Assembly: GCF_025128055.1 (NCBI RefSeq)
Contig: NZ_JAHLYS010000039.1
Location: 1 to 35,997 of the forward strand
Source of the DNA: Synechococcus sp. CS-1329
Lineage (GTDB): Bacteria; Cyanobacteriota; Cyanobacteriia; PCC-6307; Cyanobiaceae
Length of the DNA: 35,997 bases
Reading direction: 5' to 3'
The position numbers and the translations under genes were made by a program. Position 1 is the first letter of the stretch. Every line of letters starts with the position of its first letter. The notes below the pieces were generated by a model. That model was not told where the DNA came from. It worked only from the letters and a program-made list of their open reading frames with translations, and did no database searches. Of this stretch, positions 1-35,997 are shown piece after piece.

Positions 1-60
1 GATCGCCTCCATGGCGACCCTGGCCTTGAACTCGGGGCTGTGGGTTCGGCGTTTGCTCAT
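1..60 (-). CDS. IS3-family transposase OrfA, N-terminal fragment (runs off the left edge)
   Basis: Read on the minus strand from the ATG at 58-60, the first 20 codons give MSKRRTHSPEFKARVAMEAI. This is the characteristic beginning of IS3-family OrfA proteins, the helix-turn-helix DNA-binding half of the OrfAB transposase. The rest lies outside the window, so completeness cannot be judged. The element's outer end should lie to the right of the start codon. A GC-rich stretch whose complement begins TTTGAGGCGGGGC (about 88-100) is a candidate end, but the partner end is not visible, so the boundary is a guess. The element abuts the truncated stress-tolerance gene that follows. Confidence 0.85.
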   Translation of the reverse strand, partial: MSKRRTHSPEFKARVAMEAI

Positions 61-107
61 CGTTGGGAGCCCCTTTCAGGGACGGTGCCCCGCCTCAAAG
101 GTTAACG

Positions 108-410
108 ATGGGCCCTGTCCAGAAAAGCCAGACCACCTCAGAGGCGGCAGGGCGATCCAGCACTGTGGTCCAGGCTCGAGACGCGCAGCCTGGTAGCTAT
201 GTCACGGTCATCGGCACGATCGTTGCGCGCCAGAGAGAAAACTATTACACCTTTCGTGATGCCTCTGGTGATATCCGTGTCGAAATTGAGAATTCAGTCT
301 GGCAGAATCGAAAGGTTCTGCCAGGAATGCAAGTTCGGCTGTTGACCGAGGTTGATCAAGGCCCAACAGGCCCCTACCTCTGGGTCAAGTCTCTACAACT
401 CATGGACTGA
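108..410 (+). pseudogene. YgiW/YdeI (BOF, OB-fold) family stress-tolerance protein, 5' end lost
   Basis: The 100-residue reading frame has the core of the bacterial OB-fold (BOF) family of YgiW and YdeI. The visible features are VTVIGTIVARQ, then YYTFRDASGDIRVEIE, then WQNRKVLPGMQVRLL and a final strand ending LWVKSLQLMD. Family members are small periplasmic proteins of about 130 residues with an N-terminal signal peptide, implicated in tolerance to stress and cationic compounds. Here no signal peptide precedes the core. The frame instead runs back without a stop toward the neighbouring IS3-family element (first in-frame ATG at 108, another possible start at 63). I infer that the transposon removed the promoter and export signal, leaving a non-secreted remnant. 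If 63 or 108 is used as a start, a cytoplasmic protein might still be made. Confidence 0.7.
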
Positions 411-558
411 TGATCCATGGGCTGTGCCGCCGTTCACCCGCAGGCGGTTCGGTTCGTGGCTGAGCCGCCGCCGATCGGGGTCACGTGGGCTTGCAGAGAT
501 CAATTCCAGAGATCCCTGGAAGAGAGCCCAGCGATGATCTCGATCCCGGCGATCTTGT
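411..558. other. Intergenic region, convergent gene ends
   Basis: A 148-base gap between the 3' ends of the truncated BOF gene and the DM13 lipoprotein gene. Short open frames here have no coding character that I recognise. I see no clear T-tailed hairpin. Confidence 0.5.
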
Positions 559-1068
559 TTATTTCAGGGTTGCGGACCCAAAGGTGGCGTTGAAGCGACG
601 GCACCAGATGGCCACGGATTGAAACTCATCAAGGTTGATGTTGGCTGGAATTGGATAGCTCTGGGCGCCCTCATAGCTCTCCAAAGGTGCCAGCAGAACA
701 TAATCCCCTTCGTTGATTGGATAGGCCGGCGGCGTGGTAGTGCTGATCACATCAGCGGACCGGTGCAAGACCACAACCAGATCGGGGCCTGATGTGGAGG
801 TGGCAAAGACTTGATTCAACTCCAGGCGGTTCTGGTTGTTCTGTTTCACAAGCTGGGCGCCTCCCGTTGTGGGATGTTCACCGCTAACGAATGGCCCGGA
901 TCGGATCAGGATCGCCCCGGATTTCCCAGGGGCCTCGGCTGTTTCCACGGTGCTGCTTTTCTCTGGGGTGCTGGTTTTCTCTTGGTTGTTGCTATTCCCT
1001 GCGCAGCCCGACAGCCCTGCTGTGGCAACAGCAAGGCCAACAATTAAGGCGTGGCGGATTAATTTCAT
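559..1068 (-). CDS. DM13-domain lipoprotein
   Basis: A 169-residue protein starting at the ATG at 1066-1068. A longer frame from 1092 exists, but it adds residues before an otherwise normal signal peptide. The N-terminus is a lipoprotein signal: MKLIRHAL, a hydrophobic stretch, then LSGC with the lipid-modified cysteine. A Ser/Thr/Glu-rich linker follows. The C-terminal 100 residues match the DM13 family: GDYVLLAPLESYEGAQSYPIP, then F-x-SVAIWCRRFNATFGSA with the conserved cysteine. DM13 domains are proposed to act in redox or electron transfer at the cell surface. I infer an envelope-anchored redox-related protein, substrate unknown. It is a single gene flanked by gaps and convergent with the broken BOF gene. 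Family call is good; biochemical role is weak. Confidence 0.75.
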   Translation of the reverse strand: MKLIRHALIVGLAVATAGLSGCAGNSNNQEKTSTPEKSSTVETAEAPGKSGAILIRSGPFVSGEHPTTGGAQLVKQNNQNRLELNQVFATSTSGPDLVVVLHRSADVISTTTPPAYPINEGDYVLLAPLESYEGAQSYPIPANINLDEFQSVAIWCRRFNATFGSATLK

Positions 1069-1207
1069 GGTGGCACCGATCCAAGCTGACATCCGGGTAG
1101 CTTAGTGGATCATCCTTCGATTGTAGTGATCTCAGGCCAATTGATCTCCTGCCAGTTGTCTCGTCAGTGCGTGGCGCATGATCAATCGAACAAAGAGTTG
1201 CCAGCCC

Positions 1208-2083
1208 TCAAGCTGTCATCCTTCTGGGCAGGCCCGCCTGGTGATCCCGTGCATTCATTCGCGCGCCTGAGCACTGGAGGCGCGCTGGAGCAGCCGTTGC
1301 AGGCGCTTCTTTTGGTGCCAGGGGATCGACTGATCGCGACCATTGGCGGAGCGAAGCGCCGCGCCTGTCGCAGCGCAGCAGATGGGTGGGGCTGGCGTCG
1401 TTGTTGGTGTCCAGCAGGGCCATACCCGACACCGCCTGGCGCAGGGGCTCGGCGGGGGGCACCGAAGGGTTGCTCGGGTAGGTGTAGCTGCTGCCTTCAA
1501 AGCGCAGCACTGCGTAGGTGCTCTGGCCGGGATCGGCGTGCACCCGGCTGATCAGGTCTCGCCAGCCGTTGTGGCGCTGCTCGCTCGCCATCAGCGGTGG
1601 ATTGAACAGCAATATCTTTGACACCAGGCGTAGACCTTTGCCTTGGCTGGAATCGTTCTCGAACACGTAGGCGGTGCAGCCGCCGGTGCCGCAGGTGTAG
1701 GGGCCAATCACGGTGGCCACCACTTCGTTCTGCCCGTTGGCGTTCAGATCGATGCGGTTGTAGGCGTAGCGCAGGGGGCCGGCCTGCTGACAGGCCCTGC
1801 GGCGCTGGAAGGCCTCGGCCTGGCGCCATTCCGCTGAGCCGGGGTCGGGGCCATGGCCCTGGCCGTCGAGGACTGAAACTGGGAACAGGTTCAGCCGCAG
1901 CGCCTCCTCCAGCACTCGGTTGGGTGTGGCGATCGGCGCCACAATGCGAACAATCCTTGGGGCGGGCCTGCTGGCTTCAGCGGCGGCTGCAGGGCTGATG
2001 CCTGCTGTGAATGCCAGAAGGGCATAGCCGGCCGTGCTCAAGGCCCCCAGGGGGAAGCAGAATTGAAGGTTGCCTGGGGCCAT
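1208..2083 (-). CDS. Secreted protein of unknown function
   Basis: A 291-residue protein from the ATG at 2081-2083. An in-frame TTG at 2119 would add 12 residues before the signal peptide and is less likely. Residues 1 to about 35 form a Sec signal peptide ending SPAAAA-EAS. The mature part contains an Asp/Asn-rich loop (RIDLNANGQNE), which resembles a calcium-binding or FG-GAP-like loop, followed closely by a CGTGGC pair of cysteines that could form a disulfide. The C-terminal 40 residues are basic and low in complexity. I do not recognise the family. The gene begins about 50 bases after the dnaG stop on the same strand, so it is probably co-transcribed with primase without sharing its function. 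Confidence 0.6.
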   Translation of the reverse strand: MAPGNLQFCFPLGALSTAGYALLAFTAGISPAAAAEASRPAPRIVRIVAPIATPNRVLEEALRLNLFPVSVLDGQGHGPDPGSAEWRQAEAFQRRRACQQAGPLRYAYNRIDLNANGQNEVVATVIGPYTCGTGGCTAYVFENDSSQGKGLRLVSKILLFNPPLMASEQRHNGWRDLISRVHADPGQSTYAVLRFEGSSYTYPSNPSVPPAEPLRQAVSGMALLDTNNDASPTHLLRCDRRGASLRQWSRSVDPLAPKEAPATAAPARLQCSGARMNARDHQAGLPRRMTA

Positions 2084-2131
2084 GTGGGGTTGCGCAGGAA
2101 CGGCCAATCTGCAGCCCAATCCAAAGGCCGC

Positions 2132-4219
2132 TCAGCTGGCCAGCCGTGCCGCGGCCATGGGGTCGGCGCAACGCTGCTGGTCGAGATGGCTGATGTGACG
2201 GCGTTCGTTGTAGTACAGCTCCTGGAAGCGCAGGGCATCGCCGTTCAGTTCGCTGAACATCGAATCAATCCGGCTCTCCATGCTCAGTGAAGCGGCGGCA
2301 TTGGCCTCCGCCTCGCTCTCCTCCAGCAGCCGGGCGATGCAGAGCTCCAGGGTTTCCAGCCGCTGCGAGCCCCAGGCATCGAGCAGGTGGCGGCAGCGTT
2401 TGAGGCTGCGCTGCCGCTCCAGCACCGCCGTGGTGCCGCGCAGTTGCAGCAGAGGCTCAGCCAGGGCCATGCGCTGCAGTTCGTTGGGCTCCAGCAGGGG
2501 GGTGAGCCGGTTGAGCAGGTCGTTCTCCTCCACCAGCAGCCGGTCACTGAGGAGCCGCGGCAGGTCGAGGTCGGCCAGGTCGTCGCCTGGATCGCTGCCC
2601 CGGTTGATCGCCTCCAGCCGACCGACGCCGAGGTTGTCTTCCTCCAGTTCGCTGATGCTCGCCCAGAGCAGGCGGTGGTGGGAGATGGCGAAATCCTCCA
2701 GCTCCCGCTGGCGCAACTCCCGCCGGATGGCGCCGCGGTGGCGGCCGGCATGCAGATACAGCCGCAGCAGCTCCGCTTCGGCGCGCTCGCGCAGGCCGAT
2801 CTCCCCGGGTTGCTCCCAGCGGCTGGCCCGGCCATGCCAGCGCTCGCCCTTCACCTGCTGACGCAGGTCTTCCTCCAGTTTCTGCGCCAGCCGCGCCTGG
2901 CCGCCGCTGAGCCGCTCGGCCACCTGCTGCAGGTAGTGGCTGCGCACGGCGCTCTGGGGCAGTTTGCCCAGCAGTTCCACCAGCGCTGCCACCGCCTGCT
3001 GGAACTGGTCGGAGCGGGCCAGGTCCTTGCCCTCCAGCGCCTGCTCGATCTGCCAGTCGAGCCAGAGGGGTGCCCGCTCCAGCAGGGCTCGATACTCGCC
3101 GGCGCCATGCTGCTGGAGGAATTCATCGGGGTCTTTGCCGGCGGGCAGGTGCAGCACCCGCAGCTCCAGCTGACCCTGCAGCGCCTGCTGCTCCACCGAT
3201 CCGATCGCCCGCTGGGCGGCGCGCACACCGGCGCCGTCGGCGTCGAAGTTGAGCACCAGGCGGCGGCTGTCGCAGCAGCGGCAGAGCTGGGTGATCTGCT
3301 GACTGCTCAGCGCCGTGCCCAGGGCCGCCACCGCATTGGTGATGCCGGCGGCATGCAGGGCGATCACATCGAAGTAGCCCTCCACCACCACCGCCTGGTC
3401 GTCCTTGCGGATGGCGTTGCTGGCGCGGTCCAGGCCGAACAGATGCTTGCCCTTCTCGAACACCTCCGTTTCCGGTGAGTTGAGGTATTTCGGTTCGCCG
3501 CCATCGAGGCTGCGGCCGCCGAAGCCGATCACCCGCCCCTGGCGGTCGCGGATCGGCACCATCACCCGGTGGCGGAAGCGGTCGTAGAAGCCGCTGGCGG
3601 CCCGTTGATCGCTGCCTTTGCGCGGCACCACCAGCCCGGCCGCCTCCAGCAGCTCCGGCGAGAGGTTCTCCACCTGGCCGAGGTGCTTGAGCAGCCCATC
3701 CCAGCTCTCGGACGCATAGCCCAGGTCGAAGGCATCGATCGTGCCCTCACTCAACCCCCGCTGCTGGGTGAGGTAGGCCAGGGCGCCGGCGCCGGCGGGG
3801 CTGCGCAGCTGGCTGCGGAACCAGCCCGCCGCCAGGCCCAGGGCGCGCAGCAGCGCCTCGCGGCGGGAGAGCTGCTTGCGCAGCCGCTCCTGCTGCGGCC
3901 CATCCACCGTTTCCACCGGCAGCTGGTACTTGCGCGCCAGGTCCAGCACCACCTCGCTGAAGCTGATGCGCTGCAGCTCCATCAGGAACTTGATCGAGTT
4001 GCCGCCGGCCCCGCAGGAGAAGCAGTAGTAGAACTGCTTGGCGGGCGACACCGTCATCGACGGCGATTTGTCGTCGTGGAAGGGGCAGATCCCCACGAAC
4101 TCGCGCCCCTTCTTCTTGAGCACCACGTGCTCGCCCACCACATCAACAATGTCCGCGCGCTCCTTCACCGCTTCGATCGTGCGGGGGTGGAGGCGGGCGT
4201 GGGGCTGGGACTGGCTCAA
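2132..4219 (-). CDS. dnaG: DNA primase
   Basis: Makes the RNA primers for replication. The 695-residue protein has the full bacterial layout. The CHC2 zinc finger has Cys45, His48, Cys66 and Cys69 (CPFH ... CFSC). The catalytic core follows, with motifs YLNSPETEVFEKGKHLFGL and VVVEGYFDVIALHAAG, and the TOPRIM-type acidic segment LVLNFDADGAGVRAAQRA. A C-terminal DnaB-interaction region completes it. The start is TTG at 4217-4219: an in-frame TAG lies four codons upstream, and the next residues (LHPRTIEAVKERADIVDVV) match the family's usual N-terminus. The use of TTG fits low expression of primase. It is divergent from the EamA transporter gene, with about 110 bases between the two starts. Confidence 0.97.
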   Translation of the reverse strand: MSQSQPHARLHPRTIEAVKERADIVDVVGEHVVLKKKGREFVGICPFHDDKSPSMTVSPAKQFYYCFSCGAGGNSIKFLMELQRISFSEVVLDLARKYQLPVETVDGPQQERLRKQLSRREALLRALGLAAGWFRSQLRSPAGAGALAYLTQQRGLSEGTIDAFDLGYASESWDGLLKHLGQVENLSPELLEAAGLVVPRKGSDQRAASGFYDRFRHRVMVPIRDRQGRVIGFGGRSLDGGEPKYLNSPETEVFEKGKHLFGLDRASNAIRKDDQAVVVEGYFDVIALHAAGITNAVAALGTALSSQQITQLCRCCDSRRLVLNFDADGAGVRAAQRAIGSVEQQALQGQLELRVLHLPAGKDPDEFLQQHGAGEYRALLERAPLWLDWQIEQALEGKDLARSDQFQQAVAALVELLGKLPQSAVRSHYLQQVAERLSGGQARLAQKLEEDLRQQVKGERWHGRASRWEQPGEIGLRERAEAELLRLYLHAGRHRGAIRRELRQRELEDFAISHHRLLWASISELEEDNLGVGRLEAINRGSDPGDDLADLDLPRLLSDRLLVEENDLLNRLTPLLEPNELQRMALAEPLLQLRGTTAVLERQRSLKRCRHLLDAWGSQRLETLELCIARLLEESEAEANAAASLSMESRIDSMFSELNGDALRFQELYYNERRHISHLDQQRCADPMAAARLAS

Positions 4220-4328
4220 GGGATGGCGCTACCGCTGGGGTCGCTCTGGCGTCCATTCTGCCTCACCACACCAGAAGTGGTGCGATTCAGCCCATGGGCA
4301 GCCCCCGGCCCGGCGGGCCGGCCTCTGG

Positions 4329-5201
4329 ATGGTGGCCAGCGCCCTGGCCTTCAGCCTGATGGGGGTGTGCGTCAAGGCCCTGGGCGGCCGATTGCCGGTG
4401 GCGGAGGTGGTGCTGGCCCGGGCGGTGGTGAGTCTGCTGATCAGCTGGTGGATGCTGCGTCGCGCCGGCCTCAACCCCTGGGGGAACCGGCGGCGACTGC
4501 TGGTGGGTCGCGGCATCCTCGGCACCGCCGGGCTCTACTGCGTCTACCTGGCCCTCACCGGCCTGCCGCTGGCGGTGGCCACGGTGCTGCAGTACCTGCA
4601 CCCCACCTTCACGGCCCTGCTGGCCTGGCCGCTGCTGGCTGAGCGGCCGGGCTGGCGGGTGTGGGGCGCTGTGCTGCTGGGCTTTCTGGGGGTGGCGGTG
4701 CTGGTGGTCCCGGGCGGGGCCGGGGCGGTCGGGGCCGGTTTCGGCGCGGCGGCCGGCGCTGGTCTGCCGGCCCTGCCGCTGCTGTGCGCCCTGGCCGGCG
4801 CCCTGCTCTCGGCCCTGGCCTACGTGAGTGTGCGCGCCCTGCGCAACAGCGAGCATCCCCTGGTGGTGGTGTTCTATTTCCCGCTGATGGCCCTGCCGCT
4901 CAGCCTGCCGCTGGTGCTGCTGCAGCCGGTGGCTCCCACGGCCAGCGAATTCGCCTGGTTGCTGGGGGTGGGGGTCTTCACCCAGCTGGGTCAGATCGCC
5001 CTCACCTACGGCTTGATGGGCATGGCGGCCGCCCGGGCCACCGCCATCAGCTACGTGCAGGTGCCGCTGGCGGCGCTGTGGGGCGTGTGGTGGTTCGGCG
5101 AGGCGGTGCCGGCCCGGGCCGGGCTCTCGGCGCTGTTGGTGCTGCTGGCCACCCTGCTCAGCCTGCGGGCCCGCGCGGCGCCGGCCGCTGAAAGGCCCTG
5201 A
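4329..5201 (+). CDS. EamA (DMT superfamily) transporter
   Basis: A 290-residue integral membrane protein made of two repeated EamA halves with about ten transmembrane segments. The first half begins MVASALAFSLMGVCVKALGG and contains PLAVATVLQYLHPTFTALL. The second contains ATAISYVQVPLAALWGVWWF. DMT-family proteins export or exchange metabolites such as amino acids or nucleotide-related compounds; the substrate here cannot be read from sequence. The ATG at 4329 is the first usable in-frame start after the dnaG start region; upstream in-frame codons lie inside antisense dnaG. The end is only 5 bases from the convergent glutamate decarboxylase stop, leaving no room for separate terminators. Confidence 0.85.
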   Translation: MVASALAFSLMGVCVKALGGRLPVAEVVLARAVVSLLISWWMLRRAGLNPWGNRRRLLVGRGILGTAGLYCVYLALTGLPLAVATVLQYLHPTFTALLAWPLLAERPGWRVWGAVLLGFLGVAVLVVPGGAGAVGAGFGAAAGAGLPALPLLCALAGALLSALAYVSVRALRNSEHPLVVVFYFPLMALPLSLPLVLLQPVAPTASEFAWLLGVGVFTQLGQIALTYGLMGMAAARATAISYVQVPLAALWGVWWFGEAVPARAGLSALLVLLATLLSLRARAAPAAERP

Positions 5202-5206
5202 GCACT

Positions 5207-6691
5207 TCAGTGATGGAACCCCGACGCCTCTTGGCTGCTCAGCGGGGTGCTGACGGGATGGAGTTGGAGATGATCAATGGCTCCCTTGATATCCAGCAGC
5301 AGCAGATCAGCCAGGTCACGGCTGACGCCATGGCGCACCAGGATGCGCTGCACCGTCTGATCGCCGCAGTGGGCCGGCAGGGTGTAGGCGGGCACCTGCC
5401 AGCCCCGCACCCGCAGGCGATCCGCCAGATCGAAGAGGTTGAAGCCGGGATCCGCGCCGTCTTTGATCCGCCAGCAGACCGAGGGGATGCCCGATGTGGG
5501 ATCACCCCCGTAGATCATCTCGAACGGACCGAGGGCCTCAATTTTTGCCGCTAAATGCTGGGCGGTGGCATAGCAGGCGTTGTGCACCTTGCGGTAGCCC
5601 TCATGGCCCAGCCGGATGAAGTTGTAGTACTGGCAGACCACCTGACCGCCGGGCTTGGAGAAGTTCAAGGTGATGTCGCGCATGTTGCCGCCCAGGTAAT
5701 TCACCCAGAACACCATCTCCTCGGGAAGATCCTTGGCTTCCCGCCACAGCACCCAGCCGGCCCCCAATGGCGCCAGGCCGAACTTATGGCCCGAGGCATT
5801 GATCGACTTCACCCTGGGCAGGCGGAAATCCCAGAGCAGATCCGGGTGGCAGAAGGGGGCGAGGAAGCCACCGCTGGCGCCATCCACATGAATCGGGATG
5901 TCGAGGCCGGTCTGCTGCTCAAAGGCATCGAGGGCGGCGGCCACCTCCTGCACCGGCTCGTACTGGCCCGTGAAGGTGACCCCCAGGGTGGGCACCACTC
6001 CGATTGTGTTCTCATCGCAGCGCTCCAGCACCTGCTCGGGGGTCATCAGCAGGCGGCCCGGCTCCATCGGGATTTCGCGGTGCTCGATATCCCAGTAGCG
6101 GGTGAACTTGTGCCAGCAGATCTGCACCGGACCAGTGATCAGATTCGGCCGGTCGGTGGGTTTTCCCTGCTGGCGCTGGCGGGCCTCCCAGCGTCGTTTC
6201 ATCGCCATGCCGCCGAGCATGGCCGCTTCGCTGGAGCCCAGGGTGGTGCAGCCGACCGCCCCATCGATCGAGGGGGCATTCCAGAGGTCGGCCAGCATGC
6301 GGGCGCAGCGGGCTTCGATCTCAGCGGTCTGGGGATATTCGTCCTTGTCCTCCATGTTCTTGTCGATGCACTCATTCATCAACTGATGAACTTCCGGCTC
6401 CAGCCACGTCTGGCAGAAGGTGGCCAGGTTCTGGCGGGAGTTGCCATCGAGCATCAACTCATCGTGGATGGCGGCATAGACAGCCCTGGGAGCCCTCTCC
6501 TTGGCCGGAAACAGCCGTTTGGGCATGCCGGCGGAGAGATCACCGGAGGCATAGATGTCGTCGTCGCTGGAGTGGCGATCCCTGGGGCGACCGCTGCGGC
6601 CCTTGGTGCTGTGACCTGAAGCCTGATCTAAAGGCTGATCTGAAGGCTGGTCGGAAGATTGCTCGGAATGAAGATCTGGCTTGGAAGTCAT
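5207..6691 (-). CDS. gad: Glutamate decarboxylase
   Basis: Converts glutamate to GABA and CO2 using pyridoxal phosphate, in acid tolerance and the GABA shunt. The 494-residue protein contains the PLP lysine in [10 protein letters not shown] (Lys303), the upstream HVDGASGGF segment, and [13 protein letters not shown] near residue 150. It is longer than E. coli GadB (466). The first 45 residues are polar, with a tandem (S/L)DQP repeat encoded by imperfect 12-base repeats around 6618-6665. The C-terminus ends GFHH, recalling the histidine-containing tail that closes the active site of E. coli GadB at neutral pH; this parallel is inference. The ATG at 6689-6691 has AAGG about 9 bases upstream. 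No dedicated glutamate/GABA antiporter is nearby; the adjacent EamA gene is convergent. Confidence 0.95.
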
Positions 6692-6781
6692 GGATTGCCT
6701 TGGGAATTTGCGTGAGTTAGCTCGATGATCGATGGCGCTTGACGGTCGACTTCGGTGGTCTTCAGGCGCCGCGGGAGTTGA

Positions 6782-7279
6782 TCAGCTCGGTCGGTCGCGC
6801 TCCAGGGGCAGGGGATCCACCAGCCACTCCTGGCTGAGGCTGTCCTCGGCCGCCCCGATCGGTCGGGCCAGCCGCCAGCTCTCGCCCCGCTCCCCCCGCA
6901 GCAGATACAGCTCAAAGGGGCTGTCCACCCGGTAGGGATCGTCCGCCAGGCGCCAGTCGAACTGGCCGGTGAGGTGCAGGCCCTCGCCCAGCCCGATCGC
7001 CACGGCCTCCTGGTGATCAACGCGCACGCGGCTCACCTGCGGTCGCCCGCCGCTGGGCTCCAGCTCCAGGGCCTCGGCGATGGCCTGCTGGGTGAGCTCG
7101 ATCTGCAGCCCCAGCGCCTGCAGCAACACCGCCCGGGGCGGCTGGCCCGCCGCCTGGCAGCCGCCCAGGCCCAGCAGCCCCACACTGAGCAGGAGCGCCA
7201 GCAGGGTGCTCAGCCATGGGGTCGGTGGTAGCGGGATGGCCACAGACCGGCTGGCGGGGGTTGGCGGACCGGGCAGCAT
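6782..7279 (-). CDS. Lipoprotein of unknown function
   Basis: A protein of up to 165 residues with a lipoprotein signal: a hydrophobic run LLALLLSVGLLGLGG followed by the lipobox cysteine. The ATG at 7277-7279 is used here. An in-frame GTG 12 codons later would give a signal peptide of more usual length. The mature part looks like an alpha/beta fold with the segments QVSRVRVDHQEAVAIG, LHLTGQFDWRL and WRLARPIG, but I do not recognise a family. It is divergent from ruvA with only about 23 bases between the start codons, so the promoters must overlap the opposite gene or lie inside it. Confidence 0.65.
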   Translation of the reverse strand: MLPGPPTPASRSVAIPLPPTPWLSTLLALLLSVGLLGLGGCQAAGQPPRAVLLQALGLQIELTQQAIAEALELEPSGGRPQVSRVRVDHQEAVAIGLGEGLHLTGQFDWRLADDPYRVDSPFELYLLRGERGESWRLARPIGAAEDSLSQEWLVDPLPLERDRPS

Positions 7280-7289
7280 GGATCGGTTC

Positions 7290-7294
7290 AGGAG
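7290..7294 (+). promoter_or_regulatory. Ribosome binding site of ruvA
   Basis: AGGAG lies 8 bases before the ATG at 7303. It fixes the ruvA start inside a longer open frame that begins at 7216 and overlaps the divergent lipoprotein gene. Confidence 0.75.
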
Positions 7295-7302
7295 TGGTCT
7301 CC

Positions 7303-7968
7303 ATGATCGGCTGGCTGCAAGGCCATGTGGCGGAGCCGTGGCAGCAGGGCAACCGTTGCGGTCTCCTGCTGGCCTGCGCCGGCGTGGGCTACGAAGTGCA
7401 ACTCACCCGCCGCCACTGGGAGCTGCTGCCCCCGGCCGGCAGTCCGCTGAGCCTTTACACCCACCAGTCGATCCGGGAGGACGGCTGGACCCTGTTCGGC
7501 TTCGGCGCCCGCCACGAGCGCGATCTGTTCCGCCTGCTGGTGGCCGTGAGCGGTGTGGGCCCGCAGATGGCCCTGGCGCTGCTGGGCACCATGCCCTGCG
7601 AGGAGTTGGTGCAGGCGATCGTTCAGGCCGACCTGCGCCGTCTCTGCCGGGCGCCGGGGGTGGGCAAGCGCACGGCCGAGCGCCTGGCGGTGGAGCTGCG
7701 CGGCAAGTTGGCCGAGAGCTTCGGAGCGGCCGCCGCCGCCGGCGATGACGACCTCCTCGATGGGGCGGACGGCGGCCGCGGCGGCGATCCGGGGCCAGCG
7801 GCCTCCACCCGTGAGGAGCTGCAGCTCACGCTCACGGCCCTGGGCTATGAGCCGCTGGAGATCAGCCGGGCCCTGCGCGGTCTCGGCCGGGAGGGTCTGG
7901 ATCCGGATCAGAGCGCCGAGGCCTGGCTGAGTGCCTGCCTGCGTTGGCTCGCCCGCGAAGCGGCCTGA
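7303..7968 (+). CDS. ruvA: Holliday junction DNA helicase subunit RuvA
   Basis: The 221-residue RuvA binds four-way DNA junctions and loads the RuvB motor for branch migration. The sequence starts MIGWLQGHV, typical of the N-terminal OB-fold. It then has two helix-hairpin-helix motifs (VAVSGVGPQMALALLG and CRAPGVGKRTAERLAVELR). An acidic Gly/Asp-rich linker at about 145-170 precedes the C-terminal three-helix RuvB-contact domain (EELQLTLTALGYEPLEI). The length is slightly above the usual 200 because of the linker. The start is supported by AGGAG 8 bases upstream. It precedes rpsO by about 76 bases on the same strand. Confidence 0.97.
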   Translation: MIGWLQGHVAEPWQQGNRCGLLLACAGVGYEVQLTRRHWELLPPAGSPLSLYTHQSIREDGWTLFGFGARHERDLFRLLVAVSGVGPQMALALLGTMPCEELVQAIVQADLRRLCRAPGVGKRTAERLAVELRGKLAESFGAAAAAGDDDLLDGADGGRGGDPGPAASTREELQLTLTALGYEPLEISRALRGLGREGLDPDQSAEAWLSACLRWLAREAA

Positions 7969-8044
7969 TGGGGAGGGCTTGCTTGGTGCCCAGCACCCTG
8001 AGGCATTAGGTTGATTGTTTGCACCGTCAGGGCCCGACGCCGGC

Positions 8045-8314
8045 ATGCCGCTCGATACCACCAAAAAGCAGGAACTGATCAATTCCCACCAGACTCACGG
8101 CACCGACACCGGTTCGGTTGAGGTCCAGGTGGCGATGCTGAGCGAGCGGGTGACCCAGCTCACCGGTCACCTGCAGAAGAACAAGCACGACTTCTCCTCC
8201 CGTCAGGGGCTGCTGAAGATGATCGGTCGCCGCAAGCGGCTGCTCGGTTATCTGCGCGCCGAAAGCGAGGATCGCTACAGCCAGCTGATCGCCAAACTCG
8301 GCATCAGGGGCTGA
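8045..8314 (+). CDS. rpsO: 30S ribosomal protein S15
   Basis: An 89-residue S15, the usual length. It binds the central domain of 16S rRNA early in small-subunit assembly. Visible landmarks are [22 protein letters not shown], then [23 protein letters not shown]. The ATG at 8045 gives the standard [12 protein letters not shown] start; a longer in-frame extension to 8015 is not expected for S15. The 76-base leader contains a short hairpin (GGTGC-CCA-GCACC, about 7985-7997). S15 commonly represses its own mRNA through leader structure, but I cannot show this here. The PAM68 gene follows after 8 bases, so the two are co-transcribed. Confidence 0.97.
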
Positions 8315-8322
8315 GCCCAGCC

Positions 8323-8856
8323 ATGGCGGCCAAGCGCAAGCCCCTGCCGTTCGAACCGGAGCGCCAGCCCAAAGCTGGCGCGAAAGCTCAACCTGGCGCC
8401 AAAGGCAAGCCTGCTGCCAAGGCCAACGCCGCTGCCAAAGGCAAGGCTGCTGCCAAACCCAAGGCAGCAGCTCAACCCAAGTCAGCAGTCAAAGCCAAGA
8501 CAGCAGCCAAAGCTCAGCCCAAGGGATCCCAGGTGATTCCGCCGGCCGTGGCCAATCGCATGGCCCGCCGGATCGGTGTGGCCAGCGGTATTCCATCGGT
8601 GCTGGGCATGGGCGTGTTCATCGGCAGCTATCTGCTGGTGAGCCGCGGCGTCGCGGATGTGCCGCCCGTGGTCACCCTCGCGGGCTCCGGCGGGCTGTTT
8701 CTGCTGGGGGTGCTTGGCCTCAGCTACGGCGTGCTCTCCGCCAGCTGGGAGCAGCAACCCGGCAGCCTGCTGGGCACCGAGCAGATCGGCACCAACCTGG
8801 CCCGCATGAAGGCCTCGATCAAGGCGATCCGCCAGGGCAGCGGCAGCGGCGCCTGA
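8323..8856 (+). CDS. PAM68 family (DUF3464) photosystem II assembly protein
   Basis: A 177-residue membrane protein of the PAM68/Sll0933 family, which assists early photosystem II assembly in the thylakoid membrane. The conserved part is residues 70-150: IPPAVANRMARRIGVASGIP, then transmembrane segment 1 (MGVFIGSYLLVSRG), then VTLAGSGGLFLLGVLGLSYGV as segment 2, followed by ASWEQ. The first 68 residues are a Lys/Ala/Pro/Gln-rich, lysine-charged tail of imperfect AAKxK repeats with repetitive DNA (about 8370-8520). This tail is probably disordered and may contact membranes or RNA. It lies 8 bases after rpsO and is convergent with dnaE. Confidence 0.9.
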   Translation: MAAKRKPLPFEPERQPKAGAKAQPGAKGKPAAKANAAAKGKAAAKPKAAAQPKSAVKAKTAAKAQPKGSQVIPPAVANRMARRIGVASGIPSVLGMGVFIGSYLLVSRGVADVPPVVTLAGSGGLFLLGVLGLSYGVLSASWEQQPGSLLGTEQIGTNLARMKASIKAIRQGSGSGA

Positions 8857-8868
8857 GGCCTCAGGTGC
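8853..8868. repeat. 16-base repeat with 12-base palindrome, copy 1
   Basis: CTGAGGCCTCAGGTGC overlaps the stop codon of the PAM68 gene. The first 12 bases form a perfect palindrome. The same 16 bases occur at the stop codon of msrA (24300-24315). No T-tract follows, so it is not a canonical terminator. Confidence 0.6.
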
Positions 8869-8872
8869 AGGT

Positions 8873-12397
<3,525 letters not shown>

Positions 12398-12482
12398 GGT
12401 TAGGGTTGCGGCTGACTGGGTACCGGCCGGTGGGCAGAAACCAAGGCAACCCTAGGTCAAGCCACCAAATGAGGGGGTTGAC

Positions 12483-12523
12483 TCCCACTTTGAGACGCTC
12501 AAAGCACCACCTGTAGCGTGGGA
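12483..12523. promoter_or_regulatory. Nested inverted repeats between dnaE and the TPR gene
   Basis: The 257-base gap between the divergent dnaE and TPR/glycosyltransferase starts is less GC-rich than the surrounding genes. In it, TTTGAG-ACG-CTCAAA (12489-12503) is a perfect six-base inverted repeat with a three-base centre. An outer pair, TCCCAC (12483-12488) and GTGGGA (12518-12523), encloses it. This could be an operator or an RNA hairpin. I see no convincing -35/-10 pair, so its role is open. Confidence 0.4.
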
Positions 12524-12654
12524 TGCCGGTTTGCCAGGATCCAATCTGGATTGACGAAGCCATGGGACGGCATCAAAAAGACTCTGCTCTGGGGCAAGGC
12601 TCGGCTAAGTCGATTATTATCGATGGATAAAAGATCCCTTGGCAGGCATGATGC

Positions 12655-14241
12655 GTGGGCGGATTTGGAGCAGACAAAAAGGCTCTCTCTACCCAAGCAG
12701 GCCAAGGGGCTAGCCGCAGGAGGCAGCCGGTCAGATCGATCTTTCAACAATCGATCGCCAGCAATGACCAGCGAATTGAGCGGGAAGCTTTCAGTCTTCA
12801 TCAACAGGGGCGACTACAGGAAGCGGAAAATAAATACAAGAAACTAATCAAGGCGAATACCAGAAATGCCTTGGTTTATGCCAACTTGGCGTCGATCTAT
12901 GGCGAGGCTAAGCGCTATCGCGAAGTGATCGAATTGACTAGGCGTGCGCTCCTGCTTAATCCTGCTGACGCGATGGCTCTTTGCAGCCTAGGTGCTGCCC
13001 TCAACAGCACATTTAGATTTAAGGAGGCCATCGCAATCCTCGAGAAAGCCATCTCGATTCGACCTGATTTCCCATTGGCTCTCTCCAATCTTGGCAATGC
13101 TCTCACAGGCATTGGCGAACTCGAAGCGGCCATTTATTCGTTCCATCAGGCACTGGCTATCTATCCTGATTTTCCTGATGCTTACTACAACCTTGGGGCG
13201 GCGCTCAAGGAGCTTGGCGAGCTTGATGCGGCCCTTGAGGCATTGGATCGTGCCATTGCACTTCAGCCAGGCCATGTGGAAGCCCACTACCTCCGCTGCC
13301 TGATCCTCCTATTGCAGCAGAGATTCGCAGAGGCTTGGTCACTGTATGAGTGGAGGTGGCAGTCGGCAACATTCCAACAGCAAAAACCTCCCTCTCCAAT
13401 TTGGACCCCTGGGCAACCGGTGAGCAGGCTGATCGTGACGAAGGAACAGGGTGTGGGTGATCAGATCATGTTCTGCAGCATGATTCCAGACTTGATTCGA
13501 CAACAGCAGGAACTTGTTGTCCTGGTCGATCATAGGCTTGTGCCATTGATGCAGCGTTCATGGCCAGACGTTAAATTCTTTGACAGAGCGCCTATGTCCC
13601 AGGAAACCGAGGATGTTGCCTACATTTCCATGGGCAGTCTGGGTACGCATTTACGGCCATCACTCCAGGCCTTCTCCACGTCACAGGCTGGTTTCCTGGT
13701 GGCGGATGAACCTCGGCGTGAACGCCTGGTCAACAGGTTTCGGGATGGGGGGCACGGGCTGGTCTGTGGGATCTCGTGGCACAGCGCCCACAACGTGCTC
13801 GGAGGCTCCAAGTCCATGGCACTTGAGGATCTTGCTAGGGCCTTGGCGCGGCCCAATGTCAGGCTCGTGTCACTGCAATACGGCGATACCAGCAGCGAAA
13901 TCACTCAACTGCGAGAGAACACCGGCATTGAGATTGAAACTCTTGATGAAATCGATGCGTTCCATGACCTGGACGGGCTTGCGGCGTTGATTGATGCCTG
14001 CGATCTCGTGATTTCCGTGAGCAATACCACCGTGCATCTGGCTTGCGGCCTCGGCAAGCCCAGCTGGGTGCTGCTGCAGCGGGTCCCCTTGCCGCGCTGG
14101 GGCATCGAAGGCTGCAGGTCTCCGTGGTACCCCACAGCCCGCCTGTTTCGCCAACACAAGCGAGGCGACTGGCCGGAGGTGCTTAAGCGGGTGGGTACTG
14201 CGCTGGATTCCCTCCTTCGCGATTCAGCTCTGCCGGCCTGA
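12655..14241 (+). CDS. TPR-repeat protein with C-terminal glycosyltransferase (GT-B, GT9/GT41-like) domain
   Basis: A 528-residue protein. Residues about 38-207 contain five TPR units, for example NALVYANLASIYGEAKRYRE and DAYYNLGAALKELGELDAAL, ending in the AEAWSLYEWRW segment often found before this transferase domain. Residues 255-520 resemble a GT-B glycosyltransferase: TKEQGVGDQIMFCSMI as N-terminal loop, CGISWHSAH, and a C-terminal CDLVISVSNTTVHLACGLGKPSWVLL nucleotide-sugar lobe. The likely job is sugar transfer to a protein or surface glycan. The start is taken as GTG at 12655; no in-frame ATG precedes the TPRs and no strong ribosome site is seen. GC is near 50% in stretches against about 70% in flanking genes, suggesting later acquisition. 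It sits between dnaE and gatA and ends 11 bases from the gatA stop. Confidence 0.8.
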   Translation: MGGFGADKKALSTQAGQGASRRRQPVRSIFQQSIASNDQRIEREAFSLHQQGRLQEAENKYKKLIKANTRNALVYANLASIYGEAKRYREVIELTRRALLLNPADAMALCSLGAALNSTFRFKEAIAILEKAISIRPDFPLALSNLGNALTGIGELEAAIYSFHQALAIYPDFPDAYYNLGAALKELGELDAALEALDRAIALQPGHVEAHYLRCLILLLQQRFAEAWSLYEWRWQSATFQQQKPPSPIWTPGQPVSRLIVTKEQGVGDQIMFCSMIPDLIRQQQELVVLVDHRLVPLMQRSWPDVKFFDRAPMSQETEDVAYISMGSLGTHLRPSLQAFSTSQAGFLVADEPRRERLVNRFRDGGHGLVCGISWHSAHNVLGGSKSMALEDLARALARPNVRLVSLQYGDTSSEITQLRENTGIEIETLDEIDAFHDLDGLAALIDACDLVISVSNTTVHLACGLGKPSWVLLQRVPLPRWGIEGCRSPWYPTARLFRQHKRGDWPEVLKRVGTALDSLLRDSALPA

Positions 14242-14252
14242 ATCTCTCACCA

Positions 14253-15713
14253 TCAGGCCACCAGGGCCGCTTCGGGCCGGCTGTCCATCACCAGCGCCGC
14301 CTGCTCGTAGTGGTGGGCCACCTGCAGCAGGCGGGGCTCCTCGAGCACGCCGGTGATCAGCTGCAGACCGATCGGCAGGCCGGCGCTGTCGAAGCCGCAG
14401 GGCAGGCTGATGGCCGGCAGGCCGGCCATGTTCGCCGGGATCGTCAGCAGATCGGCCAGGTACATCGCCAGGGGGTCGTCGGTGTGGGCACCGAAGCGGA
14501 AGGCGGTGGTGGGAGAGGTGGGCGTGAGCAGCACGTCCACGCCGGTGAAGGCGGCGTCGAAGTCGCGGCGGATCAAGGTGCGCACCTGCTGGGCCTTCTT
14601 GTAGTAGGCGTCCACGTAGCCGGCCGAGAGGGCGTAGGTGCCGATCAGGATGCGGCGCTGCACCTCATCACCGAAGCCCTCGGCGCGGCTGCGGGCTGTC
14701 ATCTCCGCCAGGCTGCCGGCCTGCCCTGAGCGGTAGCCATATTTCACGCCGTCGTAGCGGGCCAGGTTGGCGGAGGCCTCCGAGGGGGCGATCACGTAGT
14801 ACGTGGCGATGCCGTCGTTGAAGCGGGGGCAGCTCACCTCCACCAGCTCGCAGCCGAGGGCCTCCAGCTGGGCGGCGGCCGCCAGCACCGAGGCCTTCAC
14901 CTGGGGATCGAGGCCGTCGGCCTCAAAGCACTCCTTCACCAGACCCACCCGCAGGCCCTTCACCGGCGCCTGCAGGGCGGCGGTGTAGTCGGGAACGGGG
15001 GCCTTGAGGCAGGTGCCATCGCGGCGGTCCTCACCGGCGATCACCTGCAGCAGCTCGGCGGCATCGGCCACGCTGGTGCTGAACGGTCCCACCTGATCGA
15101 GGGAACTGGCGAAGGCCACCAGCCCCCAGCGGCTGACGCGGCCGTAGGTGGGCTTGAGGCCCACCACCCCGCAGAAGGCGGCCGGCTGGCGGATCGAGCC
15201 GCCGGTGTCGGAGCCGAGGGAAGCGATGCATTCGCCGGCGGCCACAGCGGCGGCACTGCCGCCGGAGCTGCCACCGGGCACCCGCTCGGGGTTCCAGGGG
15301 TTGCGGCTGGGGCCGAAGGCGGAGGTCTCGGTGGAGCTGCCCATGGCGAACTCATCGAGGTTGGTCTTGCCGATCAGCACCCCGCCGGCCTGCCACAGCC
15401 GCTCGGTGACGGTGGACTCGTAGGGCGGCACGAACTGCTCCAGCATCCGGCTGGAGCAGGTGGTGCGGATGCCCTTGGTGCAGAGGTTGTCCTTGATCGC
15501 CAGGGGGATGCCGGCCAGGGAGGGCAACGATTCACCGGCGGCGCGGGCGGCATCGATGCGGTCGGCATCAGCCCGGGCCCGCTCCGCTGTGACCTCCAGG
15601 AAGGAATGGACGGTGCCATCGACGGCCTCGATCCGGGCCAGGTGCTGGTCGGTGAGCTCCCGGGCCGACACCTCGCCGCGCTCCAGTTGCCCGCGCCACT
15701 CAGCGATCCCCAT
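14253..15713 (-). CDS. gatA: Aspartyl/glutamyl-tRNA amidotransferase subunit A
   Basis: The amidase subunit of GatCAB, which converts misacylated Glu-tRNA(Gln), and Asp-tRNA(Asn) where present, to the correct amide form. The 486-residue protein shows the amidase-signature triad: Lys74 in LAIKDN, Ser149 in [15 protein letters not shown] and Ser173 in [12 protein letters not shown]. The spacing (75 and 24) is the same as in characterised GatA. The expected ammonia-channel and substrate segments ([12 protein letters not shown]) follow. The ATG at 15711-15713 gives a normal N-terminus. gatB and gatC are not in the window, so the subunits are dispersed. It is the last gene of the long minus-strand run that begins at 21393, 29 bases after the DUF1816 gene. 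Confidence 0.96.
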
Positions 15714-15742
15714 CAGCCCATGCCCTCGATCGAGCGACGCTA

Positions 15743-15991
15743 TCAGCCAGGGTCCAGGGTTTCGGTGAGGGGCTCACCGCGGCGGACCTGCAACAGTTCG
15801 TGCGCGATCGAGCCCGATTGCTCGCTGCGCAGGTCGTCCAGAAAGACGTGAAGCCTCGCCTCCAGATGCTCCCGGCGCACGAAGGGCCCGAACCAGTAGA
15901 TGACATGCGGAGCCTGGGTTTCGACCCGGGCCCACCAGGCCACCCCAAGACCGTTGGCCATGCCTCTGAGCAGCCGAATCAAGGGGTTCAT
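15743..15991 (-). CDS. DUF1816 domain protein
   Basis: An 82-residue protein from the ATG at 15989-15991, which has AAGG upstream. An in-frame GTG at 16042 overlapping the rlmB stop (GTGA) would add 17 residues and would couple translation. The core matches the cyanobacterial DUF1816 family: [20 protein letters not shown], then FGPF, then an [11 protein letters not shown] helix. Family members are small proteins of unknown function in cyanobacteria, some encoded near photosynthesis genes. No catalytic motif is visible. It lies between rlmB and gatA in one transcriptional direction. Confidence 0.7.
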
Positions 15992-16038
15992 CGAACCTTG
16001 GCGAACCGCACCATTGTGCCGATCAAGGGGCCCTGCGA

Positions 16039-17880
16039 TCACAGGCGGATGTCCCCCTGGAAGGGAGAGCCGGTGGTGGGGGTGAAGCCCAGCTCGATCG
16101 CTTCGGGCAGGGCCACCTTCAGTTCCAGCTCAGGAACTGGCTCCTCAGGAACTGGCTCCTCTGGAACTTGCTCTTCAGCAACCGGATCCTCAGCGACTGG
16201 GCCCTGAGGATCCGGGGTCTCGGCAGCCGCCTCTGAATGGCTCTCCTGAGCTGCGCCTTCAAGCTCGGCCTGCTCAGGTCCGCCCTGAAGCGGCTCGTCG
16301 CTGCTCTCCTCGATCAGTTCGAGGTCCTGAACCACAGCTTGAACCTCCCATGAGCGGGCGGCTTCCGGCTCCGGAGCTGAGGTGTCTGCTGCCGGCATCG
16401 AGACCGCCAGATCTGGGCTTGCGCTCTCCTGATCGGGTTCAACGGCAGCGTCGGTTTCGCTGGCGGTGGGCGCCTGGCTGCTACTGCTGGCGGCGGCGGT
16501 GGTGGGCACCTGGGGGCGCACCAGCCGCGGTGCCGGGGCGTTGCCGCTGATGTTCTTCATCCAGCTACGCCGGGCGATCTCGTAGATCAGCAGGGCGGTG
16601 GCCACCGAGGCGTTCAGGCTGGGGGTGGCGCCGCGCAGGGGAATGCGAATCAGCTGGTCGCAGTGCTTGCGGGTGAGCATCGAGAGGCCCTGGGCCTCGG
16701 AGCCGGTGACCACCACCAGGGGGCCAGCCAGGTCGGCCTCCATCAGGCTGACGTTGCCCTCTTCGGCCAGGCCCACCACGCGGTACCCCGCGTCCTTGAG
16801 CTGCTCGATCGAGCGGTTGAGGTTCACCACCCGGGCCACGGGCAGGTGCTCCAGGGCGCCGGCCGCCACCTTGGCCACCGATCCGGTGAGGCCTGCATTG
16901 CGCCGCTGAGGCAGCACCAGGCCATGGGCGCCGAGGGCTTCGGCGCTGCGCACGATCGCCCCCAGGTTGTGGGGATCGGTGAGGCCGTCCACCGCCATCA
17001 GCAGGGGCGCTTCACCGATGGAGCTGCAGCCGTCGATCAGGCTGGCCAGATCCAGGGTTTCCGCCGCGGCGGCCTGCAGCACGATCCCCTGGTGCACGGC
17101 GCCGCCGCTGATCTGTCCCAGCCGCGCCCAGGTGACTTCTTCCACCAGCACGCCGCTGGCCTTGGCATCGCGCAGCAGTTGCAGGAAGCGTGGGGCGAAG
17201 CGCAGCTCCGGGGTGCACCAGACGCGGTGGATCGGACGATCCCCCTCCAGGGCGGCCTGGGTGGGGTGGCGGCCCCAGATCAGGTCGTCGGCGGGCTCAG
17301 CACCGAAGCGTTCGGACGTGCCGCTGGGTTCGGGGCCGGGGGCCTCGGGCTCGCTGAAGCGCGGGGTGCGGGCGGGGGGGCGCCCCGGTTGGAAGCGGGG
17401 CCTGTCGCCATCGGGTCGGCCGAAGCGGGGTGCCCCGAAGCTGGGGCGGCGGCCCTGATCACGACCCTCGGGACGTCCTTCGCTGCGGCCTTCAGGGCGG
17501 CCTTCGGAGCGGCCGGCTGGGCGGCGCTCGGGCCTGCCCTCGAAGCGGCCCTCAGGCTTGCGGCCTGCTCCCGGGCGCTGATCGTCGAAGCGCCGCGCCG
17601 CGGGGCGGGCGCCGATCACGCGGGCGGGGCGAGTGCTGGGGCGGCCCTCCCCCTGGGGGCGCTGGAACCCCTCACGCCGGGGGCGATCCTCGCGGCTGTC
17701 GCCTCCCTCACGGCTGCCGCGCTCGGCGCCATAGCTGGAGCTGCCGCCGGCGCCGCTGCTGCCACGCCATTCGGGGCGGGGGCCGCCGAAGCGGGAGGGT
17801 TTGCCTCCTCTGGCCCCTCCGGACGGGCGATCTCCGGAACCGGCACCCTTGGGCTTGCGGCCCTCAAAACGTTGGCTCAT
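16039..17880 (-). CDS. rlmB: 23S rRNA 2'-O-ribose methyltransferase, SpoU/TrmH family (RlmB-like), with long disordered tails
   Basis: A 613-residue protein whose central part (about 200-445) is a complete SpoU methyltransferase. It has a substrate-binding domain starting DLIWGRHPTQAALEG, then the SPOUT motifs VDGLTDPHNLGAIVRSAEAL, VVVTGSEAQGLS and IRIPLRGATPSLNASVATAL. The family uses SAM to methylate a ribose in 23S rRNA. Two extensions make it more than twice the usual length of about 250. Residues 1-200 are Arg/Gly/Pro/Ser-rich with EGRPEGRS repeats. Residues about 450-600 are Glu/Pro/Ala-rich and acidic with a VPEEP repeat. The basic tail probably binds RNA; the acidic tail's role is unknown. 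It is 3 bases downstream of the Mini-III gene. Confidence 0.92.
   Translation of the reverse strand: MSQRFEGRKPKGAGSGDRPSGGARGGKPSRFGGPRPEWRGSSGAGGSSSYGAERGSREGGDSREDRPRREGFQRPQGEGRPSTRPARVIGARPAARRFDDQRPGAGRKPEGRFEGRPERRPAGRSEGRPEGRSEGRPEGRDQGRRPSFGAPRFGRPDGDRPRFQPGRPPARTPRFSEPEAPGPEPSGTSERFGAEPADDLIWGRHPTQAALEGDRPIHRVWCTPELRFAPRFLQLLRDAKASGVLVEEVTWARLGQISGGAVHQGIVLQAAAAETLDLASLIDGCSSIGEAPLLMAVDGLTDPHNLGAIVRSAEALGAHGLVLPQRRNAGLTGSVAKVAAGALEHLPVARVVNLNRSIEQLKDAGYRVVGLAEEGNVSLMEADLAGPLVVVTGSEAQGLSMLTRKHCDQLIRIPLRGATPSLNASVATALLIYEIARRSWMKNISGNAPAPRLVRPQVPTTAAASSSSQAPTASETDAAVEPDQESASPDLAVSMPAADTSAPEPEAARSWEVQAVVQDLELIEESSDEPLQGGPEQAELEGAAQESHSEAAAETPDPQGPVAEDPVAEEQVPEEPVPEEPVPELELKVALPEAIELGFTPTTGSPFQGDIRL
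16129..16203. repeat. Five tandem 15-base repeats inside rlmB
   Basis: Five consecutive 15-base units start with CTCAGGAACTGGCTC. The first two are identical and the next three diverge. They encode the VPEEP/VAEDP repeats of the acidic C-terminal tail of the rRNA methyltransferase and are a likely site of copy-number change. Confidence 0.85.
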
Positions 17881-17883
17881 GGG

Positions 17884-18333
17884 TTACTCGGTCAAGGGGT
17901 CAGAAAGGTCGGTCTTGTCCAGATGATCCAGAAGCTGGGCAAGCCGCTCGGGATTCCGCAAAAAGAGCCAGCCCACCATTGTCTCAAATCCCGTGGCCCG
18001 GCCATAGCTGGCCGGATCACCGCCGCGCGGGCCCCGGCCAGCCCGGTTGCGGCCGCGGCGCACCAGTTCGCGCTCCCGTTCATCCAGCAGGGGCTCCAGC
18101 TGCTGCAATGCCCTGGCCTGGGCCTGGGCCCGCACCTGGGTCACCACGGACTGGTGCAGCTCATCGGGGCGGCCGGGCTGCTGGCAATGGCGCAGCCGCT
18201 GGTGCAGTTCCCAGACCGCATCCCCCAGCCAGGCGAGCTGGAGGGCGCCGAGGCTCTCCAGCTGCCGCTGATCGCGGGGATCGGGCTGAATCTGGCGCAA
18301 CCAGGCCCGGCCGTCGGGATCAGGGTTTGGCAA
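17884..18333 (-). CDS. mrnC: Mini-ribonuclease III
   Basis: A 149-residue RNase III catalytic-domain protein lacking the double-stranded RNA-binding domain. Mini-III trims the ends of 23S rRNA precursors. The active-site helix LGALQLAWLGDAVWELHQR matches the family (GDAVxE signature). A second acidic helix lies near the C-terminus (GFETMVGWLFLRNPERL). A basic Arg/Gly loop (RRGRNRAGRGPRGG) lies between and may hold RNA. The start is TTG at 18331-18333, inside the last 14 bases of the STAS gene, so translation is probably coupled. The next gene, rlmB, is 3 bases away; both act on 23S rRNA, which supports a functional pairing. Confidence 0.9.
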   Translation of the reverse strand: MPNPDPDGRAWLRQIQPDPRDQRQLESLGALQLAWLGDAVWELHQRLRHCQQPGRPDELHQSVVTQVRAQAQARALQQLEPLLDERERELVRRGRNRAGRGPRGGDPASYGRATGFETMVGWLFLRNPERLAQLLDHLDKTDLSDPLTE

Positions 18334-18670
18334 GGGCGGCCAGGGCCGTGGCGAGGTCGGGCTGGAGGTGCAGGAACTGCTCCAGCCGCACCAGTTTCAC
18401 CGTCTGGATCACGCGGGCGTTGCCCACCATCACAAAGCCCACCTTGGCATCGGCACACTGTTTGGCCAGCTGCACCAGCACCCCCAGTCCGGAGGAATCG
18501 ATGAAATCGATGTGGGTGAGATCCAGCAGCACCGCCCGCTTGTCGCTGCCGCGCTGCTCGCTGACGAAGTCGCGGAACTGCTTGTCGGAGTAGGCGTCGA
18601 GCTGGCCGGTGAAACTGAACAGCAGGCAATCGTCCCGTCGCTCGAAGCCGCCCCGCAGGGATACGGTCAA
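18320..18670 (-). CDS. STAS-domain anti-sigma factor antagonist (SpoIIAA-like)
   Basis: A 116-residue single STAS domain. It has FSFTGQLDAYSDKQFRDFV, a central strand RAVLLDLTHIDFIDSSGLGV with the phosphorylatable Ser59/Ser60 after Asp58, and the C-terminal helix. Such proteins bind and release anti-sigma kinases in partner-switching pathways; phosphorylation of the serine turns binding off. No cognate kinase or PP2C phosphatase is in the window, so the partner must be elsewhere. The start is TTG at 18668-18670, with no strong ribosome site visible. Its end overlaps the Mini-III start by 14 bases. It lies 94 bases downstream of carA. Confidence 0.88.
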   Translation of the reverse strand: MTVSLRGGFERRDDCLLFSFTGQLDAYSDKQFRDFVSEQRGSDKRAVLLDLTHIDFIDSSGLGVLVQLAKQCADAKVGFVMVGNARVIQTVKLVRLEQFLHLQPDLATALAALAKP

Positions 18671-18764
18671 CCGGTGCAGTTCAGGAATCGTTCCAGCCCT
18701 CGCGGGGAATGAAGAGGCTGAAGTGTAATCACGTCTCAGAGCAGGATCAGCCTGGAGCAGCAGT

Positions 18765-19937
18765 TCAGGGGCGCCGCTCCGCCATCAGGCGCGTGAAGCG
18801 GCCGAAATGGTGATCCGCGTCGTGGGGGCCGGGGCTGGCCTCGGGGTGGTACTGCACGCCGAACACCGGCTGATGGCGATGGCGCAGGGCCGCCACGGTG
18901 CGGTCGTTGAGGTTGCGATGGGTGATCTCCACCAGCTCCTCGGGCAGTGAGCCGGCCTCGAGCGCGAAGCCGTGGTTCTGGCTGGTGATCTCCACCAGGC
19001 CATCGCCGCCGCAGGGATGGTTCAGGCCGCGGTGACCGTAGCCCAGCTTGAAGGTGCTGCCGCCCAGGGCCAGACCGAGGATCTGGTGGCCCAGGCAGAT
19101 GCCGAACACCGGCAGATCGGCCCGTGCCAGCAGGCCCCTGGCCAGGGTGATGCCCTCAGCCACCGCCGCCGGATCGCCCGGGCCGTTGGAGAGGAACACC
19201 CCCTCCGGCCCATGGGCCAGCACCTCGGCGAGGCTGCTGCTGGCGGGCAGCACCGTGACCGTGCAGCCATGGGCCGTGAGCCGCTCGAGGATGGCCCGCT
19301 TGATGCCGAAATCAATGGCCACCACCTGATAAGGCCGCTGCGGCGAGGGTTGCGGGCGCTGATCGAAGCCGGTGGCGCTGAGTTTCTGCCAGGGGTAGGC
19401 GCTGGCGGTGCTCACCCGCGCCGCCAGGTTGAGCCCCTCCATTGAGGGACTGCGGCGCACCAGCTCCAGCAGCTCGCCGGGGCTGCTGCCATCACTGCTG
19501 ATCACCCCGTTCATGGCCCCCCGCTCGCGCAGGTGCCGCACCAGGGCGCGGGTGTCGACACCGGCGATGCCCACCACCCCGTGGGAGGCCAGCCAGCTGG
19601 GCAGGTCGCCACGGCTGCGCCAGCTGCTGGGGCAGGGCGCCAGCTGGCGGGCGATCACGCCACGCACATGGGGGGCCTCGGCCTCCTGATCCTCCGGATT
19701 GACGCCGGTGTTGCCCAGTTCCGGATAGGTGAAGGTCACCAGCTGACCGGAGTAGCTGGGATCGGTCATCACCTCCTGGTAGCCCGTCATGCCGGTGTTG
19801 AAGACCACCTCACCGACGGCGGTGCCCCGGGCCCCGAAGGCCGTACCCCGCAGCAGGGTGCCGTCTGCCAGCACCAGCAGCGCCTCGCTGCCGGCCAGTG
19901 GGGTGGGGCTGGCCGAAGCCGGGGCTGCAGCGCTCAA
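18765..19937 (-). CDS. carA: Carbamoyl-phosphate synthase small (glutaminase) subunit
   Basis: Releases ammonia from glutamine for carbamoyl phosphate, feeding arginine and pyrimidine synthesis. The 390-residue protein has the CarA N-terminal domain ([22 protein letters not shown]) and a class I glutamine amidotransferase domain. The latter has FLSNGPGDP, the nucleophile Cys281 in FGICLGHQ, and the [13 protein letters not shown] His/Glu pair. The start is TTG at 19935-19937, giving an N-terminus like that of related proteins. carB is not in the window. It lies 41 bases after trpD on the same strand, a pairing of unrelated amino-acid pathways. Confidence 0.97.
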
Positions 19938-19978
19938 TGGGGGTCAACCAAGTGAATCGATCATCCCCCAGGCGGTGC

Positions 19979-21025
19979 TCAGCTGGCTGATGGCCCTGCC
20001 TGCAGGGCGGCCCTGAGCTGCTCCAGTCGCTGCCAGGGGGTCTCGCCACGGAGGGCCACACGGGCCTGCTCCAGGCCATCCGCCACTGAATCGGCCTGCC
20101 CGGTGGCCCAGAGCACCAGGGCCGTGTTCAGGGCCACCACGTCCTGTTGGGGGGTGCTGCCCCGCCCCCGCAGCACGGCTTCGAGGATGTGGCGGTTGGT
20201 GTCGAGATCCCCACCGGCCAGGGCCGAGAGGGGGGCCAGCTCCAGGCCCAGCTGCTCGGGGTCGACCTCCAGGCAGGTCACCGTGCCCCCCTCCACCAGG
20301 CGCAGCTGATTGACGCCCGCCAAAGAAGCCTCATCGAGGCCGCCGTGGCCATGGACCACCACCGCCCGCTCCAGTCCGAGCAGGCAGAGGGCCTCGGCCA
20401 TCGGCTCCAGCAATTCCGCTTTGGCCACCCCCAGCACCTGCGCTTCCGGCCGCAGGGGATTCACCAGCGGGCCCAGCAGATTGAAGACGGTGCGCACCCC
20501 CAGGCGACGGCGCACCGGGGCGAGATCCACCAGGGCCGGATGCCAGCCCGGCGCGAACAGGAAGGTGACGCCGCTGCCGGGCAGGGCGGCCACCACCGTC
20601 TGGGGGTCGGCCCTGAGGTTGAGGCCGATCGCTTCGAGCACGTCGGCGGAGCCCACCTTGCCGCTGGCACTGCGGTTGCCGTGCTTGGCCACCGTGGCGC
20701 CACAGGCGGCGGCCACGAAGGCCACGGCGGTGGAGATGTTGAAGGTGTCGGCCCCGTCGCCGCCGGTGCCGCAGGTGTCGACCAGCCTCAGGGCCGGGCG
20801 CTCAGCGGGCAGGCAGGAGGCCTCGCGCAGCACCCGTGCCATCGCCGCCAGTTCTTCGCCGCTCACCCCCTTGCTGCGCAGGGCCGCCAGCAGGGCACCG
20901 GTGAGCTCGGGCTCCAGCTGCCCCGCCAGCCAGCCCTGCATCAGGGCCGTGGCCTGGGGCCCCGAGAGGGCCTGGCCCTGCAGCAGCTGCTCCAGCAGGG
21001 TCGGCCAGGGGAAGGGAGCAGCCAT
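19979..21025 (-). CDS. trpD: Anthranilate phosphoribosyltransferase
   Basis: Transfers phosphoribose from PRPP to anthranilate, the second step of tryptophan synthesis. The 348-residue protein shows the PRPP-binding signature VDTCGTGGDGADTFNISTA, the anthranilate-binding AKHGNRSASGKVGSADVLEA segment, and a helical N-terminal domain. The ATG at 21023-21025 is preferred; an in-frame TTG at 21034 would add three residues. No other trp gene is adjacent, so the pathway is dispersed as is common in cyanobacteria. It follows the DUF3288 gene by 38 bases and precedes carA by 41. Confidence 0.97.
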   Translation of the reverse strand: MAAPFPWPTLLEQLLQGQALSGPQATALMQGWLAGQLEPELTGALLAALRSKGVSGEELAAMARVLREASCLPAERPALRLVDTCGTGGDGADTFNISTAVAFVAAACGATVAKHGNRSASGKVGSADVLEAIGLNLRADPQTVVAALPGSGVTFLFAPGWHPALVDLAPVRRRLGVRTVFNLLGPLVNPLRPEAQVLGVAKAELLEPMAEALCLLGLERAVVVHGHGGLDEASLAGVNQLRLVEGGTVTCLEVDPEQLGLELAPLSALAGGDLDTNRHILEAVLRGRGSTPQQDVVALNTALVLWATGQADSVADGLEQARVALRGETPWQRLEQLRAALQAGPSAS

Positions 21026-21063
21026 CGGTGCCAAGGAACAGCAGAAGGACTCTGCTCAGATTG

Positions 21064-21393
21064 TCAGCCCTCGGTGGAGGAGGTGTCGAAGCCGCTGCCC
21101 ACCGCCTCAGCTCCCACCACTGCTCCGGGCCGGTAGCCCTGGGCCCAGATGGCGCGGGTGCGCCGCTGCAGCTCCTCCAGGCTCAGGCCCCAGAGCCGCA
21201 GGGTCTTGCTGAGATCGTCCTGGAGATCCTTGGCGCCGGGGAAGCCGTCGTAGCGGTTGAGCAGCCGGGCCAGGTCCGTCAGCTGAGCGTCGCTCGGCTG
21301 CTGGGCCGCCAGCAGGCCGTCCACCAGCTCCCGGTCGGTGGCATAGAGAGGGTGGGCCTGGGATTGGGCGGCGGAGCCGTCGGACGGGGCCAT
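21064..21393 (-). CDS. DUF3288 family protein
   Basis: A 109-residue soluble protein from the ATG at 21391-21393. The segment HPLYATDRELVDGLLAAQQP, followed by LTDLARLLNRYDGFPGAKDL and a helix with LSLEEL, matches the cyanobacterial DUF3288 family of unknown function. It is alpha-helical in appearance, with no catalytic motif, signal peptide or membrane segment. It is the first gene of the minus-strand run that continues into trpD and carA. The start is only 21 bases from the divergent ABC exporter start, so the two promoters must overlap. Confidence 0.7.
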   Translation of the reverse strand: MAPSDGSAAQSQAHPLYATDRELVDGLLAAQQPSDAQLTDLARLLNRYDGFPGAKDLQDDLSKTLRLWGLSLEELQRRTRAIWAQGYRPGAVVGAEAVGSGFDTSSTEG

Positions 21394-21413
21394 GGGGCGA
21401 ATCCTTAGGTTGG

Positions 21414-23183
21414 ATGCATCTGCTCCGCATCATGGCCGCCATCCGTCTGGGCCTGATCTGGCGCTACCTCCGCCCCCACCGGCGCGAGGTTTACCTCGGT
21501 GTCGCCGCCCTGCTGGTGGTGAACCTGCTGAGCGTCAGCATTCCGCTGCTGGTCCGGGGCGTCATCGACGACCTCCAGGACGGCTTCTCCCCTTCGCTGT
21601 TGCTGCGTCACGCCGGCGTGATCGTGCTGCTGGCCACCGTGATGGCGGCCGCCCGTCAGCTCTCGCGCATGCTCGTGTTCGGTGTGGGCCGCCAGGTGGA
21701 GGCCAACCTGCGCCAGCGCCTGTTTGATCACATGCTGCGCCAGGAGCCCGGCTGGGTGCAGGTCACCGGCAGCGGTGAGGTGATCAGCCGCTCCACCAGT
21801 GATGTGGAGAACGTGCGCCGGCTGCTGGGTTTCGCCGTGCTCAGCCTCACCAACACCGGCCTGGCCTATGCCCTCACCCTGCCGGCGATGTTGGCGATCG
21901 ACCCCGGCCTCACCCTGGCGGCGGTGGGGCTCTACCCGGTGATGCTGGTGGTGGTGCGCCTGTTCGGCGGCCGGATGATGCGTCAGCAGCGGCGTCAGCA
22001 GGAGGCCCTCGGCAGCCTCAGCGACCTGATCCAGGAAGACCTCTCCGGCATCAGCGCCATCAAGATCTACGGGCAGGAAGACCATGAGCAGGGGGCCTTC
22101 TCCCGCCGCAATGGCCTCTACCGCGACGCAGCGCTGTCGCTGGCCCGCACCCGCAGCACCCTTTTCCCACTGCTGGAGGGCATCTCCTCGATCAGCCTGT
22201 TGCTGCTGCTGGCCCTGGGCAGCGGCCAGCTGGAGAGCGGCCGGCTCAGCATCGGCAATCTGGTGGCCCTGATCCTGTTCGTGGAGCGGCTGGTGTTCCC
22301 CACCGCCCTGCTGGGCTTCACCCTCAACACCTTCCAGACCGGCCAGGTGAGCCTGGAGCGGGTGGAAGAGCTGCTGGCGCGGCAGCCGCGGGTGGAGTCC
22401 CCGGCTGTGCCCCAGGCACCGGCCACGGTGGCGCGCGGGGCCGTGGAGGCCCGGGGGCTGAGCGTCCGCTACGACGGCGCCCAGCGCGAGGCGCTCCATG
22501 ACGTGAGCTTCCAGCTGCGGCCGGGCGAGCTGGTGGCGCTGGTGGGGCCGGTGGGCTGCGGCAAGACCACCCTGGCCCGGGCCCTGGGGCGCATGGTGGA
22601 GGTGCCGGGCGGGCAGCTGTTCCTCGATGGGGTCGATGTCACGGCCCTCTCCCTCGACGACCTGCGCCGCCAGGTGGCCCTGGTGCCCCAGGAGGGCTAT
22701 CTCTTCACCGCCAGCCTCGCCGACAACCTGCGCTACGGCGACCCCGAAGCCGATCAGGACCGGGTGGAGGCGGCGGCCCAGCAGGCCCGCCTGGCCGGTG
22801 ACATCCGCGGTTTCCCCGATGGCTACCAGACCCTGGTGGGGGAGCGGGGCATCACCCTCAGCGGCGGCCAGCGCCAGCGGGCGGCCCTGGGCCGGGCGCT
22901 GTTGGTGTCAGCCCCCCTGCTGGTGCTCGACGACGCCCTGGCCAGCGTGGACAACAACACGGCCGCGGCGATTCTCGAGTCGATCCGCGCCGAAAAGGGC
23001 CGCACGATCCTGATGATCAGCCACCAGCTCTCGGCCGCCGCCGCCTGCGACCGGGTGCTGGTGATGGAGGACGGCCGCCTGGTGCAGCAGGGCCATCACC
23101 AGGAGCTGGTGGCCATCCCCGGGGCCTATCGGCGCCTGTGGGAGCGGGAGCAGGCCGAGGAGAGGCTGCAGCAGGTGGCCTGA
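21414..23183 (+). CDS. ABC exporter half-transporter (fused membrane and ATPase domains)
   Basis: A 589-residue MsbA-like half-transporter that would work as a homodimer to export a lipid, peptide or drug. Residues 20-300 hold six transmembrane segments, and ISRSTSDVENVRRLL is a typical intracellular coupling region. The ATPase domain has Walker A GPVGCGKTT, Q-loop LVPQEGYLF, signature LSGGQRQRAALGRA, Walker B LLVLDDALASVD and the switch histidine in ISHQLSAAA. The ATG at 21414 is used; an alternative ATG 18 bases later is possible. The substrate is not evident. The small membrane protein gene 73 bases downstream may be in the same transcript. Confidence 0.92.
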   Translation: MHLLRIMAAIRLGLIWRYLRPHRREVYLGVAALLVVNLLSVSIPLLVRGVIDDLQDGFSPSLLLRHAGVIVLLATVMAAARQLSRMLVFGVGRQVEANLRQRLFDHMLRQEPGWVQVTGSGEVISRSTSDVENVRRLLGFAVLSLTNTGLAYALTLPAMLAIDPGLTLAAVGLYPVMLVVVRLFGGRMMRQQRRQQEALGSLSDLIQEDLSGISAIKIYGQEDHEQGAFSRRNGLYRDAALSLARTRSTLFPLLEGISSISLLLLLALGSGQLESGRLSIGNLVALILFVERLVFPTALLGFTLNTFQTGQVSLERVEELLARQPRVESPAVPQAPATVARGAVEARGLSVRYDGAQREALHDVSFQLRPGELVALVGPVGCGKTTLARALGRMVEVPGGQLFLDGVDVTALSLDDLRRQVALVPQEGYLFTASLADNLRYGDPEADQDRVEAAAQQARLAGDIRGFPDGYQTLVGERGITLSGGQRQRAALGRALLVSAPLLVLDDALASVDNNTAAAILESIRAEKGRTILMISHQLSAAAACDRVLVMEDGRLVQQGHHQELVAIPGAYRRLWEREQAEERLQQVA

Positions 23184-23256
23184 ATCGCACGAGTTGTTGA
23201 ACCTCACAGACAAGCCCGCGTTGAGGGGCTTAGCTGAGGCAGATCCCGCGAGACCG

Positions 23257-23520
23257 ATGGAGAAACCCAAGGGCTACAAGCTGCGTTGCACCCTCACCTT
23301 CGGCGACATCTACGGCCAGGTGCTGGTGTGGATGGTGGTCATCTTCGTGAGCCTGGCGGCGGGTCTGGCCCTGATGGGCTCCAGCAAGCCGATCTTCGCC
23401 CTGGTGGGGGTGGGGGTGATCCTGGTGCTCTCGCTGCCCTTCCTGCTCTTTGCCTTCACCACCACCCTGCTCAACCACATCTCCCTCGACCCGTCTCCGG
23501 CCCTCGATCGCGTTGCTTAG
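23257..23520 (+). CDS. Small membrane protein of unknown function
   Basis: An 87-residue protein with two transmembrane segments (VLVWMVVIFVSLAAGLALMG and a second, valine/leucine-rich one ending LLFAFTTTLLNH). The start is taken at the ATG at 23257, just before MEKPKGYKLRCTLTFGDIYG; a longer in-frame start at 23194 lacks support. The compact, well-formed membrane hairpin and tidy spacing to msrA suggest a real gene. I do not recognise the family. Confidence 0.7.
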   Translation: MEKPKGYKLRCTLTFGDIYGQVLVWMVVIFVSLAAGLALMGSSKPIFALVGVGVILVLSLPFLLFAFTTTLLNHISLDPSPALDRVA

Positions 23521-23544
23521 GCTCTGAACCTCAGCAGGACAGCG

Positions 23545-24303
23545 GTGTTCGGACTTTTCAACCAGGCCCCAGGCGCGGCCAAGGGCAGGATCGTCTCGGC
23601 TGAGGAGGCCCTGCCCGGGCGCGACACTCCCCTGGCCACAGCCCTCACCCACGTGGTGCTGGGTACCCCCCTGCAGGCGCCCCTTCTGCCTGGTCAGGAG
23701 GAGGCCTTCTTCGGCTGCGGCTGCTTCTGGGGTGCGGAGAAGGGTTTCTGGCGTCTGCCCGGTGTGATCACCACCGCTGTGGGCTACTGCGGCGGCCACA
23801 CCCCCAACCCCACCTATGAGGAGGTCTGCTCCGGCCGCACCGGCCACACCGAAGCGGTGCGGGTGGTGTGGGACAGCGAGCAGGTGAGTTTCGCCGATCT
23901 GCTCAAGCTGTTCTGGGAATGCCACGACCCCACCCAGGGCATGGCCCAGGGCAACGACCGCGGCAGCCAGTACCGCTCGGCGATCGTCACCACCACCGAA
24001 GCCCAGGCCGAGCTCGTCCGCGCCAGCCGCGACCACTACCAGCAGCAGCTCAGCGCCGCCGGCTTCCCCGAGATCACCACCGATCTTCTGGCCGGCCCGC
24101 CCTTCTACTTCGCCGAAACCCACCACCAGCAGTACCTGGCCCGCCCCGGCAGCCGCCCCTACTGCTCCGCCCGCCCCAGTGGCGTGCGCCTCACCCCGTT
24201 CCCCGGCGCCAGCTTCCAGTTGCCCGAGGCGGTCTGGAGCCAGTACGACTGGAGCATTCAGCACTGCGTCCTGCGCAGTTCCAACGAGCCGATTCAGGTC
24301 TGA
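23545..24303 (+). CDS. msrA: Peptide-methionine (S)-S-oxide reductase
   Basis: Repairs oxidised methionine. The 252-residue protein has an N-terminal extension of about 50 residues, then the catalytic GCFWGAEK with Cys60, followed by the family segments [31 protein letters not shown] and [12 protein letters not shown]. The HHQQYLARP segment is also typical. The C-terminal 40 residues are an unconserved tail. The start is GTG at 23545. The stop codon is embedded in the 16-base palindromic repeat also found after the PAM68 gene. Downstream genes are broken, so this is the last intact gene before the decayed segment. Confidence 0.95.
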
Positions 24304-24315
24304 GGCCTCAGGTGC
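24300..24315. repeat. 16-base repeat with 12-base palindrome, copy 2
   Basis: CTGAGGCCTCAGGTGC, identical to positions 8853-8868, again placed across a TGA stop codon (that of msrA). I found no other copy by eye. Confidence 0.6.
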
Positions 24316-24384
24316 GAACCCTGGATTCGGGCTGATGATGGTCCCTCCATTTCGCTGACCAGGCCCTGCTGGCCAAGCCCGCCC

Positions 24385-24650
24385 GTGCTCCTGACCTTCA
24401 GAGGCTTCAAGCGGTTATCGCCGCTCTGCGCTGGAGGCCTGACCTCCGCGGTTGCTGCCGTTCTTGTGATAATGGGCGACAGCGCCCACGCCCACGTGGA
24501 AGGGGGCCAGGCCAGCGGCCTGGCGGCCGGCCTGCTGCACCCGGTGACCGGCGCTGATCACGTGGTGGCGATGGTGGCGGTGGGCCTCTGGGGCGCGGTT
24601 CTCGGCCCGCCGGCGATCTGGGTGCTGCCGGTGGCCTTTCTGCTGCCCAA
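24385..24650 (+). pseudogene. hupE: HupE/UreJ-type nickel/cobalt permease, truncated
   Basis: From GTG 24385 the frame gives a signal peptide ending DSAHAHVEGG, then the HupE metal-binding motif LLHPVTGADHVVAMVAVGLW and the second membrane segment IWVLPVAFLL. HupE/UreJ proteins are Ni/Co importers of about 190-200 residues with six membrane segments; only about 90 residues survive. At about 24640-24655 the sequence switches to an arylsulfatase gene in the opposite orientation. The open frame nevertheless continues to 24948, reading arylsulfatase DNA antisense, so a chimeric 187-residue peptide is formally encoded. I judge the gene non-functional. Confidence 0.8.
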
Positions 24651-24651
24651 T

Positions 24652-25323
24652 TCAGTTCAGGGCCCTGTCGGCCAAGTCCTCCATGAGGTGGTAGCCCTGC
24701 TCTGGTGTCTTGTCAGGCTCCACTGGTGTGGTGCCTTCATCCAGAGTGGGATACCACTGATTGGCTTCACCGCCGACGAAGCCATAGAAATGATCGAAGC
24801 CGCCGCCGCCCGTCGGCCAGGCGTCAAACGGTCCGACTGGGCTGCTCTGCCACACCGGTACTTCATGGCACTTGCCGAACTGCGCGGTGGCGTAGCCATT
24901 CAGCCTCAATGTTTAGGCCAGAGGGGCCATGCTGTTCGGCAGCACTGAGCATTAGCCCGGCGCACCCGTGGCGATCTCGGTGATTCCGCCCATGCCGGCA
25001 GAGTGGTGGTTGCGCCCAGTGAGCAGCGCCTGCCGCGACGGCGAGCACAGAGCGGTGCTGTGGAATCGGTTGAACTTCAGACCGTCAGCAGCCAGTTTCT
25101 CTGCCGTTGGCGTCTGGCAGGGGCCACCGAAGGCGCTGGCGGAGCCGAACCCAGCCTCATCGATGAGGACGATCAGCACGTTCGGCGCTCCTTCGGGCGG
25201 ACGCAACTGCTCGATCGGCGGGAATGAGGTGTCGGGATCCTTAGCGTCGTAGGTGATCAGCCCCTGCCGCGCCGTGTTCGGCATCGGCAGGTGGGAGCGG
25301 TGCTTTCTATTCTGATTTCCCAT
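24652..25323 (-). pseudogene. Arylsulfatase, decayed (two internal TAA stops, 3' truncated)
   Basis: From the ATG at 25321-25323 the minus-strand frame gives a type I sulfatase beginning: IEQLRPPEGAPNVLIVLIDE, FGGPCQTPTAEKLAADGLKF, and the formylglycine signature ALCSPSRQALLTGR with the modifiable Cys. Two in-frame TAA codons follow, at 24952-24954 and 24913-24915, with NSMAPLA still readable between them. The same frame continues as TLRLNGYATAQFGKCHEVPV, GGFDHFYGFVGGEANQWYP and GYHLMEDLADRALN, then TGA at 24652-24654. The usual sulfatase is over 500 residues; the remainder is missing at the junction with hupE. LIDD, which provides metal ligands, reads LIDE here. No frameshift is needed, so inactivation was by point mutation plus truncation. 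Confidence 0.85.
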
Positions 25324-25958
25324 GATCTTGTGACTTCCCGGCTGGTAAGTGGCGCACTTTGCTGTCATCCTGGCTTTAATCGTTGTAATGCCCTTCTGAC
25401 CCTGAGGTGTCTCACTGCAAGGAAGCATTAGAATGTCCGGATAGAACCTCGAAGAATTCGCTTCCAGCAACTGCCTGGTATGCAGTTAGCGGCAGATAGC
25501 TCCATCAGAAACCGCAGCCTTGCCTATGCAGTTCTTTCTAGGGTTACTCCGTCGACGCCGAGATTGAATGGGTATGGGTTGGTCCCTGTGGTGCCTTTGG
25601 CGAGGAAGAATACCAACTAAGGCCAGCTGGTTGGGAAGATCTCAAGGCCTCTCCGTGAGTCGCCGCAAGCGCAGCGTGCCTGAATCGATGCGTGCTATTC
25701 ACGCGTAGTAGCGATCCTGGGCGCCGTTGCCAGAGCAGGATCACCATGACATCGAGGCGATGGCCCTGAAGTTCAGGCGAGGTCGGCTGGCGCCGCTTCC
25801 ATCCTGGTGACCCAGCCGTGCATGCGGGAGCACCCTGCTCCATTGCCACAGCTGCCAGTTGCAGATGGTCTCTGATCCGTTCCCCTGCGCAGCGCTGACG
25901 ATGGCGGCCCCCAGCCTTCAGACTTGAGGACCTGCAGCGGACGCCGCACGCCCCGCCA
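25324..25958. other. Region without an intact gene; possible coding remnants
   Basis: No intact gene. On the plus strand, 25542-25658 reads openly as GYSVDAEIEWVWVGP, then CGAFGEEEYQLRPAGWEDL, ending at a TGA that overlaps a GTG (25655). From that GTG the frame continues MSRRKRSVPESMRAIHA, two TAG codons (25706-25711), then PEQDHHDIEAMALKFRRGRL to a TGA at 25808. These look like scraps of decayed genes, but I cannot name them. No tRNA, hairpin terminator or IS end was recognised. Confidence 0.4.
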
Positions 25959-27182
25959 ATGCTCACCATCGAATCGGTCGAACTGCTGCTGCTGGTGGCG
26001 GCGGTGGTCGCCATGGTCGCCCGCAGGCTGCGGCTGCCCTACAGCGTAGGCCTGGTGCTGGGGGGCATTGTGCTGGCCTGGCTGCCCTTCGCCCCTGACA
26101 TCCCTCTGACGCGGGAGCTGATCTTCAACGCCTTTCTGCCGCCCTTGATCTTCGAGGCGGCGATCTACATCGCCTGGCCCTCGCTGCGCAAGGACCTGCC
26201 GGTGGTGCTCACCCTGGCCACGGTGGGGGTGGTGCTCTCCGCCGGCATCACCACGCTGGGGATGCATTACCTGGCCCACTGGAGCTGGCCGGCGTCGCTG
26301 TTGTTCGGCGTGCTGATCTCGGCCACGGATCCGGTGTCGGTGATCGCCACCTTCAAGGAGGCAGGCGTGCATGGCCGGCTGCGGGAGCTGGTGGAGGCGG
26401 AGAGCCTCCTCAACGACAGCACCGCCGCCGTGGGCTTCGGCATCGCCATCGCCTTCGCCACTGGCGCTGCGATCACGCCGCTGGGCACGGTTCAGTTCCT
26501 GGCCGTGACGGTGCTGGGCGGGGTGGCCTGTGGCGCGGCGGTGGCCGCGGCCCTGCTCGCCCTGGCCGGCCGCACCGAAGACCCCCTGGTGGAGATCACC
26601 TTCACCACGGTGGCCGCCTACGGCTCCTTCCTGCTGGCGGAGCACCTGGAGGTGTCTGGCGTGTTGGCCACCCTCACCGCCGGGATCATGCTCGGCAACC
26701 TCGGCCCCCTCGGGGCCATCTCACCCAAGGGCCGCGAGGCGGTGCAGTCGTTCTGGGACTACGCCGCCTTCGTGGTGAACTCGCTGATCTTCCTGCTGAT
26801 GGGGATGCTGGAGGCGCACCAGAACTTCAACCGCGTTCTGCTGCCGATCGGCATCGCCATCGCCCTGGTGATCGTGGGGCGGGCCCTGTCCACCTATCTC
26901 TGCTGCAGCCTGTTCCAGGCCTCACCCCTGCGGGTGAAGGCCAGCCACCAGCACGTCCTCTTCTGGGGCGGCCTGCGCGGCGCCCTGGCCCTGGCCCTGG
27001 CCCTAGGCCTGCCCACCAGCCTCCCTTACCGCGACGCCGTCGTGACAGTGGCCTTTGCCGTGGTGGCCTTTTCGGTGATCGTGCAGGGGCTATCGATCAC
27101 GCCTTTGATGCGCTCACTCGGCGAGATCGGACCGGCCAGCGCCGACATCGCTGAGGACATCGCCCTGGAGGCCAGTCGCTGA
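25959..27182 (+). CDS. Na+/H+ antiporter, CPA1 family (NhaP-like)
   Basis: A 407-residue membrane antiporter with about twelve segments. The CPA1 landmarks are FLPPLIFEAAIYI, then the ion-site LISATDPVSVIATFK with the conserved Asp, then VEAESLLNDSTAAVGFG with the ND pair, and a late LFWGGLRGALALALAL. It exchanges Na+ (or K+) for protons at the plasma membrane. The start is the ATG at 25959. The stop codon TGA (27180-27182) immediately precedes the terminal repeat of an IS5-family remnant, so the last residues or the stop may have been set by that insertion. No regulator lies nearby. Confidence 0.92.
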   Translation: MLTIESVELLLLVAAVVAMVARRLRLPYSVGLVLGGIVLAWLPFAPDIPLTRELIFNAFLPPLIFEAAIYIAWPSLRKDLPVVLTLATVGVVLSAGITTLGMHYLAHWSWPASLLFGVLISATDPVSVIATFKEAGVHGRLRELVEAESLLNDSTAAVGFGIAIAFATGAAITPLGTVQFLAVTVLGGVACGAAVAAALLALAGRTEDPLVEITFTTVAAYGSFLLAEHLEVSGVLATLTAGIMLGNLGPLGAISPKGREAVQSFWDYAAFVVNSLIFLLMGMLEAHQNFNRVLLPIGIAIALVIVGRALSTYLCCSLFQASPLRVKASHQHVLFWGGLRGALALALALGLPTSLPYRDAVVTVAFAVVAFSVIVQGLSITPLMRSLGEIGPASADIAEDIALEASR

Positions 27183-27665
27183 GAGTTTGCGGAAAGCTCT
27201 CCCAGGAGCCGCATTTTGCCCCTCTCCGATCTGATATCGCCGGATCGGGATCATTCAGCGGCACAGACAACGCCATTTGGGGGTCCCCCGATTTCATCGC
27301 TTTGGCCCTGTGTTGGCTGACCGGTAGCGGCATTGATTTGGGCACTTCTCTGGGCAACCAACTGGCCATACCGTTGCCATGGCGGGTTTGAGCAGTGTGT
27401 CCTGGCTGCGCAGCTTGAGCTGGCGCAGCCCGCCGAGCGCTTGATCCTGACAACTCCCTTCTCGATGCCGTGGCGGGTGTTGATCGATTGGGCGTCATCC
27501 TGCTGGCGGGTTGTGCGTCCATTGATGGCTGATCAGCCGCGGCGTGAGCGGTGTTCTGGGCCACATGAGGCTTGACACCGATCCGGCGCATCTCGGCGAT
27601 GGATCCCCTGGTCGCAGTTCTTGCCGGCACCGAGAAGCTTGCCGACCATGGCGACTGAACGGAAG
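27183..27665 (-). mobile_element. Decayed IS5-family (IS1031-like) element
   Basis: The left boundary is a terminal repeat GAGTTTGC at 27183-27190, preceded by TGA; the same octamer begins the element at 35862. Minus-strand fragments of an IS5-type transposase lie in shifting frames. LLGAGKNCDQ lies around 27600-27650, then IAEMRRIGVKPHVAQNT (27600-27550), then SAINGRTTRQ (about 27510-27540), then a GIEKGV fragment, then GLRQLKLRSQ (about 27390-27420). Their order matches the C-terminal half of the transposase, with at least three frameshifts. The N-terminal half and right terminal repeat were not found. The cupin gene starts about 75 bases beyond it. Confidence 0.75.
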
Positions 27666-27741
27666 CAATGAAACTGTCCCGGCCGTTGATACGAGCTCCC
27701 GCAGGGACACAGGCTCTGGGTCAAGCAGCAGAATCAAGACC

Positions 27742-28425
27742 ATGGAACTTCACGCCGACCTCGCCCAGCGGGTGGTGCTCGACACCACGGCCCTCCCCTG
27801 GACCCCATCGCCGATGGCCGGGGTGGATCGACGAATGTTGGATCGCCTCGGTGGAGAAGTGGCCCGGGCCACCTCGACCGTGAGTTATGCCGCAGGCAGC
27901 CGATTCGAGTGCCACAGCCATAGCGGGGGTGAGGAGATCCTGGTGCTGCAGGGCACCTTCTCCGATGAACAGGGCCACTACCCATCCGGGACGTATCTGC
28001 GCAACCCGGCCGGCTCCGCCCATGCCCCGTTCAGCGAGGACGGTTGCACTCTCCTGGTGAAGCTGCATCAGATGCATCCGCTCGATCAGGCGACGGTGGT
28101 GATCGACACCCGCAGCAGCGACTGGTTGCCTGGTCTGGTGGCTGGCTTGCAGGTGCTTCCGCTGCACGCCTTCGGCTCCGAGCATGTGGCCCTGGTGCGC
28201 TGGGCGCCGGGTACGCGCTTCCAGCTCCATGGGCATCCTGGCGGCGAAGAAATCTTTGTGCTGGATGGAGTCTTTCAGGACGAGCAAGGCAACTATCCCG
28301 CCGGCAGCTGGCTGCGCAATCCCCACGCCAGCTCGCACTGTCCCTGGAGTGAGGCTGGCTGCACGATTTGGGTGAAGACCGGCCACCTGCCGAAGACCCT
28401 GGCCCCTGATGGCCTCGAAGGGTGA
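27742..28425 (+). CDS. Tandem ChrR-like cupin protein
   Basis: A 227-residue protein of two homologous cupin domains. Domain 1 has HSHSGGEEILVL with His58, His60 and Glu64, and His94 in GSAHAPFSE. Domain 2 has HGHPGGEEIFVLDG with His163, His165 and Glu169, and His199 in SSHCPWSE. Both quartets have the spacing of the metal-binding ligands of the ChrR cupin (His-x-His-x3-Glu-x29-His). In ChrR this domain responds to singlet oxygen, but its zinc anti-sigma domain is absent here. A stress-sensing or small-molecule role is inferred. The upstream region is an IS5 remnant, so its promoter may lie within IS-derived DNA. No sigma factor gene is nearby. Confidence 0.85.
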   Translation: MELHADLAQRVVLDTTALPWTPSPMAGVDRRMLDRLGGEVARATSTVSYAAGSRFECHSHSGGEEILVLQGTFSDEQGHYPSGTYLRNPAGSAHAPFSEDGCTLLVKLHQMHPLDQATVVIDTRSSDWLPGLVAGLQVLPLHAFGSEHVALVRWAPGTRFQLHGHPGGEEIFVLDGVFQDEQGNYPAGSWLRNPHASSHCPWSEAGCTIWVKTGHLPKTLAPDGLEG

Positions 28426-28444
28426 ATCAGGGGGGTCTGTGACG

Positions 28445-29151
28445 ATGCCAAGTCAAGCTCGCTGGATTCCAGCAACAGCACGGCTCAGCACCAACCTGAT
28501 CACCAGTCTTATGGCCAGCCTGAGCACTGCTCTGGTCGCCAGCGTGCTGCTTCCCTGGGGAGGAGTGCCGGCGGCCTCTGCGGCGATGGTTCACCTGGCG
28601 GCAGCCTGTCGAGCACGGATCAAGGCCTTCGATTGGCAGGGCGCTGTGCAGCTCTGTAGCCAGGCGATCGAGAAGGATCCGAAGCTCACGGCTGCCTGGA
28701 TCGACCGTTGTCAGGCCAGCCTTTAACTCTCCAGGCTGAGCGAGGCGATGGCGGATCGCCGCCAAGCGATCCAGCTGGAGCCTGAGAACTCAGAAGCCTA
28801 TCTTCGCCTTGCCGATGTGAAAGCCATGTCTACGCCCGTTGACTACCCCAGTGCGCTGGAGACTTGCGCCAAGTTCATCGAGCTTGATCCAAAGGATGGA
28901 TCGGCCTACAGCAATCGTGGGGTCGCCAGGCATGCCCTCAATGATTACAGCGGGGGCCTGGCTGATTACAACAGGGCTATCGAGTGGAGCCCGCTGAGGT
29001 GCTCACCTACTGCAACCGCGGCGAAACACTGTTTCTGCTCGGGCAATCCCAGCTCCCCTGTGCCAGCTTCCGCCAGGGCCGTGCGCTCAAACCCGGCTTC
29101 ATCCCGTTGCCCGGGGATTTTGACGCCGCCTACCTCAAGGCCTGTCGCTGA
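28445..29151 (+). pseudogene. Secreted TPR-repeat protein, broken by one stop and one frameshift
   Basis: From the ATG at 28445 a signal peptide is followed by TPR-like text (AFDWQGAVQLCSQAIEKDPK, then AWIDRCQASL). A TAA interrupts at 28724-28726, and the same frame continues LSRLSEAMADRRQAIQLEPE, NSEAYLRLADVKAM and SAYSNRGVARHALNDYSGGL. Near 28983-28990 the frame shifts. The next frame reads VEPAEVLTYCNRGETLFLLG and RALKPGFIPLPGDFDAAYLK before TGA at 29149-29151. A single lost base in GAGGTGGAG would explain the shift. Repairing both lesions gives a protein of about 235 residues with at least four TPR units. Confidence 0.75.
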
Positions 29152-29251
29152 GACGGCCTCATCCGCTCCTGGCTCCAACACCCAGGCCTGAACAGGATCT
29201 GACGGTAGGGTTCGCGCCGTCATCTCTGCTGCGATCCGCTGCGTCAAGGCC

Positions 29252-29473
29252 ATGAACGTTCTCTTGTTCCTGCTCGTGGGCGTCACCGCCGGATGGTTGG
29301 CCGGTGGGCTGGTGATGCACCTGGTGGCTGGGATCATCGGTGCCCTCATCGGCGGCCTGGCCCTGGTGGGCCTGGGCCCCTCCCTGGGCGGTGCGCTGCT
29401 TGACAGCGTCATCAAGGCGGCGATCGGCGCTGGGCTGGCGGTGCTGGTGTTGCGGCTGATCAAGCGGCCCTGA
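29252..29473 (+). CDS. GlsB/YeaQ/YmgE-type small membrane protein (transglycosylase-associated family)
   Basis: A 73-residue protein with three hydrophobic stretches: LLFLLVGVTAGWLAGGLVM, VAGIIGALIGGLALVGLG and VIKAAIGAGLAVLVLRLI. The pattern GWLAGG, GIIGALIGG and a terminal RLIK matches the YeaQ/YmgE family of small stress-associated membrane proteins, although the usual loop between the first two segments is shortened. The start ATG at 29252 follows a short open gap. Function is not established in this family beyond association with stress response. Confidence 0.7.
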   Translation: MNVLLFLLVGVTAGWLAGGLVMHLVAGIIGALIGGLALVGLGPSLGGALLDSVIKAAIGAGLAVLVLRLIKRP

Positions 29474-29547
29474 CCATGTTCTGAAGTGTTGTGCCAGCTT
29501 GGAGTTGGGCACGCCCCACGCGCTGCCCAGCCACTGGCTGCATCAGC

Positions 29548-29554
29548 AGGAGGT
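29548..29554 (+). promoter_or_regulatory. Strong ribosome binding site
   Basis: AGGAGGT lies 6 bases before the ATG at 29561. It is among the best Shine-Dalgarno matches I saw in the window and decides the start of the small gene that follows. Confidence 0.8.
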
Positions 29555-29560
29555 CTCCCC

Positions 29561-29770
29561 ATGCATGCTCATTCACTGGATCTACCCGAAGCCCTGAACC
29601 TGCTCGACTTAGATCAATTACCTGAGGATTTCGGGGAGCTTTCACGTCAGGTGGCCTGGCATCAGCCCGCCACCAAGCCATGGGGTAAAACCGAGACCCT
29701 GGCTTATCGGGTGGTCTGGCAGGCCGTCGAGCAGCACGTCGAGCATCTGGGCGAGAGCGTCAGCGGTTAA
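29561..29770 (+). CDS. Small acidic protein of unknown function
   Basis: A 69-residue soluble protein beginning MHAHSLDLPEALNLLDLDQL. It is acidic in the first half and ends QAVEQHVEHLGESVSG. The perfect AGGAGGT site 6 bases upstream is strong evidence that it is translated well. No family is recognised. Its last 11 bases overlap the end of the convergent TspO-like gene. The composition suggests a helical soluble protein; no signal peptide or membrane segment is present. Confidence 0.65.
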   Translation: MHAHSLDLPEALNLLDLDQLPEDFGELSRQVAWHQPATKPWGKTETLAYRVVWQAVEQHVEHLGESVSG

Positions 29771-30221
29771 GGCCCTCCATCCGCCAGGTCACGAAGCTGC
29801 CCACCGGGCTCCAGAGCAGGAAGGGGATCAGCAGCCATGCCGCTGGCCGCGACTGCTGCACCACCACCACCGCCAGGGCCACTCCCCAGGCCCAGCCCGC
29901 CAGGCCGATCACGGTGCCGTTGCGCAGGGTCCGGCTGCGGCAGATCAGCAAGGTGTAGCTCTGCACCAGCAGCACCAGCCCCAGATAGCCCGCCATCAGT
30001 GCCAGGCTGCTGCTGGCCTGCCACACCAGCAGGGCCGAGGCATAGAAACAGAGGTAGATCGCCAGCCAGATCGCCGGGATCCAGCGCTCGAAGGTCAGCC
30101 AGCGGGGGCGGCGCAGCTGCAGGAACCAGCGAAAATCGGCCTGGGACGGGTTGAGCAGGGCTCCAACCGCCACGATCACAGCCAGGATCACCAAGGCTGC
30201 CACCATCGTCAGTGCGTGCAT
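29760..30221 (-). CDS. TspO/MBR-family (tryptophan-rich sensory) membrane protein
   Basis: A 153-residue protein with five membrane segments, starting at the ATG at 30219-30221; a longer frame to 30284 lacks a good start. The text FRWFLQLRRPRWLTFERWIPAIW is like the TspO WxxLxKPxW region. The C-terminal AAWLLIPFLLWSPVGSFVTW plus final GLN matches the family's last segment. TspO proteins bind tetrapyrroles and affect stress responses in bacteria, which suits a cyanobacterium, but the binding residues are only partly conserved here. It overlaps the convergent small gene by 11 bases and is divergent from the alcohol dehydrogenase gene. Confidence 0.7.
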   Translation of the reverse strand: MHALTMVAALVILAVIVAVGALLNPSQADFRWFLQLRRPRWLTFERWIPAIWLAIYLCFYASALLVWQASSSLALMAGYLGLVLLVQSYTLLICRSRTLRNGTVIGLAGWAWGVALAVVVVQQSRPAAWLLIPFLLWSPVGSFVTWRMEGLNR

Positions 30222-30355
30222 CGAGTCCCCAGGCTGATGGTCCGGTGGCTGCAATCGCCACGCTCTCTCCAGGGCCGTCATCAATCCGTACGACCTGCCG
30301 CTGCAGCGCCTGTCCTGAAGACTGGGTTACGTTGACGCCACGCCGCTGAGGTCGG

Positions 30356-31357
30356 GTGGAGATCACCATTTGGCAGGCTGAGGCCCAGGGTGCGGCGCTG
30401 GAGCGCTCCGGAGCCACCGTGCTGGAGCCGGGCCCGGATGAGGTGCTGCTGGAGGTGCTCCATTGCGGGCTCTGCCACAGCGATGTGTCGATGCTCGACA
30501 ACGCCTGGGGGATCAGCACCTACCCGCTGGTGCCCGGCCACGAGGTGGTCGGACGGGTGAGCGCGGTGGGTGCCGGGGTGAGTCGCTCGCTGCTGGGATC
30601 GGTTCAGGGCCTGGGCTGGTTCGCCGGCAGCTGCCGTCACTGCGACTGGTGCGTTGGGGGTCACGCCAACCTCTGCCCCTCGCTCGAAGCGGTGGTGGTC
30701 GGTCGCCACGGAGGCTTCGCCAGCCATGTGCTGGCCCATCAGGACTGGATCGTGCCGATCCCCGCCGGGCTTGCCGCCGCCGATGCCGGGCCGCTGTTCT
30801 GCGGCGGCATCACGGTGTTTGCTCCGCTCTTTGATGAGGCGGTGTCACCCACGGCGCGGGTGGCGGTGATCGGCATCGGCGGGCTGGGCCACCTCGCCCT
30901 CCAGTTCGCCCGCGCCTGGGGCTGTGAGGTCACAGCGATCACCACCTCGATGGCCAAGGCGGAGGAGGCCCGCCAGCTCGGGGCCCATCGCGTGCTCAGC
31001 CTCGCTGAGCTGGGCGACCATCCGGGCGCCTTCGATCTGATCATCAACACCAGCAACCACGATCTCGATTGGCCGGTGCTGATCGCCAGCCTGGCGCCCC
31101 TCGGGCGGCTGCATCAGCTGGGGGTGCCGCCCTCGCCGCTGGAAATCCCCGCCTTCCCGTTGATCGGCGGTCGCCGCAGCGTCACCGGCAGCCCCACCTC
31201 CTCGCCCGCCACCCTGCGGCGCATGGTGGAGTTCTGCGGCCGCCACGGCATCACGCCGCAGGTGGAGCACCTGCCGATGGCCGAGATCAACACGGCGATC
31301 GCGCGGCTGCGCCGAGGTGATGTGCGCTATCGCTTCGTTCTCGATGGACCGGCCTGA
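30356..31357 (+). CDS. Zinc-dependent alcohol dehydrogenase (YahK/CAD-like aldehyde reductase)
   Basis: A 333-residue medium-chain dehydrogenase. Catalytic zinc ligands appear as Cys40 in HCGLCHSDV and His62-Glu63 in VPGHEVVG. The structural zinc site is Cys93, Cys96, Cys99 and Cys107 (CRHCDWCVGGHANLC). The cofactor motif is VAVIGIGGLGHLALQFARAW. The overall pattern is closest to the YahK/Ahr and cinnamyl alcohol dehydrogenase group, which reduces aldehydes, usually with NADPH. The start is GTG at 30356. Its TGA overlaps the ATG of the Nudix gene (TGATG at 31355), so translation is coupled. It heads a tightly packed plus-strand cluster reaching tRNA-Pro. Confidence 0.93.
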   Translation: MEITIWQAEAQGAALERSGATVLEPGPDEVLLEVLHCGLCHSDVSMLDNAWGISTYPLVPGHEVVGRVSAVGAGVSRSLLGSVQGLGWFAGSCRHCDWCVGGHANLCPSLEAVVVGRHGGFASHVLAHQDWIVPIPAGLAAADAGPLFCGGITVFAPLFDEAVSPTARVAVIGIGGLGHLALQFARAWGCEVTAITTSMAKAEEARQLGAHRVLSLAELGDHPGAFDLIINTSNHDLDWPVLIASLAPLGRLHQLGVPPSPLEIPAFPLIGGRRSVTGSPTSSPATLRRMVEFCGRHGITPQVEHLPMAEINTAIARLRRGDVRYRFVLDGPA

Positions 31358-31794
31358 TGGCGGCAGCGGCTGAGCTGATGCTGGAGGTGGCCCTGGCGAT
31401 GCTGGAGCGCGACGGCCGCTGGTTGGTGCAGCTGCGCGACGACATACCCGGCATCGTCGCTCCGGGCTGCTGGGGCCTCTTCGGCGGCCACCTGGAACCT
31501 GGCGAGAGCCCTGAGCAGGCCGTGCGGCGGGAGCTGCAGGAGGAAATCAGCTGGTGCTGCGGCGACCTGCCCTTCTGGTTCCGTCACAGCAATCCGCAAC
31601 GGATCGCCCATTTCTTTCGCTCCAGCCTGCCTCTGTCCCTGGACGGCCTTCAGCTGCTGGAGGGTCAGGACATGACGCTCGCTGGCCTCGATGAGCTGGC
31701 CGCCGGTGAGGTCTGGAGCCCCAGGCTGCAGCAGAGCCGGCCCCTGGCCCCCTCCCTGCAGCTGGCGCTGGAGACCCTGCGCCGCAACCCATGA
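31357..31794 (+). CDS. Nudix hydrolase
   Basis: A 145-residue protein whose Nudix box is GGHLEPGESPEQAVRRELQE plus EIS. It keeps the metal-binding Glu residues and the RE-x2-EE helix; the usual late glycine of the box is not conserved. Nudix enzymes cleave nucleoside diphosphates linked to another group; the substrate cannot be inferred. It is translationally coupled to both neighbours: its ATG overlaps the dehydrogenase stop and its own stop overlaps the ATPase start (ATGA at 31791). This suggests the three proteins are needed in similar amounts. Confidence 0.9.
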   Translation: MAAAAELMLEVALAMLERDGRWLVQLRDDIPGIVAPGCWGLFGGHLEPGESPEQAVRRELQEEISWCCGDLPFWFRHSNPQRIAHFFRSSLPLSLDGLQLLEGQDMTLAGLDELAAGEVWSPRLQQSRPLAPSLQLALETLRRNP

Positions 31795-32633
31795 GCGCGG
31801 CGGAGCCCTACCTCGAACTGGAGGCAGTGGAGGCCTGGCTGGGATCCCGGCGGGTGTTCGAGAGCCTCAGTCTGCGGCTGCAGCAAGGGCAGAACAGCGT
31901 GATCCTGGGTCCGAACGGAGCCGGCAAGAGCGCTCTGATCAAACTGCTCAGCCGTGAGATCTACCCCGTGGTCAGGCCGGGTTCACACCTGCGCCTGTTC
32001 GGGCTGGAAACCGTCAACCTCTGGGACCTGCGCGCCCGCATCGGCCTGGTCTCCCGTGACCTCCAGGCTGGTTACGTGGGCGCGGTGCCGGCCGCCGATG
32101 TGGTGCTCTCGGGCTTCTTCGGTTCGGTGGGGATCGGCCCCAGCCAGCACCCCAACGCTGGCCAGCGTCAGCGGGCGTGCGAACTGATGCGTCGGCTGCA
32201 GCTGGAGGACCTGGCCGATCGCCCCTACCGCCAGCTCTCCGATGGCCAGCGCCAGCGCCTGCTGCTGGCCCGCGCCCTGGTGCACGATCCCCAGGTGCTG
32301 GTGCTGGATGAACCCACCACCGGCCTTGATCTGGGCGCCAAGCACCAGCTGCTGCAGATTCTGCGTGAGCTGGCCCAGGCCGGTACCACTCTGCTGCTGG
32401 TCACCCACCAGATCGAAGCGATCATCCCTGAGATCAGCCGTTGTCTGCTGCTGAGTCAGGGGGTGCTGGTGGCTGATGGCCCGACGGACGAGCTGCTGGC
32501 CGCTGGCCCCCTCAGCCAGCTGTTCGGCATGCCCCTGCAGGTGTTCAGTGCCGGTGGATTTCGCCAGGTGCTGCCGGCCTCTCCCCATGAGCAGGGCCTC
32601 ACCCAGGCTCACGGTTCCTGGCGTTCCCTGTGA
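31791..32633 (+). CDS. Orphan ABC transporter ATP-binding protein
   Basis: A 280-residue single ATPase domain. Walker A is GPNGAGKS (residues 40-47), the signature is LSDGQRQRLLLARAL, Walker B is QVLVLDEPTTGLD and the switch histidine is in LLVTHQIEAI. The signature has Asp in place of the second Gly of LSGGQ, as seen in some ModF- and iron-type ATPases. No permease or binding protein is adjacent, so it must pair with a membrane protein encoded elsewhere, or serve a non-transport role. It overlaps the Nudix gene by 4 bases. The C-terminal 60 residues extend beyond the core and may bind a partner. Confidence 0.92.
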   Translation: MSAAEPYLELEAVEAWLGSRRVFESLSLRLQQGQNSVILGPNGAGKSALIKLLSREIYPVVRPGSHLRLFGLETVNLWDLRARIGLVSRDLQAGYVGAVPAADVVLSGFFGSVGIGPSQHPNAGQRQRACELMRRLQLEDLADRPYRQLSDGQRQRLLLARALVHDPQVLVLDEPTTGLDLGAKHQLLQILRELAQAGTTLLLVTHQIEAIIPEISRCLLLSQGVLVADGPTDELLAAGPLSQLFGMPLQVFSAGGFRQVLPASPHEQGLTQAHGSWRSL

Positions 32634-32662
32634 GGCTGGGGCAAACTCACAGCAGAGCGTCC

Positions 32663-33025
32663 ATGGGCATGGCATCGACCAGGCAGCACCGCAGACCGCG
32701 CTGGCTTGGGCTCCTGGTCTGGGCGCCCCTGCTGGGCCTTCCTTTCGCCGGCGACGCGTTGGCCATGTCCTCCCCCTGGTGGGAGAACTACGACGTGCGC
32801 GAAACGTTCCTCTGCAACGACACCAACAAGGTGGTGGTGGAGCGCAACGACGCCCAGGCGGCGCTGCTGGCCGGACGCTCCCGCACCACCCTCTTCCGCG
32901 AAGACTCGCCGCTGCCGGGCCTGCGCTACGGCACCGACCGTCTGCGCCTGATCCTGCGCGGCGACGAACTCACCCTGGAGCGGCTGCCCCAGCGCATGGT
33001 CTGTCTGCGCACCGATCAGGTCTGA
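32663..33025 (+). CDS. Exported protein, MliC-like
   Basis: A 120-residue protein starting at ATG 32663. An in-frame GTG at 32630 overlaps the ATPase stop (GTGA) and is possible. The signal peptide is MGMASTRQHRRPRW followed by a hydrophobic run ending GDALA. The mature part has two Cys (FLCND and MVCLRT) and the sequence RYGTDRLRLILRGDELTLER. This resembles the beta-barrel MliC family of lysozyme inhibitors, although the similarity is only of pattern. The mature protein is probably periplasmic. It belongs to the packed cluster, 4 bases before the next gene. Confidence 0.6.
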   Translation: MGMASTRQHRRPRWLGLLVWAPLLGLPFAGDALAMSSPWWENYDVRETFLCNDTNKVVVERNDAQAALLAGRSRTTLFREDSPLPGLRYGTDRLRLILRGDELTLERLPQRMVCLRTDQV

Positions 33026-33029
33026 TGGC

Positions 33030-33215
33030 ATGACGCCCCTCGCTGATCGCACGGTGCTGCTGCTGATGGCCATCACCCTCGGGGTGGTGGCGGCCCTGGT
33101 GTTCTGGAGCGTGCGGCTGCAGCCCGCCCCCGAAACCCCCCTGCTCTGGAAGGAGACCCCCGGCCGCAGTGCCCCAGCCGGCCCGGCGGCCCAGCCGAAA
33201 GGCACCCTGCTCTGA
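33030..33215 (+). CDS. Small single-pass membrane protein, unknown
   Basis: A 61-residue protein with one transmembrane helix (LLLMAITLGVVAALVFWSV) and a proline-rich tail. It lies 4 bases after the MliC-like gene and 5 before the next, so it is very probably translated from the same mRNA. It has no recognised family. Confidence 0.6.
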   Translation: MTPLADRTVLLLMAITLGVVAALVFWSVRLQPAPETPLLWKETPGRSAPAGPAAQPKGTLL

Positions 33216-33220
33216 CTCCC

Positions 33221-33586
33221 TTGGCATCCCCCGACGACGGCCCGGAGGGCCAACGACAGCTCGACCCCCTGCCCAAGGGGTTGGTGGAGCTCTATGGCCT
33301 GCTGGCGGTGCTGTTCGTGCTGGTGCCCGAGTGGATGGCCGGCGGTGCCATGCGCTCGATCCCAGGGGTGCACCAGGGCAACCCCCTGCCGGTCACGGCC
33401 AGTGCCTGGCGCCGGCTGCCGGAGCTGCGCCTGGCGGCCCTGGACCTGGCCCAGCTGCGCGAGCTGGCGCGGAGCCTGCGCCTCTGGGGCTACGCCAGTG
33501 ACAGCCGCGATCGGCTCACCCTGCGAATCCTCAGGCGGCTCAAGCGGGTCCGCAGCTGGGAGGCCTTGCTGCCGCGGGGGCTGTGA
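33221..33586 (+). CDS. Protein of unknown function with one membrane segment
   Basis: A 121-residue protein whose start is taken as TTG at 33221, giving MASPDDGPEGQRQ. One hydrophobic stretch (LYGLLAVLFVLVPEWMAGG) is followed by a basic helical tail (LAQLRELARSLRLWGYASDS, then RLTLRILRRLKRVRSW). That tail resembles SAP-like or other nucleic-acid-binding helices, but this is only a guess. It is the last gene of the cluster, ending 15 bases before tRNA-Pro; no promoter for the tRNA is obvious in that gap, so read-through transcription is possible. Confidence 0.55.
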   Translation: MASPDDGPEGQRQLDPLPKGLVELYGLLAVLFVLVPEWMAGGAMRSIPGVHQGNPLPVTASAWRRLPELRLAALDLAQLRELARSLRLWGYASDSRDRLTLRILRRLKRVRSWEALLPRGL

Positions 33587-33601
33587 TAGCTTCCATTTCA
33601 A

Positions 33602-33674
33602 CGGGGCGTAGCGCAGCTTGGTAGCGCACCACTTTGGGGTAGTGGGGGTCGTGGGTTCAAATCCCGCCGCTCCG
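33602..33674 (+). tRNA. tRNA-Pro (anticodon GGG)
   Basis: The 73 bases fold as a full cloverleaf: acceptor CGGGGCG/CGCTCCG with one G-T pair, D stem GCGC/GCGC, anticodon stem CCACT/AGTGG with loop TTGGGGT (anticodon GGG, decoding CCC), and T stem GTGGG/CCCGC with loop TTCAAAT. The CCA end is not encoded. A T-tailed hairpin follows at 33701-33725. Confidence 0.97.
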
Positions 33675-33679
33675 ATTCT

Positions 33680-34699
33680 TTAACCGTTCATCACCACTTC
33701 ACCGGCTTCCCCAGCCGGTTTTTTTGTGCCTGCCCCCGCCAGCAGACCCTGCAGCGACGAGCGGCTGCTGTCCTGGCTGAGCCGGTCGCCAAGCTCCAGC
33801 CAGTGCTGCCAGCCCTCCCGCTGCTGGCCTTCGATCCAATGGCTGAGCTGGGAAAACAAGGGGCTGGAGCCGAGCACATCCTCGAGTGCTGCGGCCAGCA
33901 CCTGCAGATCGTGCAGGTCACCGAGGATGTCCTGGGCTCGCTTGAGGTCGCTGAGCCAGGGGCTGAAGGCGGGCTCGAGGTAGGGCTCCAGGTTCTCGAG
34001 GCCGTAGCGCACCCCCTTGATCCGCTTGCGCAGCCCATGCAGGGCCGGATCAGCGGGATCAGTGCTGAACCAGCCCGGTTCAAGAAACAGCCCCGCCGCC
34101 GCCTGGGCGCGCCACTCCCCCAGCCAGGGCTGCAGGGGCCGCTCCCCCAGGCTGGTGAAGTGGGGGTGGTCCTGCCAGCGGTGCAGGCGTTCCAGCAGTT
34201 TCAGGTAACGGTGGCCGCGCAGGGATTCCGCCAGTCCCTCGAAGGCCCGGCGCCGATCGCGGTTCAGCTGTTTCATGGCGGGGCGCAGGGCCCTGGTTTC
34301 AGCCTCTGTCAGAGATGGCAGCAGCCCGCTCTCCAGGCGCTGGCGCAGCACATCGAGATCACGGCAGAGCCCGGTGCGCCGGGCCACCCGGGCGATGCGC
34401 CGTTCGCTGATGCCATCGGGCAGGCTGAGGGCCGGCTGGAACTGCACCAGGGCGGTGCGCAGCCGCCGCAGGCTCACCCGCAGCTGATGCAGGGGTTCAG
34501 GATCGGCATCGGCCAGCACCTCCGGCTGCAGACGTCCCAGCCGGCGGGTCTGCTTCTGGATCAGCTGGGCGGCGTGGCTGCCGTTGCTGACGGCCTCCGG
34601 GATCGGCAGCGATGACGCAGCCAAGCGATCAGATCCTTGGTTCCCGGCTGGTTCCATGGTCTCGTCAGGTTCCATGGTCTCGGCTGCTGCTGGCTTCAT
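33680..34699 (-). CDS. CHAD-domain protein
   Basis: A 339-residue protein with one CHAD domain (about 40-320). It is a helical, histidine- and arginine-rich fold that binds inorganic polyphosphate; the signature is LHQLRVSLRRLRTALVQF, with later HGLRKRIKGVRYGLENL and DLKRAQDILGDLHDLQVL. The first 38 residues are low in complexity and contain an 18-base tandem repeat (34650-34682) encoding repeated ETMEP. The start is the ATG at 34697-34699; the repeat adds two more in-frame ATGs. Its neighbour pstS is a phosphate-uptake gene, so both may concern phosphate. The last 45 bases carry the antisense of the tRNA-Pro terminator. Confidence 0.85.
   Translation of the reverse strand: MKPAAAETMEPDETMEPAGNQGSDRLAASSLPIPEAVSNGSHAAQLIQKQTRRLGRLQPEVLADADPEPLHQLRVSLRRLRTALVQFQPALSLPDGISERRIARVARRTGLCRDLDVLRQRLESGLLPSLTEAETRALRPAMKQLNRDRRRAFEGLAESLRGHRYLKLLERLHRWQDHPHFTSLGERPLQPWLGEWRAQAAAGLFLEPGWFSTDPADPALHGLRKRIKGVRYGLENLEPYLEPAFSPWLSDLKRAQDILGDLHDLQVLAAALEDVLGSSPLFSQLSHWIEGQQREGWQHWLELGDRLSQDSSRSSLQGLLAGAGTKKPAGEAGEVVMNG
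33701..33725 (+). terminator. Rho-independent terminator of tRNA-Pro
   Basis: Stem ACCGGCT (33701-33707) and AGCCGGT (33713-33719) with loop TCCCC, followed by a run of T ending at 33725. It is on the plus strand after tRNA-Pro and lies inside the 3' end of the opposite-strand CHAD gene, where it encodes the tail KKPAGEAG. Confidence 0.85.
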
Positions 34700-34732
34700 T
34701 CTCCCGCCGGCGCCGCCCAGGCTCCCAGGTTT

Positions 34733-35806
34733 CTAGCGGGGCAGGGGGCGCTTGAGCTGCTGGAAGCTGCGACCCAGGGCCTGGCCGACCGTGAGCCCCA
34801 CCGGCAGATCGCCGGCGAAGGAGCTGCCCAGTACATGGCGGTAGAGCTTGGTTTCTACCAGCCGGTAGGTGGTCTCCGGCAGGGGAATCGCCCCAACGGC
34901 TTTGACGATTTCAGGACCCTGGCGCACGAAGGTCGTGACGAACCGCTGCAGCTCAGGGCGCTTGAGCAGCTGCTCGTTGTTGATGTATAGAAACAGTGGA
35001 CGGGAGAAGGGCAGGTAACGCTCCTTCTGCACGGTCTCAAAGGAAGGACGCACGGCCCCCTTGGGCCCCTTCACCGCCAGTGATCGGATGCGATTGCGAT
35101 TGGCGGCATAGTAGCTGTAGCCGAAGTAGCCAAGGGCCTGCAGGTCGTTGGCGACGCATTTCACCAGCACGTTGTCGTCTTCACTGCTGGTGTAGTCGCT
35201 TCTGGAGTTATCGGCCTGGCCGCTCACCGCCTTGTTGAAGTAATCGAAGGTGCCGGAATCCTTGTCAGGACCGCAGAGGGTGATCGGTCGTGCCGGCCAG
35301 GCGCTGTTCACTTGATTCCAGGTCTTGATACGGCCCTGGGCACGGCGATTCCAGAGACGGCCCAGCTCTGCGGGGGAGATCTCCCTGGCCCAGCTATTGC
35401 GGGGATTCACCGCCACGGTGAGGGCATCGAAGGCGATCGGCAGCTCGATGAAGCGGATCCCCTTGGATTCACAGGCCTTGAGCTCCTGGCTGTTGATCGG
35501 CCTTGAGGCATTGCTGATGGCCACGGCCCCGGCGCAGAACGCACGGAAGCCAGCGGTGGTGCCGGTTTCCTTGAGCTCGAAGCGCACATCCCGACCGGCG
35601 GAGCTCTGGCGGAAGCGGCGGATGGCTTCGCCTGTGATCGGGAAAACGGTGCTGGATCCACTGATGCGGATCACTGGCTGGGTGCTCTGGGCCAGAGCTG
35701 AGCTGGGAGACGCCAAGGCCGGCAGAAGGGCCAGGGCGGCCAGAGCGCTGGGCGGCCGAGCTCCCAGGCCCAGAGGCGAACGCAGCGGCTTCAGCTTCGA
35801 GCTCAT
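34733..35806 (-). CDS. pstS: PstS/SphX-family phosphate-binding protein
   Basis: A 357-residue periplasmic protein that would deliver phosphate to a PstSCAB-type importer. The ATG at 35804-35806 (AAGGG upstream) gives MSSKLKPL, a hydrophobic signal and a likely cut after SSALA-QS. Binding-site segments are ISGSSTVFPIT, ETGTTAGFRAFCAGAVAIS and GPDKDSGTFDYF, with the SGTFDYF serine/threonine pattern typical of phosphate ligation. No pstC, pstA or pstB is adjacent, so it is an orphan binding protein, as SphX is. Only one CTTAAC half-site (complement of 35857-35862) was found upstream; it coincides with the IS5 insertion point 55 bases from the start. Confidence 0.88.
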   Translation of the reverse strand: MSSKLKPLRSPLGLGARPPSALAALALLPALASPSSALAQSTQPVIRISGSSTVFPITGEAIRRFRQSSAGRDVRFELKETGTTAGFRAFCAGAVAISNASRPINSQELKACESKGIRFIELPIAFDALTVAVNPRNSWAREISPAELGRLWNRRAQGRIKTWNQVNSAWPARPITLCGPDKDSGTFDYFNKAVSGQADNSRSDYTSSEDDNVLVKCVANDLQALGYFGYSYYAANRNRIRSLAVKGPKGAVRPSFETVQKERYLPFSRPLFLYINNEQLLKRPELQRFVTTFVRQGPEIVKAVGAIPLPETTYRLVETKLYRHVLGSSFAGDLPVGLTVGQALGRSFQQLKRPLPR

Positions 35807-35861
35807 GGAGTGGTTGCCCTTCAACTCCACTCTGGGGGCCGAAGGGCTGCTTCTCCGTTAA

Positions 35862-35880
35862 GAGTTTGCTGAAAAACCCC
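35862..35880 (+). repeat. Left terminal repeat of an IS5-family element
   Basis: GAGTTTGCTGAAAAACCCC, preceded by TAA. The first eight bases match the end of the decayed element at 27183-27190, which is preceded by TGA. Both flanks fit the TNA target sequence known for the IS1031 subgroup of the IS5 family. Confidence 0.7.
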
Positions 35881-35918
35881 GCTTCCTCTGCGAGAATGAG
35901 TCAACTGCCCCAGGTTTG

Positions 35919-35997
35919 ATGCGAGGTCAGCAGGAGCGCAGCGGCTCCTTGTTCTCCTACGTCTCGATCGAGGAGCGGATCCCGGCCAGCCATCCGC
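35919..35997 (+). CDS. IS5-family transposase, N-terminal fragment (runs off the right edge)
   Basis: The ATG at 35919 opens a frame of 26 codons beginning MRGQQERSGSLFSYVSIEER. This is the characteristic N-terminus of IS5-family (IS1031-like) DDE transposases. It lies about 57 bases inside the terminal repeat, the normal spacing. The remainder is outside the window, so intactness cannot be judged. The C-terminal half of the same transposase type is the one found decayed at 27.2-27.7 kb. This element separates pstS from whatever originally lay upstream. Confidence 0.85.
   Translation, partial: MRGQQERSGSLFSYVSIEERIPASHP

Follow-up and report, generated by a model that had tools for sequence, protein, structure and literature searches.

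A stand-alone tandem cupin with two potential metal sites in Synechococcus sp. CS-1329 and its relatives in TetR-associated gene clusters

The gene and its product

The window analyzed here is the whole 35,997-nt stretch of contig NZ_JAHLYS010000039.1 from the cyanobacterium Synechococcus sp. CS-1329. It contains a gene coding for a tandem cupin (referred to below as the bicupin), which is found in a single copy in the 2.58-Mb genome (contig C38 of the assembly). The gene and its features are the following:

27742..28425, + strand: bicupin gene (ATG at 27742, stop codon at 28423-28425; 227 aa plus stop)
27766..28074, + strand: N-terminal Cupin_7 domain (PF12973; 120.7 bits, cut-off 27)
27913..28023 (codons inside), + strand: first ligand quartet, His58, His60, Glu64, and His94 (pattern match)
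28090..28389, + strand: C-terminal Cupin_7 domain (PF12973; 104 bits, cut-off 27)
28228..28338 (codons inside), + strand: second ligand quartet, His163, His165, Glu169, and His199 (pattern match)

The first-pass annotation had placed a tandem ChrR-like cupin here, with the correct coordinates, strand, and frame, and both halves of the product indeed score above the PF12973 cut-off. The protein has the same make-up as the one in PDB entry 3o14: about 220 residues in two Cupin_7-like halves and nothing else. Conservation with six relatives, whose starts were set at the aligned start codon, begins at Met1. Structure prediction from seven sequences, the other six of which are 75 to 91% identical to the window protein, yielded a mean pLDDT of only 34 and a pTM of 0.24, so the fold is assigned here by homology to 3o14. 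No sign of a viral origin was found, as phage records contained no match, viral contigs contained no confirmed match, and no PHROG was recognized.

A TPR-repeat gene lies directly 3' of the cupin gene (28376-29145, + strand). Judged against the 307-aa frame in the relative at locus L015, it carries an in-frame stop codon near 28724 and a change of frame near 28975, and is either a decaying gene or the result of an assembly error. About 1.3 kb downstream of the cupin, a TspO/MBR family gene occupies positions 29763-30284 on the - strand.

Conservation of the metal ligands

The window protein contains exactly two matches to the pattern H.H...E.{29}H, starting at residues 58 and 163. In the available part of the literature on ChrR, the zinc ligands of its cupin domain are given as His141, His143, Glu147, and His177 (PMC6852236), which is the very spacing seen at positions 58/60/64/94 and 163/165/169/199; the two perfect quartets with ChrR spacing reported in the initial inspection were thereby confirmed. 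Both are retained in 101 of the 102 intact, full-length, distinct sequences of the subfamily (fetched sequences at least 56% identical to the window protein), and so are not a product of chance. The sole exception is L107, in which His58 is replaced by Tyr. This count excludes exact duplicates, the repeat loci L021-L023 and L059, relatives of less than 50% identity, sequences of under 200 aa (L136-L139 and L147), and L093, a second copy in one genome that is interrupted by a stop codon. The window protein therefore has, at the sequence level, two potential His3Glu metal sites, and it probably binds metal. Comparison of the window gene with seven close relatives gave pN/pS values of 0.08 to 0.43 per half; the bicupin gene of the Synechococcus/Cyanobium family persists under purifying selection.

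The same family also includes 122-aa single-cupin versions (L136:5013-5381, L139:4950-5318, and L137:1940-2308), in which the front of the N-terminal half is joined to the tail of the C-terminal half, as recombination between the repeats would give. Those at L136 and L139 retain one quartet, and the one at L137 retains none.

Comparison with ChrR

As far as the available part of the source goes, ChrR of Rhodobacter sphaeroides, an ECF11 anti-sigma factor (PDB 2q1z and 2z2s), shares the His-x-His-x3-Glu-x29-His spacing with the window protein but carries a single cupin-like domain behind a zinc-binding anti-sigma domain and pairs with sigma-E (PMC6852236). The window protein, in contrast, has two cupins, no anti-sigma domain, and no sigma partner. 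Its score against the ChrR model TIGR02451 (61.8 bits) falls below the cut-off of 124.5, and in the genome search the matches were limited to positions 115-190 and 127-187 of the 216 in the profile, so the N-terminal anti-sigma part is absent; no such domain appears among the Pfam matches either. The earlier remarks that the zinc-binding anti-sigma domain is missing and that no ECF sigma gene is nearby thus both hold, the window's contig having no match to sigma-70 region 2. The first reading was right that this is not a normal ChrR; it is not a ChrR at all.

Genome-wide, 11 matches to sigma region 2 were detected, none of them on the window's contig. Among the four weakest (L009-L012), one, L012, is of the ECF type, a 224-aa protein with only regions 2 and 4 according to Pfam. 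Its gene is overlapped at its end by an RskA-type anti-sigma gene, the two together lying at L012:1315-2708 on contig C32. A search for ECF sigma factors, which the first-pass annotation had proposed, thus did find one, albeit beside an RskA-type gene and not beside the cupin. The TIGR02451 profile found no ChrR above the cut-off anywhere in this genome. The suggestion that the protein is a detached singlet-oxygen sensor was not borne out: the sole ECF sigma factor identified already has an RskA-type partner, and such a role for the window protein is unlikely.

The 3o14 structure and the history of the two halves

A close homolog of the window protein has been solved as PDB 3o14 (E value of 1.8e-54), which presumably comes from Marinobacter. 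It is a 223-residue stand-alone tandem cupin that aligns over its whole length and has the first quartet, but its second half, as aligned, lacks one. The entry was deposited as “Anti-ECFsigma factor, ChrR.” Since the cupin pair aligns from residue 2, leaving no room for an anti-sigma domain, this name looks inherited from ChrR. The bicupin had been ranked among the least explained genes of the window; the existence of a solved homolog softens that statement, which still stands to the extent that no open-licence paper joining 3O14 and cupin was found.

The second quartet is missing from the 17 relatives with less than 50% identity, which (the fragmented L147 aside) have the first site only; L106, a distant second copy, has the second site only. 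A recent origin of the second site, by copying of the first half, was considered and rejected on the basis of a half-domain tree. In this quick tree, built from 119 columns and with long branches, the C-terminal halves of the two-site and one-site proteins group together, as do the N-terminal halves, each set being split off with an SH-aLRT of 100. Judged from this tree, the cupin duplication looks older than the split between two-site and one-site proteins, with site 2 apparently lost in the one-site group. Pairwise identities point the other way, with the C-terminal half of the window protein being 41% identical to the C-terminal half of L207 and 48% identical to its N-terminal half, a discrepancy that we attribute to rapid divergence of the degenerate halves.

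Distribution and the window's own family

The nearest named relatives, with 91 to 92% protein identity, come from Synechococcus sp. WH 5701, Synechococcus sp. BSA11S, and a Cyanobium metagenome-assembled genome. At E values of up to 0.001, which include distant cupins, matches were found in 82 of 300 genomes of the family and in 31 of 292 genomes drawn from the phylum; at E values of up to 1e-30, they were found in 81 of 388 genomes drawn from the class. Some relatives (G148, G030, G037, G155, and G261) show four or five matches in each genome, with several of these being fragments, as if the gene were often duplicated and lost.

Within the window's own family (f1), small sets of close relatives share the local gene order. 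Apart from the cupin itself and a cluster seen in 10 loci, every protein cluster is limited to at most 7 of the 64 loci compared; the 10-locus cluster, which is encoded on the opposite strand and partly overlaps the cupin, is taken to be a spurious antisense frame. A tblastn search within 4 kb for the ten reference partner families described below found none near the window gene or in 45 of the 46 other f1 loci, so that a partner is present in only 1 of 47 (L119, counted here as f1; the loci are not one per genome). Searches of the window's genome found neither TetR nor OsmC matches (both run without a positive control genome) and no close SDR, the best one being only 32% identical to the SDR of the cyanobacterial cluster at L187. 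The window gene, then, is not located in a cluster of osmC, sdr, and tetR (plus dsbA, trx, and ahpD).

In the protein tree, which leaves out L028, L038, L040, L041, L047, and L149, L119 falls outside the main f1 group, beside L125 (support 94/87). This placement is compatible with two histories: the main f1 group lost the neighborhood, or it received the gene on its own. Copies from Pseudomonas plasmids adjoin the main f1 group, with weak support (88/99), which makes transfer of the bicupin between phyla possible.

Gene neighborhoods in other cyanobacteria

Outside f1, the genomic surroundings are quite different. Ten reference proteins from four loci were used in tblastn searches within 4 kb, and at least one partner family was found in 34 of 41 non-f1 cyanobacterial loci. 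Of 40 control regions chosen arbitrarily from 29 of the genomes concerned, none had a partner. Setting aside the four reference loci changes the count to 30 of 37; seven of the 41 loci are free of partners. L147 and L106 were left out, and the 17 loci of less than 50% identity were counted apart (partner present in 7); related genomes in these counts are not independent samples. The 34 partner-bearing loci cover eight families (f5, f6, f9, f14, f15, f19, f23, and f26) and a Nostoc plasmid.

Two arrangements recur. One is TetR-SDR-cupin, followed in some loci by OsmC. The other is glutathione S-transferase (GST)-PPOX flavoprotein-cupin, in many loci followed by a DSP-PTPase-like protein and DUF1348, with a divergent TetR gene. 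In a sample of 45 loci (the 41 non-f1 loci, L119, and three Pseudomonas plasmids), a partner lies on the same strand within 400 bp upstream of the cupin in 31 and downstream in 17, with a 4-bp overlap in 7 of these 17. TetR is the commonest partner, with 17 AcuR-like and 12 TetR_C_13_2-like matches in the 41 loci, the two sets overlapping. A single TetR cluster, present in 34 of 63 loci, merges at least two TetR subfamilies.

Plasmid copies

A tblastn search with E values of up to 1e-5 matched 305 plasmid records, most of which hold more distant relatives. On the Pseudomonas plasmid pWW0, the genes annotated as cupin, TetR, SDR, and OsmC stand in a row, the first two overlapping by 4 bp; pNAH7 and pWW53 have cupin-TetR-SDR. 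All three are, we assume, plasmids of Pseudomonas putida with a catabolic role. A Nostoc plasmid has GST-cupin with a TetR gene nearby. Several one-site relatives are found in the orders GST-cupin-TetR (Marinobacter), CMD-cupin-FAD oxidoreductase-gorA-SDR (Klebsiella), and SDR-CMD-cupin-FAD oxidoreductase (Pseudomonas and Acinetobacter). Another one is accompanied by MarR, an efflux pump, and, at a greater distance, a GST gene, and the remaining ones looked at have as neighbors a carbon starvation protein, an amidohydrolase, or a chemotaxis protein together with a hypothetical gene; one plasmid record of a one-site relative carries no annotation.

Between L187 and pWW0, the TetR proteins share 37% identity, and the SDR of L187 is 66 to 67% identical to the cupin-linked SDRs of two Pseudomonas plasmids (66% for pWW0). 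The OsmC of L187 has no match to that of pWW0 at an E value of 1e-5, and the OsmC reference protein has no match at the pWW0 locus, so that the cyanobacterial and Pseudomonas clusters are tied by sequence only through TetR and SDR.

Relation to allicin-resistance clusters

The SDR of L187 is also 61% identical to the one near the Klebsiella cupin and 54% identical to the one in an E. coli plasmid cluster of the order OsmC-TetR-CMD-Trx-alkene reductase-DsbA-SDR; across the cupin-linked SDRs compared, identity to the latter is 54 to 64%. This E. coli cluster resembles published allicin-resistance regions and can be described as alt-like. In the available part of the allicin study, the resistance clones contain osmC, sdr, tetR, dsbA, and trx, and none of the transposon insertions found lay in osmC, sdr, or tetR (PMC7119367), so the importance of these three genes is not established there. 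The accessible part of the Pantoea work lists for the OVR-A region a FabG-type gene, a DsbA-like gene, nemA, and a thioredoxin-like gene, along with nemR, gor, osmC, and a gene of the carboxymuconolactone decarboxylase family (PMC5817063). By annotation, and within what these sources make available, the PfAR-1 regions have osmC, sdr, and tetR in common with the pWW0 cupin cluster. The available gene lists of PfAR-1 and Pantoea OVR-A/alt contain no cupin of the bicupin kind and, unlike the cupin clusters, have trx, dsbA, ahpD, and oye as other members. Membership of an allicin/thiosulfinate-type cluster is thus seen in part in pWW0 and the cyanobacterial relatives: some of the genes that make up those regions also accompany the cupin.

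Predicted function

We consider it probable (about 0.6) that the bicupin is a metalloenzyme of TetR-associated modules for thiol, electrophile, or peroxide detoxification and that the window copy has lost these neighbors. Its two potential His3Glu sites would bind metal, and the protein would convert a reactive small molecule, be it an electrophile, a thiol-oxidizing sulfur compound, an organic hydroperoxide, or a product of one of these. In most of the non-f1 cyanobacterial loci examined, and on the Pseudomonas plasmids, the two-site protein is encoded by a structural gene of clusters that include TetR, an SDR reductase, OsmC, GST, a PPOX-type flavoprotein, or DUF1348, and the lone Synechococcus/Cyanobium copy presumably keeps the same chemistry as its clustered relatives. 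For a structural gene that is flanked by reductases and a peroxidase-like gene and stands next to a TetR regulator, an enzyme is likelier than a sensor. With none of the ten partner families near the window gene, and no TetR, OsmC, or close SDR found in its genome, this operon argument extends to the window protein only by homology. The detoxification role is predicted from genomic context, and enzymatic action, a thiol-reactive or peroxide substrate, and the same role for the lone copy are suggested by analogy with the clusters. The first-pass annotation had called a separated sensor or a scavenging enzyme plausible; the latter was the right direction, given the TetR, SDR, GST, PPOX-flavoprotein, OsmC, and DUF1348 genes around the relatives, and the former was not.

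The bicupin might instead act on one catabolic substrate as a dioxygenase, lyase, or isomerase and stand among redox genes by accident. Such an enzyme would agree with the names of some of the plasmids (pWW0, pNAH7, and pWW53), with a weak match to the acetylacetone-cleaving enzyme 3bal (E value of 0.083), and with 30.1 bits against the model of (R)-mandelonitrile lyase, the cut-off of which is 140. However, no characterized cupin enzyme family was matched above its cut-off in Pfam or the other family models, PDB chains with enzyme names appeared in the profile search only as distant matches (E values of 0.05 or worse), and the varied partners (SDR, GST, PPOX, OsmC, and CMD) have a stress theme in common, not one pathway. 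We regard this alternative as unlikely, if still worth keeping in mind. A non-catalytic binder of a metal or ligand, such as a metal buffer or a co-sensor that modulates the linked TetR regulator, appears less probable yet. TetR proteins normally sense by themselves, and in all 47 f1 loci the protein is retained while neither TetR reference is matched within 4 kb; these facts speak against a co-sensor despite TetR being the commonest partner in the 41 loci and despite the sensing role that the available part of the source assigns to the ChrR cupin domain (PMC6852236).

It is very improbable that the bicupin acts as a stand-alone singlet-oxygen sensor or, in trans, as a ChrR-like anti-sigma factor devoid of its sigma-binding domain. 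The cyanobacterial host and the ChrR-like ligand spacing would suit both roles, but the anti-sigma domain is lacking, the identified ECF sigma gene is already paired, no sigma gene is annotated in the plasmid neighborhoods looked at, and the two-site protein is also encoded on plasmids of the non-phototrophic Pseudomonas.

Stand-alone tandem Cupin_7 proteins of the 3o14 type are a known kind, annotated in the relatives as “cupin domain-containing protein,” and no prior description of the genomic context reported here, of this bicupin family, or of its clusters was found in the open-licence literature, the range covered here. A broader proposal, which we put forward tentatively and with less than even confidence, is that the two-site cupins make up a new, widespread class of detoxification metalloenzymes, carried between phyla on plasmids, and left as a lone gene in Synechococcus and Cyanobium. 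Together with an SDR, OsmC, or GST, such bicupins would attack electrophiles, organic hydroperoxides, or thiol-reactive sulfur species. The gene order speaks for the view that the label “Anti-ECFsigma factor, ChrR,” carried by the closest solved structure, is misleading, and offers a concrete, testable role in its place. If the detoxification role is correct, bacteria have one more enzyme for responding to disulfide stress and electrophiles, cyanobacterial gene clusters are linked with plasmid-borne stress-tolerance clusters, and the question arises why a single member of the set has been retained in Synechococcus and Cyanobium.

Two further observations concern the plasmid-borne SDRs. The E. 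coli cluster (L256, NZ_AP022178.1, 16494-27261) is a block that lies between two IS5075-family elements, and SDRs of the L187 kind (E values of up to 1e-60 to the L187 protein) are found in 572 plasmid records, 263 of which are from Klebsiella.
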